Source of the DNA: Rhodoferax saidenbachensis
Lineage (GTDB): Bacteria; Pseudomonadota; Gammaproteobacteria; Burkholderiales; Burkholderiaceae_C
Direction: 5' to 3'
DNA: 64,000 nt
Assembly (NCBI RefSeq): GCF_001955715.1
Contig: NZ_CP019239.1
Location: 1,860,001 to 1,924,000 of the forward strand
The notes under the pieces were generated by a model. That model was not told where the DNA came from. It worked only from the letters and a program-made list of their open reading frames with translations, and did not search any database. Each line of letters begins with the position of its first letter. The first letter of the stretch is position 1. Positions 1-64,000 of the stretch are shown in pieces. A program made the position numbers and the translations under genes.

Positions 1-289
1 CGTGGATCAGGCGCGAGAGGATGTCGCGGCCAATCGCGTCGGTGCCCAGAATGTGGGCCCACGAACCGCCGGTTTGCCAGGCGGGCGGTACCAGGAACAC
101 GCTGTTGTCTGTGAGGTCGGGCGCATACGGCGCGATCACGTTGGCAAACGCAGCCATCAGCAGGACGACGACCACGATGACCATACCGGCCACCGCGCCC
201 TTGTTGCCACTGAAGTAGCGCCAGAAATCACGCAGCGGGTGCACGTGGGGTGCGACCGGGGTGGTGTCTATAGAGTGTGTAGCGCTCAT
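1..289 (-). CDS. dppC: Dipeptide/oligopeptide ABC transporter permease, DppC type (partial)
   Basis: The first 96 codons of an inner-membrane permease; the rest lies beyond the left edge. The ATG at 289 overlaps the stop of the upstream permease by 4 nt (ATGA), so the two are translationally coupled. A cytoplasmic N-terminus ends in 'LRDFWRYFSGNKGAVAG', typical of the DppC/OppC family, followed by one hydrophobic helix (about residues 35-55). The 'LGTDAIGRDILSRLIH' stretch near the cut end is the family's 'GTDxxGRDxxSR' motif. Known DppC proteins pair with DppB to form the channel for di- or oligopeptides; the substrate here is not determinable. Confidence 0.93.
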   Translation of the reverse strand, partial: MSATHSIDTTPVAPHVHPLRDFWRYFSGNKGAVAGMVIVVVVLLMAAFANVIAPYAPDLTDNSVFLVPPAWQTGGSWAHILGTDAIGRDILSRLIH

Positions 290-1296
290 TTTTGGTGCCG
301 AATACGGGGATTGATGATGCCGTAGGCCAGGTCGACCAGCAGGTTGACGGCCATGACCATGACGCCCAGCAGCAGCATGCCGCCTTGCAGCACAGGATAG
401 TCGCGTCGGGCGATGGCTTCAATCAGCCATTTGCCGACACCGGGCCAGGAAAAAATGGTTTCGGTCAGGATGGCGCCGGTGAACAACACACCGACCTGCA
501 GGCCGATCACGGTGATCACGGGAATGAGTGCGTTGCGCAAGGCATGTAATGCCACGATGCGCATGGTGGACAGGCCCTTGGCGCGCGCCGTGCGGATGTA
601 GTCTTCGCCCAGTACTTCGAGCATGGCCGAACGTGTCATGCGTGCAATCACGGCCAGCGGATTGGTACCCAGCACGATGGTGGGCAGTATCAGGTGTGAG
701 GCGGCCGACATGAAGGCCCCCTTGTCGCCTGCCAGCAAGGTATCAATCAGCAAAAAGCCGGTGACGGGTTCTATGAAGTACTGCACTGCAATACGCCCGG
801 AAACCGGAGTCAGGTCCAGTTGCACCGAGAACAGCAGGATCAGCAACAACCCCCACCAGAAGATCGGCATCGAATAGCCGGTCAGCGACACGCCCATGAC
901 GCCATGGTCCAGGAACGAGTTGCGTTTGACCGCCGCGATGATGCCCGCCGGAATACCAATGATCAGTGCGAACAGAATGGCGCACACGGCCAGCTCGATC
1001 GTGGCCGGAAACAAGGCCATGAATTCGCTGAGCACCGGTGCCTGGGTGATGATGGATTTACCCAAGTCGCCCTGTAACACCTTGCCGATGTAGATGCCGT
1101 ACTGCACCATGACCGGGCGGTCCAGTCCGTACTCCTTGAGCAGGACAGCATGGCGCGTGGCATCAATGCCCCGTTCACCTGCCAGGGTTTCGATGGGGTC
1201 GCCAGGGACCATGCGAATCAGGAAGAACGCCAGCAGGGTCATGCCGAAGAAAGTCGGAATGATCAGGCTAAGACGCGTAAAGACAAAGCGCAGCAT
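286..1296 (-). CDS. dppB: Dipeptide/oligopeptide ABC transporter permease, DppB type
   Basis: A 336-residue inner-membrane permease, normal length for DppB/OppB. It begins with the family N-terminus (MLRFVFTRLSLIIPTFFGMTLLAFFLIRMVPGDP in outline, with the conserved 'VPGDP'), has about six transmembrane helices, and carries the EAA-type loop around 'EDYIRTARAKGLS', where the ATPase docks. It overlaps the downstream dppC start by 4 nt. Binding protein and ATPases are not in view and probably lie to the left after dppC or elsewhere. Oligopeptide, glutathione or nickel uptake are possible alternatives for this family. Confidence 0.95.
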   Translation of the reverse strand: MLRFVFTRLSLIIPTFFGMTLLAFFLIRMVPGDPIETLAGERGIDATRHAVLLKEYGLDRPVMVQYGIYIGKVLQGDLGKSIITQAPVLSEFMALFPATIELAVCAILFALIIGIPAGIIAAVKRNSFLDHGVMGVSLTGYSMPIFWWGLLLILLFSVQLDLTPVSGRIAVQYFIEPVTGFLLIDTLLAGDKGAFMSAASHLILPTIVLGTNPLAVIARMTRSAMLEVLGEDYIRTARAKGLSTMRIVALHALRNALIPVITVIGLQVGVLFTGAILTETIFSWPGVGKWLIEAIARRDYPVLQGGMLLLGVMVMAVNLLVDLAYGIINPRIRHQK

Positions 1297-1334
1297 GGGT
1301 GGGAAGGTAGGGCAAAAAAGTCGTGGATGTTACC

Positions 1335-1371
1335 AACAAAAAAAGGCCGGGTTGATCCGGCCTTTTTTGTT
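1335..1371. terminator. Bidirectional rho-independent terminator
   Basis: A perfect GC stem (AAAAAGGCCGG, loop GTTGAT, CCGGCCTTTTT) flanked by A-run and T-run on opposite sides. It lies between the 5' end of dppB and the 3' end of the SWIB gene; both read on the minus strand, so it mainly terminates the SWIB gene transcript before dppB. Confidence 0.85.
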
Positions 1372-1388
1372 CGCAACGCTGTTGGCGA

Positions 1389-1835
1389 TTACTTGAGGTG
1401 CTTGCCAATCAGGCCAGCCATCTCAAACATCGACACTTGCATCTTGCCGAAGATTTCCTTCAGCTTGGCATCGGCGTTGATCATGCGCTTGTTGACTGCG
1501 TCTTGCAGCTTGTTCTTCTTGATGTAAGCCCACAGCTTGCTGACCACTTCAGTACGTGGCAGAGGCGTGGAGCCCACGATCGCAGCCAGAGCGGCGCTGG
1601 GAGTCAAAGCCTTCATGAATGCGGCGTTCACAGTGCGCTTCTTGGCAGGAGCCTTCTTGGCGGCTACCTTCTTCGCGGGAGCCTTCTTGGCCACTACCTT
1701 TTTAGCGGGAGCGGCTTTCTTGGCGGGAGCAGCTTTCTTCGCTACTACTTTTTTAGCTGGTGCAGCTTTCTTCGCTGGTGCAGCCTTCTTTGCGGGAGCG
1801 GCTTTTTTTGCAGCCGGTTTTTTTGCAGTTGCCAT
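1389..1835 (-). CDS. Histone H1-like protein with C-terminal SWIB/MDM2 domain
   Basis: A 148-residue protein. The first ~65 residues are a lysine-alanine-proline repeat (KKAAPAKKA, KKVVAKKA units) like the tail of histone H1 and AlgP, expected to bind DNA non-specifically. The last ~80 residues ('FMKALTPSAALAAIVGSTPLPRTEVVSKLWAYIKKNKLQD...' in outline) match a SWIB domain, a fold best known from eukaryotic chromatin remodellers and chlamydial proteins. The ATG at 1835 is chosen because AGAAGGA precedes it. A longer in-frame start exists at 1952 but would add an unrelated extension. A nucleoid-associated role is inferred. Confidence 0.9.
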   Translation of the reverse strand: MATAKKPAAKKAAPAKKAAPAKKAAPAKKVVAKKAAPAKKAAPAKKVVAKKAPAKKVAAKKAPAKKRTVNAAFMKALTPSAALAAIVGSTPLPRTEVVSKLWAYIKKNKLQDAVNKRMINADAKLKEIFGKMQVSMFEMAGLIGKHLK

Positions 1836-2012
1836 GATTGATTGTCCTTCTAGAAGTTGATTAATCACCAGCAGAAAAACTGCTTCTTCGCTGGTAAGGC
1901 GCATGCTACTGGAGAAAAAGCGCCTTTCCAAGCGGGAAATTGCTTTTTTCACTCGGAGATGTTGTTTTTTTCATTGGAGAATAGGTCTATTGAACGAAAA
2001 GGAGCCCCCGAG

Positions 2013-2534
2013 ATGTCCAGTCCCTTCGCCACCTGTGACCTGTGTGATGCCCACAAGAACGACACTTCGGGCGATTTTCGGGTGCTGCCACCCGTGTTCA
2101 AGGACTATGGGCAGGTGCGCAAATTCAGCGGCCCGGTGGTGACGGTGAAGTGTTTTGAGGACAACACGCTGGTCAAGGCGGCGGTGGATTCCCCCGGCAC
2201 GCTGGACATGCCGCAAGGGCCTGTGGGCAAAGTACTGGTGGTGGACGGCGGTGCTTCATTGCGCCGTGCGCTGCTGGGCGGCAACCTGGGCGCTGCGGCC
2301 GCACGCAACGGCTGGGCCGGCGTGGTGATCGATGGTTGTGTGCGCGATACCGCCGAGTTGGCGGGCCACGCCGTGGGTGTCCGTGCCTTGGCTGCCATGC
2401 CACTGCCCACCGAGAAGCGCAACGAGGGTCAGTCCGAGGTGGCTGTGCAGATCCAGGGCGTGTGGGTCCGCCCCGGCGATTGGCTGTATGCCGATGAAGA
2501 CGGCATCGTGGTCAGCGCTAAGCCGCTGGTGTAG
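2013..2534 (+). CDS. rraA: RraA family protein (RNase E regulator-like / HMG aldolase-like)
   Basis: 173 residues, close to E. coli RraA (161). It has 'ITVKCFEDN'-like text (VVTVKCFEDN, residues 42-51), 'VLVVDGGASLRRALLGGNLG' near 75-94, and the Arg-Asp pair (R111-D112) of the family. RraA binds and inhibits RNase E, but beta-proteobacterial members often keep the metal-dependent 4-hydroxy-4-methyl-2-oxoglutarate/oxaloacetate lyase signature, so either role is possible. The ATG at 2013 is preceded by AAAAGGAG; an upstream in-frame ATG at 1857 would give a low-complexity extension and is rejected. Confidence 0.88.
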   Translation: MSSPFATCDLCDAHKNDTSGDFRVLPPVFKDYGQVRKFSGPVVTVKCFEDNTLVKAAVDSPGTLDMPQGPVGKVLVVDGGASLRRALLGGNLGAAAARNGWAGVVIDGCVRDTAELAGHAVGVRALAAMPLPTEKRNEGQSEVAVQIQGVWVRPGDWLYADEDGIVVSAKPLV

Positions 2535-2547
2535 TGATGTGAAAGTT

Positions 2548-2623
2548 GCCGCGGGCCGCCCCAAGGCAAATTGGCCCCCTCGGGGAGGGGGCAGCGACTA
2601 CACGGAGTGAGGGAGCGTGGGGG
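2548..2623 (+). repeat. Dispersed intergenic repeat, family A, copy 1
   Basis: A GC-rich stretch (CGGGCCGCCCCAAGGCAAAT...GCCCCCTCGGGGAGGGGGCAGCG...GAGCGTGGGGGCT) containing an inner hairpin (CCCCCTC/GAGGGGG). A second copy lies in opposite orientation at 51233-51309. It fills the gap between the convergent rraA and exporter genes, and may end transcription from both sides. Its last ~26 nt overlap the 3' end of the exporter gene. Confidence 0.8.
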
Positions 2624-3569
2624 CTGCTCTATTGGGCAGAGTGGCCAGCACCACACCCAAGAGGGCGATGGCGAAGGCCAGCAACTGCATGCCACCCAAA
2701 GGTTCGCCCAGCACCAACACGCCGACCAGCGCGGCCGAGATGGGCAACATCACGGTGAACACACCGGCACGCGCAGCAGGTACGGTTTTCAGGCCGGTCA
2801 TCCACAACCAGACCGTCCAGACGCTGGCCGCCAGTGCGTAGAACACCAGCAGCACCCAGGAGCCCACGTGCACTGCGGCAAAGTCAAAACGCCAAGCCAC
2901 CCACAGCCCCATGGGGGTCATGAGTGCAAAGCCCCACAGGTTGATCAGCGCAGTGATGCGTTTGGGTGACAGGGCGCCGGTGAGCTTCTTGCCGATCACG
3001 GCGTAGGCCGCCTCACACAGTACAGCGCCGAACACCAGCAGATTACCCAGCAGCGCCTTGTTATGTGCCAAATCGGCCTCCAGCCCTTGTCCGGATTGCG
3101 CAGGCAGCTCTTGTTTTGATAGCGCCAGCAGGCCAATACCCAGCGCACTACAGGCCACCGCCGCCCAAATGCGCAGGCCAATGCGTTCGCGCAGAAAGGC
3201 CCAGCTCATCAACGCCACGACGGCAGGAATGCTCGCCATGATCACTCCGGCTGACACCGCGCTGGTCATGCTCACGCCAAACAGCATGCAGATGGAGAAC
3301 AGGAAGTTGCCCAACAGCGACTCCAGAAACACCCAGCCTTTGGTCGCCCGTGTCATGGGGACTTCCTCTTCCGGACGCTTGAGCCAGTGCAGCATGGCCA
3401 GACCGCCTATGCCAAAACGCAGCCAGGCCAGAAGAAACACCGGTAGCGCCGCGACCAGCGGTTTGGACAGGGCGACGTAGCTGCCCACCAGGGACATGCT
3501 CAGAGCCAGAAAGAAGTAGGCGATCCAGCGCGGAGGATGGACGGAGGCAGCAGCGTGCGATGGGAGCAT
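2598..3569 (-). CDS. DMT superfamily transporter, EamA type
   Basis: A 323-residue integral membrane protein with about ten transmembrane helices in two EamA repeats, each ending in the pattern 'P...AL..W..L.E' (SIPAVVALMSWAFLRE; LPISAALVGVLVLGE). Such proteins export amino acids or other small metabolites; the substrate is unknown. ATG at 3569 is preferred; a TTG at 3596 would add nine residues. Residues encoded at about 3061-3126 derive from a dispersed repeat (LALSKQELPAQSGQGLEAD), lying in the loop between the two halves, so the insertion is tolerated in a non-structural loop. Confidence 0.85.
   Translation of the reverse strand: MLPSHAAASVHPPRWIAYFFLALSMSLVGSYVALSKPLVAALPVFLLAWLRFGIGGLAMLHWLKRPEEEVPMTRATKGWVFLESLLGNFLFSICMLFGVSMTSAVSAGVIMASIPAVVALMSWAFLRERIGLRIWAAVACSALGIGLLALSKQELPAQSGQGLEADLAHNKALLGNLLVFGAVLCEAAYAVIGKKLTGALSPKRITALINLWGFALMTPMGLWVAWRFDFAAVHVGSWVLLVFYALAASVWTVWLWMTGLKTVPAARAGVFTVMLPISAALVGVLVLGEPLGGMQLLAFAIALLGVVLATLPNRAAPTLPHSV
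3061..3126 (-). repeat. Dispersed repeat family B inside the EamA gene
   Basis: On the minus strand this reads GCTATCAAAACAAGAGCTGC, then CTGCGCAATCC and CAAGGGCTGGAGGCCGATTT: the same order of blocks (GCTATCAAAA, GAGCTGC-TTGCGCA, CAAGGGCTAGAG) as the intergenic copies at 18940 and 34790. Here it is translated in frame as part of an inter-domain loop. Confidence 0.7.
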
Positions 3570-3690
3570 GAAGGACGGGGCGGGTTGCGAAAACAAAAGA
3601 AGCGAGCCTACACCATGCTTTTGCAGCCAAGTGGCCCCAGCCGCGGCGGGAGAATGCGGTACCGTCCCGGATTCCTATTGAAAGAGTGCC

Positions 3691-4611
3691 ATGGCCATCG
3701 GTGAATTTGCATACGCGAACAACAGCAACCGCTTCCTTGCATGCCCTGCGCTGCAGGACCAGCCCTACGCCCTGATGGGTGTCCCGTTTGACGGCGCGGT
3801 GACCAACCGGCCCGGCGCACGTTTTGGTCCGCAGGAAATCCGTCGCGCCTCGCTGATGCTGTGCGACGGCCTGCACCCGGTGTTCCAGGTCACGCCGCTC
3901 GGTAGTTTGGGCGACGCGGCCGACATGCGCCTGCCCAACGCGTCGCCGTTGACCACCGTGCGCGCCGAGATTGAGCGCCAGGCAACGGCCCTGATGGCGG
4001 CGCACCACTGCGTCTTCATCGGTGGCGACCATTCGGTAACGCTGCCTTTGTTGCGCGCTGCCAAGGCCCGCTATGGTGAACTCGCGCTGATTCACTTTGA
4101 CGCGCACTGCGATACCTGGGGAGACCATTTCGGCGAGCCCTCGGGCCACGGCACCTGGACGTATGAGGCGATTCAGGAGGGCCTGGTGAGCCGCCAGCAC
4201 ACGGTGCAGATCGGCTTGCGCTCCAGCGGTACGCGCGAAGCCCGCGAGTATGTGAAAGACCAGGGCGGCCTGATCTACACCGCACGTGATTTGCGTGGCA
4301 AGGATGGTGCCGGGCTGTACGCCATGGTGACGGAGATCAAGGCACGTCTGGGCAACCGGCCCTGTTACCTCACGCTGGATATTGACTGCCTGGACCCGGC
4401 CTTTGCACCTGGCACCGGAACGCCTGAGCCCGGTGGCATGAGCAGCTCTCAGGTGCTGACCTTCCTCGAAGAGCTCGCACCGCTGAACTTCATCGGCATG
4501 GACTGTGTGGAAGTGGCGCCCGCCTACGACCACGCCGAACTGACCAGTAACGCCGCAGCCACCTTCGTCTGGACCTACCTGTGCGGCCAGATCGCCAAGG
4601 CTGCTGCTTGA
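3691..4611 (+). CDS. speB: Agmatinase / ureohydrolase
   Basis: A 306-residue arginase-family enzyme that would hydrolyse agmatine to putrescine and urea in the cytoplasm. All manganese-site motifs are present: GGDHS (111-115), DAHCD (137-141), GHGTW (152-156), DIDCLD (230-235) and GTGTPEPGG (241-249). It sits 12 nt upstream of the putrescine-oxidising gene, consistent with feeding putrescine into the catabolic genes that follow. Guanidinobutyrase is the main alternative, since family members share these motifs; that product would be GABA, which also fits this locus. Confidence 0.9.
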   Translation: MAIGEFAYANNSNRFLACPALQDQPYALMGVPFDGAVTNRPGARFGPQEIRRASLMLCDGLHPVFQVTPLGSLGDAADMRLPNASPLTTVRAEIERQATALMAAHHCVFIGGDHSVTLPLLRAAKARYGELALIHFDAHCDTWGDHFGEPSGHGTWTYEAIQEGLVSRQHTVQIGLRSSGTREAREYVKDQGGLIYTARDLRGKDGAGLYAMVTEIKARLGNRPCYLTLDIDCLDPAFAPGTGTPEPGGMSSSQVLTFLEELAPLNFIGMDCVEVAPAYDHAELTSNAAATFVWTYLCGQIAKAAA

Positions 4612-4623
4612 ACGGGGCACACC

Positions 4624-5925
4624 ATGTTGCTTGACTCCGATACCCAGCTCAACCAGAAGAGTTATTACGAAGCCAGCGTAGAGCGCGAACCCGCCTTGCC
4701 GCCTTTGCAAGGCGAGGTAAGTGCGGACGTGCTGGTGGTGGGTGCAGGCTTTGCCGGTCTGTCTTCCGCGATCGAGCTAGCGCAGCGCGGCTACAAGGTG
4801 GTGGTGCTGGAGGCCGACCGCATCTGCAGCGGCGCCTCGGGGCGCAACGGCGGCCAGGCCATCGTGGGGTACGCCAGCGGGCAGGAACCGTTCGAACAGC
4901 AACTGGGCGCAGCGCGTGCACGCCAGGCCTGGGACATGTCGATCGAGGCGCTGGACCTGATTGACGAACGCATTGCGAAATTCGGAATTGAGTGCGACCA
5001 GGTCAAGGGCTACCTGTATGTGGCTGACTCAGCACGCAAGGCGCGAGCGCTGGAGGCCGACATGCGTGCCACCGAACGCGACTATGGTTTTGCCACCGAG
5101 TTCGCCACCGGTGCGGACGTGCAGCGCCATATCCAAAGTCCGATGTACTGCGCGTCTGCCTACGAGAATCGCTCCGGCCATCTGCATCCGCTGAAGTACG
5201 GCCTGGGTCTGGCGCGTGCGGCGCGCAGTCTGGGTGTGCAGATTTTTGAGCGTTCACCTGTGGTGGATTTACGCAGAGGCACGCGGCTGACTGCGGTCAC
5301 TGGCAAGGGCTCTATCACGGCACAGTTTGGTGTGCTGGCGGGCAATTGCACGTTGGGCGAATATGGCCCTCGCGTGGCGCCTGACATTGCGCCGCGCATC
5401 ATGCCAGTGGGGACCTACATCATTGGCACAGCCCCCATCGCACCTGAGTTGCAGGCAAGGTTGATCCCCAGCAATGCCGCGGTGTGCGACAACAATTTCA
5501 TCCTCGACTATTTCCGCTTCAGTGCTGATCACCGCATGCTGTTTGGTGGACGGGTGAGCTACTCCACACGCACTCCCGCCCAGTTGCAAGCGATCATGGC
5601 CAAGCGCATGGCGCAGGTGTTTCCGGCCTTGAAGGATGTGCCTATCGATTTCGTCTGGGGCGGTTTTGTGGATATCAGCATGAACCGGGCGCCGGACTTT
5701 GGGCGGCTGGGGGACAACCTGTATTACTTGCAGGGGTTCAGTGGTCATGGACTGGCGCTGACAGGGCTTGCGGGGCAGATGGTGGCGCAGGCGGTGGCTG
5801 GGCAGGCGGAACGGTTTGATGTGTTTGCTCAATTGAAACACCGCAAGTTTCCGGGAGGTGCGTTGTTGCGTACGCCCAGTCTGGTCTTGGGAATGGTTTA
5901 TCACGCATTGCGAGATAGGTTGTAA
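4624..5925 (+). CDS. puuB: Gamma-glutamylputrescine oxidase-type FAD oxidoreductase
   Basis: 433 residues, DAO family. The N-terminal Rossmann motif VVGAGFAGLSSAIELAQRG (GAGFAG at 40-45) ends with the ribose-binding Glu of 'VVVLEAD'. 'SGRNGGQAIVGYASGQE' and the C-terminal 'MNRAPDFGRLGDNLYYLQGFSGHG' are typical of PuuB. In the Puu pathway it oxidises gamma-glutamylputrescine to gamma-glutamyl-gamma-aminobutyraldehyde with release of ammonia and hydrogen peroxide. Its neighbours (puuD, puuA across the MocR gene) supply the rest. It follows speB by 12 nt and is probably cotranscribed. Confidence 0.9.
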   Translation: MLLDSDTQLNQKSYYEASVEREPALPPLQGEVSADVLVVGAGFAGLSSAIELAQRGYKVVVLEADRICSGASGRNGGQAIVGYASGQEPFEQQLGAARARQAWDMSIEALDLIDERIAKFGIECDQVKGYLYVADSARKARALEADMRATERDYGFATEFATGADVQRHIQSPMYCASAYENRSGHLHPLKYGLGLARAARSLGVQIFERSPVVDLRRGTRLTAVTGKGSITAQFGVLAGNCTLGEYGPRVAPDIAPRIMPVGTYIIGTAPIAPELQARLIPSNAAVCDNNFILDYFRFSADHRMLFGGRVSYSTRTPAQLQAIMAKRMAQVFPALKDVPIDFVWGGFVDISMNRAPDFGRLGDNLYYLQGFSGHGLALTGLAGQMVAQAVAGQAERFDVFAQLKHRKFPGGALLRTPSLVLGMVYHALRDRL

Positions 5926-6003
5926 GTCTCTCGGGCTCTGTTTCTTCCTGGTGATGCTGTTGGTTTTTTTTGCGTGTCGGGATGTGCGCCCGACAGCGCA
6001 GTA

Positions 6004-6031
6004 ACTTTCTTTTGCTTCGCCAAAAGAAAGT
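6004..6031 (+). terminator. Hairpin at 3' side of puuB
   Basis: Arms ACTTTCTTTTG (6004-6014) and CAAAAGAAAGT (6021-6031) are perfectly complementary, with a CTTCGC loop. There is no long T-run, so termination strength is uncertain; it may instead protect the 3' end of the speB-puuB mRNA. Confidence 0.5.
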
Positions 6032-6475
6032 CACCAAAGAAAAGGCGACCCTACTGTCTGCGACCCCTGCGCTTCGCTCCGGGGCAACCTGCGGTGCTCG
6101 GGTTCAGTGGGGTCTGGCTCGAACTCGGCTATCGCCTCAAACAATCGCCAGCCCTGATCCACTGAACCCTGCGCTCCTCGGCGCAGCCAGAAGGGATTGG
6201 GGGAATACAGGCCATCGCTGCGCTCGGCTAAGAGAGATGAATACCCGTCCGCGCGCAGCGCGGACGAAGTTCGGTATTTGGTACCCGGGTGTTTGGTCTT
6301 CGGCTACTTGGTTTGCGCCGTAATGAGGAGGCGAGTAGCGCAGGTTTGGGCGGATCAGGGCTGGCGATTGTTTGAGCCGAAGGCGAGTTCGAGCCAGACC
6401 CCGCCCAAACCGAGCAACGCAGCGTGCCCGTAGCGAAGCGAAGGGCCGACGAATCCGGCTCGCCTTCTTTTGCTT

Positions 6476-6501
6476 ACTTTTCTTGGCGAAGCAAGAAAAG
6501 T
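6476..6501 (-). terminator. Hairpin at 3' side of the MocR gene
   Basis: Arms ACTTTTCTTG (6476-6485) and CAAGAAAAGT (6492-6501) form a perfect 10-bp stem. It is the mirror counterpart of the hairpin at 6004-6031 and lies 72 nt after the MocR stop codon. Confidence 0.5.
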
Positions 6502-6572
6502 GAGGCGGCCGCCGGGCCGAAACCCGGCCTGCCAAAAAGACAAATCATCTAGCCGGAGCAAAACAAAAAAAC

Positions 6573-8045
6573 TTACCGCCCCTTCCGCAACTCCGCCCTC
6601 AACATCTTCGCCAACACCGGCCCATGCCGCTTGATCTCTTCCAGCGGCGCATACCCATAACCAATCACCAGCCCTTTGGCATCACGCCGGTGCAAGCAAT
6701 ACGCGGACAGCGCTCGCACCACCAATCCCGCCGTTCCCAGGCGCTGCGCTAGCGCCTTGTCGTCAAACGTGTTGGGCAAGCGCAAACACAAATGCAGGCC
6801 CTGTTCCGCTCCGGTGATCTGCGCCTGTTCACCGAGGCACGGTTGCAGCGCCTCCAGCAGACAGCGCCTGCGCTCGGCATAACTCTGCCGGGCCCGGCGC
6901 AAAGCGCTCGCGAAATGTCCCAGTTCAATAAACTCCGCCAGCGCCGCCTGCAGGGGCATTTGGCCAGGGCGGTTCAGGTCGTAATGCGCTTGTTTGAACG
7001 CCGCGACCAGACGCTTGGGCACCACCAGATAACCCAGCTTCAGGCCGGGGTACAAGACCTTGGAAAACGAGCCCATGTAGAGCACCCGTTCGTCCTGGTC
7101 CAGACCGGCGAGTGAAGAGATCGGTGGGCCGCTGAAGCGGAATTCGCTGTCGTAGTCGTCCTCCAGTACCCAAGCCTTGTGCGTGCGTGCGATGGACAGT
7201 ATTTGTTGTCGCCGTGCCAGCGACATGACGGCACCTGTGGGGTACTGGTGTGAGGGGGTGGTGTAGATCACCCTAGGTGGTTTTTTCTCGTCCGCCGGCG
7301 TGGGGGCAATGCCGTGTTGGTCTACGCTTACCGGGTGCAGCTGCAGGCCCGTCGCCATGAAGGCCTTGACTGCGCCCCAGTAGGCCGGGTCTTCCAGCCA
7401 CACGGTATCGCCATGGTCGGCTAGCAACTGGGTGCAGAGCTCCAGTGACTGCTGGGTGCCGCTGGTGATGATGACCTGGTCCACCTCCACCGGCACGCTG
7501 CGGAACACACGCAGGTAGTCCGCCACGGCGCGGCGCAAGGGCGTGTGGCCGCCGGACGAGCTGTAGTCCAGCATCTCGGGGTAGGTCATGCGCCAGTGTT
7601 TGTTTTGCAGGCGCTGCCACAGGGCCACGGGAAAGGCGCTGAAGTCCGCAATGCCGGGGGTGAATGGCTGTATCTCCAGTTCGGTGGCGCAAAAGGTGCT
7701 CGACAGTGCGGTGCCCCGTTTCGACAAGCCGGTGAGCTGGCGTGGCGTGTGGTGGGTGCGTACGCGTGGGCGGGCTTTGGGCACGTTGTCATTGACATAG
7801 GTGCCACTGCCCACGCGGCTGCTCATGTAACCCTCCACACACAGCTGGTTCAGTGCGGCCACCACGGTGTTGCGTGACAGGTTCAGGTCCTGGGTCAATT
7901 CGCGGCTGGAGGGAAGGCGGTCGCCTGCTGCCAGCTTGCCATCCAGAATGGCGCGGCGCAGGGCTTCGTATAACTGCCGATGCAGCGGCATGTTGTCTTG
8001 CTGGTGCAGACGCACCATCTCGGTCAGCAGAAGTTCTGAAAGCAT
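6573..8045 (-). CDS. MocR/GabR-type transcriptional regulator (GntR wHTH + aminotransferase fold)
   Basis: 490 residues. An N-terminal GntR winged helix (about 18-84; 'PLHRQLYEALRRAILDGKLA', 'LPSSRELTQDLNLSRNTV', 'GYMSSRVGSGTYV') is joined to a fold-type I aminotransferase domain with the PLP-binding 'MGSFSKVLYPGLKLGYLV'. Such proteins sense PLP, GABA or polyamine derivatives. Lying between puuB and the divergent puuD-puuA genes, it most likely controls putrescine use; that is inference from position. ATG at 8045 is preferred to an upstream start at 8105 because family proteins begin shortly before the winged helix. Confidence 0.9.
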   Translation of the reverse strand: MLSELLLTEMVRLHQQDNMPLHRQLYEALRRAILDGKLAAGDRLPSSRELTQDLNLSRNTVVAALNQLCVEGYMSSRVGSGTYVNDNVPKARPRVRTHHTPRQLTGLSKRGTALSSTFCATELEIQPFTPGIADFSAFPVALWQRLQNKHWRMTYPEMLDYSSSGGHTPLRRAVADYLRVFRSVPVEVDQVIITSGTQQSLELCTQLLADHGDTVWLEDPAYWGAVKAFMATGLQLHPVSVDQHGIAPTPADEKKPPRVIYTTPSHQYPTGAVMSLARRQQILSIARTHKAWVLEDDYDSEFRFSGPPISSLAGLDQDERVLYMGSFSKVLYPGLKLGYLVVPKRLVAAFKQAHYDLNRPGQMPLQAALAEFIELGHFASALRRARQSYAERRRCLLEALQPCLGEQAQITGAEQGLHLCLRLPNTFDDKALAQRLGTAGLVVRALSAYCLHRRDAKGLVIGYGYAPLEEIKRHGPVLAKMLRAELRKGR

Positions 8046-8177
8046 AAATGTCCGGAATTTCAGAGGGGTGATGCACGAATACAAGCGAGGTGCAACTGGC
8101 ACCATACACTTGGAACAAATGGCTCCTCTGTCAATCCAATTCTGCCTGACAATGCTTCAAAGAATACGGAGATTCCC
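8046..8177. promoter_or_regulatory. Divergent control region between MocR gene and puuD
   Basis: 132 nt separate the divergent starts. I see an inverted repeat GGTGC-N5-GCACC (8089-8103) and a loose direct repeat (CTGGCACC at 8096, TTGGAACA at 8110, 14 nt apart). Adjacent repeats in such gaps are the usual binding layout for MocR regulators, but these are imperfect. No convincing -35/-10 pair could be assigned. Confidence 0.4.
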
Positions 8178-8960
8178 ATGAAAAAGCCGCCATCACTGGT
8201 CTGGCTGCCTGCCGATCACCGCCTGCTCGGGCGTGACGACCACACCATGCCCTTTCTGGTTCTGGGCGACAAATACGCCAGGGCTGTGAAAGAGAATGCA
8301 GGGGCACAACCCGTCATGTTTCCACTGGCCCAGGCCAGCCAGATTGCAGAGCTGCTGGAGCTGGTCGACGGTGTCATGCTGACGGGCTCTCCTTCCAATG
8401 TGCACCCTTCGCATTTCAATGAAGCCGTTGCCAACGCGAGTCTGCCGCTGGACCCGCAACGCGATGCGCTGACCCTGGACCTGGTCAAGGCCTGTTTGGA
8501 ACAGGCCGTGCCATTGCTGGGCGTGTGCCGCGGCTTTCAGGAAATCAATGTTGCCCTCGGAGGCTCGCTGTTACAGGCGGTGCAGGATGTACCGGGCATG
8601 ATGGACCACCGCGAGCCCAAAGACGCACCGTATTCCGAACAATATGCACCGCGCCATACCGTAAGCCTGGTGGCCGGTTCGGCACTGGCGCAATGGGCCG
8701 GTGCAGAAACCGCGCAGGTTAATTCATTGCATGGTCAGGGCATTGGCCGTTTGGCACAGGGCTTGCGTGCTCTGGCGCATGCGCCGGATGGATTGGTGGA
8801 AGCTTTTGAAGTGCAGGGCGCTAGGGCATTTGCCTATGCGGTGCAGTGGCATCCCGAGTGGCGCACGGCTGAAAATCCTTTCTATACGGCTCTGTTTCAG
8901 GCCTTTGGAGACGCCTGCCGCGCACGCAACGAACACCGAAATCAGCAAAGTAGACAGTAG
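8178..8960 (+). CDS. puuD: Gamma-glutamyl-gamma-aminobutyrate hydrolase
   Basis: 260 residues, class I glutamine amidotransferase-like (peptidase C26). The nucleophile is Cys117 in GVCRGFQE, and the partner His225 and Glu227 are in 'VQWHPEWR'. 'LTGSPSNVHPSHF' (68-80) is the family's oxyanion-side loop. It releases GABA and glutamate from gamma-glutamyl-GABA, the last gamma-glutamyl step of the Puu pathway. The gene is followed 26 nt later by puuA. An upstream 'TACGGAGATTCCC' provides a ribosome site. Confidence 0.92.
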   Translation: MKKPPSLVWLPADHRLLGRDDHTMPFLVLGDKYARAVKENAGAQPVMFPLAQASQIAELLELVDGVMLTGSPSNVHPSHFNEAVANASLPLDPQRDALTLDLVKACLEQAVPLLGVCRGFQEINVALGGSLLQAVQDVPGMMDHREPKDAPYSEQYAPRHTVSLVAGSALAQWAGAETAQVNSLHGQGIGRLAQGLRALAHAPDGLVEAFEVQGARAFAYAVQWHPEWRTAENPFYTALFQAFGDACRARNEHRNQQSRQ

Positions 8961-8986
8961 GCTGCCACGCGCAGCAGGAGTGCCTT

Positions 8987-10354
8987 ATGAGCGAAAACAA
9001 AACCATGAATTTCAACGACCTGGAGCAATGGCTTAACGAGCGCCGCGTGACCGAGGTGGAGTGCCTGGTCCCCGACTTGACCGGTGTGGCCCGCGGGAAA
9101 ATTTTGCCCCGTGCCAAGTTCACTGAAGACCGTGGCATGCGTTTGCCCCAGGCCATTGTGGCCATGGGAGTGACGGGTGAGTTTCCTGAAAGCGGTCCGT
9201 ACTACGACGTCATCGACCCGACCGACAAGGATATGCAACTGCGCCCCGATCCCTCCTCGGTACGTATCGTGCCGTGGGCGACCGACCCGACGGCGCAGGT
9301 GATCCATGACTGTTTTGACCATGATGGAAAGCTCGTGCCTTTTGCTCCGCGCAGCGTGTTGCGCAAGGTGTGTGAGCTGTTTGCCGCAGAAGGTCTGCAA
9401 CCCATCGTGGCCCCTGAGCTGGAGTTTTACCTCACGGCCCGAAACACCGATCCCAACACCTTGTTGCGCCCACCGGTGGGCCGCAGTGGCCGTGCCGAAA
9501 CTTCGCGCCAAGCCTACAGTATTGATGCGGTGAACGAATTCGATCCCTTGTTCGAAGAAATCTACGATTACAGCGACAAGATGGAGCTCAATGTCGACAC
9601 CTTGATTCACGAAGTGGGTGCGGGCCAGATGGAAATCAACTTCTTCCACGCCCAGCCACTGGGCCTGGCCGATGAAGTGTTCTTCTTCAAGCGAACTGTG
9701 CGTGAAGCAGCCTTGCGCCATGACATGTATGCGACCTTCATGGCCAAGCCGATTGCCGGTGAACCTGGCAGCGCCATGCATGTGCACCAGAGTTTGCTGG
9801 ATGTGGCGACCGGTAAGAACGTGTTCAGTAACGAAGATGGCACGCCGTCTGAAATGTTCATGCACTACATCGGTGGATTGCAGCGCTACATTCCTGCGGC
9901 CATGGTGCTGGTGGCGCCGTATGTGAACAGCTACCGCCGCCTGTCGCGCAACACGGCGGCCCCCATCAACATCGAATGGGGTTATGACAACCGCACGGTG
10001 GGTATTCGTTCACCGATTTCGTCTCCTGCCGCACGCCGTGTGGAGAACCGCGTGATTGGTGCAGATGCCAACCCCTATGTGGCAATGGCCATGACGCTGG
10101 CTTGCGGCTACCTGGGCATCAAGAACAAGATCAAGCCCAAGCCCGAGATGAAAGGCGATGCCTACCTGACGGCCTACTCATTGCCCCGCAGCCTGGGCGA
10201 GGCGCTGGACTGGCTGCGCAAGGAGTCGGACCTGCACGAAGTGCTGGGCAAGGAATTCATCACTGTCTACTCCGAGATCAAGGAGCTGGAGTTCGACGAG
10301 TTCATGAAAGTGATTTCTCCGTGGGAGCGCGAGCACCTGCTGCTCCACGTCTAA
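8987..10354 (+). CDS. puuA: Gamma-glutamylputrescine synthetase (glutamine synthetase family)
   Basis: 455 residues. A GS fold with N-terminal beta-grasp ('VTEVECLVPDLTGVARGKILPR') and catalytic domain motifs 'APELEFYL', 'GAGQMEINF', 'GSAMHVHQSL' and 'NRTVGIRSP'. PuuA ligates glutamate to putrescine with ATP, starting the gamma-glutamyl pathway. Start at 8987 is supported by AGCAGGAG upstream; ATG 9005 is an in-frame alternative. It lies between puuD and a putrescine transaminase, so the assignment to putrescine rather than ammonia is well supported by context. Confidence 0.92.
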   Translation: MSENKTMNFNDLEQWLNERRVTEVECLVPDLTGVARGKILPRAKFTEDRGMRLPQAIVAMGVTGEFPESGPYYDVIDPTDKDMQLRPDPSSVRIVPWATDPTAQVIHDCFDHDGKLVPFAPRSVLRKVCELFAAEGLQPIVAPELEFYLTARNTDPNTLLRPPVGRSGRAETSRQAYSIDAVNEFDPLFEEIYDYSDKMELNVDTLIHEVGAGQMEINFFHAQPLGLADEVFFFKRTVREAALRHDMYATFMAKPIAGEPGSAMHVHQSLLDVATGKNVFSNEDGTPSEMFMHYIGGLQRYIPAAMVLVAPYVNSYRRLSRNTAAPINIEWGYDNRTVGIRSPISSPAARRVENRVIGADANPYVAMAMTLACGYLGIKNKIKPKPEMKGDAYLTAYSLPRSLGEALDWLRKESDLHEVLGKEFITVYSEIKELEFDEFMKVISPWEREHLLLHV

Positions 10355-10385
10355 ACATGCATCTCAAGTTACAAGGCCATTCAAC

Positions 10386-11780
10386 ATGAACACCGTCGTC
10401 GATACCAAGCTGATCCAGGCACTGGACAGCGCCCATTTTCTGCACCCCTTTACCGATTTCAAGGATCTGAACGACCGCGGCGCGCGCGTGATTACCAAGG
10501 CCGAAGGCGTTTACGTCTGGGACTCCGAAGGCAAACGCATGCTGGACGCCATGAGCGGCCTGTGGTGCGTGAATGTGGGTTACGGGCGCAAGGAACTCGC
10601 TGACGCGGCCTACCAGCAGATGATGGCGCTGCCGTACTACAACAGCTTCTTCCAGACCACCAACGTGCCTGCAGTGCAACTGGCGGCCAAGCTGGCCAGC
10701 CTGGCCCCCAAGGTTGGGGACCGCAGCTTCAAACACGTTTTCTATTCCTCCAGCGGAAGTGAGAGCAATGACTCCAATGTGCGCATGGTGCGTCGCTATT
10801 GGGACTTGCTGGGTCAGCCCGAGCGCAAGGTCATCATCAGCCGCAACAACGCCTACCACGGCAGCACCATGGCCGGTGCGTCATTGGGCGGTATGAGTGG
10901 CATGCACGCGCAGGGCGACCTGCCCATCCCAAATATCACCCACATCGAGCAGCCGTATTACTTTGAAAACGGCAAGCCTGGTGAAACGGCAGAAGAGTTT
11001 GGCGTGCGTGCGGCAGGTTGGCTGGAAGAAAAAATCCTGGCGGTTGGCGTGGACAAGGTTGCGGCATTTATTGCCGAGCCGGTGCAGGGTGCCGGTGGCG
11101 TGATCATTCCGCCCTCGACCTACTGGCCCGAGATCCAGCGCATTGTGGATAAATACGGCATCCTGCTGATCAGCGACGAGGTGATCTGCGCCTTTGGCCG
11201 CCTGGGCCACTGGTTTGGCTACGAGAAATTTGGCTACAAGCCCGACCTAGTGACCTTTGCCAAGGGCATTACCAGCGGGTACATCCCGCTGGGCGGCGTC
11301 ATGGTCGGCAACCGTGTGGCCGAAGTGCTGATAGAGAAGGGCGGAGAGTTCAACCACGGCTACACCTACAGCGGCCACCCGGTGGCCTGCGCGGTGGCAC
11401 TGGCCAATATCGAAATCATGGAGCGCGAGCACCTGGTGGAAGGTGTGCGGGGCGAGCTGGGTGCCTACTTTGCCAAGCGTTATGCAGAGCTCAATGCCCA
11501 TCCCCTGGTGGGGGCTGCTGAAACCTGCGGTTTTGTCGGCGGACTGGTGCTGGTTAAAAACAAACAAACCAAAGAGCGGTTCAAGGAAGAAGACGCGGTG
11601 GGTATGGTCTGCCGTGCGCACTGCTTCAACAACGGGCTGATCATGCGTGCGGTGGGCGACCGCATGATCATTGCGCCCCCCCTGGTGATGACCCATGCGG
11701 ACATTGATGCGTTGATGGATTTGATCCACATGGCGTTGGACAAGACGCTGGTGGAACTGAAGGCCAAAGGGCTGGTTTAA
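10386..11780 (+). CDS. spuC: Putrescine:pyruvate-type class III aminotransferase
   Basis: 464 residues, class III (omega) aminotransferase. Lys293 in 'TFAKGITSGYIPLGG' should bind PLP and Asp264 in 'LISDEVICAFGR' its pyridine nitrogen. The N-terminus ('HFLHPFTDFKDLNDRGARVITKAEGVYVWD') and 'GLWCVNVGYGR' resemble the SpuC group, which transfers an amino group from putrescine to pyruvate. It offers a route to 4-aminobutanal parallel to PuuA/PuuB. Beta-alanine:pyruvate transaminase is the main alternative. Confidence 0.88.
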   Translation: MNTVVDTKLIQALDSAHFLHPFTDFKDLNDRGARVITKAEGVYVWDSEGKRMLDAMSGLWCVNVGYGRKELADAAYQQMMALPYYNSFFQTTNVPAVQLAAKLASLAPKVGDRSFKHVFYSSSGSESNDSNVRMVRRYWDLLGQPERKVIISRNNAYHGSTMAGASLGGMSGMHAQGDLPIPNITHIEQPYYFENGKPGETAEEFGVRAAGWLEEKILAVGVDKVAAFIAEPVQGAGGVIIPPSTYWPEIQRIVDKYGILLISDEVICAFGRLGHWFGYEKFGYKPDLVTFAKGITSGYIPLGGVMVGNRVAEVLIEKGGEFNHGYTYSGHPVACAVALANIEIMEREHLVEGVRGELGAYFAKRYAELNAHPLVGAAETCGFVGGLVLVKNKQTKERFKEEDAVGMVCRAHCFNNGLIMRAVGDRMIIAPPLVMTHADIDALMDLIHMALDKTLVELKAKGLV

Positions 11781-11798
11781 GCGCTTCTATAATCATTT

Positions 11799-11816
11799 TT
11801 GGTCCATTTATTGCTA
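11799..11816 (+). promoter_or_regulatory. Candidate sigma-54 promoter upstream of potF
   Basis: TTGG (11799-11802) and TTGC (11811-11814) followed by T place GG and GC exactly 10 nt apart, the invariant -24/-12 spacing; the CACG part of the consensus is not kept (TCCA). Transcription would start near 11826, leaving a ~45-nt leader before the ATG at 11872. A perfect palindrome ATTGCTAGCAAT (11810-11821) overlaps the -12 element. Confidence 0.5.
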
Positions 11817-11871
11817 GCAATAATCTGGTCTGGTCTCACTTTCAAACCGTCTTTTTGGAGTAATTTGCATC

Positions 11872-13026
11872 ATGAATAAGCACCTTTGGACGTTTGCCTT
11901 GTCGGCAATCGTTTTGGCTGGTTGTGGCAAGAAAGAAGAAGCGCCTGCGGCAGCGCCAGCAGCCGCCCCTGTGGCCGCTGCGCCTGCAGCACCGGCCGAA
12001 GAGAAGGTTCTCAATATCTACAACTGGCCCGACTACGTGCCAGAGGGCATGATTGCAGCCTTCGAGAAAGAGTCCGGCATCAAGGTCAACTACGACACCT
12101 TTGAGACCAACGAAGCATTGAACGCCAAGCTGGTGGCGGGCAACACGGGTTACGACATCGTGGTTCCTGGCACCTCGTTCAGCCCTGCACAAACCGAAGC
12201 AGGTTTCTTCCAGCCGCTGGACAAAGCCAAGATCAAGACCTATGGCAATCTGGACCCCGCCATCATGGCTGCCCTGACCAAGGCTGACCCTGGCAACAAA
12301 CACCTGATTCCGTGGGCTTGGGGCTTCACCACCGTGGGTATCAACCGCACCAAGGTTGAGAAGGCCCTGGGCAAGATGCCCCTGCCTGAAAACGCGTGGG
12401 ACTTGGTCTTCAAACCGGAATACACCAGCAAGCTGAAGTCCTGCGGTATTGCGTACCTGGATTCCCCGACAGAAATCCTGCCTGCCGCATTGCACTATGT
12501 GGGCAAGGACGCGTACTCCAATGATCCTGCTGACTACAAGGCTGCAACTGACATGCTGGCCAAAGTGCGCAAGGACATTCGCCTGTTCAGTTCCACCATG
12601 ATTGACGACATTGCTGGCGGCAAGGCTTGCGCAGTGGTTGGCTGGTCTGGTGACATCAATATCGCTGCGGGTCGTGCCAAGGAAAACGGCTCCAAGGACG
12701 TGATCGAAGCCCTGTTGCCTACCACCGGCGGCCTGATTTTCTTTGACACCATGGCCATCACCAAGGATGCCAAGCACCCCAACAATGCGCATGCGTTCCT
12801 GGAGTTCTACCTGCGCGCCGAAAACGGTGCCCAGATGTCCAACGAAATGAACTACCCCACCGGCAACAAGGCCGCGCTGGAAAAGATCAAGCCTGAAATT
12901 TCCGGCAACAAGACGATCTTTGTGGATGCCGAGTTCGCTGCCAAGATGATTCAACCTGGCAAGTTCACCAACGAAGGACGCGAAGCCATCGCCAATGCCT
13001 ACAACGCCTTCAAAAAAGGCAAGTAA
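11872..13026 (+). CDS. potF: Putrescine/polyamine ABC transporter substrate-binding lipoprotein
   Basis: 384 residues. A lipoprotein signal ends at Cys18 (VLAGC), followed by an Ala/Pro-rich tether (about 22-42) and the PotF/SpuD fold beginning 'KVLNIYNWPDYVPEGMIAAFEKESGIKV'. Pot-type binding proteins capture putrescine or spermidine outside the inner membrane. The usual members are soluble periplasmic proteins, so the lipid anchor is a small departure. A terminator-like hairpin follows before the ATPase gene, which should keep this protein in excess over the channel subunits. Confidence 0.92.
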   Translation: MNKHLWTFALSAIVLAGCGKKEEAPAAAPAAAPVAAAPAAPAEEKVLNIYNWPDYVPEGMIAAFEKESGIKVNYDTFETNEALNAKLVAGNTGYDIVVPGTSFSPAQTEAGFFQPLDKAKIKTYGNLDPAIMAALTKADPGNKHLIPWAWGFTTVGINRTKVEKALGKMPLPENAWDLVFKPEYTSKLKSCGIAYLDSPTEILPAALHYVGKDAYSNDPADYKAATDMLAKVRKDIRLFSSTMIDDIAGGKACAVVGWSGDINIAAGRAKENGSKDVIEALLPTTGGLIFFDTMAITKDAKHPNNAHAFLEFYLRAENGAQMSNEMNYPTGNKAALEKIKPEISGNKTIFVDAEFAAKMIQPGKFTNEGREAIANAYNAFKKGK

Positions 13027-13047
13027 GCGCACTGCCTAGTGCTACCG

Positions 13048-13085
13048 GGGCTGTTTGTACACGCCGTATGAACAGCCCTTTTTGT
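13048..13085 (+). terminator. Intra-operon terminator between potF and potG
   Basis: Stem GGGCTGTT (13048-13055) with AACAGCCC (13071-13078), 15-nt loop, then TTTTTTGTT. It lies 22 nt after the potF stop. Partial termination here would lower expression of the ATPase and permeases relative to the binding protein. Confidence 0.75.
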
Positions 13086-13114
13086 TATCTGAATATCGCA
13101 TCGGAGCGTTCTGC

Positions 13115-14215
13115 ATGACCTCACAGTCAGACAAATCGGGTTACTTGGTGACAGAGAAACTGGTCAAACGTTTTGACGAGGCCGTAGCCGTGGACGAGGT
13201 GTCTCTGTCCATTGCGCAGGGCGAAATTTTTGCACTGCTGGGTAGTTCGGGCTGTGGCAAATCCACGCTGCTGCGCATGTTGGCGGGTTTTGAGTCACCC
13301 ACCTCGGGCCGCATTTTGCTGGGTGGCCAGGACGTCGCCAAGCTGCCGCCGTATGAGCGTCCGATCAACATGATGTTCCAGTCCTATGCGCTGTTTCCCC
13401 ACCTCGATATCTGGGAGAACGTGGCTTTTGGGCTCAAGCGCGAAGGCCTGCCACGTGAGCAGATCAAGCAACGTGTAAACGAAATGCTGGACCTGGTGCA
13501 ACTGGGTGCCTATGCCAAGCGCAAGCCCCACCAGCTGTCGGGCGGCCAACAGCAGCGTGTGGCGTTGGCCCGTAGCCTGGCCAAGAAACCCAAGCTTTTG
13601 TTGCTGGATGAACCGCTGGGTGCACTGGACAAGAAGCTGCGCGAGCAAACCCAGTTTGAGCTGGTCAACATCATTGAGCAGGTCGGCGTGACCTGTGTCA
13701 TGGTGACCCATGACCAGGAAGAAGCCATGACCATGGCCAATCGCATTGCAGTGATGAGCAAGGGGCGCGTCCTGCAGGTGGGCACGCCCGAAGATGTGTA
13801 TGAACACCCCAAGAACCGCTTCGTGGCAGACTTCATTGGCAACGTCAATTTGTTCAACGGCCACCTGAGTGTGGACGAGCCAGACCGCTGCGCGGCGACC
13901 ACAGGCATCGGTGAAATCCAGGTGGGCCACGGTGTCAGTGGTTCGCTCAACATGCCGTTGGCGATTGCCGTACGACCCGAAAAAATGGAGATCAGCAAGA
14001 CCCGACCTGCGGTGGATTTCAATGTCTTCACCGGCAAGGTCAAGGAAATTGCCTATTTCGGCTCTTACAACACCTATATCGTGGCCGCCACCGATGGCAC
14101 CAAGGTGAAAATTACCGAAGCGAACACGTCGCGACGTGACCTGAGTGACATCACCTGGGAAGACGATGTGTTTTTCTGGTGGGGTGACCACTCCGGCATC
14201 GTGCTGCGGGATTGA
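13115..14215 (+). CDS. potG: Polyamine ABC transporter ATP-binding protein
   Basis: 366 residues. Walker A GSSGCGKST (43-51), Q-loop 'MMFQSYALFPH', signature LSGGQQQR (141-148), Walker B LLLLDEP (161-167), and 'VTHDQEEAM' H-loop. The C-terminal ~120 residues form a TOBE/OB regulatory domain, as in PotA/PotG. It energises polyamine import with the two permeases that follow. ATG 13115 is chosen because GGAG lies at 13103; the longer open frame starting at 13055 would begin inside the preceding terminator. Confidence 0.93.
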   Translation: MTSQSDKSGYLVTEKLVKRFDEAVAVDEVSLSIAQGEIFALLGSSGCGKSTLLRMLAGFESPTSGRILLGGQDVAKLPPYERPINMMFQSYALFPHLDIWENVAFGLKREGLPREQIKQRVNEMLDLVQLGAYAKRKPHQLSGGQQQRVALARSLAKKPKLLLLDEPLGALDKKLREQTQFELVNIIEQVGVTCVMVTHDQEEAMTMANRIAVMSKGRVLQVGTPEDVYEHPKNRFVADFIGNVNLFNGHLSVDEPDRCAATTGIGEIQVGHGVSGSLNMPLAIAVRPEKMEISKTRPAVDFNVFTGKVKEIAYFGSYNTYIVAATDGTKVKITEANTSRRDLSDITWEDDVFFWWGDHSGIVLRD

Positions 14216-14229
14216 TCCAGGGAGCCACC

Positions 14230-15147
14230 ATGTTCCGTACCTCTCCCTTCACCCCTGGCCGGCGCTTTGTCATAGGTGTTCCCTATGTCTGGCTGTTTTT
14301 CTTTTTCTTTCTGCCGTTTCTGATCCTGCTCTACATCAGCTTTGTAGACATGGGCAGTGACATCTCACCGTTCAAACCGCTGTGGGATAGCACCACCGGT
14401 GTGGTGCACCTCAAGTACGAAAACTACTGGTCCATTGTGCGCACGGGTGAGGATGGTGTGTTGTTTCGCACCCTGTATATCGAGGCCTACCTGCGTTCAC
14501 TGTGGTACGCCTTCTGTACGGCCGTGCTGTGCCTGGCGATTGGTTATCCGTTCGCCTATTTCATTGCACGCTCCAAACCCAGTGTGCGCCCCGCGTTGTT
14601 GATGATGGTGATGTTGCCGTTCTGGACATCGTTCCTGTTGCGGGTCTATGCCTGGAAGGGCATCCTCGCGGACCAGGGCGTCATCAACCAGTTGCTGATG
14701 GCGCTGGGCATCACCAGCGAGCCCATACAGATGCTCTACACCAATGTGTCCATGTTGGTGGGCATGACCTATGTGTACCTGCCGTTCATGGTGCTGCCGC
14801 TGTACGCCAACCTGGTGAAGATGGATTTCCGCCTGCTGGAAGCGGCCTACGACCTGGGCACCTCACCGTTCAAGGCGTTCTGGCTGGTCACTGTGCCGCT
14901 GTCCAAAGCCGGCATTGTGGCGGGCTTCATGCTGGTGTTTATTCCGGCGCTGGGTGAGTTCGTGATCCCCTCTCTGCTGGGCGGGCCAGAGAACGTGATG
15001 ATTGGCCGCGTAGTCTGGGACGAAATGTTCACCAGCAACAACTGGCCCCGTGCCACGGCGCTGGCCGTCATCATGATCGGTCTGATCATTGTTCCGCTAG
15101 CCATTTACTACCACTACACCGGCGACCCTGCGGACGCCAAGAAGTAA
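14230..15147 (+). CDS. potH: Polyamine ABC transporter permease 1
   Basis: 305 residues, about six membrane helices, with the EAA loop 'EAAYDLGTSPFKAFWLVTVPLSKAGI' that contacts the ATPase. Same family as PotB/PotH. AGGGAG precedes the ATG at 14230 by a few nt; a TTG at 14212 overlapping the potG stop is possible but less likely. Cotranscribed with potG and potI. Confidence 0.93.
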   Translation: MFRTSPFTPGRRFVIGVPYVWLFFFFFLPFLILLYISFVDMGSDISPFKPLWDSTTGVVHLKYENYWSIVRTGEDGVLFRTLYIEAYLRSLWYAFCTAVLCLAIGYPFAYFIARSKPSVRPALLMMVMLPFWTSFLLRVYAWKGILADQGVINQLLMALGITSEPIQMLYTNVSMLVGMTYVYLPFMVLPLYANLVKMDFRLLEAAYDLGTSPFKAFWLVTVPLSKAGIVAGFMLVFIPALGEFVIPSLLGGPENVMIGRVVWDEMFTSNNWPRATALAVIMIGLIIVPLAIYYHYTGDPADAKK

Positions 15148-15156
15148 GAGCACGCC

Positions 15157-16017
15157 ATGAAACAACTGCTTGAAAAACACTTTGGCAAGGCATGGATGGT
15201 GCTGGTGTTTGCCTTCCTCTACACGCCGCTGCTGTTCATGATGCTGTTCTCGTTCAACAGCACGCGCCAGGACGCCAATTTCACAGGCTTCTCCCTGCGC
15301 TGGTACGACGCGCTGACCCGCGACACCAAAATTGTGGAGGGCTTCTGGCTATCTCTGAAGGTGGCCGCTGTGACCGGTGTGTTGTCTGCGGTGCTGGGCA
15401 CCTTTGCCGCCTTTGTGCTGGTGCGTTACCGGCGCTTTCTGGGGCGTACCATCTTTTCAGGCATGGTCAACGCGCCGTTGGTGATGCCGGAGGTGGTGAT
15501 CGGGTTGTCTTTGCTGCTGCTCATGGTGGGCGTGCAAAACCTGTTTGGCTGGCCGGAGCGCGGCATGCTCACCATCATCCTGGGGCACACGCTGTTGGGC
15601 ATGGCCTATGGCATGGTGGTGATCCAGTCGCGCCTGCTGGAAATGAACCGCTCTATTGAAGAAGCCGCAATGGACCTGGGCGCACGGCCCATGCAGGTGT
15701 TCTTTCTGGTGACGCTGCCGAATATTGCGCAGGCCATTCTGGCGGCTTTCCTGCTGTCGTTCACGCTGTCGTTTGATGATGTGGTGATCTCCGAATTTCT
15801 CTCGGGTCCGGGTGTCAGCACCTTGCCCCAGGTGATTTTTGGGTACGCGCGCCGCGGTATCAACCCGACCATTTACGCCGCGGCAACCCTGCTGATCGTC
15901 ACGGTGACTATCGTGATCGTGGGCTACAGCATCTGGGTGGCGCGCCAGACACGCAAGCGGGAACGCGAAATAGCCGCCGCCACCCGTGCAGAGCTGGTGG
16001 CGCTGAGCGCACGCTAA
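15157..16017 (+). CDS. potI: Polyamine ABC transporter permease 2
   Basis: 286 residues, PotC/PotI family, with six predicted helices and the EAA loop 'EEAAMDLGARPMQVFFLVTLP'. 'LSFTLSFDDVVISEFLSGPG' is the conserved PotC/PotI text. It forms the channel heterodimer with the preceding permease. It starts 10 nt after potH and ends 54 nt before the aldehyde dehydrogenase gene, so the importer and the catabolic enzyme are likely on one transcript. Confidence 0.93.
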   Translation: MKQLLEKHFGKAWMVLVFAFLYTPLLFMMLFSFNSTRQDANFTGFSLRWYDALTRDTKIVEGFWLSLKVAAVTGVLSAVLGTFAAFVLVRYRRFLGRTIFSGMVNAPLVMPEVVIGLSLLLLMVGVQNLFGWPERGMLTIILGHTLLGMAYGMVVIQSRLLEMNRSIEEAAMDLGARPMQVFFLVTLPNIAQAILAAFLLSFTLSFDDVVISEFLSGPGVSTLPQVIFGYARRGINPTIYAAATLLIVTVTIVIVGYSIWVARQTRKREREIAAATRAELVALSAR

Positions 16018-16071
16018 GACCATTCAGGAAGGGGCGCTACGGCGGCTCCCGGGCATCGACAAAGGACCGAT

Positions 16072-17541
16072 ATGACAGATTTGAAATTTGACGGCCGTGC
16101 GCTGGTCAATGGCAAGCGCATTGGTGCGCGTGATGGCCAGACGTTTGATTGCATCTCCCCCGTGGACGGGCGTGTGCTGACGCAGGTCGCGCGTTGTGGC
16201 CAGGCCGATGTGGACGCGGCCGTGGCGGCAGCCCGCGCTGCGTTTGAAGACAAGCGCTGGAGCGGCATGGCGCCCGCCGCGCGCAAACGCATCATGATCC
16301 GTTTTGCCGATCTGCTGTTGGAGCATGGCGACGAACTGGCACTCACCGAAACCCTGGACATGGGCAAGCCCGTGAAATACGCGCGTGGGGTGGATGTGAA
16401 CAGCGCATCCAACTGCATTCGCTGGTATGGCGAGGCGGTGGACAAGGTCTACGACGAAATCGCGCCGACGGCCAGTACCGCGCTTGCGCTAATTACCCGC
16501 GAGCCGGTGGGGGTGGTGGGTGTGATCGTGCCGTGGAACTATCCGATGATCATGGCGTCGTGGAAGATTGCCCCTGCCCTGGCGGCCGGTAATTCCGTAG
16601 TGCTCAAGCCCAGCGAAAAATCACCGCTGACCGCTTTGCGCATGGCCGATTTGGCGCTGGAAGCCGGTATCCCCGAGGGCGTATTCAACGTGGTAACAGG
16701 CTATGGCCCCGAGGCCGGTTCGCCGCTGGCGCTGCACATGGATGTGGATTGCATCGCCTTCACGGGTTCCACCCGCGTGGGCAAACAGATCCATGTGATG
16801 GCCGGGCAAAGCAACCTCAAACGTGCCTGGACCGAGCTGGGCGGCAAGTCGCCCAACATCGTGTTTGCCGATTGCCCAAACCTGGACAAGGCCGTGGAAG
16901 CCGCCGTGGGTAGCATCTTCTTCAACCAGGGCGAGAGCTGCAATGCACCGTCGCGCCTGTTTGTGGAAGCCAGCATCAAGGAAAAATTCCTGGAGAAGGC
17001 GCTGAAGCTGGTGCCCGGCTACATGCCCGCCAACCCCACCTTGCCCGACACCGTGATGGGCGCGGTGGTGGACCAGATCCAGATGAATACCGTGCTGCGT
17101 TACATCGAGAGTGGCAAGAGCGAAGGCGCCAAGCTGATTGCCGGTGGTGAACAGGCGCTGGCGGAGACTGGCGGTTGCTACGTACAACCCACGATCTTCG
17201 ACGGTGTGACGCCCGAGATGACGATTGCCCGTGAAGAGATTTTTGGCCCGGTGCTGTCGGTGCTGTCGTTCACCGATGCTGCCGACGTAGTGCGCCAGGC
17301 CAATGCCAGCGTCTACGGTTTGCAGGCCGGTGTCTGGACCAGTGATTTGAACAAGGCCCACGGCGTGGCGCGTGCGCTGCGCGCCGGTACCGTGCATGTG
17401 AACCAGTACGACGAAGACGACATCACCGTGCCGTTTGGTGGCTTCAAACAAAGCGGGGTGGGGCGCGACAAGTCCCTGCACGCCTTTGACAAGTACACCG
17501 AAACGAAAACCACCTGGATACGTATCGACAGCCCGGTGTAA
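16072..17541 (+). CDS. puuC: Gamma-glutamyl-gamma-aminobutyraldehyde dehydrogenase
   Basis: 489 residues, NAD(P)-dependent aldehyde dehydrogenase. Catalytic Cys290 lies in 'FFNQGESCNAPSRLFV', the general base Glu255 in 'ELGGKSPNIV', and the nucleotide loop is 'FTGSTRVGK' (230-238). In this setting it should oxidise gamma-glutamyl-gamma-aminobutyraldehyde (from PuuB) and perhaps 4-aminobutanal (from SpuC). AAAGGA precedes the ATG. Specificity cannot be read from the motifs; the call rests on similarity to PuuC/AldH and on the neighbours. Confidence 0.9.
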   Translation: MTDLKFDGRALVNGKRIGARDGQTFDCISPVDGRVLTQVARCGQADVDAAVAAARAAFEDKRWSGMAPAARKRIMIRFADLLLEHGDELALTETLDMGKPVKYARGVDVNSASNCIRWYGEAVDKVYDEIAPTASTALALITREPVGVVGVIVPWNYPMIMASWKIAPALAAGNSVVLKPSEKSPLTALRMADLALEAGIPEGVFNVVTGYGPEAGSPLALHMDVDCIAFTGSTRVGKQIHVMAGQSNLKRAWTELGGKSPNIVFADCPNLDKAVEAAVGSIFFNQGESCNAPSRLFVEASIKEKFLEKALKLVPGYMPANPTLPDTVMGAVVDQIQMNTVLRYIESGKSEGAKLIAGGEQALAETGGCYVQPTIFDGVTPEMTIAREEIFGPVLSVLSFTDAADVVRQANASVYGLQAGVWTSDLNKAHGVARALRAGTVHVNQYDEDDITVPFGGFKQSGVGRDKSLHAFDKYTETKTTWIRIDSPV

Positions 17542-17616
17542 CCGGTGAATACAGGCAGCGGCCCGTTTGCCTTTTGCTGTGCGATTGCATAAAACAACTA
17601 GACCGAGGAGACCGCC

Positions 17617-18921
17617 ATGAACGCCATTTTGAAACCCGCCGCCCAGGCCGCAGGTACGAGTTCTGGGACCAATGCCGAATGGCATGCCCGCCGCTTGGCT
17701 GCCACACCCCGCGGTGTCGCCGTGATGGGCGATTTTTTCATCGACCACGCCAAGAACGCCGAGTTCTGGGACATTGAAGGCCGCCGCTTCATCGACTTTG
17801 CAGGTGGCATTGCCGTGCTCAACACCGGCCACGTGCACCCCAAGGTGCAGGCCGCCATCGCTGCGCAGTTGCAGCGCTTCACACACAGCTGCTACCAGGT
17901 CGTGCCGTATGCCGAATACGTGTCGCTGGCCGAACGCATCAACGCCATCGTGCCTATCGCCGGTCCGGTGAAATCTGCTTTCTTCTCCACCGGCGCCGAG
18001 GCCGTGGAAAACGCCATCAAGATCGCCCGTGCCCATACCAAGCGTGGTGGCGTGATCGCCTTTGGCGGCGCCTTCCATGGCCGCAGCCTGTTTGCTGTGG
18101 GCCTGACCGGCAAGGTCCAGCCCTACAAGGCGGGCTTTGGCCCGTTTGCGCCCGAGACCTACCATGCACCATTCCCCATGGATGCCGAGAGCTTTGCCGC
18201 CAGCAAGGCTGGCATTGAGCAATTGTTCAAATGCGACATTGAGCCGAGTCGTGTGGCGGCCATCATTTTTGAGCCGGTGCAAGGCGAGGGCGGTTTCAAC
18301 CCCATCACGAAAGAAGCCACGCATTGGCTGCGCGCGCTGTGCGACGAGCACGGCATTGTCATGATTGCCGATGAAGTGCAAACCGGCTTTGCGCGCACCG
18401 GCAAGATGTTTGCGATGGAGCACTTTGGCGTGTCGCCCGACATCATGACCATGGCCAAGAGCATGGCCGGTGGCACCACTCTGTCGGCCGTGGTGGGCCG
18501 TGCCGACGTCATGGACGCACCCAACCCCGGCGGATTGGGCGGTACTTACGCAGGCAACCCGCTGGCCGTAGCCGCTGCCCATGCGGTGCTGGATGTGATG
18601 GCCGAGGAAAAACTGGTAGAGCGCGCCAACGTGCTGGGCCAGCGCCTGATCGTGAGGCTGGAAGCGGCCAAGGCGAAGAACAAGACCATGGGCGACATCC
18701 GCGCTCTGGGCGCCATGGTGGCCTGTGATTTCATCAATCCCGCCACCGGTGCGCCGGACGCCGACAAAACCAAACAAGTGCAACAGGCCGCGCTCAAGAA
18801 GGGGCTGCTGTTGCTGACCTGTGGCGTGTACGGTAACGTGGTGCGCTTCCTGTTTCCCCTCACGGTGGAAGACAGCGTGTTCGAAGAGGCCATGGGTATT
18901 CTCGACAGCGTGCTGGCCTGA
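17617..18921 (+). CDS. gabT: 4-aminobutyrate aminotransferase
   Basis: 434 residues, class III aminotransferase. Lys281 of 'MTMAKSMAGGTTLSAVVGR' binds PLP and Asp252 lies in 'MIADEVQTGFARTG'; 'AGGIAVLNTGHVHPKV' is typical of GabT/PuuE. It moves the amino group of GABA to 2-oxoglutarate, giving succinate semialdehyde. No succinate-semialdehyde dehydrogenase lies in the window, so that step must be encoded elsewhere or performed by the PuuC enzyme. GAGGAG precedes the start. Confidence 0.93.
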   Translation: MNAILKPAAQAAGTSSGTNAEWHARRLAATPRGVAVMGDFFIDHAKNAEFWDIEGRRFIDFAGGIAVLNTGHVHPKVQAAIAAQLQRFTHSCYQVVPYAEYVSLAERINAIVPIAGPVKSAFFSTGAEAVENAIKIARAHTKRGGVIAFGGAFHGRSLFAVGLTGKVQPYKAGFGPFAPETYHAPFPMDAESFAASKAGIEQLFKCDIEPSRVAAIIFEPVQGEGGFNPITKEATHWLRALCDEHGIVMIADEVQTGFARTGKMFAMEHFGVSPDIMTMAKSMAGGTTLSAVVGRADVMDAPNPGGLGGTYAGNPLAVAAAHAVLDVMAEEKLVERANVLGQRLIVRLEAAKAKNKTMGDIRALGAMVACDFINPATGAPDADKTKQVQQAALKKGLLLLTCGVYGNVVRFLFPLTVEDSVFEEAMGILDSVLA

Positions 18922-18939
18922 CCTCTCTCTGTCTCCAGT

Positions 18940-18995
18940 TTGCTCCTTTATTGATAGCTGCTTGCGCAATGTCCGCAAGGGCTAGAGCACTATTT
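18940..18995 (+). repeat. Dispersed repeat family B, intergenic copy
   Basis: Reads TTTGCTCCTTTATTGATAGC, TGCTTGCGCAATG and CGCAAGGGCTAGAGCAC. This is the cleanest copy here. It occupies nearly all of the gap between gabT and the next glutamine-synthetase-like gene, so any promoter of the latter would lie in or before the repeat. Confidence 0.85.
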
Positions 18996-19000
18996 TTCAT

Positions 19001-20332
19001 ATGAAAACCATTCCCCAAACGATTGATGCCCTGAAATCGCAGGGCATCCACTCCATCCTGACCCAGTTCTGCGACATCCATGGCGTGGCCAAAGGCAAGC
19101 TGGTGCCACTGGAGCATCTGCAGGAGTGGGTGGAGCAGGGCGCCGGGTTTGCCGGCCCCAGCATCTGGGGAACGGGTTTGCCGCGTTATGGTGCCCGCAG
19201 CGAGTACTACGGCCGTGTGCAACTGCACTCGCTCAAAGCCTTGCCCTTCATGCCCGGCGTGGCCCATGCCGTGTGCGACGGTTATGCAGGTGGCCAGCCG
19301 CTGGACACGTGTTCGCGCCAGCTCCTGCGCAAACAGGTCGAGCGCTTGCAGGCCCGCGGCTGGACGCTGTGGGTCGGCATAGAACCTGAATTTTTCTTGC
19401 TGGAAAAGGATGCGCAAGGGCAATGGCAAGTGGCGGACCGTGAAGACGGTCTGGACAAACCCTCTTACGACCTGAAGGCCATTCACCGCAACGCAGGTTT
19501 TCTGGAAGACATGCGCGCTGCTCTGGTTGCGTTGGGCTTCGAGTTGCAACAGATCGACCACGAAGACGCATGCGGCCAGTACGAGATCAACTACCGCTTT
19601 GACGATGCGCTGGCTGCAGCAGACCGCTACATGCTGTTCAAGATGACGGCGCATGCAGTGGCCCATAAACACGGCATGGTCTTCAGCGGCATGCCCAAAC
19701 CATTGGCCGGGGCGCCGGGCAGTGGCCTGCACTTTCATCTGAGCATTGCTGATGCGCAAGGCAAAGCCATCTTTTCAGACGCTGCAGGGCCTCTGGGCTT
19801 GAGCGCGCAGGGCCATGCGTTTGTGGCCGGATTGCTGCACCACGGCGATGCCTTGAGCGCTCTGTGTGCGCCCACGGTCAATAGTTACAAGCGCCTGGCC
19901 ACCAGCCACAGCGCGTCGGGCACCACCTGGTCGCCGGTGTGGAAGAGTTATGGCGACAACAACCGCACCTGCCTGGTACGTACGGTGGCGGGCCGCATCG
20001 AATGGCGCCTGCCAGACCCTTCGTGCAACGTCTACGCGGCCATTGCGGGCACGCTGGCGGCCGGTCTGGATGGCGTGGACCGTGCGATGGTGCCACCCGC
20101 GCCCTATGACGAAGACCTGTATGAGCGGCGCGCGCAGGGCGGTGACATGCCGGCGCGTTTGCCACGCACACTGGATGACGCGGTGACGGCGCTGGAGCAG
20201 GACCAGGTGCTGGTGGACGCCGTGGGCACTGCGTTTTGCGCGCAGTTTGTGAAGCTCAAGCGCCTGGAGTGGGATGCCTACAGCCAGCATGTCAGCGACT
20301 GGGAACTGAAGGCTTACGCGGACGCTTTTTAG
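19001..20332 (+). CDS. Glutamine synthetase-like ligase, GlnT/gamma-glutamylmethylamide synthetase group
   Basis: 443 residues, GS fold but clearly distinct from the puuA product. Start 'IDALKSQGIHSILTQFCDIHGVAKGKLVP', catalytic motifs 'GIEPEFFLLEKD', 'QYEINYRFDDAL', 'GSGLHFHLSI', 'NSYKRLA' and 'NNRTCLVRTVAGRIEWRLPD'. This matches the group annotated as type III glutamate-ammonia ligase (GlnT) or gamma-glutamylmethylamide synthetase. At the end of the putrescine cluster it could glutamylate another amine. No obvious ribosome site precedes the ATG at 19001. Confidence 0.82.
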   Translation: MKTIPQTIDALKSQGIHSILTQFCDIHGVAKGKLVPLEHLQEWVEQGAGFAGPSIWGTGLPRYGARSEYYGRVQLHSLKALPFMPGVAHAVCDGYAGGQPLDTCSRQLLRKQVERLQARGWTLWVGIEPEFFLLEKDAQGQWQVADREDGLDKPSYDLKAIHRNAGFLEDMRAALVALGFELQQIDHEDACGQYEINYRFDDALAAADRYMLFKMTAHAVAHKHGMVFSGMPKPLAGAPGSGLHFHLSIADAQGKAIFSDAAGPLGLSAQGHAFVAGLLHHGDALSALCAPTVNSYKRLATSHSASGTTWSPVWKSYGDNNRTCLVRTVAGRIEWRLPDPSCNVYAAIAGTLAAGLDGVDRAMVPPAPYDEDLYERRAQGGDMPARLPRTLDDAVTALEQDQVLVDAVGTAFCAQFVKLKRLEWDAYSQHVSDWELKAYADAF

Positions 20333-20476
20333 CCCTTTTTGGTATACGTCTTACCGTTTCGTATTGTGGGATTCATTTGAAGGACTTCTCGGATTGGTTT
20401 TTCATTTAACAGATGAGTGATTTCACATAACAAGATCAATGCGCTAAGTTATTGATTTTGCTATGAAAAATATATG

Positions 20477-20518
20477 TCTTATATAAGATATAAGATTTAA
20501 ATACTGTCTTATATAAGA
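20477..20518 (+). promoter_or_regulatory. Twin palindromic operators upstream of aceA
   Basis: TCTTATATAAGA occurs at 20477-20488 and again at 20507-20518, centres exactly 30 bp apart (about three helical turns, same face). The second copy extends to GTCTTATATAAGAC. A third half-like ATAAGAT lies between them. The rest of the 261-nt gap is AT-rich and holds no gene. The binding protein is unknown to me; a regulator of glyoxylate/propionate/TCA genes is the likely type. Confidence 0.75.
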
Positions 20519-20593
20519 CTTAGAATTCACCCATGGGCACCGGACTTGCATGCCCGTAGTCGCCAACTGTTTTACCAACCTAGGAGTGATCTC

Positions 20594-21925
20594 ATGCCGC
20601 AATCGATTACCGAACAACTGAGCCGCGAACAACAAATCGCCGCCCTCGAAAAAGACTGGGCCACCAACCCCCGCTGGAAGGGTGTCAAGCGCGGTTACTC
20701 CGCTGCGGACGTGGTGCGCTTGCGCGGTAGCCTGCCGATTGAGCACACTCTCGCCAAGCGCGGTGCTGAAACCCTGTGGGCCAAGATCAACGGCGGCTCC
20801 AAGAAGGGTTACGTCAATGCTTTCGGCGCCATCTCCGCCGGTCAAGCCATGCAACAGGCCAAGGCTGGCCTGGAAGCTGTGTACCTGTCGGGCTGGCAAG
20901 TTGCTGCCGACGGCAACACGTCTGAGACCATGTACCCCGACCAGTCGCTGTACGCCTACGACTCGGTGCCCACCATGGTGCGCCGCATCAACAACACCTT
21001 CAAGCGCGCGGACGAAATCCAGTGGGGCCGTGGCATCAACCCCGGTGACAAGGAATTCATCGACTACTTCCTGCCTATCGTGGCCGATGCAGAAGCCGGT
21101 TTCGGCGGCGTGCTGAATGCGTTCGAACTGATGAAGAACATGATCCAGTCGGGTGCTGCTGGCGTTCACTTTGAAGACCAACTGGCTGCCGTGAAGAAGT
21201 GCGGTCACATGGGCGGCAAGGTGCTCGTGCCGACCACCGAAGCCTGCGAAAAGCTGATCTCCGCACGTTTTGCGGCCGACGTGATGGGTGTGTCCACCAT
21301 CGTTCTGGCCCGTACCGATGCAGAGGCTGCCAACCTGATCACGTCGGACCACGATGCCAACGACAAGCCTTTCCTGACCGGCGAGCGCACCCAAGAAGGC
21401 TTCTACCGCGTCAAGAACGGTCTGGAACAAGCCATCAGCCGTGGTGTTGCTTACGCTCCCTACGCCGATCTGGTGTGGTGCGAAACTGGCGTGCCAGACA
21501 TTGGCTTTGCCCGCGAATTCGCACAAGCCGTGCACGCTGCCTGCCCTGGCAAGTTGCTGTCGTACAACTGCTCGCCTTCCTTCAACTGGAAGAAGAACCT
21601 CAACGACACACAGATCGCTTCCTTCCAGGAAGACCTGTCCGCGCTGGGCTACAAGTACCAGTTCATTACACTGGCCGGTATCCACATCAATTGGTTCAAC
21701 ACATTCCAGTTCGCCCACGCTTACGCCAACGGCGAAGGCATGAAGCACTACGTCAACATGGTGCAAGAGCCTGAGTTCGCAGCACGTGACAAGGGTTACA
21801 CCTTCGTGTCGCACCAGCAGGAAGTCGGCGCTGGTTACTTCGACGACGTGACCACCGTGATCCAGGGCGGCTCTTCCTCCGTGAAGGCGCTGACCGGTTC
21901 CACCGAAGAAGAACAGTTCCACTAA
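20594..21925 (+). CDS. aceA: Isocitrate lyase
   Basis: 443 residues, normal for proteobacterial AceA. The catalytic signature KKCGH is at 201-205 (Cys203), with substrate and magnesium motifs '[22 protein letters not shown]', '[10 protein letters not shown]' and 'NCSPSFNW'. It cleaves isocitrate to glyoxylate and succinate, letting cells grow on acetate or fatty acids; malate synthase is not in the window. ATG 20594 follows TAGGAG. A longer frame from 20546 lacks a ribosome site. Expression is likely controlled by the paired palindromes upstream. Confidence 0.97.
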
Positions 21926-21962
21926 GAACAAGAAGAGAACGGCCCCAGGAGGCATTCACCGC

Positions 21963-21995
21963 AAAAGCCCGGCACGCAAGTGCCGGGCTTTTTTA
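21963..21995 (+). terminator. aceA terminator
   Basis: Stem GCCCGGCAC (21967-21975) and GTGCCGGGC (21980-21988), loop GCAA, then TTTTTT. The T-run reaches the stop codon of the convergent unknown gene, so it may work in both directions. Confidence 0.9.
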
Positions 21996-23630
21996 CGTGG
22001 AGGATGTCGCGAAGACCCTATCGTTCCAGGTGGCCAGCAACTGCCGCTTTTCCTCCGCGGTGATCTCGTTGCGGTCTTCCCGGTCCTTGAGTTGCTTGAG
22101 CAGGGGCAGCAGGTCGGTCACGCTGGGCTTCTGGCTGGAGACCGTGTTGTCTTCCAGCAGCTTGTTGTGCTCGAACTTCTGCGCGCGCAGGGATTGCTCC
22201 ACCAACTGGGTCAGGCTGGCGGCAACCAGTGCATGTTTGTCGTACTGCAGCCGCACTTGGGTCGTCGTACTGTCTTCCACCTGCTTGTAATAGTAGTTTT
22301 GCGATGCGGTGGTGCTGTCCAGCTTCGGTGCAGCAGACGAGAACAAGGACTGGTGGTAGGCCGCACTGAGGCGCGCATTTTGTGCCTGGTCCACGGTGCG
22401 TGCCGTTGCGGCCGACCCCGTGGCGCGCGTGGTTTGGTCCACGGTGTACTGGAAGCGGTCCACCTCCTGGCGTTTGCGTGGGTTGCTGATCCGGGGTGTG
22501 GCCGTCAGTTGGGCCTTGAAGTCGGCAAGCCCGGTCAGCCAACTGGCGTCGTCCTCGCTCAGGGCACCTTCGCGTGTGGCCAGGCTGTTGCTTTCCTGTG
22601 CGCCGTAAGAGGCGGTGAGCGACGCAAATGTGGACTTGAACATCTGCACCAGGTCGCGGTCCGCGCGCCCGCGCGTGGCCGCCTGGTCCATGCGGGCCAG
22701 GTACTTGTCCACGGCCTTTGCTTTTTGCGCGGCGCTGCCCCAAAAGGCCGGCTGCCGCAGGTCGATGGACATGGCGACTTCGCCATCGGGCCGCGCGATC
22801 TTGATTTCCCGTGTGCTGGTGTCGGCCCGAAAACTGACGCCCAGCTTTTGATAACGCACACCGTAGTCGTCACGGCCATACACCTTGGCCTGAAGGTCCA
22901 GGCGCGTGATCAACGTACTGTCGAACTGGGTCAGTTTTGCCAGGCCCACCTGGGTTTCGTCGCCCACCAGACTCTGGACGGCCCGCTCGAAGCCGCCAGC
23001 CAGGGCCTGGACGGCCTTTTGCTCGGCGGCGCTTAATGTGCCATCCACCTGTATCTCGGCCGAGATGCCGGTGGCCCCCGTTCTGGCGTCTTGCTGGTCC
23101 ACGATACGCAAGGTGACTGTGGCGCCCGATTGGGTCTTGATGCGCAGTTCCAAGCTCGCACTAGGCTGGCTTTGGAGTTCGTTGAGGGCTTTGGCCGCCT
23201 GGGTCTGGATCTGGCTGCGGGAGGAAGGGGCCGTCGTGTTCGCGACGGTTTGCCGGTAGTGGGGCGCGCCGCTGCTCAGCTGTTCCAGTAGCGCGCTGCC
23301 CACGCCGGATACCCGCTGCGCGATGTTGTGGCTACTGGTGTTGCGAGCCAGCACCTCGCTGACGGCGTCGTTCGGCGTTTGCTCCCAGACCTGCAACTGG
23401 CCGGCATTCAGGCGAATACGGCCCAGTATTTCGTAGGTCAAGTCATCGCTGCCAAGCTCCGCGGGCATTTGCGTGACGTGGATCGAAGACGTGTCCGCGG
23501 CAGCAGACAGGCTCAGTGTGGTCGATGCTTGCGGGAGTGCCGAAGCTGTGGCGGGCAAAGTGGAGCCTGCCGCAAGCGTGCTGTTTGCGAGCCAGGAGGT
23601 GGGCAGGGTAGGGGGACTGGAGATGCGCAT
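21993..23630 (-). CDS. Uncharacterised 545-residue protein
   Basis: I do not recognise this gene. The likely start is the ATG at 23630 (MRISSPPTLPTSW), though no clear ribosome site precedes it. There is no signal peptide or membrane helix. The first ~55 residues are Ser/Thr/Ala-rich. The middle (about 170-330; 'SLELRIKTQSGATVTLRIVDQQD', 'ISAEIQVDGTLSAAEQKAVQALAGGFERAVQSLVG') reads as beta-strands and a helical segment. The C-terminal third is polar and helical, with many Gln and Lys. Composition suggests a large soluble or secreted structural protein. Neighbours (aceA, thrS) give no functional clue. Confidence 0.75.
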   Translation of the reverse strand: MRISSPPTLPTSWLANSTLAAGSTLPATASALPQASTTLSLSAAADTSSIHVTQMPAELGSDDLTYEILGRIRLNAGQLQVWEQTPNDAVSEVLARNTSSHNIAQRVSGVGSALLEQLSSGAPHYRQTVANTTAPSSRSQIQTQAAKALNELQSQPSASLELRIKTQSGATVTLRIVDQQDARTGATGISAEIQVDGTLSAAEQKAVQALAGGFERAVQSLVGDETQVGLAKLTQFDSTLITRLDLQAKVYGRDDYGVRYQKLGVSFRADTSTREIKIARPDGEVAMSIDLRQPAFWGSAAQKAKAVDKYLARMDQAATRGRADRDLVQMFKSTFASLTASYGAQESNSLATREGALSEDDASWLTGLADFKAQLTATPRISNPRKRQEVDRFQYTVDQTTRATGSAATARTVDQAQNARLSAAYHQSLFSSAAPKLDSTTASQNYYYKQVEDSTTTQVRLQYDKHALVAASLTQLVEQSLRAQKFEHNKLLEDNTVSSQKPSVTDLLPLLKQLKDREDRNEITAEEKRQLLATWNDRVFATSST

Positions 23631-23729
23631 CGATATGGAAGATTGATCTATACATATCGGCACTGGCGGGCCAGACCTGATGCCTCTGCATGGATTCGCC
23701 GATTCCGTTGCGTGGGCGCCGCGCGCTGT

Positions 23730-23759
23730 TTGGCCCTGGCCGCTGGCTCGGGGTAAAAT
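23730..23759 (+). promoter_or_regulatory. Candidate sigma-70 promoter of the thrS operon
   Basis: TTGGCC (23730-23735), 18-nt spacer, TAAAAT (23754-23759). Transcription would begin near 23766, giving a leader of about 185 nt that contains the small threonine-rich frame and terminator. Confidence 0.6.
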
Positions 23760-23802
23760 CGCGCAATCCATTTTTATGTAAGAGCGAGAAAGGCAACTGG
23801 TT

Positions 23803-23844
23803 ATGACACCGCGAACTACACCGGCGACATTCACAAGCGAATAA
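23803..23844 (+). CDS. Threonine-rich leader peptide of the thrS operon
   Basis: A 13-codon frame, ATG to TAA, encoding MTPRTTPATFTSE: five of 13 residues are threonine (codons 2, 5, 6, 9, 11; four ACA and one ACT). AAAGG lies 9 nt upstream of the ATG, good spacing for translation. ACA is a rarely favoured threonine codon next to the ACC-rich genes around it, which suits a sensor of charged tRNA-Thr. Directly downstream are mutually exclusive hairpins and a terminator, then thrS. By analogy with classical amino-acid attenuators, ribosome stalling on threonine codons would allow read-through into thrS. Confidence 0.75.
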   Translation: MTPRTTPATFTSE

Positions 23845-23850
23845 GGCCGT

Positions 23851-23925
23851 AGTCCGCGCGCCTTGTGCGCAGCCAGCTACCAAATTCATAGCAAAAGCGC
23901 GGACTCTCCCGCGCTTTTGCTTTTT
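23851..23925 (+). terminator. Attenuator: antiterminator and terminator before thrS
   Basis: Terminator: GCAAAAGCGCG (23891-23901) pairs perfectly with CGCGCTTTTGC (23910-23920), followed by TTTTTC. Antiterminator: AGTCCGCGC (23851-23859) pairs perfectly with GCGCGGACT (23897-23905), consuming the terminator's 5' arm. A third stem, CACAAG (23832-23837, overlapping the last Thr codon) with CTTGTG (23862-23867), would enclose and sequester the antiterminator strand. The three stems form the usual 1:2, 2:3, 3:4 logic of transcription attenuation. Confidence 0.75.
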
Positions 23926-23949
23926 CTCCTCTTACTTCTCAAGCACACC

Positions 23950-25863
23950 ATGATCAACATCACGCTCCCCGACGGCTCCAAACGCGAATTTCCTGGTCCG
24001 GTCACTGTGGCCGAAGTCGCCGCCTCGATTGGCGCTGGCTTGGCCAAGGCGGCCCTGGCTGGCAAGGTCGACGGCAAAGTCGTGGATACCAGCTTCCAGA
24101 TGCAAGCCGACAGCGCGCTGTCCATCATTACCGCCAAGGACGCCGATGGCCTGGAGGTTATTCGCCACTCTACAGCCCACTTGCTAGCGTACGCGGTCAA
24201 GGAACTGTTCCCTGATGCGCAGGTGACGATCGGCCCGGTCATTGAGCATGGTTTCTTCTACGACTTCTCCTACAAGCGCCCATTTACGCCCGAAGACTTG
24301 ACCGCTATCGAAAAGAAGATGACGCAATTGGCGGCTCTGGATGAGCCCGTCTCCCGCCGCGTGTTGCCACGTGACGAAGCCGTTGCCTATTTCAAGAGCC
24401 TGGGTGAGCACTACAAGGCTGAAATCATTGAGAGCATCCCGGCGGATCAAGACGTCTCGCTGTACCGCGAAGGCAAATTCGAAGACCTGTGCCGCGGCCC
24501 GCACGTGCCCAGCACTGGCAAGCTCAAGCATTTCAAGTTGATGAAGGTGGCCGGCGCCTACTGGCGCGGCGACCACAAGAACGAAATGCTGCAACGCATT
24601 TACGGTACAGCCTGGGCGACCAAGGATGAGCTGCAACAGCATTTGACAATGCTCGAAGAAGCCGAAAAGCGCGACCACCGCAAGCTGGGCCGTGAGCTGG
24701 ACCTGTTTCATATCGACGAACACTCCCCCGGTACCGTGTTCTGGCACCCCAAGGGCTGGACGCTGTGGCAGGGCGTGGAGCAGTACATGCGCAAGGTCTA
24801 CCAGGACAACGGTTACCAAGAGGTCAAAGGCCCGCAGATCATTGACAAGAGCCTGTGGGAAAAGACCGGCCACTGGGACAAGTACCGCGAAAACATGTTC
24901 ACCACCGAGAGCGAAAAGCGCGACTACGCCTTGAAGCCCATGAACTGCCCCGGCCACATCCTGATCTACAAACAGGGACTGAAGAGCTACCGCGACCTGC
25001 CGCTGCGTTTTGGTGAGTTTGGCGCCTGTCACCGCAATGAACCTTCAGGTGGCCTGCACGGCATCATGCGCGTGCGTGCCTTCACGCAGGACGATGGCCA
25101 CATCTTCTGTACCGAAGACCAGATCCAGGGTGAGGTGATTGCTTTCACAACCTTGCTGCAAAAGGTCTACAAGGATTTTGGCTTCACCAACATCATCTAC
25201 AAGCTGTCCACACGCCCTGAAAAGCGCATCGGCACGGAAGAGAGCTGGGACCGTGCCGAAGCCGCTTTGGCCGAGGGCCTGCGTGCTTCCGGCTGCGACT
25301 TTGAGTATTTACCGGGCGAGGGTGCGTTTTACGGTCCCAAGATCGAATACACGCTCAAAGACGCGCTGGGTCGCCCTTGGCAGTGCGGCACGATCCAGGT
25401 CGACCCGAACATGCCGGAGCGTCTGGATGCCGATTTTGTAGGCGAGGACGGTGCCCGCCATCGCCCGATCATGCTGCACCGTGCCATCGTTGGCAGTCTG
25501 GAGCGTTTCATCGGTATCCTGATCGAAGAGAGTGCCGGAGCCCTGCCAGCCTGGCTGGCGCCGGTGCAGGTGGCGGTGCTCAATATCACCGATGCGCAGG
25601 CCGATTACTGTCGTTCCGTGGCCAAAACGCTGCAAAATCAAGGGCTTAGGGTCAATTTAGACCTGCGCAACGAGAAGATTACGTATAAAATACGGGAGCA
25701 TTCGATGCAAAAGCTGCCCTATTTGATCGTCATAGGCGACAAAGAGATGGCAGCCGGCGCTGTTGCAGTGCGCGCCCGGGGTGGTCAAGACCTCGGTGCA
25801 ATGCCTCTGGAGGCCTTTATTCAAAGGATCACCAGCGACATTGCCAACAAATCAGCGGCTTGA
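23950..25863 (+). CDS. thrS: Threonyl-tRNA synthetase
   Basis: 637 residues, full length. N-terminal TGS domain (1-60), editing domain with His73 and His77 ([12 protein letters not shown]) and '[10 protein letters not shown]', a class II catalytic core ('[11 protein letters not shown]', zinc ligand Cys in 'PMNCPGH', '[25 protein letters not shown]'), and a C-terminal anticodon-binding domain. It charges tRNA-Thr. The ATG at 23950 is correct for the TGS start ([10 protein letters not shown]); the ribosome site is weak. The terminator 25 nt upstream and the Thr-rich leader frame suggest control by threonine supply. Confidence 0.98.
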
Positions 25864-25951
25864 GGTTGTACCCAAGAAAACCCGGTTTGACGGCGTGCAT
25901 TGTGCGGCAACCGCTACAGTTTTTGTAGCAGATATTGTGAAGGATTGAGCC

Positions 25952-26545
25952 ATCGCTACTGAATTTCGTGACCGCCGTCAGCGCGAAGAACGCAAACACC
26001 GTTTGAACCGTGAAATCATGGCCCCTGAGGTCCGCCTCTCGGGTCCAGAAAACGAGCCTCTTGGTGTCGTCAGCCTGATGGAAGCCCTGCGCATGGCAGG
26101 CGAGCTGGATGTGGATCTGGTTGAAATTGCTGCTACGGCGAATCCGCCGGTCTGTCGTTTGATGGATTACGGCAAGTTCAAGTACCAGGAACAGAAGAAA
26201 GCCGCGGAAGCGAAAGCCAAGCAGACGGTGATCGAAATCAAGGAAATCAAGTTCCGCCCGGGTACGGATGACGGCGACTACAACATCAAGATGCGCAATA
26301 TCAAGCGTTTCTTGGCCGAAGGCGACAAGTGCAAGATCACTTTGCGTTTCCGGGGTCGCGAAATCACCCATCAGGAAATTGGTCTGGCGATGTTGCAGCG
26401 TATGCGCGACGAGTTGGGTGACACGATCATTGTTGAGCAGTTCCCCAAGTTGGAAGGCCGCCAGATGATCATGATGATTGCCCCAGGCCGCAAGAAGCCA
26501 GGTGCAGTTGCCAAGCCGGCAGCGGAAACGCAGTCGGCAACGTAA
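25952..26545 (+). CDS. infC: Translation initiation factor IF-3 (ATC start)
   Basis: 197 residues beginning at ATC 25952 ([25 protein letters not shown]). An in-frame TGA sits two codons upstream and no ATG, GTG or TTG occurs before TTG 26003, which would delete conserved N-terminal residues. AAGGA lies 7 nt before the ATC. Non-AUG starts (AUU, AUC) are a hallmark of infC and allow IF-3 to repress its own synthesis by rejecting such codons. N-domain to about 85, lysine-rich linker ('[14 protein letters not shown]'), then the C-domain that binds 30S. Confidence 0.95.
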
Positions 26546-26740
26546 GAAATTCTTTCTGCCAGTACGGTCACTGGCAGGAATGAAGTGGCAGATCGAAAGG
26601 TCTGCTGCAAGTGGAGAGCCTTAAAACTCTTCACACAAGTGGAATGCTGAAAGGCGCCACTTAAAAAGTGGCTCGGGGCCAACAAGGCTGGGAGTAGTTT
26701 CCCAGACGCCTCACGAGCACAAAGTAGAAGGAGCATTACT
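26546..26740 (+). ncRNA. Structured leader between infC and rpmI (candidate L20/L35 autoregulation site)
   Basis: 195 nt without a gene but rich in hairpins: CTGCCAGT/ACTGGCAG (26556-26577), GCAGATC-GAAA-GGTCTGC with GNRA loop (26588-26605), GCCACTT/AAGTGGC (26656-26672), and CTGGGA/TCCCAG (near 26688-26705). AAGGAG (near 26728) precedes rpmI. In other bacteria L20 represses this operon through RNA structures at this position; whether this RNA does so is inference. Confidence 0.6.
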
Positions 26741-26944
26741 ATGCCCAAAATGAAGACCAAGAGCGCGGCGAAGAAACGCTTCCGCGTCCGTCCAGGTGGA
26801 ACCGTCAAGCGCGGCCAAGCCTTCAAACGTCACATCTTGACCAAGAAGACCACCAAAAATAAACGCCATCTGCGTGGTGCAGTAACTGTCCATCCGACCA
26901 ATATGGGTCATATGGCACAGATGCTCCCAGGCCGTGGTATTTAA
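26741..26944 (+). CDS. rpmI: 50S ribosomal protein L35
   Basis: 67 residues, the usual size. '[25 protein letters not shown]' in outline at the N-terminus and '[12 protein letters not shown]' are diagnostic. Basic small protein of the large subunit. Located between infC and rplT as in nearly all bacteria; 25 nt to rplT. Confidence 0.98.
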
Positions 26945-26969
26945 TTAACGACGAACAAGGAGTAATTCA

Positions 26970-27329
26970 ATGCCTCGCGTCAAACGTGGTGTAACGGCTC
27001 GCGCCCGCCACAAAAAAGTTCTGGCCCTTGCAAAAGGTTTTCGCGGTCGCCGCGGTAATGTCTTCCGCGTCGCTAAAGAAGCGGTAATGAAGGCTGGGCA
27101 ATATGCCTACCGTGACCGTCGTACGAAGAAACGTGTGTTCCGCCAATTGTGGATCGCCCGTATCAATGCTGCTGCACGTCAGTGCGGCATGACGTATAGC
27201 CAGTTTGCCAATGGCATCAAGAAGGCTGGTATCGAGATCGACCGTAAGGTTCTGTCCGATATCGCTATTCATGACATGGCAGCTTTTGCTGGCATCGTGG
27301 AGCAAGTCAAGGCCAAGCTGGCTGCTTGA
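26970..27329 (+). CDS. rplT: 50S ribosomal protein L20
   Basis: 119 residues, complete. Begins [18 protein letters not shown]; contains '[29 protein letters not shown]' and '[20 protein letters not shown]', the L20 core. It binds 23S rRNA early in 50S assembly and in many bacteria represses translation of its own operon. AAGGAG lies 8 nt upstream of the ATG. Confidence 0.98.
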
Positions 27330-27331
27330 TT

Positions 27332-27415
27332 CGCGATCGATAGCTATCTTTTTGATAGCTGTCTACGCACCAAGAACAAGGGCTAGGGCTTGAAAGAGCA
27401 CTAGCCCTTTTTCAT
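27332..27415 (+). terminator. Family B repeat with terminator between rplT and pheS
   Basis: The gap holds a diverged family B repeat (TTGATAGCTGTCTACGCA, CAAGGGCTAGGGC) whose end forms a stem GGGCTAG/CTAGCCC (near 27383-27410) followed by TTTTTC. It could attenuate or separate pheST transcription from the ribosomal genes. I find no phenylalanine-rich leader frame here. Confidence 0.65.
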
Positions 27416-27439
27416 TTACAGAATATCTCTCCTACATTC

Positions 27440-28510
27440 ATGAACGACCTCCAGCCCATCGTCGACGCCGCCCAGGCCGCATTTGCACAGGCCACAACGC
27501 CTGCAGACCTGGAAAACGCCAAGGCCCAGTTTCTGGGCAAGTCCGGGCGCATGACCGAGCTGATGAAGGGCATGGCCGCCCTGAGTGTGGAAGAAAAGAA
27601 GACCCGCGGCGCCGCGATCAACCTCGCCAAACAGGCGATTGAAGCGGCCCTGAATGGCGCGCGCCAGGGGCTCGCCGATGCCGAACTCGCTGCCCAACTC
27701 CAGGCCGAGGCGCTGGACGTGACATTGCCTGGCCGCCAGCGCGGGCAGGGCGGTTTGCACCCTGTATCCCTCGCACAGGAGCGAATCGAAGCCATCTTTG
27801 GATCGATGGGCTTTGATGTGGCCCAAGGCCCCGAGATCGAAGCCGACTGGTTCAACTTCACCGCGCTCAACACGCCGGAAGACCACCCCGCACGTTCGAT
27901 GCACGACACCTTCTATGTCGAAGGCGGCTCGGCCACAGCGCCCAATCTGCTGCGCACGCACACCAGCCCAATGCAGATCCGCTACGCCGTGCAGCACGTC
28001 AAGAAACATCGCGCTGCCGCTGGCGACACCGGCACCGGCCCGTTCAGCGGTGCGATGCCCGAGATTCGCGTGATCGCGCCAGGCCGTACCTACCGCGTGG
28101 ACAGCGATGCGACGCACTCACCGATGTTCCACCAGGTCGAAGGCCTGTGGGTTGGCGAGAACATCAGCTTCAAGGATTTGAAGTCGGTTTACCTGAACTT
28201 CATCACCACGTTCTTTGAAACGGACGAATTGCAATTGCGTTTCCGTCCCAGCTACTTTCCGTTCACGGAGCCCAGTGCCGAGATCGACATCATGTTCGAA
28301 ACAGGCCCTCTCAAAGGCCGCTGGCTGGAAGTCTCCGGCTCTGGCCAGGTGCACCCGCAAGTGATCCGCAATATGGGCTTGGACCCCGAGCGCTACATCG
28401 GCTTTGCCTTTGGCTCCGGCATCGATCGCCTGGCCATGCTGCGCTATGGCGTGAACGATCTGCGCCTGTTCTTTGATGGCGACATTCGCTTCTTGTCGCA
28501 ATTCCAATGA
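27440..28510 (+). CDS. pheS: Phenylalanyl-tRNA synthetase alpha subunit
   Basis: 356 residues. N-terminal coiled-coil tRNA-binding region (1-100) with '[20 protein letters not shown]', then the class II core: '[21 protein letters not shown]', '[11 protein letters not shown]', '[24 protein letters not shown]', and motif 3 '[25 protein letters not shown]'. Forms the alpha2-beta2 enzyme with PheT, 19 nt downstream. Confidence 0.98.
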
Positions 28511-28529
28511 ACATCTGAATTAGAAGAAC

Positions 28530-30965
28530 ATGCAATTCCCTGAATCCTGGCTCCGTGCCTTCTGCAATCCCCCAATCTCGACCACGGTGTTGGCCGAGAC
28601 CCTCACCATGGCTGGTCTGGAAGTGGAGGAGCTCAAGCCTGTAGCACCCCCGTTCACCCAGATCGTGGTCGGCGAAATCAAGACCGCCGAGCAACACCCC
28701 AATGCCGACCGCCTGCGCGTCTGCACGGTCGATGTCGGCCAGCCTGAACTGCTGAACATCGTCTGCGGCGCACCCAATGCCCGCATTGGCATTCGTGTTC
28801 CTTGCGCGCTGGTAGGCGCCGAGTTGCCTCCGGGCGAAGACGGCAAGCCTTTTCTGATCAAGGTTGGCAAGCTGCGCGGCGTGGAAAGCCAGGGCATGTT
28901 GTGTTCGGCGAAGGAACTGCAACTGGCAGATGACCACGGAGGCCTGCTGGAGTTGGCTGCGGATGCGCCTTTGGGCCAAAACATCCGCGAACACCTGAAC
29001 CTGGACGACACGCTCATCACGCTCAAGCTCACGCCCAATCTGGCGCATTGCCTGAGCGTCTATGGCGTGGCCCGTGAAGTGTCTGCGTTGACCGGCGCGC
29101 CGCTGATCACGCCAGCCATCACGCCAGTTGCGGTGACCAATCAGGACAAAGTGCCAGTGCAGATCAGCGCGCCCGATCTGTGTGGCCGTTTCTCCGGCCG
29201 CGTGGTGCGCAACGTCAACACCAAGGCCAAGACACCGCAGTGGATGGTGGATCGCCTGGCGCGCTGCGGGCAGCGCAGTGTGACAGCGTTGGTGGACATC
29301 TCCAACTACGTGATGTTTGAGCTGGGCCGCCCAAGCCACATCTTCGATCTGGACAAAATCCACGGCACGCTGGACGTGCGCTGGGGCAAGGCAGGCGAAG
29401 AACTCAAACTGCTCAATGGCAATACCGTCACGGTGGACGACAAGGTTGGCGTGATCGCTGACGACGTGCAAGTCGAATCGCTCGCAGGCATCATGGGCGG
29501 CGACGCCACGGCTGTCTCCGATGACACGAAACACGTGTACGTCGAAGCCGCGTTCTGGTGGCCTAAGTCCATCGCGGGCCGTTCGCGCCGCTACAACTTC
29601 TCTACCGATGCTGGCCACCGCTTCGAGCGCGGTGTGGACCCGAGCCTGACGGTCGAGCACATTGAACGCATCACTCAGTTGATTCTGGAGATCTGCGGAA
29701 CGCCCGAGTCCACCTGCGGCGCTATCGACGACCTGCAACCCAATGTACCGAACCCCGCTCCCGTGAGCCTGCGCGTGGCCCGCGCTGCCAAGGTGATCGG
29801 CATGCCAGTCACGCAAGCGCAGTGCGTGGACGTATTGCAACGCCTCGGCTTGCCTTTGACGCAAACCGATGGTGTCATCACCGTCACGCCGCCCGCCTAC
29901 CGTTTTGACATCCAGATCGAAGAAGACCTGATTGAAGAGGTAGTGCGCATCGTCGGCTACAACAACCTGCCGAACACACCGCCGCTGGCGCCCATTTCGG
30001 CCAAGGTGCGTACCGAGTCGCAACGCAGCCCGTTTGCCGTGCGCCGTGCGCTGGCCGCGCTGGGTTACCAGGAAACCATCAACTACAGCTTTGTCGAAGA
30101 CCGCTGGGAGCATGAGCTGGCGGGCAATCCCAATCCGATCAAGCTGATGAACCCGATTGCAAGTCAGATGAACGTGATGCGCACGTCGTTGCTGGGTTCC
30201 TTGCTACAAGTTTTGAAGTTCAACCAAGCCCGCAAGGCACCGCGCGTGCGCGTGTTCGAGATCGGCCGCGTGTTCCTGCGTGATGCTTCAGTACCGGAAT
30301 CTGACAGCACCGTGCAGGGGTTCGATCAGCCGATGCGTATCGCTGCGCTGTCCAGCGGCAGCGCGAATGCGCAGCAGTGGGGCCACAAGGAGCAGGGCGT
30401 TGATTTCTTTGACGCCAAGGGCGATGTTGAAGCGCTGCTGGCCCCGTTGAAGGCAGAGTTCAGGCCCGGCAAGCACCCTGCGATGCATCCTGGCCGTTGC
30501 GCCCAGGTGCTGCTGGGCGGCAAGGTGATTGGCCATGTCGGCGAACTGCACCCCAAATGGCGCCAAGGCTACGAGTTGCCGCAAGCGCCCATGTTGTTTG
30601 AGCTAGAGCTGGAGCCTGTACTGGCCCGCCAGTTGCCCGAGTTTGCGCCGGTGGCCAAGTTCCAGGCGGTACAGCGCGACATTGCTGTCGTGGTGGCCGA
30701 TGACGTGACCTATGCCGGTCTGATGGCTGCCGTGTGGGCTGCGCCTACCGCTGGCTTGTTGCGCGATGCCCAGTTGTTTGACGTCTACCGTCCCAAGCTG
30801 GCCAAGGATGCCGTGGCGGAAGCTGGCGCGACCGACCGCAGCTTGGCAGTGCGCCTGACGCTCAATAGCGAAGACGGTACGCTCAATGATGAGCAGATTG
30901 AAGCGGCGGTGAAAGCCGTGGTGGACCAGTTGCAGTCGGCTGTTGGCGCGCGCCAGCGGGTTTGA
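28530..30965 (+). CDS. pheT: Phenylalanyl-tRNA synthetase beta subunit
   Basis: 811 residues, full length. N-terminal OB/EMAP tRNA-binding domain (about 39-150), B3/B4 editing domain ('VDISNYVMFELGRPSHIFDLDKI'), B5 domain, catalytic-like core ('YQETINYSFVEDRWE', 'MNPIASQMNVMRTSLLGSLL') and C-terminal FDX-ACB domain ('FQAVQRDIAVVVADDVTYAGL'). Partner of PheS. Ends 17 nt before the ihfA start. Confidence 0.98.
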   Translation: MQFPESWLRAFCNPPISTTVLAETLTMAGLEVEELKPVAPPFTQIVVGEIKTAEQHPNADRLRVCTVDVGQPELLNIVCGAPNARIGIRVPCALVGAELPPGEDGKPFLIKVGKLRGVESQGMLCSAKELQLADDHGGLLELAADAPLGQNIREHLNLDDTLITLKLTPNLAHCLSVYGVAREVSALTGAPLITPAITPVAVTNQDKVPVQISAPDLCGRFSGRVVRNVNTKAKTPQWMVDRLARCGQRSVTALVDISNYVMFELGRPSHIFDLDKIHGTLDVRWGKAGEELKLLNGNTVTVDDKVGVIADDVQVESLAGIMGGDATAVSDDTKHVYVEAAFWWPKSIAGRSRRYNFSTDAGHRFERGVDPSLTVEHIERITQLILEICGTPESTCGAIDDLQPNVPNPAPVSLRVARAAKVIGMPVTQAQCVDVLQRLGLPLTQTDGVITVTPPAYRFDIQIEEDLIEEVVRIVGYNNLPNTPPLAPISAKVRTESQRSPFAVRRALAALGYQETINYSFVEDRWEHELAGNPNPIKLMNPIASQMNVMRTSLLGSLLQVLKFNQARKAPRVRVFEIGRVFLRDASVPESDSTVQGFDQPMRIAALSSGSANAQQWGHKEQGVDFFDAKGDVEALLAPLKAEFRPGKHPAMHPGRCAQVLLGGKVIGHVGELHPKWRQGYELPQAPMLFELELEPVLARQLPEFAPVAKFQAVQRDIAVVVADDVTYAGLMAAVWAAPTAGLLRDAQLFDVYRPKLAKDAVAEAGATDRSLAVRLTLNSEDGTLNDEQIEAAVKAVVDQLQSAVGARQRV

Positions 30966-30982
30966 GGTTCTTGGGAGGAACT

Positions 30983-31318
30983 ATGGATTTTTCTGTTGAA
31001 AGCCTGGAAACCCCGGCGTTGACTAAAGCACAACTGGCGGATCTGCTGTTTGAGCAAATCGGCTTGAACAAGCGCGAGTCCAAGGACATGATCGACGCCT
31101 TTTTTGACCTTATCGCCGCCAGCCTGGTGGACGGTACCGACGTCAAGATTTCCGGCTTTGGCAACTTCCAGATCCGCACCAAGGCCCCCCGCCCGGGCCG
31201 TAATCCCCGCACGGGTGAGGCGATTCCGATCCAGGCGCGCCGGGTGGTGACCTTCCACGCCAGCCATAAGCTCAAAGAGCAAATCCAGGACGAAGGCAAA
31301 ACGCCTAGCGCGGTTTAG
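30983..31318 (+). CDS. ihfA: Integration host factor subunit alpha
   Basis: 111 residues. DNABII fold: 'LTKAQLADLLFEQIGLNKRESKDMIDAFFDLI', 'VKISGFGNFQIRTKAPRPGRNPRTGEAIPIQARRVVTFHAS'; the 'RPGRNPKTG' beta-arm with its intercalating proline is present. It pairs with IhfB to bend DNA. Located after pheT as in gamma- and beta-proteobacteria. ATG 30983 follows GGGAGGAA; a TTG at 30962 overlapping the pheT stop is less likely. Confidence 0.96.
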   Translation: MDFSVESLETPALTKAQLADLLFEQIGLNKRESKDMIDAFFDLIAASLVDGTDVKISGFGNFQIRTKAPRPGRNPRTGEAIPIQARRVVTFHASHKLKEQIQDEGKTPSAV

Positions 31319-31331
31319 CAACATCTTGCAA

Positions 31332-31355
31332 CATTTGGCGTTTCACCGCCAAATG
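31332..31355 (+). terminator. Hairpin after ihfA
   Basis: Perfect 9-bp stem CATTTGGCG (31332-31340) and CGCCAAATG (31347-31355), loop TTTCAC. It lacks a T-run, so it may be a weak terminator or mRNA-stabilising structure before the MerR gene. Confidence 0.4.
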
Positions 31356-31419
31356 GTCTTTGCACACGGGCGAAACTTAGAGTAACCTCTACGCTTTCCC
31401 CTGTACAGCATTGATTTCA

Positions 31420-31869
31420 ATGGAGAAAACTCTCCCCCCCATTCCAGCCAAACGCTACTTCACCATCGGTGAGGTCGGTGATTTATGTGGTGTCAAACCC
31501 CACGTGCTACGGTATTGGGAGCAGGAATTCACGCAACTGCGCCCTATGAAGCGGCGTGGCAATCGGCGCTACTATCAGCACCATGAAGTACTGATGATCC
31601 GCAGAATCCGCGATTTGCTCTACGACCAGGGTTTCACCATCAGCGGCGCGCGTAACAAGATGCAGGAACTGCTGCAAAGCGAACGTGACAAGAAGCGCAA
31701 CGGCGAGGTCATGCTCGATGGCGTCGAAGTGCTGGAAGTCGACGACGTGGACCTGGAAGACTTCGAAGACAGCGAGCCGGTGGATGCCGGTGATACCGCT
31801 TCTGCACAACTATTGCTACTGCGTCGCGAACTATTTGAAATTCGCGAATTGTTGACAGCAGCCTACTGA
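31420..31869 (+). CDS. MerR family transcriptional regulator
   Basis: 149 residues. MerR winged helix at about 10-80 ('RYFTIGEVGDLCGVKPHVLRYWEQEFTQLRPMKRRGNRRYYQHHEVLMIRRIRDLLYDQGFTI' in outline). The C-terminal third is acidic (VDDVDLEDFEDSEPVDAGD) and lacks metal-binding cysteines, so it is not a metal sensor. This gene regularly follows ihfA in beta- and gamma-proteobacteria; its targets are poorly known. ATG 31420 is chosen although no good ribosome site is seen; TTG 31411 is possible. Confidence 0.9.
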   Translation: MEKTLPPIPAKRYFTIGEVGDLCGVKPHVLRYWEQEFTQLRPMKRRGNRRYYQHHEVLMIRRIRDLLYDQGFTISGARNKMQELLQSERDKKRNGEVMLDGVEVLEVDDVDLEDFEDSEPVDAGDTASAQLLLLRRELFEIRELLTAAY

Positions 31870-31908
31870 AAATCAGCTTGCGTATCGCGTTATAATAGCC
31901 GGCTAGAT

Positions 31909-31985
31909 CGGTGTGTGGCGCAGCCTGGTAGCGCACTTGCATGGGGTGCAAGGGGTCGAAGGTTCGAATCCTTTCACACCGACCA
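31909..31985 (+). tRNA. tRNA-Pro (anticodon GGG)
   Basis: A 77-nt cloverleaf: acceptor CGGTGTG/CACACCG, D-arm GCGC..GCGC, anticodon stem CTTGC/GCAAG with loop ATGGGGT (anticodon GGG), T-arm with GGTTCGAATCC, and encoded ACCA... CCA end. A TATAAT -10 box lies at 31891-31896. It reads CCC and CCT codons. Confidence 0.97.
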
Positions 31986-31996
31986 GATCAAACGAC

Positions 31997-32033
31997 AAAA
32001 GCCTTCAGGTAGTGATGCCTGAAGGCTTTTTTC
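31997..32033 (+). terminator. tRNA-Pro terminator
   Basis: Stem AAAAGCCTTCAGG (from 31997) with CCTGAAGGCTTTTTT (from 32018), loop TAGTGATG. Ends the tRNA transcript; the A-run also permits function for the converging FimV-like gene. Confidence 0.9.
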
Positions 32034-32062
32034 ATGGCTGCTTCGTTGCAGGTAGCACAAGC

Positions 32063-33808
32063 TTAGATATCGAGATCCACATGCTGGCTGTCCTCTGCAC
32101 TGCAGGTTGCCTCGCTCTCCTGGCCCTGTGCGCGGGCGACACCATGGAGCGTCACCAGGTCTTTGAAAGCGGCCAGATCAAACCGTTCGGCGTTCTTTTC
32201 AAAGGGGTCGCGCAGCACACAGGACTCGATCACATCCAATACCTTGGATGAGGGCCACAGCGCGGTGATGTGGTTCAGCAGGGAAGGGTAGCTTTCCAGG
32301 CTGCGGCCCTCGCTGCGGAACAATGCAAATTCGGGAATGGCAACATTGAACACTTGTTGACATTCATCGCGGAACTGGCGGAAGTCGGTTTTAAGGCTGT
32401 GCACATTGGCAATGCGCAGCAGCTCCAGGAAAACCAGTGGGCAATCTTTGCTGTTCTGCCGGATGCGCTGTTCCAGGGCTTCAATCGCCTCGTCCGTCTT
32501 GCCCAGCTTCACAAAAAAATCGGCCTGTTGCCTCAGGTCAAACATGCTCTCGGCGTTGAAGTCCGGGTGGATGACGCTGGCCTCAGCCTGAACCTGTGGC
32601 ACAGGTTCGGCCACGGCCAATGGTGCGGGTTGGGTGGGCTGGGGTTTGAGTAGCTTGCCAAAGGACTCTTCGTCCATGTCCATCAAATTCACGTCCACAT
32701 CCATCGCGGGGTTAGGCTCCCGGGCCTGGAAGGCACTGACGTTCTGCGCAGGATACTGTCGCTTCGGGGGCTGTGGCGGATCCGGCTCCATGTCTTTGAG
32801 TAGCGTTGAAACCATGGGCTCCTGAATGGTTTCTTGTGCTGCAGTGTGGGCCAGACTATTGCGCCAGTTGGATTGGTCAGTACGCCGGTTCCAGAGAGCC
32901 GCGATCGCCGCCAGGCACAAAAGCACCAACGCACCAAGCCCGTACACTAGTGCAACAGGGATGCGTTCGGCCTCTGCCTGCTCCATGCGGATGCGCATGG
33001 CCAGCAAATTGGCTTCATTCTTGGCGGCCTGGTCCAGCAGGGCTTTCACATCGTTTTGCAACTGCTGTATGCGCTGCGAGTCCTTCACCATTTCTTCCAG
33101 CGGGACTGCCGTGGTGGTGGTCGACTCCAGCGTTTTGATGCGTTCGGCCAGACTTTCCAGCGGATCGAGCTTGAGGCGGGCGCGGCCCGGTGTGGCCGCT
33201 TTGGGCGGGACCGCAGGTGCCGTGTTTGCCACTGCAGGCCGCTCAGCCGCAGCTTGCGAAGTGGGTCGTGGCGTTGGGGACTTTCTGGCAGGCGGGGCAT
33301 TTGGCGCCACTTTGGCGGGCGACTGCGCTGGAGACGATGTGGGGGCGGCAGCGCTGGAGGCCAGCTCTTGCGGGACAACGGGCAGTGGCCGTGGCACTGG
33401 CTCTGTGGCGGCACGTGGAGCCGGTGCCGCGGTTTCACTCGGGAAGTCTGCCAGCAGTACGTAGCGGCGTGTGGACTTCTGGTTGCAGCCCGCACGCAGG
33501 TAAATGGTGACTACGGGTTCGTCAATCAGGGAGGAGGATTGCACCCGCAGATTGACGGTGTCTGGCTGGGCAGTTGTCTCCACCAGAACATGGACGCGGG
33601 AGGCATCCACACGGCTGTCGGCGTGAAACACATCAGCCTCTGCACACAGCGCATCTGCAGTCTGCCCGGCATCGAGTTGTACCGACACGACCAAGTCCAG
33701 CGACTGGCCGATCCAGGCGGCTCCGCGGGCACGTCCTAACGTCAGCGCAGCACTGCCCAAGGCGGTGCTTGCCAAAAGGATCCCCAAGGTCAGCGCTTTG
33801 AGTCTCAT
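32063..33808 (-). CDS. FimV-like membrane protein with C-terminal TPR-type domain
   Basis: 581 residues. Signal peptide (MRLKALTLGILLASTALGSA), then a ~120-residue periplasmic domain ('LGRARGAAWIGQSLDLVVSVQLDAGQ', 'DEPVVTIYLRAGCNQKSTRRYVLLADF') like the N-terminus of FimV, a long Pro/Ala-rich stretch (about 130-220), a predicted coiled coil, one membrane helix ('VALVYGLGALVLLCLAAIAALW') and a cytoplasmic tail with 'MFDLRQQADFFVKLGKTDEAIEALEQRI', a TPR-like unit. FimV organises polar protein complexes and type IV pili. Starting at 33832 would add eight residues. Stands alone after tRNA-Pro. Confidence 0.8.
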   Translation of the reverse strand: MRLKALTLGILLASTALGSAALTLGRARGAAWIGQSLDLVVSVQLDAGQTADALCAEADVFHADSRVDASRVHVLVETTAQPDTVNLRVQSSSLIDEPVVTIYLRAGCNQKSTRRYVLLADFPSETAAPAPRAATEPVPRPLPVVPQELASSAAAPTSSPAQSPAKVAPNAPPARKSPTPRPTSQAAAERPAVANTAPAVPPKAATPGRARLKLDPLESLAERIKTLESTTTTAVPLEEMVKDSQRIQQLQNDVKALLDQAAKNEANLLAMRIRMEQAEAERIPVALVYGLGALVLLCLAAIAALWNRRTDQSNWRNSLAHTAAQETIQEPMVSTLLKDMEPDPPQPPKRQYPAQNVSAFQAREPNPAMDVDVNLMDMDEESFGKLLKPQPTQPAPLAVAEPVPQVQAEASVIHPDFNAESMFDLRQQADFFVKLGKTDEAIEALEQRIRQNSKDCPLVFLELLRIANVHSLKTDFRQFRDECQQVFNVAIPEFALFRSEGRSLESYPSLLNHITALWPSSKVLDVIESCVLRDPFEKNAERFDLAAFKDLVTLHGVARAQGQESEATCSAEDSQHVDLDI

Positions 33809-33912
33809 GACGTTTTTAACAATTTGAAACATTTTCGCATGCGGGGCGCGCAAGCAGAAAGGGTTCCTTGGCGACCACAGCCCGAAATGGGTGTGATTGC
33901 AACACCTGGACC

Positions 33913-34788
33913 TTAGTGGGGCCGGGCAGGTGCGAGCCGGATGCGGACCATGAGCCAGGGGATCAGAAGAGACACCACGGTTCCGCTGATCAGCCCTTTC
34001 ACCAGCGACCAAACCATGGGATCCCACGCCCAATGTGTACCAGCCACCTTGAGCAGTCGCTGCTCACCGACGAAAATCAATGCACCCAGGACGCCGACGG
34101 CAACCCGCCGACCCATGGCGGTGGGGGCTCTAAAACCGATGTGCCGTTCTTCCCACTGCAGACTCCAGATGGCTGCAGCCAGCCAGCCGCCCAGCATGGG
34201 GATGTAGTCCGGCGGTGTACCGGGCCAGGTGAGCAGGGACAAGGCGCAGATGGCCACCGTGAGTCCCACGCTCCAGCGCCAGTCGGTTTGCCAGCGCCAC
34301 TGGCGATGGCGTACGTATTCAAACACCACCAGCGTGGCGCCGCCCAACAGCGCGCCGATCAGCACGTCTTCAATATCGTGCACGCCCAGCAGCAGGCGGC
34401 TGAACATGACACCGATGGCAATGGCCGAGCACCCCACCCAGACCCAGGCGCGGCGCACTTCCCAGGCCAGCCACATCCACATCACCACGGCCAACTGTGC
34501 GTGCCCGCTGGGCAGGCCGTAGCTGGCGCCCACCAGATCGTCCAGGCGGATGTCCAGCGGCGGGCGCGGGTCCTGAAACACATCCTTGGCGTAGGCGTTG
34601 AGCAACGCATTGGCGGCCACCAAAATCAGCAGGCGGTAGAACATCGCCTTGTTCCAGGCCCAGTAGCCAATCGACATGAAAAACATGATGAAAGTGGCGT
34701 AGCCGAGCCAGGACAGGCCCATCGCGAATTGCACCGAGAACGGGGTACGCAGCGGCAAGACCCAGTCCAGGTTGTGCAGAAAATCCAT
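33913..34788 (-). CDS. PAP2 superfamily phosphatase (membrane)
   Basis: 291 residues, about six to eight membrane helices. The three catalytic PAP2 motifs are intact: 'KDVFQDPRP' (KX6RP), 'YGLPSGHAQ' (PSGH) and 'SRLLLGVHDIEDVLIG' (SRX5HX3D). It would dephosphorylate undecaprenyl pyrophosphate or another lipid phosphate facing the periplasm. The AGGAG used for translation is contributed by the adjacent family B repeat. Confidence 0.92.
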   Translation of the reverse strand: MDFLHNLDWVLPLRTPFSVQFAMGLSWLGYATFIMFFMSIGYWAWNKAMFYRLLILVAANALLNAYAKDVFQDPRPPLDIRLDDLVGASYGLPSGHAQLAVVMWMWLAWEVRRAWVWVGCSAIAIGVMFSRLLLGVHDIEDVLIGALLGGATLVVFEYVRHRQWRWQTDWRWSVGLTVAICALSLLTWPGTPPDYIPMLGGWLAAAIWSLQWEERHIGFRAPTAMGRRVAVGVLGALIFVGEQRLLKVAGTHWAWDPMVWSLVKGLISGTVVSLLIPWLMVRIRLAPARPH

Positions 34789-34789
34789 T

Positions 34790-34850
34790 TTTTGCTCCTA
34801 TTTCTATAGCTGCTTGCGCAGTATTTATAAGGGCTAGGGCCCTGTTTTAT
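34790..34850 (-). repeat. Dispersed repeat family B upstream of the PAP2 gene
   Basis: Plus-strand text TTTGCTCCTATTTCTATAGC, TGCTTGCGCAG, AAGGGCTAGGGCC aligns block by block with the copy at 18940. Read from the minus strand, its end supplies AGGAGCAAAA just before the PAP2 start codon. Confidence 0.8.
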
Positions 34851-34863
34851 GTGTAAGACAAGC

Positions 34864-35454
34864 TTACTTTTCGACTTCGATGACGATTTCCCGCTCAAAC
34901 AGCTCCACCGCAGTTTTGGCCACCTGCAAGGTGTCGAAGTACGCATAGGCCCCCACGCCCACGGCACCCAGCAGGGGTACAAAACGTGCGGCACTTTTGC
35001 GAATCACCGTCTGTGTCACCTGGGCGCCCAGTTGTTTGACCAGCGCCTGGAGCAGCTTGAGCGAGGTTTGCCGCACCAGAGCGCGCTCGCCCACCCGCAC
35101 GATGACGTCACGAAACAGCTGGGCGGACATATGTTTGAACAGGCAGTACAGCATTTGCTCGCGCCCCAGCGTCTTGTGTTTGCCATACACCGCGGCAATG
35201 TCTGAGACCATTTGCGCCTGCAGTCGCCAGACACCCAGCAGCTCCGGTAACACCGTGAGCCAGCCCAGAAAACCGGGCGGGAGTGAGAGGGAACTGGCAA
35301 TCAGGCTGGCGTTGCGGGCCGCTTTGCGGGCGACGACATGGGCCCGCAAAGCGGGCTGGGCGACCGCTTGTTCCTGGCTGCCGGGCACCTGCAGCACCAG
35401 CGCCAGCACCGCATCGGTGAGCTGGTTGTTGGCGAGTGTGTCGGGTTCGGCCAC
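34864..35454 (-). CDS. EcsC family protein
   Basis: 196 residues resembling the EcsC family: helical segments 'LPPGFLGWLTVLPELLGVWRLQAQMVSDIAAVYGK', 'GREQMLYCLFKH' and C-terminal 'LVKQLGAQVTQTVIRKSAARFVPLLGAVGVGAYAYFDT'. EcsC-like proteins are membrane-associated and of unclear function. It begins with GTG at 35454, three nt after the NUDIX stop codon, so coupling to that gene is likely. Confidence 0.8.
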   Translation of the reverse strand: MAEPDTLANNQLTDAVLALVLQVPGSQEQAVAQPALRAHVVARKAARNASLIASSLSLPPGFLGWLTVLPELLGVWRLQAQMVSDIAAVYGKHKTLGREQMLYCLFKHMSAQLFRDVIVRVGERALVRQTSLKLLQALVKQLGAQVTQTVIRKSAARFVPLLGAVGVGAYAYFDTLQVAKTAVELFEREIVIEVEK

Positions 35455-35457
35455 GGG

Positions 35458-36003
35458 CTAAACAATGTCGACGCAATGGATGGAGAATACTCCGCTGCGC
35501 CGGTCGGCAAAGTAGCGCTCCAGCGTTTCCTTGACCGTGCGAAAAGCGATCTCGTCCCAGGGAATTTCGTCTTCTGCAAACAGGCGGGCTTCTATGGTTT
35601 CGGTGCCAGGATTGAACTGGTCGCTGAGCAGGCGTGCGCGGTAAAACAGATGGACTTGGCCTACGCGCGCCACATTGAGCAGCGTGAACAGGCCCAGCAT
35701 TTCAAACTCGGCACCGGCCTCTTCCACGGTCTCACGCGCCGCACCTTCGGCGGTGGTCTCATCCAGCTCCATGAAGCCCGCGGGCAGCGTCCATTTGCCA
35801 AAGCGTGGTTCGATATTGCGTTTGCACAGCAGGATTTTGTCGCCAAAGTAGGGCACCGTGCCCACCACATTCAGTGGGTTTTCGTAATGCACCGTGTTGC
35901 AGGCCGGGCAGACCGCACGCTCCTTGGTGTCACCGTCATCGGGCAGGCGGTAGACCACCTTGGTGCCGCATTGTTTGCAGTGTTGTATGGGCGTGCGCAG
36001 CAT
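35458..36003 (-). CDS. NUDIX hydrolase with N-terminal zinc ribbon
   Basis: 181 residues. An N-terminal four-cysteine ribbon (CKQCG...CPACN, about 8-35) precedes a complete Nudix box 'GFMELDETTAEGAARETVEEAG' (pattern GX5EX7REXXEEXG). The ribbon plus Nudix layout is shared with NudC-type NAD pyrophosphatases, though this protein is shorter and lacks their extra domain; ADP-ribose or NADH are candidate substrates. Precedes the EcsC gene and follows the TRAP binding protein gene by 11 nt. Confidence 0.9.
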   Translation of the reverse strand: MLRTPIQHCKQCGTKVVYRLPDDGDTKERAVCPACNTVHYENPLNVVGTVPYFGDKILLCKRNIEPRFGKWTLPAGFMELDETTAEGAARETVEEAGAEFEMLGLFTLLNVARVGQVHLFYRARLLSDQFNPGTETIEARLFAEDEIPWDEIAFRTVKETLERYFADRRSGVFSIHCVDIV

Positions 36004-36014
36004 GGTGGTGGTGA

Positions 36015-37094
36015 TCAGGCTTTGCCAGGTTTGGCGGGCTTGGTGGCAGGCGTTGGTTTGCCGTGTTTTTCAATCAGGGCACGGGCAGTGTCGCGCAGTT
36101 GTTGGCCGTTCAGCCCGCGTTTGTCCATGTCGGCTATCCATTCCACTTCCACGAGCGCCGCCTTGCGTTTGAACTCCTGTGCGTCGGTGGCGGGCACGGT
36201 GTACACCGTGTTGCCGCGGTCGGTAGCGGTCTTGCGGCCGGCGGGGTCATTGCCTTGTTGCGTCTTACCGAGCCAGCCCGAGGTGGCCAGACCGGAGTTG
36301 GCGTCCAGCACCTTGCGCAGGTCGGGAGGCAGCGACTCATAGCGTTTCTTGTTCATCGCCATGACAAAGGTGGCCGTGTAGAGGGCGCCCATGGCGGGGT
36401 CGAATTCCGTGTGAAAGCGGGTGAGTTCTTGTACCTTGATGGAAGGCACCACTTCCCAGGGCAACACGCAGCCTTCAATCGTGCCTTTGGATAACGCATC
36501 GGGAATGGCCGGCAGTGGCATACCCACGGGGATGGCACCCAGGTAACCCAGCATCTTGGTCGTCTGGCGCGAAGGGCCGCGCACCTTCATACCGCGCAGG
36601 TCGGCCACGGTCTTGACGGGTTTGTCTTTGGTGTGCAGCGCGCCCGGGCCGTGCACGTTGACGGCCAGCACATGGACGTCCTTGAAATCCTCCGCGCCCA
36701 CTGTGCTCACGTATTCCCAATAGGCTTTGGAGGTGGCCTCAGCGTTGTTCATCATGAAGGGCAGCTCAAACACCTCGGTGCGCGGAAAGCGCCCGGCGTT
36801 GTAGCCCGGCAGCGTCCACACAATGTCCACCACACCGTCCTTGGCCTGGTCGTAAAGCTGCGCCGCTGTGCCGCCCAACTGCATCGCTGGATAAGCCTCA
36901 AACTTGATGCGCCCGCCGGACTCTTTTTCCACCTTGTCCATCCAGGGCTTGTGCATGGTGCGCCACACATCCGACATCGGCGCCATGAAGGTATGGAATT
37001 TGAGGGTCACGCTTTGCTGCGCAAAGCCGACCAGGGCCGGTGCGCTCAGCGCCACAGCGGCGCCGGACTGGAGAAGGCTGCGTCTTTGGATCAT
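36015..37094 (-). CDS. dctP: TRAP transporter substrate-binding protein (DctP family)
   Basis: 359 residues. The N-terminus 'MIQRRSLLQSGAAVALSAPALVGFAQ' has twin arginines before a hydrophobic stretch, so Tat or Sec export to the periplasm is possible. 'VTLKFHTFMAPMSDVWRTMHKPWMDKVEKESGGRIKFEAYPAMQLGG' and 'DLRGMKVRGPSRQTTKMLGYLGAIPVGMPLPAIPDALSKGTIEG' are the DctP/YiaO fold with its carboxylate-binding Arg. The permease pair lies ~860 nt upstream in the transcription direction, separated by an outer-membrane protein gene. Substrate is probably an organic acid. Confidence 0.92.
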   Translation of the reverse strand: MIQRRSLLQSGAAVALSAPALVGFAQQSVTLKFHTFMAPMSDVWRTMHKPWMDKVEKESGGRIKFEAYPAMQLGGTAAQLYDQAKDGVVDIVWTLPGYNAGRFPRTEVFELPFMMNNAEATSKAYWEYVSTVGAEDFKDVHVLAVNVHGPGALHTKDKPVKTVADLRGMKVRGPSRQTTKMLGYLGAIPVGMPLPAIPDALSKGTIEGCVLPWEVVPSIKVQELTRFHTEFDPAMGALYTATFVMAMNKKRYESLPPDLRKVLDANSGLATSGWLGKTQQGNDPAGRKTATDRGNTVYTVPATDAQEFKRKAALVEVEWIADMDKRGLNGQQLRDTARALIEKHGKPTPATKPAKPGKA

Positions 37095-37172
37095 GGGATT
37101 CGTTGGGGGACGCGTAACTGTACTGCAATGCTATGGGCGAGGACGCCAGCTGTCCCCCTAAACACGCAGACA

Positions 37173-37199
37173 TGAAAAAGCCCACCGAAGCGTGGGCTC
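37173..37199 (-). terminator. Terminator of the outer-membrane barrel gene
   Basis: On the minus strand AGCCCAC, loop GCTTCG, GTGGGCT, then TTTTTC. It lies 24 nt after the barrel gene stop and isolates it from dctP. Confidence 0.85.
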
Positions 37200-37222
37200 C
37201 TAGAATGGGCTTTCGGCTCAGT

Positions 37223-37828
37223 TCAGAATTTGTAGCCGACACCTACCAGCAAAGCATTGGTGGTGTAAGTGTCCACGAAGTTGTATCCGACGTAGCTGTG
37301 TGCCTTTTCTTCGTACTTGTTCTGTAGAAACTCTACTTGGTAGAACACATTCTGGTTTGCAAAGTACTGGATGCCAACGCCATAACCCGTGCCACTGATA
37401 TTCGAGCCTTCAGCAAAAGTGGTCTTTGCCGATACTGCGGCGAGCTTCGCATACAACAAAGTGGAGTCACCGATCGCGACACCTGGAGCTAGGTAAATCG
37501 AATAGGTATCTTTGAGTTTGATGGCTTCACCGGTAGGAATAAATGTTGCGACCAACAGCATTCCGTGTCCCATGGAGGCGCCCGTTCCAAGAACGAATTT
37601 ATCGCCTATGGAAAAGTTGTATTGCAACTGAGAGCTCAGGATGTTGGAGTGTGTAGTGAGGTCATCGTTGCCAGAGAAGCCGCCTGCAGAATAATTGGTG
37701 TCGATTTTGTTGCCCGTGGCATTGACACTGAAAGCCAAGCTGAGACCTTCAAAATTCTTCGCCTGTGCAAAAGCTTGGGGCGCCACAAAAGCCATTGCCG
37801 CTGCAGCGGCCAAAAATACCTTCTTCAA
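37223..37828 (-). CDS. Small outer-membrane beta-barrel protein (TTG start)
   Basis: 201 residues. Signal peptide MKKVFLAAAAAMAFVAPQAFA, then alternating strands ending in the outer-membrane signature 'VGVGYKF' with terminal Phe. 'GKIDTNYSAGG', 'YSIYLAPGVAIGDSTLLYAKLA' and 'GYGVGIQYFANQNVFYQVEF' suggest an eight-stranded OmpA/OmpX-like barrel. The start is TTG 37828: GGAGG lies 5 nt upstream and the resulting product begins with a perfect signal peptide; the only upstream ATG (37879) would bury it. Function unknown. Confidence 0.85.
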   Translation of the reverse strand: MKKVFLAAAAAMAFVAPQAFAQAKNFEGLSLAFSVNATGNKIDTNYSAGGFSGNDDLTTHSNILSSQLQYNFSIGDKFVLGTGASMGHGMLLVATFIPTGEAIKLKDTYSIYLAPGVAIGDSTLLYAKLAAVSAKTTFAEGSNISGTGYGVGIQYFANQNVFYQVEFLQNKYEEKAHSYVGYNFVDTYTTNALLVGVGYKF

Positions 37829-37953
37829 AAGAACCTCCGGTGGGTATGTGCAAATTGTCCGTCTGATTCTGTCGTGCATGCCTGTACCTGCCCATCCCTC
37901 AAACGGGTGATTCTTTCAATAGTGATGTGCAAAACCGACAGTCTTACCGAGTG

Positions 37954-39273
37954 TCAGCCCACAAACTTCACGAGCCACAGTGATATGCCCGGGAAAAACA
38001 GCAACAGCAAGGTGCGCAGGGTGTCGCTGATCAGGAAGGGCATCACGCCGCGGTAGCTCTCGGCGATGGGCACGTCTTTGGCCATGCTGTTGACCACGTA
38101 GACATTCAGCCCCACGGGGGGCGCCAGCATGCCGAAGCCCACGGTCATCAGCACCATGATGCCGAACCAGATGGCGACCGATTCCTGGAGCAGGCCGAAG
38201 TCCAGCCCGATCACGATGGGGAAGAAGATCGGGATGGTCAGTAGCAGCATGGACAGCTCGTCCATCACCGCACCCAGCACCATATAAAACAGAAGAATGG
38301 CCGAGACCACCATCAACGGCGCCAGCCCCCAGCCGCGCACCACGCTGGCGAGCTGGTTGGGGATCTGCGTGAGGGCCAGCGACGCATTCATGAGGTCTGC
38401 GCCAATAAAGATCAGGAAGATCATGGCCGAGTTTTCAGCCGTGGCGTAAAAGCACTGCGCCAGCTTGGCCCACGTGAGTTCGCGTTTGAACAGCGCCGCC
38501 ACCAGGGTGGATGCCGCGCCCACGGCCGCGCCTTCGGTGGGGGTAAAAATCCCGCCATAGATGCCACCAAACACGATGGCAAATACCGTGGCGATCGGCA
38601 GAATGCCCCAGAGCGACTGCAGCGTGAAGGCTGGCGCTGCCTGCTCCTTTGCGGGTGCATGGCCCGGCACCAGGCGCACATACACGGCAATCGCCAGCAT
38701 GTAGCCCAGCATGGCAATGATGCCGGGCACCATGGCGGCGGCAAACAGCTTGGCGATGTTTTGCTCGGCCAGGATGGCATAGATCACCAGCGGCACTGAA
38801 GGGGGGATCAGGATACCCAGCGTGCCGCCCGCGGCCAGCGTGCCCGTGGCCAGGCGGCCTGAATAGCCGTGGCGGCGCATCTCGGGCAGAGCGACGGAGG
38901 TGATGGTGGCTGCCGTTGCCACGGAGGATCCGCAGATCGCACCAAAGGCGGCACTGGCCAGCACCGCGGCCATGGCCAACCCGCCCTGGAAGCGTGACAT
39001 CAACGCGCTGGCAAACCCAAACAGTGCACGCGAAATGCCGCCCTGGGTGGCAAAGTGGCCCATCAATATGAACAGCGGAATCACCGACAGGTCGTAGCTG
39101 GCAAAACGCGCAAAAGCCTGATTGTTCAAAAAATTGGCCAGCGGCAGCCAGCCCGCTTGCAACCCGTAGCCCACGGCGCCGGCGCCAGCCATGGCGATGG
39201 CGATGGGCGCGCGCAGTGCCATCAGGCCCAGCATCAGGCCAAAGATCAGCAGTGCCAGCGTGATGGGTGTCAT
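37954..39273 (-). CDS. dctM: TRAP transporter large permease (DctM)
   Basis: 439 residues, about twelve membrane helices, with DctM motifs 'PLFILMGHFATQGGISRALFGFASALM', 'GAICGSSVATAATITSVALPEMRRHGYSGRLATGTLAAGGTLGILIPPSVPLVIYAILAEQNI' in outline and 'GLNVYVVNSMA'. Sodium-driven uptake of a carboxylate with DctQ and DctP. Its start overlaps the end of dctQ by 4 nt. Confidence 0.95.
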   Translation of the reverse strand: MTPITLALLIFGLMLGLMALRAPIAIAMAGAGAVGYGLQAGWLPLANFLNNQAFARFASYDLSVIPLFILMGHFATQGGISRALFGFASALMSRFQGGLAMAAVLASAAFGAICGSSVATAATITSVALPEMRRHGYSGRLATGTLAAGGTLGILIPPSVPLVIYAILAEQNIAKLFAAAMVPGIIAMLGYMLAIAVYVRLVPGHAPAKEQAAPAFTLQSLWGILPIATVFAIVFGGIYGGIFTPTEGAAVGAASTLVAALFKRELTWAKLAQCFYATAENSAMIFLIFIGADLMNASLALTQIPNQLASVVRGWGLAPLMVVSAILLFYMVLGAVMDELSMLLLTIPIFFPIVIGLDFGLLQESVAIWFGIMVLMTVGFGMLAPPVGLNVYVVNSMAKDVPIAESYRGVMPFLISDTLRTLLLLFFPGISLWLVKFVG

Positions 39274-39743
39274 GGCCTGGCGCTTTCACCGGAGCTGATG
39301 CTCTGGTATAGCGCGATGACGGCGGTCAGCACCAGCGGCGGCACCATGCCCGCGTAGACGAGCCAGTCGGGAAAACCCAGCAGCATGCTGCTGGACTGGT
39401 TCTCCCAGGCGTTGGCGCCACCCAGGGCTGTGCGCCAGGCCAGCAGTGCCATGAAGGCGGCCAGCAGCAGGGCGCCACTACGGTCCAACCAGGCGGTGGT
39501 GCGTGCAGAGGCCTTGGCGGTGAAGAAGTCCACCAGGATGTTGCCGCGGCGCAGTTGGCACCAGGGCATGAACAGGGCCACGGCTAGGCCGGTGGCCACA
39601 CCGGTCAGCTCAAAGTCACCGGCCAAAGTGGCGCCCAGAAAGTTGCGGCCCAGCACGCTGGCGCAGGTCATCAGGGTGATCAAGGTCAGCAGACAGCCCG
39701 CCAGCACCGCGCAGGCGCGGGCCAGCACATCCAGGATGCGCAA
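39270..39743 (-). CDS. dctQ: TRAP transporter small permease (DctQ, TTG start)
   Basis: 157 residues with four membrane helices; 'TCASVLGRNFLGATLAGDFELTGVATGLAVALFMPWCQLRRGNILVDFFT' is the conserved DctQ core. Start is TTG 39743 with GGAG 8 nt upstream, inside the end of the FAH gene; no ATG is available nearby. Overlaps dctM by 4 nt (ATGA). Confidence 0.92.
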   Translation of the reverse strand: MRILDVLARACAVLAGCLLTLITLMTCASVLGRNFLGATLAGDFELTGVATGLAVALFMPWCQLRRGNILVDFFTAKASARTTAWLDRSGALLLAAFMALLAWRTALGGANAWENQSSSMLLGFPDWLVYAGMVPPLVLTAVIALYQSISSGESARP

Positions 39744-39748
39744 GAGGA

Positions 39749-40444
39749 TTACTCCACGCGCACACTGATCGGCGTGAGCCCGGCCACACCGCCTTCCAGT
39801 GTGTCGCCGCGCACTACTGCGCCCACGCCTTCGGGCGTTCCCGTGAAGATCAGGTCGCCCGGTTGCAGGGTCCAGGCGGCCGAGAGTTGTTCTATGGTTT
39901 CGGCAATGTTCCAGATCAGTTTGGAGACCACGCTACGTTGGCGGTCCTGGCCGTTGACCTGCAGGTAAATCTCGGCCTGTTCTACGCCAGGCGCTTGGGC
40001 TGCGGGCGTGACGGGGCCTATGGGCGCCGAGTTCTCGAAGCCTTTGCCGATGCACCAGGGGCGGCCCTGCTTTTTCATCTCGTTTTGCAGATCGCGCCGG
40101 GTCATGTCCAGGCCTACTGCGTAGCCGTAGATGTGTTTGTGCGCATCTGCGGCCTTGATGTTGGCACCGCCCACGCCGATGGCGACCACCAGCTCAATCT
40201 CATGGTGCAGATTGGCGGTGAGTGTGGGGTAGGGCATGGCCACCGTCTGGCCTGCAGGCGCCACCAACACCGCGTCGGCGGGCTTCATGAAAAAGAACGG
40301 CGCCTCGCGGCCGGTGTGGCCCATTTCCTTGGCGTGGTCTTCGTAGTTGCGGCCTACGCAGTAGATGCGGTGCACTGCGAACTGGGCGGTCTGGCCAACG
40401 ACGGGAATGGCCACGGGGGCTGGGGGTGGGAAAACATAGGACAT
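39749..40444 (-). CDS. Fumarylacetoacetate hydrolase family protein (fumarylpyruvate hydrolase-like)
   Basis: 231 residues, short FAH type. Metal ligands lie in 'HHEIELVVAIG' (Glu-Glu pair) and 'GYAVGLDMTRRDLQ' (Asp); 'CVGRNYEDHAKEMG' and 'FTGTPEGVGAV' are family motifs. Such proteins cleave fumarylpyruvate (gentisate route), fumarylacetoacetate or related acyl-pyruvates. A zeta-class GST isomerase gene lies nearby and divergent, supporting a gentisate or homogentisate-type pathway. No ring-cleavage dioxygenase is in view. Confidence 0.88.
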   Translation of the reverse strand: MSYVFPPPAPVAIPVVGQTAQFAVHRIYCVGRNYEDHAKEMGHTGREAPFFFMKPADAVLVAPAGQTVAMPYPTLTANLHHEIELVVAIGVGGANIKAADAHKHIYGYAVGLDMTRRDLQNEMKKQGRPWCIGKGFENSAPIGPVTPAAQAPGVEQAEIYLQVNGQDRQRSVVSKLIWNIAETIEQLSAAWTLQPGDLIFTGTPEGVGAVVRGDTLEGGVAGLTPISVRVE

Positions 40445-40481
40445 GGCGGCGCGTCTTTGATGGGTGTTTCAGGCAGGTGTC

Positions 40482-40784
40482 TTAGGCGGATTTGGTCACC
40501 AGGTCGAAATGCTCGACCACCGGGGGTACTGCGAAGAAGGGGCCTACGATGGCGCGCCACTGGGCGAAGGCATCACTCTCGCGAAAACCCACGGTGTGGT
40601 CTTCCAGCGTGTCCCAGAAGATTTGCAGGATGTAGCGCTCTGGGCTCTCGATGCCCTTGTTCACCTTGAAGCCCTGGCAGCCCTTGGTGTGGACGATGAC
40701 GGTGTTCAGGCCGCGCGTGATGGCTTCGTCAAAAGCGGCGTTCTGGCCGGGGTGGATGCGGATGTCGGCGAGTTCGAGGATCAT
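40482..40784 (-). CDS. Antibiotic biosynthesis monooxygenase (ABM) domain protein
   Basis: 100 residues, one ferredoxin-like ABM domain: 'ADIRIHPGQNAAFDEAITRGL', 'GCQGFKVNKGIESPERYILQIFWDTLEDHTVGFRESDAFAQWRAIVGPFF'. Members are small dimeric enzymes or quinone/heme-degrading proteins; no specific reaction can be read here. ATG 40784 follows CAGGAAAA. Lies between the FAH gene and the divergent GST gene. Confidence 0.88.
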   Translation of the reverse strand: MILELADIRIHPGQNAAFDEAITRGLNTVIVHTKGCQGFKVNKGIESPERYILQIFWDTLEDHTVGFRESDAFAQWRAIVGPFFAVPPVVEHFDLVTKSA

Positions 40785-40851
40785 GGTGTTTTCCTGGGTG
40801 CGTCTATGGGAGCGTGGCAAATTATCGCCGCACGGCGGTATCCTCGGGGGC

Positions 40852-41508
40852 ATGAAGCTCTACAACTACTGCCGGTCTTCTGCCTCGTTTCGGGTGCGCA
40901 TTGCGCTGGAACTCAAGGGGCTGGCGTACGAGTATGCGCCGGTGAACCTGGCACGGGGCAGCCACCATCTGGATGTTTACCAGGCCATCTCCACCGACGG
41001 GCTGGTTCCGGTGCTGGAAATCGATGGACTGCGCCTCTCACAGTCCATGGCCATCATCGAATACCTGGATGAGCGACACCCCAAACCTGCGCTGTTGCCG
41101 GCCGACCCCGTGGCGCGCGCGCAGGTGCGGGCGCTGGCCCAGTCCATCGCTTGCGAAATCCATCCGATCAATAACCTGCGGGTTCTCAAGTACCTGATAG
41201 GGCCGATGGAGCAGAGCGAAGAGACCAAAACCACCTGGTACCGCCACTGGGTGCGCGAAGGGCTGATGGCATTTGAGCGCCAGTTGCTGGCTACTGACGC
41301 GGCGCAGGGCGGGCGCGTGTCCACCTACTGTTTTGGCAAGTCCCCCACACTGGCGGACTGCCTGCTGGTGCCGCAAATCTTCAACGGCCAGCGTTTCAAC
41401 GTGGATTTCAGCGGCCTGCCACGTACCATGGCGGCTTTTGACGCCTGCATGCAACTGCCAGCCTTTCAGAAAGCCCAGCCCTCCCGATGCCCGGACTTCG
41501 AGGGATGA
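40852..41508 (+). CDS. maiA: Maleylacetoacetate/maleylpyruvate isomerase (zeta-class GST)
   Basis: 218 residues. The N-terminal 'LYNYCRSSASFRVRIALELKGL' holds the zeta-class SSXSXR glutathione motif, followed by 'GLVPVLEIDGLRLSQSMAIIEYLDE' and the C-terminal 'KSPTLADCLLVPQIFNGQRFNVD'. It isomerises maleyl- to fumaryl-acetoacetate or -pyruvate with glutathione, the step before the FAH hydrolase encoded nearby. Its stop overlaps the pgeF start (ATGA). Confidence 0.92.
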   Translation: MKLYNYCRSSASFRVRIALELKGLAYEYAPVNLARGSHHLDVYQAISTDGLVPVLEIDGLRLSQSMAIIEYLDERHPKPALLPADPVARAQVRALAQSIACEIHPINNLRVLKYLIGPMEQSEETKTTWYRHWVREGLMAFERQLLATDAAQGGRVSTYCFGKSPTLADCLLVPQIFNGQRFNVDFSGLPRTMAAFDACMQLPAFQKAQPSRCPDFEG

Positions 41509-42290
41509 ACATGCTGCCTGACTGGTTGGTGCCGCAGTGGCCTGCACCCGCCCACGTACGTGCACTGTGTACCACGCGCAGCGGTGGCATGTCCGCACCG
41601 CCCTACAATAGCCTGAACCTGGGTACCCATGTGGGCGACGAGGCTGCGCATGTCTTGCACAACCGCGCGGTGTTGCAAGGCGCGCTGGGCGTGCGGCCGA
41701 TTTTCCTGAACCAGGTACATGGCTACCAGATGCTGGTGTTGGAGGCTGATACGCCCGACGGGCTGGAGGCCGACGGCTGCTGGACCACCGGGCGCGATGT
41801 GGCCTGTACCGTGATGGTGGCGGACTGTCTGCCCATCCTGCTGTGCGACCGCGCAGGCACCCAGGTGGCCGCGGTGCACGCGGGTTGGCGTGGGCTGGTG
41901 GGCGAGGCTGGGGTTGGTGTGGTAGAGCAGGTTTACAAGCATTTTAGTGCTCTAGCCCCCGTGGAACCTGCGCAAGCAGCTCCTGAAATCATAGCGTGGC
42001 TGGGGCCTTGTATTGGTCCGCAGACGTTTGAAGTGGGGCCTGAGGTGCGTGCCGCGTTCGTCGCTGCGGCGCCCGAGGCGGCGCTGGCCTTTGTGGCGCA
42101 GCCCGGTGGCAAATGGCTGGCCAACCTGCCCATGCTGGCACGCCAGCGCCTGCAAGCGCTGGGGATTTCCGTTGTTTATGGCAATGACGGCAGCCCTGAC
42201 TGGTGCACCGTCAGCAACCCCTCAAGGTTCTTTTCCCACCGGCGGGACCGCGTCAGCGGGCGCTTCGCTGCCTGTATCTGGTTGGCCTGA
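41505..42290 (+). CDS. pgeF: Peptidoglycan editing factor, laccase-domain protein
   Basis: 261 residues, YfiH/PgeF family. Metal and catalytic motifs: 'NQVHG' , 'ADGCWTTGRDVACTVMVADCLPILLCD' (Cys), 'AAVHAGWRGLVGEAG' (His) and 'CIGPQTFEVG'. These cytoplasmic enzymes remove wrongly incorporated residues from muropeptide precursors and act on purine nucleosides. Start 41505 overlaps maiA by 4 nt. Residues around 145-165 (YKHFSALAPVEPAQAAPEII) are encoded by a dispersed family B repeat. The 3' end overlaps the convergent small membrane protein gene by 69 nt. Confidence 0.92.
   Translation: MNMLPDWLVPQWPAPAHVRALCTTRSGGMSAPPYNSLNLGTHVGDEAAHVLHNRAVLQGALGVRPIFLNQVHGYQMLVLEADTPDGLEADGCWTTGRDVACTVMVADCLPILLCDRAGTQVAAVHAGWRGLVGEAGVGVVEQVYKHFSALAPVEPAQAAPEIIAWLGPCIGPQTFEVGPEVRAAFVAAAPEAALAFVAQPGGKWLANLPMLARQRLQALGISVVYGNDGSPDWCTVSNPSRFFSHRRDRVSGRFAACIWLA
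41937..41996 (-). repeat. Dispersed repeat family B inside pgeF
   Basis: AGCATTTTAGTGCTCTAGCC, then CCTGCGCAAGCAGCTCCTGA and ATCATAGC: the reverse complement of the intergenic copy at 18940, translated in frame as a loop of PgeF. Confidence 0.8.
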
Positions 42291-42533
42291 AACGTTAGCG
42301 GCCGCTGCCGCAGCGTGGGCTGCAATGGCGGCTTCACGCTCTGCCATCTCCCGCGCCCGGATTTTCCGTTTGCGCCCGGGCGTGCCCATGAAATACCAGA
42401 CCAGCGCCACCGGCAACAGGCCGTACAGCACAAAGGTCACCACGGCGCCCAGCACGGTGCCATTGGTATTGGTGGCTTCGGCCACGCTCATCATCAGGGC
42501 CACGTAGAGCCAGCCTATGGGAATCAGGTACAT
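42222..42533 (-). CDS. Small membrane protein of unknown function
   Basis: 103 residues. Two membrane helices ('PIGWLYVALMMSVAEATN' and 'GAVVTFVLYGLLPVALVWYFM'), a basic stretch (GRKRKIRAREMAERE), and an Ala-rich polar tail. I know similar small proteins from Burkholderiales genomes but no function. Its last 69 nt overlap the end of pgeF on the other strand. Confidence 0.75.
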   Translation of the reverse strand: MYLIPIGWLYVALMMSVAEATNTNGTVLGAVVTFVLYGLLPVALVWYFMGTPGRKRKIRAREMAEREAAIAAHAAAAAANVSGQPDTGSEAPADAVPPVGKEP

Positions 42534-42649
42534 AGAGGTTGTTACTGAGGGTAATTACTGCGCAGATACAGGCGGTATGTCAGGCCCATGAAGGCGATAC
42601 CCTGACATACTACGTGCTTGGATGCGATTAGACACAACGAGGTGACGGC

Positions 42650-44374
42650 GTGACACAGAACTCCCCTGAATTCTGGACCCAGGCGGCCCGGCAATTCCAG
42701 CAATCCATGTCTGAGGGCTGGACCAAAGCCTTGCAATCCTTCCAGGGAATGGATCTGGCCTCAGCAGGTGCCGGCTTCCCGGCGATGCCCAAGGAAGCCC
42801 CCCAAATCCAGTTTGCTCCCGAGAAGCTGCAGGCCCTGCAGCAACAGTACCTTAAAGAAGCCTCTGATTTGTTCACGCACGGGTTTTCCGCCCCCACCAC
42901 CGCCAAAGACAAGCGTTTTGCCAACGCGGCCTGGGGCGACAACCCGGTGGCGGCGTATTCGGCTGCGGTGTATCTGCTCAACGCCCGCACCATGATGGGC
43001 CTGGCCGACGCGGTGCAGGCCGACACCAAGACGCGCAGCCGCATCCGTTTTGCGGTGGAGCAGTGGATGGCGGCTTCTGCGCCCAGCAACTTCATGGCCT
43101 TCAACGCCGAAGCCCAGAAGATGGCGATTGATAGCAAGGGCGAAAGCATTGCCAAGGGCATGAAGAACCTGATGCACGACTTGCAGCAAGGCCATGTGTC
43201 GATGACCGATGAAAGCCTGTTCGAGGTCGGAAAAAACGTCGCCACGTCCGAAGGCGCGGTGGTGTTTGAGAACGAGCTGTTCCAGCTCATCGAATACAAA
43301 CCGCTCACCGCCAAGGTGTTCGAGAAGCCGTTTCTGCTGGTGCCCCCGTGCATCAACAAGTTCTACATCCTTGACCTGCAGCCCGACAACTCGTTGGTGC
43401 GCTACGCGGTGGCGCAAGGCCACCGCACGTTTGTGGTGAGCTGGCGCAACCCCGATGATTCGCTGTCGCACAAGACCTGGGACAACTACATCGAAGATGC
43501 AGTGATCAAGGCGATTGGTGTGGTGCAGGAGATCAGCGGCGCCAAGACCATCAACGCGCTGGGTTTCTGCGTGGGTGGCACCATGCTGGGTACAGCGCTG
43601 GCCGTATTGGCGGCGCGGGGCGAGAAACCCGTGGCCAGTGCCACGCTGCTGACCACCTTTCTGGACTTCAGCGACACCGGCATTCTGGATGTGTTCATCG
43701 ACGAAGCCTTTGTCAAATACCGCGAGCAGGAACTGGGCAAAGGCGGCCTCATGAAGGGCCAGGACCTGGCCAGCACCTTCAGCTTCCTGCGCCCCAACGA
43801 TCTGGTGTGGAACTACGTGGTTGGCAATTACCTGAAGGGCGAGACGCCGCCACCGTTTGACCTGCTGTACTGGAACAGTGACAGCACCAATCTACCCGGC
43901 CCGTACTACGCCTGGTACCTGCGCAACACCTATTTTGAAAACAACCTGGTCAAGCCCGGCAAGGTCACCGTCTGTGGCCAAAAGGTCGATCTGGGTCAGG
44001 TCGACATCCCGGTCTATATCTACGGTTCACGCGAAGACCATATCGTGCCGATCGGCGGGGCCTATGCGTCCACGCAGGCGCTGCCTGGCAAAAAGCGTTT
44101 TGTCCAGGGCGCATCGGGCCACATTGCTGGCGTGATCAACCCGCCCGCGAAGAACAAACGCAGCCACTGGATTCGTGCCGATGGCAAACTGCCCAAGACG
44201 CATGCCGCCTGGCTGGAAGGCGCTGTGGAGCATCCGGGCAGTTGGTGGACCGACTGGTCCACTTGGCTCAAGAGCCACGCGGGCAAACAGATTGCTGCAC
44301 CCAAAACCTATGGCAAGGGCAAGTTCAAGGCGACCGAACCCGCACCGGGCCGTTTCGTCAAGGTCAAAGCCTGA
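42650..44374 (+). CDS. phaC: Class I poly(3-hydroxyalkanoate) synthase
   Basis: 574 residues starting with GTG (AGGTGA upstream). The lipase-like box GFCVGG holds nucleophile Cys307; Asp463 (YGSREDHIVP) and His491 (GASGHIAGV) complete the triad. It polymerises (R)-3-hydroxybutyryl-CoA on storage granules. Length and the phaA-phaB neighbours identify a class I system. It starts the phaCAB operon; no phasin or phaR gene is in the window. Confidence 0.97.
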   Translation: MTQNSPEFWTQAARQFQQSMSEGWTKALQSFQGMDLASAGAGFPAMPKEAPQIQFAPEKLQALQQQYLKEASDLFTHGFSAPTTAKDKRFANAAWGDNPVAAYSAAVYLLNARTMMGLADAVQADTKTRSRIRFAVEQWMAASAPSNFMAFNAEAQKMAIDSKGESIAKGMKNLMHDLQQGHVSMTDESLFEVGKNVATSEGAVVFENELFQLIEYKPLTAKVFEKPFLLVPPCINKFYILDLQPDNSLVRYAVAQGHRTFVVSWRNPDDSLSHKTWDNYIEDAVIKAIGVVQEISGAKTINALGFCVGGTMLGTALAVLAARGEKPVASATLLTTFLDFSDTGILDVFIDEAFVKYREQELGKGGLMKGQDLASTFSFLRPNDLVWNYVVGNYLKGETPPPFDLLYWNSDSTNLPGPYYAWYLRNTYFENNLVKPGKVTVCGQKVDLGQVDIPVYIYGSREDHIVPIGGAYASTQALPGKKRFVQGASGHIAGVINPPAKNKRSHWIRADGKLPKTHAAWLEGAVEHPGSWWTDWSTWLKSHAGKQIAAPKTYGKGKFKATEPAPGRFVKVKA

Positions 44375-44431
44375 CCGCCCCCATTTCCCAATATTCACCC
44401 CCCCCCCATTTCGTTACCCGAGGAGAGAGAC

Positions 44432-45610
44432 ATGGAAGACATCGTTATCGTTGCAGCCACCCGCACCGCCGTTGGCAAGTTTGGTGGTTCACTCGCCAAG
44501 ACACCCGCGACCGAACTGGGCGCGCACGTCATCCAAGCCTTGCTTGCGCGCACCAAGTTTGGCGCCGACCAGATCGGTGAAATCATCATGGGCCAGGTGC
44601 TGGCCGCAGGCGCTGGGCAGAACCCGGCGCGCCAGGCGCTGATCAAAAGCGGTGTGGCCAAGGAAACCCCCGCACTGACCATCAACGCGGTGTGCGGCTC
44701 CGGCCTGAAGGCCGTGATGTTGGCCGCGCAGGCCGTGGCCTACGGCGACAGCGAGATCGTGATTGCCGGTGGCCAGGAAAACATGAGCGCATCGCCCCAC
44801 GTGCTGCTGGGCAGCCGTGACGGCCAGCGCATGGGCGACTGGAAGATGGTGGACAGCATGATCGTGGACGGCCTGTGGGACGTCTACAACCAGTACCACA
44901 TGGGCATCACCGCCGAGAACGTGGCCAAGCAGTACGGCATCACCCGCGACATGCAGGATGCACTGGCGCTGGCCAGTCAGCAAAAGGCGGCTGCGGCGCA
45001 AGACGCCGGCAAGTTTGTCGATGAAATCACGCCGTTCAGCATCGCGCAGAAGAAGGGTGACCCGATTGTTTTCTCTGCAGACGAGTTCATCAACCGCAAA
45101 TCCAACGCGGAAGCACTGGCGGGCTTGAAGCCCGCGTTTGACAAGGCCGGTGGCGTAACCGCCGGCAATGCGTCGGGCATCAATGACGGTGCCGCCGCAG
45201 TGATGGTAATGACCGCCAAGAAGGCTGCGGCCCTGGGCCTCACGCCGTTGGGCCGTATTGCCAGCTTTGCCACCAGTGGCCTGGACCCGGCCATCATGGG
45301 CATGGGCCCTGTCAGTGCGTCGCAAAAAGCCCTGGCCCGCGCCGGCTGGAAAGCCGCCGATCTGGACCTGCTGGAAATCAACGAAGCCTTCGCCGCGCAG
45401 GCCTGCGCGGTCAACCAGCAAATGGGCTGGGACACGTCCAAGGTAAATGTGAATGGCGGCGCCATCGCCATCGGGCACCCGATTGGCGCGTCTGGCTGCC
45501 GCATTCTGGTGACGCTGCTGCACGAGATGGGCCGCCGCAATGCCAAGAAGGGCATTGCCTCCCTGTGCATCGGGGGTGGCATGGGAGTTGCTCTGACTAT
45601 TGAGCGTTAG
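44432..45610 (+). CDS. phaA: Acetyl-CoA acetyltransferase (beta-ketothiolase)
   Basis: 392 residues. Acylated Cys88 (NAVCGSGLKAV), the His of 'GGAIAIGHPIGASG' and the second Cys of 'SLCIGGGMG' are in place. It condenses two acetyl-CoA to acetoacetyl-CoA for PHB synthesis. GAGGAGAGA precedes the ATG. Second gene of the pha operon. Confidence 0.96.
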   Translation: MEDIVIVAATRTAVGKFGGSLAKTPATELGAHVIQALLARTKFGADQIGEIIMGQVLAAGAGQNPARQALIKSGVAKETPALTINAVCGSGLKAVMLAAQAVAYGDSEIVIAGGQENMSASPHVLLGSRDGQRMGDWKMVDSMIVDGLWDVYNQYHMGITAENVAKQYGITRDMQDALALASQQKAAAAQDAGKFVDEITPFSIAQKKGDPIVFSADEFINRKSNAEALAGLKPAFDKAGGVTAGNASGINDGAAAVMVMTAKKAAALGLTPLGRIASFATSGLDPAIMGMGPVSASQKALARAGWKAADLDLLEINEAFAAQACAVNQQMGWDTSKVNVNGGAIAIGHPIGASGCRILVTLLHEMGRRNAKKGIASLCIGGGMGVALTIER

Positions 45611-45654
45611 GAGAATTTGAATGAAATTGGCTGTCAGCCCTTTCTGGGCGTGCG

Positions 45655-45690
45655 CTGGCAGCTCCTGTTTTTGTAGCAATTAAAACCAAA
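45655..45690 (-). repeat. Partial family B repeat upstream of phaB
   Basis: GCAGCTCCTGTTTTTGTAGC followed by AATTAAAA: the inner part of the family B unit only, in the 92-nt phaA-phaB gap. The phaB ribosome site GAGGAG follows immediately. Confidence 0.65.
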
Positions 45691-45702
45691 GAGGAGTCAA
45701 GA

Positions 45703-46440
45703 ATGAACCAAAAAGTAGCGTACGTCACCGGTGGCATGGGCGGCATTGGTACCGCCATTTGCCAGCGTTTGCACAAAGAAGGTTTCAAGGTGATTGCCGG
45801 TTGCGGCCCTACGCGGGACCACGCCAAGTGGATTGCCGAGCAGGCTGCGCTGGGTTACACCTTTTATGCGTCCGTGGGCAATGTGGGCGCCTGGGACTCC
45901 ACGGTAGAAGCCTTCAGCAAGACCAAGGCGGAACACGGCAGCATTGATGTGCTGGTCAACAACGCCGGCATCACCAAGGACCGCATGTTCTTGAAGATGA
46001 CGCGTGAAGATTGGGATTCGGTCATAGAGACCAACCTGAACTCCATGTTCAACGTCACCAAACAGGTCGTAGCCGACATGGTTGAAAAGGGCTGGGGCCG
46101 CATCATCAACATCTCTTCGGTCAATGGCGAAAAGGGCCAGGCCGGGCAGACCAATTACTCGGCGGCCAAGGCAGGTATGCATGGCTTCTCGATGGCGCTG
46201 GCGCAGGAGTTGGCGACCAAGGGTGTGACAGTTAACACCGTGAGCCCGGGCTACATCGGCACCGACATGGTCAAGGCCATCCGCGAAGACGTGCTGGCCA
46301 AGATCGTGGCCACAGTGCCCGTCAAACGCCTGGGTGAACCCAGCGAAATTGCGTCCATCATTGCCTGGCTGGCGTCCGATGAAGGTGGCTACGCCACGGG
46401 TGCAGACTTCTCCGTGAACGGTGGACTGCACATGGGTTGA
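45703..46440 (+). CDS. phaB: Acetoacetyl-CoA reductase
   Basis: 245 residues, SDR family. Nucleotide loop TGGMGGIG (9-16), 'NNAGITKD', and catalytic Ser-Tyr-Lys with 'NISSVNGEKGQAGQTNYSAAKAG'. Reduces acetoacetyl-CoA to (R)-3-hydroxybutyryl-CoA with NADPH, substrate of PhaC. Last gene of the pha operon, followed by a terminator. Confidence 0.97.
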   Translation: MNQKVAYVTGGMGGIGTAICQRLHKEGFKVIAGCGPTRDHAKWIAEQAALGYTFYASVGNVGAWDSTVEAFSKTKAEHGSIDVLVNNAGITKDRMFLKMTREDWDSVIETNLNSMFNVTKQVVADMVEKGWGRIINISSVNGEKGQAGQTNYSAAKAGMHGFSMALAQELATKGVTVNTVSPGYIGTDMVKAIREDVLAKIVATVPVKRLGEPSEIASIIAWLASDEGGYATGADFSVNGGLHMG

Positions 46441-46477
46441 GTGTGCCCTGCGACCATGTGTCGCAAAACCGCCCCAC

Positions 46478-46517
46478 ACCCCGCAAATCAGTCATGGTTT
46501 TGCGGGGTTTTGTGTTT
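46478..46517 (+). terminator. pha operon terminator
   Basis: Stem ACCCCGCAAA (46478-46487) with TTTGCGGGGT (46498-46507), loop of ten nt, then TTTGTGTTTTTG. Confidence 0.85.
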
Positions 46518-46822
46518 TTGGCGTGATACGCTCAACGCCGATGCGAGAAATTCTTACCGTCACCATCTACTCCCTGTCCGGTGTGTTGTTACGCACCGGC
46601 TTCAGCCGTACCAGCAGCACCGTGTGTTGTCCGTCAAGCCAGTGCCTGCAGGAGATCCCGGCAAGTGCAAATTGACCGTGACAAATGTCACGCAAGTGGC
46701 GCTCCATCTCACTTTGAACCCATCTGCAGCGTTGTAGGTCTGGGAGCCGACGCCCATAATTGTTCCGACAAGACGGGTGGCCAGGGGGAGACCGGGGTGT
46801 TTGTTTCGGTAATACATGGCAT
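46518..46822 (+). other. Gene-free stretch before the HD-GYP gene
   Basis: About 305 nt with no convincing gene. It contains one inverted repeat, GTGACA-AA-TGTCAC (46678-46691), directly after TTGACC, which could be an operator, and a possible -10 CATAAT (near 46755). I cannot assign a promoter with confidence. Confidence 0.4.
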
Positions 46823-48124
46823 ATGAGAAAAGACGAATCCGACTTTGTTGACGTGGGGCAACTGCGCATTGGCATGTACGTTGAGTTGGACGTGGGCTGG
46901 ATGGCGCATCCCTTTCCCACGGGCAGTTTCAAGATTTCCTCGCAAAAACAGATTGAGACCATCCGTGGTCTGGGCTTGGCCCGTGTGCGCTACGTACCGG
47001 CTAAAAGTGACCCCGACTTGCCCCATGATGACGCCACCCACAGCCTGGGCTACAACGCGCAGGCCAGTGTCGCCGACGCACAGCGCCAGCAGGAGCAGCA
47101 CCACGAGCAACAGCTGCGTCGCCAGCGTGCAGAGCTCCTGGGCGCCCAGCAGCGCAGTTTGGTGGTGTGCGAAAAGCGCTTCGGTGAAGCCACCCGCAAC
47201 TACCGTAAGACCGTAGAGCAATTGCACTCCCACCCCCAGGAGGCGGCGCAGCAGTGCCAAAGCATGGTGCAGAACTTTGTGTGTGAAATGCTGGCCGATG
47301 GCGATTCCGCCATCCGTTTGCTGTCAGAGGCCGCGGGCGACAAATCCTCCATGCATCCGGTCAATGTCACCATTGTTTCCCTGTTGCTGGGCAAGGCCAT
47401 GGGGCTGCAGGAGACCGATTTGGTCGACCTTGGAATGGCGGCTTTCCTGCACGACATTGGCAAGCTGAACATGCCTGATCGGGTGCGCTGGCTGGAAGAC
47501 AACTTTTCCGGCGCCGAGTACAAGCTTTACCAGGAGCACGTGGCGCAAAGCGTGCTGGTCGGCAAAAGCATGGCCCTCTCCAGAGGGGCTTTGCTGGCGA
47601 TTGCCCAGCACCATGAGCTGATCGATGGCAGTGGTTTTCCGGCCCACATCAAGGGCGAGCAAATGAGTATGGCGGCCCGCATTCTGGCGTTGGTCAATCG
47701 CTACGACAACCTGTGCAACCCCGCCCGCCCGGCTGCTGCGATGACGCCGCATGAGGCGCTGGCCCTGATCTTTGCGCAACTCAAGACCCGTTTTGATACC
47801 GTGGCGCTTAGCGCGTTCATCCGCATGATGGGTGTCTATCCACCCGGCTCGGTGGTGCAACTGGTGGATGAGCGGTATGCAATGGTGGTGTCGGTCAACT
47901 CATCACGCCCGCTGCGCCCCCGCATCATCGTGCACGAGAGTGGTGTGTCCAAGGACGAGGCGCTGATCCTGGATCTGGAACATGTGCCCAACATTGGCAT
48001 CCGCCGAAGCCTCAAACCGGCCAATCTGCCCAGTGCGGCCATGGACTATCTCTCCCCGCGCCAGCGGGTGTGTTATTTCTTCGAAAAAGCAGCCGATGCG
48101 CCCGTGCACGAGGCTGTGGCATGA
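46823..48124 (+). CDS. HD-GYP domain protein (c-di-GMP phosphodiesterase type)
   Basis: 433 residues. N-terminal DUF3391-like region ('VDVGQLRIGMYVELDVGWMAHPFPTGSFKIS'), a Gln/Arg-rich helix (about 85-130), and an HD-GYP domain with His210-Asp211 (AAFLHDIGKLNMPD) and 'HHELIDGSGFP' (263-273). HD-GYP enzymes hydrolyse cyclic di-GMP; the Tyr of GYP is Phe here, a common variant. Its stop codon overlaps the start of a GGDEF-EAL gene. Confidence 0.92.
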   Translation: MRKDESDFVDVGQLRIGMYVELDVGWMAHPFPTGSFKISSQKQIETIRGLGLARVRYVPAKSDPDLPHDDATHSLGYNAQASVADAQRQQEQHHEQQLRRQRAELLGAQQRSLVVCEKRFGEATRNYRKTVEQLHSHPQEAAQQCQSMVQNFVCEMLADGDSAIRLLSEAAGDKSSMHPVNVTIVSLLLGKAMGLQETDLVDLGMAAFLHDIGKLNMPDRVRWLEDNFSGAEYKLYQEHVAQSVLVGKSMALSRGALLAIAQHHELIDGSGFPAHIKGEQMSMAARILALVNRYDNLCNPARPAAAMTPHEALALIFAQLKTRFDTVALSAFIRMMGVYPPGSVVQLVDERYAMVVSVNSSRPLRPRIIVHESGVSKDEALILDLEHVPNIGIRRSLKPANLPSAAMDYLSPRQRVCYFFEKAADAPVHEAVA

Positions 48125-50181
48125 CGCCAGCGCCGTGGGGTGGCCTACTCGATGGGTTGCTCGAAGCGGTATGGTTGGTAGACCCCAGGAGCCTGCGTAT
48201 CCTGGCGGTGAACCAAGTGGCCTGCACGCTCGTGGGCATGGCCGCACAGGACATCATCGGCAAGCCCGCGATTGAATTCACGGCCACCCCGGAAGACATG
48301 TTTTTCTGGGAAGACGTGGCTGCTGGCGTAGCGGACAACATCCACTCCAGCACTTTGCTGCGCTGCGCGGATGGCATCGCCATTCCCGTGGAACGCCGCG
48401 TCAGTCGCGTGCGCCTGGACGCGGATGAGCCCGTGTTTCTGGTTGGCTTGCACGATCTGCGCCCACAGCAGCAGGTCGAACAGGAGCTGGAGAACCGCCT
48501 GGCCGAACTGCGTGCTACGCTGGAGTCCACTGGCGACGGTATTCTTGTCACAGACCTGTATGGCCGCGTGCGCAACTACAACCACAGTTTTGTCACGCTG
48601 TGGGGCGTGCCCGAGGCCGTGCTGGAAGCCCCGGGGGACCAGCCCCTGTTCGCCCATCTGGCTGGCAGCATGCAGGACCCTAAGGGTTATTTTCAGCGTC
48701 TGCAGCAGATCCATGCCGACCCGACACTGGAAGTGCGCGATGTGCTGGTACTGCAGTCGGGCCGCCTGATAGAACGCTTTACCCGACCCCAGACCAGCCA
48801 CGGCCGCACGCTCGGGCGGGTGTTTGCGTTCAGTGACATTACCGAGCGGCACGAGGCCCAAAAACGCATTGAAACGCTGGCCTATACCGACGTTCTGACC
48901 GGCCTGCCCAACCGACTGTTGCTGGGCCAGCGCGCCGATCTGGCCCTGCGCATGGCACAGCGCCATGGGGGAACCTTCGCCATCCTGTTTGTCGATCTGG
49001 ACCGCTTCAAGAACATCAACGACTCACTGGGCCATGGGTTTGGCGACCGCGTGCTGATCGAGGTGGCGGCGCGCATTCAACAAGGTCTGCGGGAGGTGGA
49101 CACCCTGTGCCGACCTGGTGGGGATGAATTCCTGGTGTTCTTGCAGGAGGCCGACGCCCTGGGTGCAGAAATCGGGGCCCGCCGCATTCTGCAAGCACTG
49201 TCCCAGCCCTTTGACATGGACGGCATGAACTTCACCATGGGCTGCAGCATCGGTGTTGCCATGTACCCGGAAGACGGCAAGACGCTGGACACCTTGATCC
49301 AGTGCGCCGATACCGCCATGTACCGCGTGAAAGAGCGGGGCCGCGGCAACTTCCGCTTCTACCAGCCACAGATGAATGTAGACCTGCTCTCGCGCATGAA
49401 GATGGACCATGCCATGCGCCTGGGGCTGGAGCAAGGCCTGTTCAGCCTGCACTACCAGCCACAGGTCTCCCTGGTGGATGGTGGCCTGCTGGGCGCCGAA
49501 GCGCTGGTGCGCTGGACCGATGCCGATTTGGGCCAGGTGCCGCCTGCCACCTTTATTCCGCTGGCCGAAGAAACCGGTTTCATCATCGCCATTGGCAACT
49601 GGGTGCTGGCAGAAGCGGTGCGCCAGGCGGTTGCCTGGCAGACCAGCGGCAAACCCGTGGTGGTGTCGGTGAATGTGTCGGCACTGCAGTTCCAGCAGCC
49701 CGATTTTGTGGATCGGGTGGCTGACACCATCCGCCAGGCAGGGCTGGAGCCTGCGCTGCTGGAGCTGGAACTCACCGAATCCATCCTGATCCGTGATGCC
49801 AATGAAACCTTGGCACGCCTGCATGCACTGGCCGATCTGGGTCTGAGCCTGGCCATTGATGACTTTGGCACGGGTTACTCCAGCCTGGCCTACCTGAAGA
49901 AGTTTCCGATTTCCAAACTCAAGATTGACCGCGCCTTTGTCATGGGCTTGCCCCAGGACGAGAGTGACCGTGCAATTGTGAGCGCCACCATTGGCATGGC
50001 GCGTGCGCTCAAAATGACGGTGGTGGCCGAGGGTGTGGAAACCGAAGCCCAGCGGGACTACCTGCGTGGGCTGGACTGCGAGTCCTTTCAGGGCTTCCTG
50101 TGTGCGCCGGGCTTGCCGGCCGCAGAGTTTGAGGTGCTGGCTGCCAGCCTGCCGCGTGGCACGGTGGGGCCGCTGCTGTAA
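48121..50181 (+). CDS. PAS-PAS-GGDEF-EAL cyclic-di-GMP signalling protein
   Basis: 686 residues, no membrane helix. PAS-like domains at about 8-110 and 135-245, a GGDEF domain with intact PGGDEF (near 331-336), and an EAL domain with EAL at 460-462, 'DDFGTGYSSLAYLKKFPISKLKIDRAFV' and 'AEGVETEAQ'. Both active-site motifs look functional, so it could make and degrade cyclic di-GMP; an RXXD-type inhibitory site is not obvious. Starts at the ATGA overlap with the HD-GYP gene. Confidence 0.94.
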   Translation: MTPAPWGGLLDGLLEAVWLVDPRSLRILAVNQVACTLVGMAAQDIIGKPAIEFTATPEDMFFWEDVAAGVADNIHSSTLLRCADGIAIPVERRVSRVRLDADEPVFLVGLHDLRPQQQVEQELENRLAELRATLESTGDGILVTDLYGRVRNYNHSFVTLWGVPEAVLEAPGDQPLFAHLAGSMQDPKGYFQRLQQIHADPTLEVRDVLVLQSGRLIERFTRPQTSHGRTLGRVFAFSDITERHEAQKRIETLAYTDVLTGLPNRLLLGQRADLALRMAQRHGGTFAILFVDLDRFKNINDSLGHGFGDRVLIEVAARIQQGLREVDTLCRPGGDEFLVFLQEADALGAEIGARRILQALSQPFDMDGMNFTMGCSIGVAMYPEDGKTLDTLIQCADTAMYRVKERGRGNFRFYQPQMNVDLLSRMKMDHAMRLGLEQGLFSLHYQPQVSLVDGGLLGAEALVRWTDADLGQVPPATFIPLAEETGFIIAIGNWVLAEAVRQAVAWQTSGKPVVVSVNVSALQFQQPDFVDRVADTIRQAGLEPALLELELTESILIRDANETLARLHALADLGLSLAIDDFGTGYSSLAYLKKFPISKLKIDRAFVMGLPQDESDRAIVSATIGMARALKMTVVAEGVETEAQRDYLRGLDCESFQGFLCAPGLPAAEFEVLAASLPRGTVGPLL

Positions 50182-50197
50182 GCCTGCTAGTCCGGCT

Positions 50198-51013
50198 TCA
50201 GCCGTGCAGGCCTTTCCACAACATGTAGGCGGCCAGTGCATACAGCACTCCGGCAAACACCCGTTTGAGTTTGGCCACAGGCAGGCTGTGCGCCAGTTTG
50301 GCGCCCAGCGGCGCGGTGAGCACACTGCAACTGGCGATGACTAACAACGCAGGCAGCCAGATAAAGCCCAATGACCACGCGGGCAAGCCCGGTGTGCCCT
50401 GGCCACTGATGGAGTAACCCACGGCATTCGCCAGCGCAATCGGAAAGCCCAGCGCCGCACTGGTGGCCACCGCATTGATGATGGCCACGTTGTGTGCCAC
50501 CATGAATGGCACGCTGATAAAGCCGCCGCCCGCGCCCACCAGACCGGAGATCAGCCCAATCACGCCGCCCGCGCCCACCATACCGACGGTGCCCGGCATG
50601 GCGTTGCCCGGCTTGGGCTTCTTGTCCAGAAACATTTGCGTGGCCGAGAAACCAATGAAAGTGGCAAAAATCAGCGCCAGTGTTGTGCCCTTGAGCAAGG
50701 CAAAAATTCCCATGCTGCCGATGGCGCCGCCGATCACGATGCCTGGCGCCAGGCCCTTGACGATGTCCCAGCGTACTGCGCCACGTTTGTGGTGGGCCCG
50801 CACGCTGGAGATGGAGGTGAACATGATGGTGGCCATGGAGGTGGCAATCGCCATCTTCACTGCCAGATCGGCCGGCACGCCCTGGCCCGACATGATCAGC
50901 GTCATGAACGGGCCGATCAGCATGCCACCGCCAATGCCCAGCAGACCGGCCATGAAACCGGTGGCCAGGCCCAGTGCGGCCAGTTCAAGAATCAGCACAG
51001 GATCGAAATGCAT
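50198..51013 (-). CDS. TauE/SafE family sulfite exporter-like permease
   Basis: 271 residues, about eight membrane helices in two repeats ('GFMAGLLGIGGGMLIGPFMTLIM' and 'GLISGLVGAGGGFISVPFMV'), each with the Gly-rich TauE motif. Family members export organosulfur anions or sulfite. No sulfur-metabolism genes are adjacent, so the substrate is open. Separated from zapA by the 6S RNA gene. Confidence 0.9.
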   Translation of the reverse strand: MHFDPVLILELAALGLATGFMAGLLGIGGGMLIGPFMTLIMSGQGVPADLAVKMAIATSMATIMFTSISSVRAHHKRGAVRWDIVKGLAPGIVIGGAIGSMGIFALLKGTTLALIFATFIGFSATQMFLDKKPKPGNAMPGTVGMVGAGGVIGLISGLVGAGGGFISVPFMVAHNVAIINAVATSAALGFPIALANAVGYSISGQGTPGLPAWSLGFIWLPALLVIASCSVLTAPLGAKLAHSLPVAKLKRVFAGVLYALAAYMLWKGLHG

Positions 51014-51043
51014 GGGTGGCTAGGCAGAGGGGAGGAAGGAATA

Positions 51044-51222
51044 GGTGTCTGCGGTGTGATCCACCAGACCGTCACCCTAAACCGAAGTTTAGGTGGGCGA
51101 GGTCAGCACAAGCTTTGGGTTCATCTAACGCGAGATGATCACGCTAGCCTGGCAATGTTCCAAGCCCGGGCTCAATGAGCATTGGTTCAGGAAATATAAA
51201 GCCCGGTAGCACCGCAGACAAA
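51044..51222 (-). ncRNA. ssrS: 6S RNA
   Basis: A ~179-nt minus-strand RNA. Its ends pair as GTCTGCGGTG (complement of 51210-51219) and CACCGCAGAC (complement of 51047-51056), a 10-bp closing stem. The inside reads CCTGAACCAATGCTC then CTCGCCCACC, the open-bubble architecture that mimics a melted promoter and captures sigma-70 polymerase. TACAAT (complement of 51226-51231) is a -10 box at the right distance. The position next to zapA is the conserved one in proteobacteria. Confidence 0.85.
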
Positions 51223-51232
51223 AGCATTGTAG

Positions 51233-51309
51233 CCCCCACGCTCCACCGCTGCGCGGGTCGCTGCCCCCTCAGGGGGCTCATTTTGCTTGGGGCGGCCCGG
51301 CGCAAAATT
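51233..51309 (-). repeat. Dispersed intergenic repeat, family A, copy 2
   Basis: Minus-strand text CGGGCCGCCCCAAGCAAAAT, GCCCCCTGAGGGGGCAGCG and GGAGCGTGGGGGCT aligns with copy 1 at 2548. It fills the gap between zapA and the 6S RNA, and reaches to the 6S -10 box, so the 6S -35 region lies in repeat sequence. Confidence 0.8.
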
Positions 51310-51329
51310 GTCCGTTGCTGTGGTTAGAT

Positions 51330-51686
51330 TTAAAGTAAACGGCCGTCTTCACCCAGCGCTTCGTCCAGGCGTTCCAGCAGCGAGGTCAACAGCAGGTCAG
51401 GGTCTCCGGCATGTTCCGTCGAGCGGGCCACGGCTGGCGCCGTTTCACTGGCCAGTACATCGCTTGTGCCTGCCGCAGCGGCGGGTGCACGTTCTGGCAG
51501 GTCAAAGGCCAGGTTCAGGGCAGCCAGCACCGCAATGCGGTCACGTGCACGCACCTTGCCGGCGTCGCGGATCTTGCACATGGCGGAGTCCACACGCTCC
51601 ACGGCTTCGAGCAGTTTGGTTTCGCCACCTTCGGGGCAGCCCAGCAGGTAGCTTTGCCCCATGATTTGAACTTCGAGCTGTTTCAT
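51330..51686 (-). CDS. zapA: Cell division protein ZapA
   Basis: 118 residues. 'KQLEVQIMGQSYLLGCPEGGETKLLEAVERVDSAMCKIRD' is the ZapA N-terminal domain, followed by 'ARDRIAVLAALNLAFDL' and a C-terminal coiled coil. An Ala-rich insertion lies at about 68-90. ZapA bundles FtsZ filaments. Start overlaps the end of the ZapB-like gene by 4 nt. Confidence 0.93.
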   Translation of the reverse strand: MKQLEVQIMGQSYLLGCPEGGETKLLEAVERVDSAMCKIRDAGKVRARDRIAVLAALNLAFDLPERAPAAAAGTSDVLASETAPAVARSTEHAGDPDLLLTSLLERLDEALGEDGRLL

Positions 51687-51907
51687 GATGGGTCTTTTTG
51701 TGCCGTAGTGGCTTCAGGGAGCCGCTCCAGCAGGGCATCGACGCGCGCCCGCGCAGCACCCAAGCGGGATTTCAGCGAATCACGTTCCTGTGCCAGCGCG
51801 TCCACCTGGTCGGAGAGCAGTGCATTGGTGCGCTGCAACTCTTCGTAGCGCACCAGCAGGCGTTCCACGCGGTCGGCAATTTGGTCGATTTGGGTCTGGT
51901 TCGACAT
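51683..51907 (-). CDS. Small ZapB-like coiled-coil protein
   Basis: 74 residues, almost wholly helical with heptads ('IADRVERLLVRYEELQRTNALLSDQVDALAQERDSLKSRL' in outline). This matches a small family of uncharacterised proteins encoded just before zapA, similar in size and style to ZapB, which links ZapA to the divisome. Role inferred from size, coiled coil and the ATGA overlap with zapA. Confidence 0.85.
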   Translation of the reverse strand: MSNQTQIDQIADRVERLLVRYEELQRTNALLSDQVDALAQERDSLKSRLGAARARVDALLERLPEATTAQKDPS

Positions 51908-51957
51908 AAGTGGAGCATTGTAGGGTTTGCGACAGGCTGCGCCGCGTAAAATACGCG

Positions 51958-52165
51958 GGTTGGTGCTCGCGGTGTGGTTCACACGCAGCAGTTCAACGGG
52001 AAGCAGGAGGGAGACGCTGACAACAGCCAACCTAACCTGCGCTGCCCCCGCAACGGTAAGTGGACGAATCTCCCGATTCCGCTTCCATCACGGCCACTGA
52101 GCGTTCTGAACAAACGCTTGGGAAGGCGATGGAGGTTGTTCCACCAGCCCGGATACCGGCCAACA
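51958..52165 (+). promoter_or_regulatory. Cobalamin riboswitch
   Basis: The conserved blocks are all present in order: GGGAAGCAGG, the B12-box-like CTGCCCCCGCAACGGTAA (near 52038-52057), GCCACTGAG, TTGGGAAGGCGATGG and AGCCCGGATACCGGCC (ending near 52163). Adenosylcobalamin binding should turn off the btuB-cob operon that starts at 52250. Confidence 0.95.
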
Positions 52166-52249
52166 AGGTGGTTGCACGCGTGCGTGCTGCCTTGACGCTC
52201 ATGCCCAGGCGGGGAAGCCCGGGAGAGTTTCTATCGGGTTTTTTATTTC

Positions 52250-54088
52250 ATGCAAAGTGGTATTTTTCGGACACGCTTGGCGTTGCTTCCGTGTGCCTTG
52301 TTGTTGGCATTCTCTGCGCTCGCGCAAAGTGAAAGCGTAGCGGTGCTCAAAGACGTGGTCGTTACGGCCACGCGTTCTGAAACCTTGGCCAATGCCGTCA
52401 TCAGCGACGTGACCGTGGTCACGCGTGATGATATTGAAAAGGGCAGCGGCCGCTCGGTCAGTGAACTGCTGGCCCGCATGGCGGGTGTGCAGATGGCTTC
52501 CAACGGGGGCTTGGGCAAAAATTCCAGCATCTTCATTCGCGGCACGGAAACCCGCCATGTGCTGCTGCTGGTGGACGGCGTGCGTTATGGCTCTGCCACA
52601 TCCGGTACGCCCAACTTTGACACCATCCCTCTGGAGATGATCGAACGCATTGAAGTGCTCAAGGGACCCGCCTCAGCCCTGTATGGCAGTGACGCCGTGG
52701 GCGGTGTGATCCAGATCTTCACGCGCAAGGGCGGCACAGGATTCCACCCCTATGCCAGCGTGACAGCGGGGGAGGCAGACCGTGCAGAACTGTCTACCGG
52801 TTTCACTGGCGGTGAGGAGCAATTTTCCTATTCGTTGGGCGTGCAGACGCTGGAAGAGAATGGTTTTTCCTCCACCAATCGGCGTATCGGCGGCACGGCC
52901 ACCACCGGGTTCAACGCAGACCGCGACGGGTTTTCACAAAAAGCCGTCAACGCGTCCATGGGCTGGAAGCTCACCAAGGACTGGAAAATTGACGCGACCG
53001 GTTTGCAGACCGAAGGTGTGAACCATTACGATGGCGGCACCAACCCTTTTGATGTGCGCACAGAATTTGTCACCTCGGTGAAAAAACTGGGTCTGCAGGG
53101 CCAACTGACCTCCGCGTGGAAATCCCGGGTGGAAGGTGCGGTCAGTACCGACAAAGCCACCTCCCTGACCAGTACCTCCACCAGCCAGTTCGACACCGAG
53201 CAGGAGCAATGGAGTTGGCAAAACGAGGTGGCTACACCACTGGGCCTGGTGTTTGCCGGACTGGACTCTCTTCGCGAGAAGGTCAGCGGCACACAGGCCT
53301 ATGCCGTATCGAATCGCACCACGGACTCTGCCTTTGTGGGTGTCAGCGGTGATGCCGGCGCACACAGCTGGCAGGCCAATACCCGGCAGGACCGCAACTC
53401 CCAGTTTGGCAATGCAAACACCGGGCTGCTGGCCTACGGCTACCGCGTGACCCCTGATCTGCGCTTGCGCGGCTCTTACGGCACCAGCTTCAAGGTACCG
53501 AGCTTCAACAGCCTGTACTGGGTCAGTAGCGGTTTCAATGGCAACCCGACGACACAACCCGAAACAGGCGAGAACGCAGAACTGGGCGCCACCCTGGCGC
53601 TGGGCGACCAACTGTTGAGCTTGACGCACTACCAAAATCGCATCAAAGGCTTCATCACCACCCAGCCTGCGGTGAGCAATATTCCCTATGTGCGTATCGA
53701 CGGCTGGACGCTGGCGCTGGAAGGCGCCGTGGGAGCCTGGGATTACCGGACGTCGCTGGACATGCTCGACGCGCGCAACGAAGCCAATGGCCTGAAACTC
53801 ATACGCCGCCCGGACGCACAGGTCACTGCTTCTGCCAGTTACGCTGTCGGCGAGTGGCGTCTGGGCGCGTCCTGGCTGGTGGCGTCAGAGGCGTTTGACG
53901 ATGCTGCCAACACCAAGCCCCTGGGTGGTTATGGCACGGTGGATGTGCATGCCCGCAAGGCCGTTGGCAAAGACTGGTTTGTGGAGGGCAATGTGGTCAA
54001 CTTGGGCGACAAGTTTTACCAAACGGCCTTGGGGTACAACCAGCCAGGACGCAGTGCATACATCACCTTGCGTTACCAACCCAAGTAA
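52250..54088 (+). CDS. btuB: TonB-dependent vitamin B12 receptor
   Basis: 612 residues. Signal peptide (cut after FSALA), TonB-box-like 'KDVVVTATRSE', plug domain ('VSELLARMAGVQMASNGG', 'IFIRGTETRHVLLLVDGVRYG', 'IERIEVLKGPASALYGSDAVGGVIQIFT') and a 22-strand barrel ending 'RSAYITLRYQPK'. It imports cobalamin across the outer membrane. First gene after the cobalamin riboswitch; the riboswitch probably hides its ribosome site or terminates in the leader. Confidence 0.95.
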   Translation: MQSGIFRTRLALLPCALLLAFSALAQSESVAVLKDVVVTATRSETLANAVISDVTVVTRDDIEKGSGRSVSELLARMAGVQMASNGGLGKNSSIFIRGTETRHVLLLVDGVRYGSATSGTPNFDTIPLEMIERIEVLKGPASALYGSDAVGGVIQIFTRKGGTGFHPYASVTAGEADRAELSTGFTGGEEQFSYSLGVQTLEENGFSSTNRRIGGTATTGFNADRDGFSQKAVNASMGWKLTKDWKIDATGLQTEGVNHYDGGTNPFDVRTEFVTSVKKLGLQGQLTSAWKSRVEGAVSTDKATSLTSTSTSQFDTEQEQWSWQNEVATPLGLVFAGLDSLREKVSGTQAYAVSNRTTDSAFVGVSGDAGAHSWQANTRQDRNSQFGNANTGLLAYGYRVTPDLRLRGSYGTSFKVPSFNSLYWVSSGFNGNPTTQPETGENAELGATLALGDQLLSLTHYQNRIKGFITTQPAVSNIPYVRIDGWTLALEGAVGAWDYRTSLDMLDARNEANGLKLIRRPDAQVTASASYAVGEWRLGASWLVASEAFDDAANTKPLGGYGTVDVHARKAVGKDWFVEGNVVNLGDKFYQTALGYNQPGRSAYITLRYQPK

Positions 54089-54098
54089 AGGGAGTCCT

Positions 54099-55520
54099 TT
54101 GTCAAACGTGTCGTGTCCCGCCATCCTCGTCGCGGCCCCGGCTTCCGGCCAGGGCAAGACGACCATCACGTCCGCTTTGGCGCGTCTGCACACGCGCCAG
54201 GGGCGGCGGGTGCGGGTGTTCAAGTGCGGGCCCGATTTTCTGGACCCGTACTGGCACACCCTGGCCAGCGGCGCGCCGGTGCACCAACTTGACCTGTGGA
54301 TGACGGGTGAAGTCGATTGCCGCGCGCGCCTGCATGCGGCGGCGCAGGGGGCGGACCTGATCCTTGTGGAAGGCGTGATGGGCCTGTTTGACGGCGAGCC
54401 CAGTGCGGCGGATCTCGCGCAGCGCTTTGGCCTGCCGGTGCTGGCAGTGGTGGATGCCTCAGCCATGGCTGGCACCTTTGGCGCGCTGGCGTTTGGGCTG
54501 CAGCACTACCGGTCCAACATGCCCTGGGCCGGTGTGTTGGCCAACCGCGTGGCCAGCGCGCGCCACGCAGAGATGCTGCAGGGCAGTGTGGCTGCCGAGC
54601 AGTGGATGGGTGCGGTCATGCGCAATGCCGCGATGAGTCTGCCCGAGCGCCATTTGGGTCTGACGGTCGCGAGTGAGGTGGTAGATGCGATGGAACGGCT
54701 GGATGCCGCTGCGGATGCATTGGCGGAAACCCCATTGGGTCAGATGACTCTGGACGATTTGCAGCGCTGGTCTGTGGACTTCGCCGCTTTGGAGGTTGCG
54801 CCAGGAGCCCGGGCGACAGAGCGTTCTGCTTCGTGTCCCCCGCCTGCTGTGCAGGCTCCTCCTTTACCTGCGCAGAACGCCCTGCCGCCCGGACTCCTTC
54901 CTTTGCGTGGTACGACGATTGCTATCGCTCGCGACGCTGCGTTTTGCTTTATTTACGCTGCGAATCTGGATACGCTGCGTGCGCTGGGTGCCGAGCTGGT
55001 GTTCTTTTCACCACTGGTGGACACGGCGCTGCCTGTGTGTGATGCGCTGTGGATTCCCGGCGGCTATCCTGAGCTGCATGCCCAGACGATTTCCGCCAAC
55101 ACCGCGCTGCGGGACAGCCTGGCCGCGCACATCGCCGCGGGTAAACCAGTGTGGGCAGAGTGCGGCGGCATGATGGCTTTGTTTGACACACTGGTCACCG
55201 CCGATGGCCAGCGTTATGCGCAGTGGGGCCTGCTGCCCGGCGAAGTGACCATGCACAAGCGGCTGGCCGCGCTGGGCCCTCAGCAGTTGGCCCTGGACAG
55301 CGGCACGTTGCGTGGCCATACCTTCCATTACTCGACCACGGCGACACCGCTGCAAGCTGTCACGCGAACCTCTCGCCCCAATGCCGTCCCGACCCCAGAC
55401 GTGGGTGAAGCCCTGTGGCAGCAAGGCGCCGTGCGCGCCAGCTACTTCCACGCCTGGTTCCCATCCTGCCCTGGCGCAGTGGTGGCGCTGTTTACCGCGT
55501 CGGTGGAGGTCACTGCATGA
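54099..55520 (+). CDS. cobB: Cobyrinate a,c-diamide synthase (TTG start)
   Basis: 473 residues, CobB/CbiA. N-terminal ATPase domain with P-loop 'APASGQGKTT', 'VFKCGPDFLDPYWH' and 'LVEGVMGLFDGEPS'; C-terminal amidotransferase domain with Cys in 'WAECGGMM' and His in 'ASYFHAWF'. It amidates cobyrinate carboxylates using glutamine. Start TTG 54099 follows AGGGAG; no ATG is suitable. The linker between the two domains (residues about 238-265) is encoded by an inverted-repeat element at 54809-54892. Confidence 0.92.
   Translation: MSNVSCPAILVAAPASGQGKTTITSALARLHTRQGRRVRVFKCGPDFLDPYWHTLASGAPVHQLDLWMTGEVDCRARLHAAAQGADLILVEGVMGLFDGEPSAADLAQRFGLPVLAVVDASAMAGTFGALAFGLQHYRSNMPWAGVLANRVASARHAEMLQGSVAAEQWMGAVMRNAAMSLPERHLGLTVASEVVDAMERLDAAADALAETPLGQMTLDDLQRWSVDFAALEVAPGARATERSASCPPPAVQAPPLPAQNALPPGLLPLRGTTIAIARDAAFCFIYAANLDTLRALGAELVFFSPLVDTALPVCDALWIPGGYPELHAQTISANTALRDSLAAHIAAGKPVWAECGGMMALFDTLVTADGQRYAQWGLLPGEVTMHKRLAALGPQQLALDSGTLRGHTFHYSTTATPLQAVTRTSRPNAVPTPDVGEALWQQGAVRASYFHAWFPSCPGAVVALFTASVEVTA
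54809..54892 (+). repeat. Inverted-repeat hairpin element (family D) inside cobB
   Basis: Arms CCGGGCGACAGAGCGTTCTGC (21 nt read in two parts) at 54809-54829 and its near-complement at 54872-54892, two mismatches. The core holds GTGTCCCCCGCCTG and GGCTCCTCCTTTACCTGCGC. It is translated in frame as a Pro/Ala-rich inter-domain linker (PPPAVQAPPLPAQNALPPG). Confidence 0.8.
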
Positions 55521-56365
55521 CGGACCTGTTGCACTTCAGCCCCGGCCCGCAGCGCATCGTCTGTCTGACGGAAGAGACCACCGAGTGGTTGTACCTGCTG
55601 GGCCAGGAGCACCGCATCGTGGGTATCTCCGGCTACACCGTGCGGCCCAAGCGTGCGCGCGATGAGAAGCCGCGGGTCAGCGCTTTCCTGAGTGCCAAGA
55701 TCGAGAAGATCATGGAACTGCAGCCCGACTGCGTGCTAGGTTTTTCCGACCTGCAGGCCGACATTGCGGCAGAGCTGGTCAAGCGCGGCGTGCAAGTCAC
55801 TATCTTCAACCAGCGCAGCGTGGCCGAGATTTTTTCCATGCTGTTCCAGCTCGCCGCCATGGTGGGTGAGGCAGAGCAGGGCGCGCAGCGCATCACGCAG
55901 ATGCAGGCTGATCTGCGCACCATGCAGGCGGCGGTGGCGGCCAAAGTAACCGCCGGTGCGCGCCGCCCCAAGGTGTTTTTTGAAGAGTGGGACACGCCAC
56001 ACATCAGCGCGATCCGCTGGGTGTCGGAACTAGTTGGCATTGCAGGCGGGGACGATTGCTTCCCCGAGCTGGCGACGCAGTCTCTGGGCAAAAATCGCAT
56101 CATTGCCGATGGCGCCGAGATCGTGCTCCGCAACCCCGACATCATTCTGGGGTCCTGGTGCGGCAAGAAATTTCGGCCAGAGAACGTGGCGGCGCGGGAA
56201 GGTTGGGGCGTGGTGAACGCCGTGCGCCACAAGCAGTTGTTTGAAATCAAGTCGCCCGACATCCTGCAGCCCGGCCCGGCGGCTCTGACCGATGGTGTGC
56301 AAAAAATGCACCAGATCATCCTGCAGTGGATGGATGCAGACCAGTCGGGAGCCTTCCAGCCATGA
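55517..56365 (+). CDS. BtuF-like cobalamin-binding protein without signal peptide
   Basis: 282 residues, helical-backbone binding protein fold ('PQRIVCLTEETTEWLYLLGQEHRIVGISGYTVRPKRARDEKPRVSAFLSAKIEKIMELQPDCVLGFSDLQADIAAELVKRGVQV' in outline). No signal peptide precedes the fold, so it should stay in the cytoplasm. This matches proteins often encoded within B12 clusters and annotated as cobalamin-binding proteins. Start overlaps cobB (ATGA) and its end overlaps cobU (ATGA). A cytoplasmic cobamide carrier role is speculation. Confidence 0.85.
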   Translation: MTDLLHFSPGPQRIVCLTEETTEWLYLLGQEHRIVGISGYTVRPKRARDEKPRVSAFLSAKIEKIMELQPDCVLGFSDLQADIAAELVKRGVQVTIFNQRSVAEIFSMLFQLAAMVGEAEQGAQRITQMQADLRTMQAAVAAKVTAGARRPKVFFEEWDTPHISAIRWVSELVGIAGGDDCFPELATQSLGKNRIIADGAEIVLRNPDIILGSWCGKKFRPENVAAREGWGVVNAVRHKQLFEIKSPDILQPGPAALTDGVQKMHQIILQWMDADQSGAFQP

Positions 56366-56946
56366 GCACGATAACGATTGCCAAAAGCGAACTGATCCTG
56401 GGTGGCCAGAAAAGCGGCAAGTCGCGCCGCGCCGAACTGCTGGCGCGCGAATGGCTGACGCAGTCCAGCACCCACCGCGCCGTATTGATCGCCACCGCCC
56501 AGCCCTGGGACGACGAAATGCGCCAGCGCATTGCGCGCCACCAGGCAGACCGCGCGGAGCGCGTGCCGGGCATGACTACCGTGGAAGAGCCGCTGGCGCT
56601 GGCCGAGGCCATCCAAACGCATGGCAGTGCTAACACGCTGGTGGTGGTGGACTGTCTGACACTGTGGCTCACCAATCTGCGCATGCCTGCGGAATATGAG
56701 CCAAAAATGCCTCCGGCCCCCGTGGATATTGCGCAAGCAGCTTCTCTTTTGATAGCAATTTCCCAAGCCCCTGGCCCCGTGGTGCTGGTGGGTAACGAGA
56801 TTGGGCTGGGCGTGATTCCCATGGGGCGCGAGGTGCGAGCCTTTGTGGACGCGCTGGGTAAACTGAACCAGGATGTGGCCGCCACCTGCCAGCGCGTGAC
56901 GCTGATGGCAGCCGGTCTGCCGCTGACTTTGAAAGACGCCGCATGA
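56362..56946 (+). CDS. cobU: Adenosylcobinamide kinase / guanylyltransferase
   Basis: 194 residues. P-loop 'LGGQKSGKSRRAE' (GXXXXGKS), 'IATAQPWDDEMRQRIARHQADR' (His that is guanylylated), 'VVVDCLTLWLTN', and 'VLVGNEIGLGVIPMGREVRAFVDALGKLNQDVA'. It phosphorylates and then activates cobinamide with GTP. Residues about 120-141 (VDIAQAASLLIAISQAPGP) are encoded by a family B repeat in a variable loop. Overlaps both neighbours by 4 nt. Confidence 0.94.
   Translation: MSTITIAKSELILGGQKSGKSRRAELLAREWLTQSSTHRAVLIATAQPWDDEMRQRIARHQADRAERVPGMTTVEEPLALAEAIQTHGSANTLVVVDCLTLWLTNLRMPAEYEPKMPPAPVDIAQAASLLIAISQAPGPVVLVGNEIGLGVIPMGREVRAFVDALGKLNQDVAATCQRVTLMAAGLPLTLKDAA
56722..56785 (-). repeat. Dispersed repeat family B inside cobU
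   Basis: ATTGCGCAAGCAGCTTCTCT, TTTGATAGCAATTT and CCAAGCCCCTGGCC; the reverse complement has the same block order as the copy at 18940. Open in frame. Confidence 0.8.
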
Positions 56947-57953
56947 CCAGGACCTGCGCCGGATTGCTCCGACAGTTGTGGCATTGGCTGGAAGGCGGGG
57001 TGCCAGAGCGCTTTGCTCCGTGTCCCCCGCCCGCGTTGCGGGCTCCTCCTTTACCTGCGCAAAACACTCTGGCACCCCGCCTTCTGGCGGCGCTTGTATT
57101 CGCGGCCACGTTCGCGGGTGCAGCACAGGCCTTGCAGGTCACCGATGACCGCGGTGTCACCGTCACGCTGCCTGGGGCGCCGCAACGCATCGTGAGCTTG
57201 TTGCCGTCCCTGACCGAAACCGTATGCGAACTCGGCCGCTGCGCGAACTTGGTGGGTGTAGACCGTTATTCCAACTTTCCGGCCAACGTGCAAAAGCTGC
57301 CCCAGGTGGGCGGCGGCCTGGATCCGAATATCGAAATGATCGTCTCCCTCAAACCCGACGTGGTGCTCATGGCCACCTCCTCGCGCGCGGGTGACCGGTT
57401 GCAGGCGCTGGGCATCCAGGTGGTGGCACTGGAGCCCAAAACACACGCCGACGTGCAGCGCGTGATGCTCAAGCTGGGGCAGTTGCTGGAGGTGCCTGAC
57501 GCGGCGCGCATCTGGCGTGCGATTGACGCAGGGGTATCCGCTGCGGCCCAGTCGCTACCCGCTAGCGTGCGCGGCACGCGGGTCTACTTTGAAGTGAATC
57601 AGGGCCCGTATGCGGCGGGGGAGTCGTCCTTTATTGGCGAGACACTCACGCGCCTGGGTGCCAAAAACATCGTGCCTGCCAAGCTGGGCCCGTTTCCCAA
57701 ATTGAATCCCGAGTACATCGTGCGTGCCAACCCCGACCTCATCATGATTGGCCAGCGCAGCGCCGATGGCCTGACGGCGCGCCCGGGCTGGCAAGCCATC
57801 CGCGCGCTGCGCGAGCAACGGATTTGCATCTTTCCATCCGGTGAGGCTGACATGCTGGTGCGCCCCGGCCCGCGCATGGCCGAAGGTGCGCGCCTGATGG
57901 CCAAGTGTTTGGTCGACAAGGCTCCTAAGCCCTCTCCCGGAGCCAAACCATGA
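56943..57953 (+). CDS. btuF: Periplasmic cobalamin-binding protein
   Basis: 336 residues from the ATGA overlap with cobU. The BtuF fold ('VTLPGAPQRIVSLLPSLTETVCELGRCANLVGVDRYSNFP') begins near residue 75, preceded by a signal-like hydrophobic segment (LAPRLLAALVFAATFAGAAQA, 43-63). The first 40 residues come from a family D hairpin element and are Pro-rich, so the working start may be internal: TTG 57036 would give a normal signal peptide. It delivers B12 to the BtuCD importer encoded downstream. Confidence 0.9.
   Translation: MTRTCAGLLRQLWHWLEGGVPERFAPCPPPALRAPPLPAQNTLAPRLLAALVFAATFAGAAQALQVTDDRGVTVTLPGAPQRIVSLLPSLTETVCELGRCANLVGVDRYSNFPANVQKLPQVGGGLDPNIEMIVSLKPDVVLMATSSRAGDRLQALGIQVVALEPKTHADVQRVMLKLGQLLEVPDAARIWRAIDAGVSAAAQSLPASVRGTRVYFEVNQGPYAAGESSFIGETLTRLGAKNIVPAKLGPFPKLNPEYIVRANPDLIMIGQRSADGLTARPGWQAIRALREQRICIFPSGEADMLVRPGPRMAEGARLMAKCLVDKAPKPSPGAKP
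56991..57084 (+). repeat. Inverted-repeat hairpin element (family D) at the 5' end of btuF
   Basis: 26-nt arms at 56991-57016 and 57059-57084 (outer part GAAGGCGGGGTGCCAGAG) with two mismatches. Core: GTGTCCCCCGCCCGCG and GGGCTCCTCCTTTACCTGCG, as in the cobB copy. It lies between the overlap start codon and the signal peptide of btuF. Confidence 0.85.
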
Positions 57954-59029
57954 TGCCCAAGCGCGTTTTTTGGCTGGTCTGGGCCGGTGTACTGGGCGCG
58001 CTAGCGCTCACGGCACTGGGTATTTGCGTGGGCAGCGCCGGGCTGGAGAACCTGCTCGGGCCGTTGCTCAACCCTGCACAAGACCCGCAGCAGACTGCCA
58101 TGGCACAGCAAATCGTCTGGCAGATCCGCCTGCCGCGTACGCTGGGCGCCTGGGCCGCCGGTGCCTTGCTGGGGCTGGCCGGTGCGGTGGCGCAGGGCCT
58201 GTTTCGCAATCCGTTGGCCGATCCGTATCTGCTGGGCAGCGCCTCCGGCGCGTCGCTGGGCGTTGCGCTCGCCTTGGCCGCTCTGGGTGGTGGTGCCGGC
58301 ATGCTGGGCGGCAGCATGATGAGTGGTGGCGTGGCGGTCAGCGTGTTCTCCAGCAGCCTGTGGGTGCGCCTGGGTCTGACCGGTGCAGCGTTTCTGGGCG
58401 CGGTGTTTGCCGTGATGCTCACGCTGGTGCTGTCGCGCGGCGTGGGCCACACGCTGCGCCTGCTGCTGGCCGGTGTGGTGGTGGGCGTGGTGCTGGGTGC
58501 CATGACGCACCTGGTGCTGCTGTTCTCGCCCGAGTCGCTGCAGGCCATGCAGGCGTTTATGTTGGGTTCCACCGCCTTTGTCGGTTGGACCTCGTGCGCG
58601 CTGATGGCCAGCGTCTGGGGCCTCTGTGTGCTGGCGGCCTGGCTGCTGGCGCGTGTGCTCGATGGGCTGAGCCTGGGCGACGCCACGGCCGTCAGTCTGG
58701 GCTTGCCCGTGGCGCCGATGCGCGCGGCACTGGTGGCGGTGCTGGCGCTGGCCACGGGTACAGCGGTGGCACAAACCGGTTTGATTGCTTTTGTGGGCTT
58801 GGCCGCACCGCACCTGGTGCGCTCGGTGGTCAAAACCACACACGCACACCTGATGCTGCTTTCCAGCCTGATGGGCGGTGTGCTGCTGATGGCGGCCGAC
58901 ACGCTGGCGCGCGGCTTGATTGCTCCGCAGGAGTTGCCGGTGGGCATGCTCACCGCGGTGCTGGGCGGCGGCTACCTGCTGTGGCTGATGCACCGCAGCA
59001 GCAGTCTGGGCGGAGGGCGTGTGGCATGA
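57950..59029 (+). CDS. btuC: Vitamin B12 ABC transporter permease
   Basis: 359 residues, FecCD/BtuC family, about ten helices. 'IRLPRTLGAWAAGALLGLAGAVAQGLFRNPLADPYLLGSASGASLG' is the family signature, and 'GLAAPHLVR' contacts the ATPase. An Ala/Gly-rich loop (about 115-128) is longer than usual. Imports B12 with BtuD and BtuF. Overlaps btuF and btuD by 4 nt each. Confidence 0.94.
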   Translation: MMPKRVFWLVWAGVLGALALTALGICVGSAGLENLLGPLLNPAQDPQQTAMAQQIVWQIRLPRTLGAWAAGALLGLAGAVAQGLFRNPLADPYLLGSASGASLGVALALAALGGGAGMLGGSMMSGGVAVSVFSSSLWVRLGLTGAAFLGAVFAVMLTLVLSRGVGHTLRLLLAGVVVGVVLGAMTHLVLLFSPESLQAMQAFMLGSTAFVGWTSCALMASVWGLCVLAAWLLARVLDGLSLGDATAVSLGLPVAPMRAALVAVLALATGTAVAQTGLIAFVGLAAPHLVRSVVKTTHAHLMLLSSLMGGVLLMAADTLARGLIAPQELPVGMLTAVLGGGYLLWLMHRSSSLGGGRVA

Positions 59030-59835
59030 CAGGTGCTACCAAAATCATAGCTATCTGCGCACAATCCATAGGGGCTAGCCTGGGAAATGGCTTGCAAAAA
59101 CAACCTATCCTGCACAACATCAGCCTGGACATTGCAGCTGGAAAATGGACCAGCATCGTGGGCCCGAACGGCGCCGGCAAGTCCACTTTGTTGAAATGCT
59201 TGGCCGGCGTGTTGCCGCACAGTGGCAGCGTGGCGCTGCTGGGCCAGCCGCTGCAAAGCCTGCCGCACCGCGAGCGTGCGCGGCAACTGGCCTGGTTGGG
59301 CCAGAACGAAACCTCGGCCGACGATCTAACCGTGTGGGACGTGGCCATGCTGGGCCGCTTGCCGCACCAGGCCTGGCTGGCACCGCCCAGTGCCGCCGAC
59401 CATGCGGCCGTAGAACAAGCCCTTCGCGCCACGCGCGCCTGGGATTGGCGCGAACGCGCGCTGGGCCAACTCTCCGGTGGTGAGCGCCAGCGCGTGCTGC
59501 TGGCGCGTGCGCTGGCCGTGCAGGCCCAGGTGCTGTTGATGGACGAACCGCTGGCCAATCTGGACCCCCCGCACCAGGCCGACTGGCTGGATGTGGTGCG
59601 CGCGCTGGTCGCCCAGGGCAAGACCGTGGTCAGCGTGTTGCACGAGATCACCATGGCGCTTCAGGCTGACCGCTTGGTGGTCATGCGGCAGGGCCGGGTA
59701 ACGCACCACGGTGCGAGCAGTGATGCCAGCACACACGAAGCGCTGATGGATGTGTTTGACCGCCGCATTGCCGTGCACACCATCGATGGCCAGTGGGTGG
59801 CACTGCCCCAGCTGCGAAGGGAGATGCCGAACTGA
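59026..59835 (+). CDS. btuD: Vitamin B12 ABC transporter ATP-binding protein
   Basis: 269 residues. Walker A GPNGAGKST, signature LSGGERQR, Walker B 'VLLMDEPLANLD', H-loop 'VLHEITMA'. Start is the ATGA overlap with btuC. Its first ~25 residues (ATKIIAICAQSIGASLGNG) are encoded by a family B repeat, so the natural ATPase N-terminus has been rebuilt from repeat sequence before 'PILHNISLDIAAGKWTSIVGPNGAG'. Confidence 0.93.
   Translation: MTGATKIIAICAQSIGASLGNGLQKQPILHNISLDIAAGKWTSIVGPNGAGKSTLLKCLAGVLPHSGSVALLGQPLQSLPHRERARQLAWLGQNETSADDLTVWDVAMLGRLPHQAWLAPPSAADHAAVEQALRATRAWDWRERALGQLSGGERQRVLLARALAVQAQVLLMDEPLANLDPPHQADWLDVVRALVAQGKTVVSVLHEITMALQADRLVVMRQGRVTHHGASSDASTHEALMDVFDRRIAVHTIDGQWVALPQLRREMPN
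59038..59100 (+). repeat. Dispersed repeat family B at the 5' end of btuD
   Basis: ACCAAAATCATAGCTATCTG, CGCACAATCCATAGGGGCTAG, then CCTGGGAAATGGCTTG. Block order matches the copies at 18940 and 34790; open in frame with btuD. Confidence 0.75.
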
Positions 59836-59895
59836 AAACACCTCGCCGCACTCGTTTTTTTGTTAGTTTTCAAATTTTTACCAAGGAGTTAGACC

Positions 59896-60573
59896 ATGCA
59901 TATCGAACCTGGACTGGTGGATGGAACCAAAATTTTCCTGAGCTATGCCACTGGCACTGCTGCCGCTGTTTACGCCACCAAACTGGCGGTTGATGCGGTC
60001 AAAAAAGACGGCTTCGTGTCTCTGTTGTTGCGCAGCCTGCTGTGCATCGGTTTGGTGTTTTCTTTCTTCGAACTGTTACCACACCATCCGGTGGGCGTGT
60101 CGGAAGTGCACTTGATTCTGGGTACCACCTTGTTGCTGGTCTTTGGTGTGGCGCCTGCCGCGCTGGGGTTGGCGGGCGGTTTGGCGATTCAGAGTCTGTT
60201 TTTTGCGCTGCAGGATTTGTCGCAATACGGTATGAATGTCACCACTTTGCTGGTGCCTTTGTTTGCTACGTATGCACTGGCGCGTCGCATTGTTCCCCAG
60301 AGCATGGCCTACGTGGATATCAGCTACCAGCAAGCATTCAAACTGTCGGTGGCGTACCAGGGGGGCATCGTGGTGTGGGTCGGTTTCTGGGCTTTGTATG
60401 GCCATGGTTTCAATGCAGCAAACTTTGCCCAGATCGGTAGTTTTGGTGCCGCCTACATGACCGTGGTGTTGCTGGAGCCGTTGGTGGACCTGGGTGTCTT
60501 GGCCGCAGCCAAAGCATTGCATCGCCTCAACGGCAGTGCGTTGGTTGAGCAGCGCCTGTACAACGCCGCCTGA
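59896..60573 (+). CDS. CbiM-like cobalt transport membrane protein
   Basis: 225 residues, six to seven helices. The N-terminus Met-His-Ile-Glu (MHIEPGLVD) resembles CbiM, whose N-terminal Met-His coordinates Co(II); 'HLILGTTLLLVFGVAPAALGLAGGLAIQSLFFALQDLSQYGMNVTTLLVP' resembles the CbiM core. CbiM is the S-component of the cobalt ECF importer, but no cbiN, cbiQ or cbiO is nearby. AAGGAG precedes the ATG. Lies between the B12 importer and cobO. Confidence 0.75.
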   Translation: MHIEPGLVDGTKIFLSYATGTAAAVYATKLAVDAVKKDGFVSLLLRSLLCIGLVFSFFELLPHHPVGVSEVHLILGTTLLLVFGVAPAALGLAGGLAIQSLFFALQDLSQYGMNVTTLLVPLFATYALARRIVPQSMAYVDISYQQAFKLSVAYQGGIVVWVGFWALYGHGFNAANFAQIGSFGAAYMTVVLLEPLVDLGVLAAAKALHRLNGSALVEQRLYNAA

Positions 60574-60584
60574 TAGGACCAGTT

Positions 60585-61154
60585 GTGGAAATTGAAGCCC
60601 CACCCGTCGATTACCAGCGTGTCGTTCCCACGGCAGAGCGCCGCGGCCTGATCCTGGTGCACACCGGCACCGGCAAGGGCAAGAGCACGGCCGCCTTTGG
60701 CCTGGCCCTGCGCGCGCACGGCCGCGGCAAGGCCGTCAAGGTCTACCAGTTCATGAAAGTGCCGACCGCGCGTTTTGGCGAGCACCGCCTGTTTGAGCAG
60801 TTGGGCATTCCGATCGAAGGCCTGGGCGACGGCTTTAGCTGGAAGAGCCGCGATCTGGACCATTCGGCGCAACTGGCGCTGGACGGCTGGGCCAAGGCGG
60901 AGGCCACGATTCGCGCGGGCGGACACTTCATGGTGGTGCTGGACGAAATCATGTACCCGCTGCGCTACGGCTGGATTCCGCTGGAGACCATCCTCACCTG
61001 CCTGCGCGAGCGCCCGCCGCATGTGCATGTGGTGTTGACCGGGCGTAACGCCCCAGCCGAGATGGTGGAACTGGCCGATACGGTGACCGAGATGACGCTC
61101 ATCAAGCACCATTTCAAAGCGGGTGTTCCGGCCCAACGTGGTATTGAGGACTGA
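60585..61154 (+). CDS. cobO: Cob(I)yrinic acid a,c-diamide adenosyltransferase (GTG start)
   Basis: 189 residues, CobA/CobO/BtuR family. P-loop 'HTGTGKGKSTAAFGLALRAHGRG', 'KVYQFMKVPTARFGEHRLFEQL', 'VLDEIMYPLRYGWI' and 'VLTGRNAPAEMVELADTVTEM'. It attaches the adenosyl group to cobalt. Starts with GTG 60585 after AGGA. Confidence 0.95.
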   Translation: MEIEAPPVDYQRVVPTAERRGLILVHTGTGKGKSTAAFGLALRAHGRGKAVKVYQFMKVPTARFGEHRLFEQLGIPIEGLGDGFSWKSRDLDHSAQLALDGWAKAEATIRAGGHFMVVLDEIMYPLRYGWIPLETILTCLRERPPHVHVVLTGRNAPAEMVELADTVTEMTLIKHHFKAGVPAQRGIED

Positions 61155-61164
61155 GGTTTTGCTT

Positions 61165-62028
61165 TTGCGTTCTTCCGCTCCCCCATCCGCGTTGCGCCTG
61201 CTGCCTTCGGTGTCTGCGTTCGCGGTCTTGGGGCTGTTCTCCAGCTTCGCCATGGCGCAGGCGGTGCAACCGGTGTCGCGTATCGTCACACTTTCGCCTT
61301 CGCTGACTGAAGCCGTTTGCGCGCTGGGGCGTTGTGCGCAGTTGGTCGGCACAGACCGTTATTCCACCTGGCCCAACTCCGTGCAGGTGCTGCCCAAGGT
61401 CGGCGGCCTGGAAGACGCACAGATTGAGCGCATCGTGACGCTGCGACCCAACCTGGTTTTGCTGGGGCCGCGCAGCCGTGCCGGTGAGCGCCTGCAGTCG
61501 CTGGGCGTGCCGGTGATGACATTCGATGCCCGCACCCACGCTGATCTGAAGCGCATGTTGCTCAAGCTGGGCGATGCGCTGGGGGAGCCCACGCGCGCCG
61601 CCGAGCTGGTGGCACGTATCGATGCGGAAATGGACGCCGCAGCAGGCCGCCTGCCCGCGGCCTTGCGCGGGCGCACTGTGTATGTGGAAGTGGGTCCCGC
61701 CCCCACAGCGGCGAGTGACAAGAGTTTTATTGGCGAGACCGTGGCCCGGCTGGGCCTGGTCAATGTGGTGGGGGGTGAGTTAGGCTTGTTCCCCAAGATC
61801 AACCCCGAGCTGCTGCTGCGCCGCCCACCGGATTTGATCATCGGCCCGCGCGCCACGCTGGCCAATCTGGCAGACCGCCCCGGCTGGAGCACGCTGCCCG
61901 CGGTGCGCCAGCAGCAGCTGTGCCTGCTGGACACTGAACGTATGGACCTGCTGTCACGCCCCGGCCCGCGCCTGGGCGAGGCCGCGCAAATGCTGGTGGA
62001 GTGCCTGAAGGCTCTGCCGCCCCGTTGA
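61165..62028 (+). CDS. Second BtuF-type periplasmic cobalamin-binding protein (TTG start)
   Basis: 287 residues from TTG 61165, chosen because GAGG lies 8 nt upstream and the product then begins with a signal peptide (cut after FAMAQA). GTG 61123 and TTG 61144 inside cobO are alternatives. The body is a clear paralogue of the btuF at 56943: 'RIVTLSPSLTEAVCALGRCAQLVGTDRYSTWP' against 'RIVSLLPSLTETVCELGRCANLVGVDRYSNFP', and 'SFIGETVARLG' against 'SFIGETLTRLG'. It could bind another corrinoid such as cobinamide. Confidence 0.88.
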   Translation: MRSSAPPSALRLLPSVSAFAVLGLFSSFAMAQAVQPVSRIVTLSPSLTEAVCALGRCAQLVGTDRYSTWPNSVQVLPKVGGLEDAQIERIVTLRPNLVLLGPRSRAGERLQSLGVPVMTFDARTHADLKRMLLKLGDALGEPTRAAELVARIDAEMDAAAGRLPAALRGRTVYVEVGPAPTAASDKSFIGETVARLGLVNVVGGELGLFPKINPELLLRRPPDLIIGPRATLANLADRPGWSTLPAVRQQQLCLLDTERMDLLSRPGPRLGEAAQMLVECLKALPPR

Positions 62029-62050
62029 TTTTTTCTTCAAGGACTTCCTG

Positions 62051-63121
62051 ATGCAAACCCGAAAAATCCCCGCCACCATCATCACTGGCTTCCTGGGCAG
62101 CGGCAAGACCACGCTGTTGCGCCACCTGCTGGCCAACGCGCAAGGCCGCCGCATTGCCGTCATCGTCAACGAGTTTGGCGAACTGGGCATCGACGGCGAA
62201 CTGCTGCGCGGCTGCGGCATTGGCTGCGACGAGAACGGCGAAGAAAACGGACAGTTGTACGAACTGGCCAACGGCTGCCTGTGCTGCACCGTGCAAGAGG
62301 AATTTGCGCCTGTGATGGAGCAGTTGGCCAAGCGTCGCGACCAGATCGACCACCTGATCATTGAAACCTCGGGCCTGGCGCTGCCGAAGCCACTGGTGCA
62401 GGCTTTTCAGTGGCCCGCGCTGCGCAACACCTTTACCGTGGACGCCGTGGTGACCGTGGTGGATGCGCCCGCGGTGGCGGCCGGTGACTTTGCCGACGAC
62501 CCGGTGGCCGTGGACGCCCAGCGCCGAGCCGACGACAACCTGGACCATGACTCCCCGTTGCACGAGCTGTTTGAAGACCAGTTGGCCACGGCCGACCTGG
62601 TGATCGTGCACAAGACCGATGGCGTGACGCCTGCCCAGCTTGTGGAGGTGGAAGCCGCTATCCGTGCCGAGACGCTGCCTGGCGTGAAGCTGGTGCATGC
62701 GCAGCATGGCCGCATCGACATGGGTGTGCTGCTGGGCCTGGAGCGCGCAGTGGAAGACCAGATCGACCAGCGCAAGACCCACCACGACGAGGAAGAAGAC
62801 CACGACCACGACGCCTTTGACTCGGTGCAGGTAGCGCTGGATGTGACCAACCGAGAAGGCCTGCTGGCCGCCCTGCAGGGCGTGGTGGCGCGCCACGAGA
62901 TTTACCGCGCCAAGGGCTTTGTGGCCTTGCCCGGTGTGGCCATGCGCCTGGTGGTGCAGGGCGTGGGCACCCGTTTTGACAGTTACTTTGATCGTCCGTG
63001 GCGCGCCGATGAAGTGCGCCAATCGCGCCTGGTGTTGATCGGCTCGGAACTGAATGCGGCTGTGTTGCAGGCTGAGCTGAGCGCGGCACTGGCCGCATCT
63101 ACAACGCCCGTCGCGGCTTGA
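62051..63121 (+). CDS. cobW: CobW family GTP-dependent metal chaperone
   Basis: 356 residues, G3E GTPase. Walker A 'GFLGSGKTT' (about 13-21), metal motif CLCC ('ANGCLCCTVQEE'), 'IIETSGLALP', and guanine loop HKTD where [NT]KXD is usual. A histidine-acid loop (HHDEEEDHDHD, near 240) can bind metal. The C-terminal CobW domain ends 'RPWRADEVRQSRLVLIGSELN'. It is thought to supply cobalt to the CobNST chelatase; cobN follows. Confidence 0.95.
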   Translation: MQTRKIPATIITGFLGSGKTTLLRHLLANAQGRRIAVIVNEFGELGIDGELLRGCGIGCDENGEENGQLYELANGCLCCTVQEEFAPVMEQLAKRRDQIDHLIIETSGLALPKPLVQAFQWPALRNTFTVDAVVTVVDAPAVAAGDFADDPVAVDAQRRADDNLDHDSPLHELFEDQLATADLVIVHKTDGVTPAQLVEVEAAIRAETLPGVKLVHAQHGRIDMGVLLGLERAVEDQIDQRKTHHDEEEDHDHDAFDSVQVALDVTNREGLLAALQGVVARHEIYRAKGFVALPGVAMRLVVQGVGTRFDSYFDRPWRADEVRQSRLVLIGSELNAAVLQAELSAALAASTTPVAA

Positions 63122-63160
63122 TTTCAAATGCACGCTGATGGTTTAGGCCCGTGGCGGGCA

Positions 63161-63248
63161 CAGGCCGACGGGGCACTCTGCTCCGCGGCTGTCCTCCGCC
63201 CTGCGGGCTCCCCCTTTATGCCGCTGCGCAGAGCGCCCCGCCGACCTG
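63161..63248 (+). repeat. Inverted-repeat hairpin element (family D) between cobW and cobN
   Basis: 21-nt arms at 63161-63181 and 63228-63248 with three mismatches (inner ends CACTCTGC and GCAGAGCG). Core CTGTCCTCCGCCCTGC and GGGCTCCCCCTTTATG parallels the copies in cobB and btuF. It fills most of the 174-nt gap, which holds nothing else recognisable. Confidence 0.8.
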
Positions 63249-63295
63249 CGCGAGATAAGTGGTTGGCTGTTCAACCTTACCTTGTGAAGTAAAAA

Positions 63296-64000
63296 ATGCA
63301 TTTGCTCTCTACCCGCCCCGGCGGCCACGTTGAAGACGGAGGCCAGGGCGTGGTGCGCGTGGAGCAGACGCCGGGCGACATCGTGGTGCTGAGCGCGGCG
63401 GACACCACGCTGTCTTTGTTGGCCGATGCTGCGGGTGCATTGTCCGATGGCTTCCCCACGGTGCGTTTGGCCAACCTGATGTGGCTGCGCCAGCCTGCGT
63501 CGGCCGACATGTACGTGGACGAGGTGCTGCAGCATGCGCGCGTGATCGTCATCGACCACCTGGGCGCGGCGAGTGACTGGGCCTATGTGGTGGAGCGGGT
63601 GCGTGAACTGGCACGCGAACGCGGCCAGTGGCTGGCCCTGTTTTCGGGCGACGCCAGCGAAGACCTGCAGCTGCTGCTGCGCAGCACCGCCGCGCACGAA
63701 GACTGCCGCCAGCTTTGGCGCAGCCTGCGTGAAGGCGGCCGCGACAATGCGCGCGGCTTTTTTGAACTCATAGGCCACGCCGCCTTTGGCCTGGGCGCAC
63801 GCCCCGCGCCGCCGGCCGTGCTGCCACCGGCCATGGTTTACACGCCGCTGGCCGCCCCCGCGTGGCAGGCCGGTGCGCCCGTGGCGCTGCTGGTGTTCTA
63901 CCGCGCCCACGTTCAGGCTGGCAACACGGCGGTGTTTGACGCCATGCTGGCCGCTCTCAGCGCCGAAGGCCTCAATACCGTGGCTGTTGCGGTGGACTCG
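63296..64000 (+). CDS. cobN: Cobaltochelatase subunit CobN (partial)
   Basis: The first 235 codons of a protein that runs off the right edge. It opens 'MHLLSTRPGGHVEDGGQGVVRVEQTPGDIVVLSAADTTLSLLADAAG', continues 'TVRLANLMWLRQPASADMYVDEVLQHARVIVIDHLGAASDWAYVVERV' and 'PVALLVFYRAHVQAGNTAVFDAMLAALSAEGLNTVAVAV', the N-terminal features of the ~1,200-residue CobN. With CobS and CobT it inserts cobalt into hydrogenobyrinate diamide in the aerobic pathway. The preceding cobW fits this. Confidence 0.93.
   Translation, partial: MHLLSTRPGGHVEDGGQGVVRVEQTPGDIVVLSAADTTLSLLADAAGALSDGFPTVRLANLMWLRQPASADMYVDEVLQHARVIVIDHLGAASDWAYVVERVRELARERGQWLALFSGDASEDLQLLLRSTAAHEDCRQLWRSLREGGRDNARGFFELIGHAAFGLGARPAPPAVLPPAMVYTPLAAPAWQAGAPVALLVFYRAHVQAGNTAVFDAMLAALSAEGLNTVAVAVDS

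Follow-up and report, generated by a model that had tools for sequence, protein, structure and literature searches.

A threonine-rich leader peptide and a probable transcription attenuator ahead of thrS in Rhodoferax saidenbachensis and related bacteria

Introduction

How is thrS controlled in the bacterium whose DNA is analysed here, a stretch of 64,000 nucleotides from Rhodoferax saidenbachensis (the window)? In E. coli, ThrRS binds to an operator in the 5′ region of thrS and represses translation, and T-box elements sense the charging of tRNA without a ribosome. Almost all Firmicutes studied have thrS under T-boxes, according to the accessible part of PMC2494555. A sequence-only reading of the window had proposed peptide-coupled attenuation at this gene. 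Comparison of the locus with its counterparts in other genomes suggests that transcription of thrS in the window and in its relatives is probably controlled by ribosome-mediated attenuation of the trp/thr type.

Anatomy of the thrS leader region

The thrS gene lies on the plus strand at 23950..25863, starts with an ATG at 23950 and is the first gene of the row thrS-infC-rpmI-rplT-pheS-pheT. These genes were taken from the list of open reading frames and named by sequence, and the identity of thrS was checked. Among named ThrS proteins the closest, from Rhodoferax sp. TH121, is 95% identical, and the host genome is 4.26 Mb in size. The infC gene (25952-26545) has a possible ATC start at 25952 (ATC GCT ACT GAA TTT CGT, in frame), upstream of the listed TTG. 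A long frame on the minus strand (21993-23834) diverges from thrS and is placed between thrS and an aceA-like gene (20546-21925), the end of which adjoins thrS instead in several relatives.

A short frame encoding MTPRTTPATFTSE is located just before thrS at 23803..23844 on the plus strand (ATG ACA CCG CGA ACT ACA CCG GCG ACA TTC ACA AGC GAA TAA). As the sequence-only reading had it, five of the 13 residues are threonine. A whole-genome search found a single exact copy of the first 17 bases of the frame and one further site at two mismatches, which does not carry the ATG. In seven genes of the window, ACT and ACA make up 5% and 11% of the Thr codons, respectively, and CGA makes up 1% of the Arg codons. 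A Shine-Dalgarno-like GAGAAAGG (23786..23793, plus strand), near-invariant across 46 aligned leaders, ends 9 nt before the leader start. Further upstream, a pattern search detected a promoter-like site TTGGCC-18-TAAAAT at 23730..23759 on the plus strand (one found against 0.1 expected), from which transcription is predicted to start near 23766. In an uncontrolled count, 30 of 54 leader loci have a -10-like hexamer no more than 90 nt before the leader ATG, and in 28 of those 30 the distance is 45-60 nt.

Four RNA segments, all on the plus strand, make up the putative switch. Segment 1, the candidate protector strand, spans codons 3-6 (23810..23819) and was assigned by sequence reading and a duplex search; nine of its ten positions pair with 23849-23858. 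Segment 2, the candidate antiterminator strand, lies at 23849..23859 within a copy of a dispersed repeat. The antiterminator proposed earlier is exact, in that 23851-23859 forms nine perfect pairs with 23897-23905. The latter stretch is segment 3, common to the antiterminator and the terminator, and a CGCGG within it is invariant in 41 aligned leaders. Segments 3 and 4 form the intrinsic terminator hairpin found by a terminator search at 23890..23921, where the earlier reading had also placed one; it has 13 pairs and is followed by a U-run (tail TTTTCTCCTC). One terminator-type site was found in a stretch of 601 nt where 0.7 would be expected, and so the terminator by itself is not unusual. 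Folding z-scores are -6.1 for 23770-23951 and -5.2 for 23845-23930. A third stem proposed earlier (23832-23837 with 23862-23867) is present in the window, but is broken in the closest relative (L003), which reads CATCAG for CACAAG, and its 3′ strand lies inside the repeat. This stem was therefore rejected. Judged by the sequence, the helix 23810-23819/23849-23858 is a better fit to the classical scheme as the putative protector.

These parts suggest the following course of events. Transcription would start near 23766, and a ribosome would initiate on the leader frame. When charged threonine tRNA is plentiful, the ribosome would reach the stop codon and cover segment 2, allowing segments 3 and 4 to pair, and RNA polymerase would stop near 23925. 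When it is scarce, the ribosome would wait at Thr codons 5 and 6 (also 2, 9 and 11) over segment 1. Segment 2 would then pair with segment 3 so that no terminator forms, and thrS and the genes downstream would be transcribed. We infer from these parts that the leader is translated, that ribosomes stall on it, that transcription can end prematurely and that threonine supply governs the outcome.

Conservation of the leader among relatives

The comparison set was drawn from the best 80 named loci. Two of them (L061, L072) are cut inside thrS, and the other 78 together with the window give 79 loci. A leader beginning with MTPRT, or with MI[QR]APRT in three Ralstonia, is present before thrS in 54 of the 79. 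A terminator lies between leader and thrS in 52 of these 54, and the other two have none by the rule used. The sequence-only reading had counted relatives that keep the terminator and lack a Thr-rich frame as evidence against attenuation. Such loci exist (19 of 79), and a further six have neither element. Mapped on a quick ThrS tree with 79 rows, the leader label has to change 13 times (11 times or more if judged by the starred branches), as compared with a mean of 21.3 for shuffled labels. Because the leader core is identical across the tree, the scatter suggests repeated loss rather than repeated gain. In one Polaromonas locus (L031), the leader has decayed and its start reads ATA. Eight leaderless loci (L005, L010, L011, L012, L013, L015, L037, L038) keep a strong terminator just ahead of thrS, which begins 32-35 nt past the start of a -10-like hexamer. 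L046, titled Chitinophaga pinensis (Bacteroidota), has a ThrS placed beside that of Malikia in the tree, and is a mislabelled or contaminated genome bin.

A leader model built from sequence only (R1, 48 positions) matched 50 of 299 genomes of the order at an E-value of 0.01, once in each; the order was taken as Burkholderiales from the named relatives, and the strict search filters may have missed weak matches. Among the best-scoring thrS places listed for these genomes, 47 of the 50 matches lie just upstream of thrS, 40 of 40 by computation (99-259 nt) and seven by eye. The other three matches are all weak: in two genomes (G096, G262) the match is at a distance from the thrS found, and in the third (G167) no thrS was found.

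Of 53 leaders with enough flanking sequence, 46 were aligned after setting aside three with extra codons and four near-copies; a second alignment holds 41 of the 53. The sequence-only reading had expected related genomes to share a Thr-rich frame and covarying stems. The frame is indeed kept at most loci, but helix 2:3 varies too little in the aligned leaders to show any covariation, so that covariation says little here. Apart from the terminator, RNAalifold run on the 41 leaders predicted just one small hairpin, located at the start codon.

Selection on threonine codons

Threonine codons after the PRT core are concentrated in one frame. In 52 distinct leaders chosen by the core alone, ACN accounts for 114 of 442 codons in frame, as opposed to 4 of 390 and 13 of 390 in the other two frames. 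In 40 leaders of other families, the counts are 70 of 345, 11 of 305 and 13 of 305; this set was chosen partly by its Thr count, which favours frame 0. The excess in frame indicates that the threonine codons are selected and not only the nucleotides. Consistently, a score for Thr-rich frames averages 1.92 in the 79 loci and 0.22 in their shuffled counterparts, and in 58 of the 79 it is matched by at most 3 of 60 shuffles. For 80 loci from 29 other families of the order, the means are 1.04 observed and 0.19 shuffled; for 60 loci of the class outside the order, they are 0.24 and 0.16. Some leaders hold only two threonines (MTPRTQELLLLAR). The locus thus has a short frame rich in Thr codons that bear signs of selection, as an attenuator should.

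Predicted pairing switch

The switch was evaluated as the energy cost of giving up the terminator with a ribosome on the core Thr codon (stalled), with the ribosome absent (free) or with the ribosome at the stop codon. The edge of the ribosome was assumed to lie 12 nt past the first base of the A-site codon. The set comprised 53 leaders, namely 46 repeat-free and 7 repeat-bearing ones; L018 was left out, having no terminator by the rule used. Alternative pairing is predicted in most of the repeat-free relatives. The mean cost in the 46 leaders is 6.3 kcal stalled, 11.7 free and 8.6 at the stop codon (medians 5.8, 11.9 and 8.9), as compared with 8.5, 9.4 and 8.8 for shuffled spacers. The free state costs at least 3 kcal more than the stalled state in 33 of the 46, and the cost difference is matched by at most 1 of 25 shuffles in 24. 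In only 18 of the 46 is the stalled state cheaper than each of the other two by 3 kcal or more.

Two E. coli attenuators gave a larger contrast in the same test (stalled/free/stop: 3.9/17.6/17.6 for thrL and 2.7/12.0/12.0 for trpL). The pheM attenuator of E. coli fails it (11.3/12.8/13.2), and this near absence of contrast shows that the equilibrium test is blunt and can miss true attenuators. Joint pairing of segments 1:2 and 2:3 in 42 of the 54 MTPRT-type leaders has a mean z of -1.72, with 19 of the 42 matched by at most 1 of 40 shuffles. Among leaders of other families, 41 were scored, including two or more with doubtful frames, and there the signal is weak (mean z -0.75; 7 of 41). The measure of switching used first, segment 3 paired upstream with segment 4 absent, was dropped as it did not separate the stalled state from the stop state (0.78 stalled, 0.48 free and 0.68 stop in 42 leaders). 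The probability of the terminator itself barely separates the states (0.82, 0.95 and 0.94, respectively).

A dispersed repeat in the lineage of the window

The copy of the dispersed repeat at 23846..23892 (plus strand), identified by pattern counts and a consensus match, carries segment 2 and part of the spacer. The pattern of the right half of the repeat has 14 genomic copies including this one, and the reversed pattern used as a control has none. In the left half at this site, 17 of 28 positions agree with a consensus derived from 12 other copies. Copies of the repeat, which is about 50 nt long, occur throughout the genome, and similar left halves lie near 41949, 56710 and 18988 (minus strand). 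The repeat label follows a pattern rule: by one rule, the window and L003, L014, L016, L029, L030 and L077 are repeat-bearing, and the switch is predicted in none of these seven; by a slightly different rule, it is predicted in none of four. L008 is repeat-bearing under one rule but not under the other, and L022 and L033 may hold decayed copies.

For the lineage of the window, the sequence-only reading is weakened by the position of the antiterminator strand in the repeat and by equilibrium folding of the window leader, which predicts no switch for a stall at Thr codon 5 or 6. Stalling there costs 18.0 kcal as compared with 16.6 free and 17.0 at the stop codon, and stalls at codons 2, 9 and 11 cost 13.6, 15.3 and 15.5 kcal, which is a small switch. 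With segment 2 inside the repeat copy and a competing hairpin contributed by it, regulation in this branch may be weaker or altered. It is conceivable, if somewhat unlikely, that the attenuator operates in the group while insertion of the repeat has left the window branch with a mostly constitutive partial terminator and a Thr frame that is a remnant or has a weak effect. The failure of all seven repeat-bearing leaders to show a predicted switch, the position of segment 2 within the repeat, the decayed Polaromonas leader and the many losses on the ThrS tree would agree with such an impairment. However, the window keeps all five Thr codons and the nine perfect 2:3 pairs. Moreover, the three differences from the repeat consensus that fall in segment 2 all improve pairing with segment 3, eight more lying outside it; giving up the terminator is 3.0 kcal cheaper with the ribosome stalled at codon 2 than in the absence of a ribosome; and equilibrium folding misses pheM as well. 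Two possibilities follow for the window branch: regulation has been weakened by the repeat, or the switch is rescued by kinetic effects outside the scope of equilibrium folding.

The near-invariant start region

The sequence GGT.ATGACACCGCG.AC is invariant in the 46 aligned leaders. Such conservation of nucleotides, wobble positions included, goes beyond the needs of a Thr leader, and ThrRS or another protein might bind the near-invariant GGTTATGACACCGCGAACT and repress translation or steer the terminator, with the Thr codons mattering little. A predicted 4-bp hairpin (YGGU/ACCG) around the start codon, the outer pair of which is kept in 39 of 41 aligned leaders, would suit a binding site of this kind. 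We consider a protein operator improbable, as the Thr codons past the core are strongly specific to one frame and Thr codons are preserved in other families where the nucleotides differ, as in MTTTRTTTFFNLG with CGC ACA.

Leaders in other families and outside the order

The 80 upstream stretches examined beyond the group of the window come from genomes hand-picked over 29 other families of the order. For 32 of them, no more than 3 of 60 shuffles match the Thr-frame score; two of these rows (L126, L129) are likely false. With those two rows left out, Thr leaders are found in 13 of the 29 families. Many have diverged (MFLPLARTTTRNFRPMSR, MTTTRTTTFFNLG, MSFRTTTTGSLNLA, MFKRTTTTRTSR, MTPLTTFCQAFQR, MPRTHTTTGHFSRRG and others), and their usual core is a Thr codon after Arg, less often after Leu or Pro. 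In the class outside the order, thrS was found in 136 of 140 genomes, and the upstream region was viewed in 60. These 60 loci show no general Thr-leader signal, with only four matched by at most 3 of 60 shuffles.

One family of the class outside the order (f58; L254-L274) has a highly conserved leader of its own, M[SRD]TT(T), with gcgtgcgac ATGAGCACTACC. It was recognised in 18 of 22 loci by pattern and in 19 by eye. Of the 18, 17 have a terminator that lies some 50-76 nt downstream of where the leader starts. The energy test shows no general switch in these loci. The f58 sequence may represent a separate, independent Thr leader for thrS.

Of the 80 other-family stretches (numbered L113-L252 together with the class set), 57 have a tRNA-Val gene upstream of thrS, as do 40 of the 60 class loci but only 3 of the 79 loci of the group of the window; several other-family stretches have tRNA-Val and a terminator with no leader seen on inspection. 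That the terminator is merely the end of an upstream transcript, ancestrally of tRNA-Val, with thrS fed by constant read-through and the short frame incidental, would fit these stretches and the 19 loci with a terminator alone, but has little likelihood given that tRNA-Val is absent upstream in the window and nearly so in its group, that a promoter-like site directly precedes the leader and that Thr codons are enriched in its frame.

A more elaborate form of the attenuator reading is also conceivable, though unlikely. An old synthetase attenuator, predating most of the families that carry it, would lie between a tRNA-Val/terminator unit and thrS. The near-invariant start region GGTTATGACACCGCGAACT, in which a very rare CGA precedes ACT, would do more than count threonine, for example through the start-codon hairpin, slow decoding of CGA or a bound factor, and the relatives of Rhodoferax would have captured a dispersed repeat as their antiterminator strand.

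Relation to known systems

The E. coli thrL attenuator resembles the thrS leader in its Thr-rich frame, its terminator (89 nt after the leader start) and the contrast between stalled and free states. It differs in that it controls threonine biosynthesis and has Ile codons as well, and its leader sequence is unrelated by eye. E. coli pheM-pheST is likewise a leader peptide before an aminoacyl-tRNA synthetase gene. The gene row of E. coli is thrS-infC-rpmI-rplT-pheM-pheS-pheT; pheM carries Phe codons inside this row, whereas the thrS leader stands at its head. In the window, the gap between rplT and pheS has a strong terminator hairpin (27378-27409) and no Phe-rich frame.

The E. coli operator and the T-box of Firmicutes, as the leader described here would, place control in the 5′ region of thrS or make it depend on tRNA charging, respectively (for the T-box, see the accessible part of PMC2494555). 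Before E. coli thrS, the rule used found no terminator within 330 nt, and a Thr-rich short frame is absent there too. The Rfam models of the Thr operon leader and of the T-box have no match in the window or at the thrS leader. At the leader, Rfam gave five weak minus-strand matches far below the cut-off. Across the window, only a cobalamin riboswitch (51946-52177, 74.5 bits) and a tRNA exceed the cut-off, both elsewhere. A tRNA-Pro (GGG) gene lies at 31909-31985.

Leader-peptide attenuation of synthetase genes has precedents. In its accessible part, PMC1262725 predicts classical attenuators before Streptomyces trpS and leuS and names pheST as an earlier case; the Streptomyces attenuators resemble the thrS leader in kind, but serve other amino acids in another phylum. 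As far as their accessible text goes, PMC2965389 speaks of E. coli ThrRS as an autoregulator and nothing more, and PMC3766115 states that Rfam at that time contained attenuators for His, Leu, Thr and Trp. PMC4833913 cites Lopatovskaya, Seliverstov and Lyubetsky (2010; doi 10.1134/S0026893310010164), whose subject is the attenuation of operons for amino acids and aminoacyl-tRNAs. Full-text searches of an open-access library gave no report of a Thr leader before thrS; the 2010 study may predict one. Synthetase attenuators being already known for pheST, trpS and leuS, thrS would be a newly added case.

Implications

The thrS leaders probably raise expression of the operon when charged threonine tRNA runs short, as similar leaders in related bacteria of many families suggest. 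If so, thrS, and perhaps also IF3, L35, L20 and PheRS, would be under leader-peptide attenuation in many families of the order. A third mode of thrS control would then join the T-box of Firmicutes and the operator that ThrRS binds in E. coli. Natural losses, diverged leaders and the branch with the repeat together provide ready-made variants for probing what such an attenuator requires.
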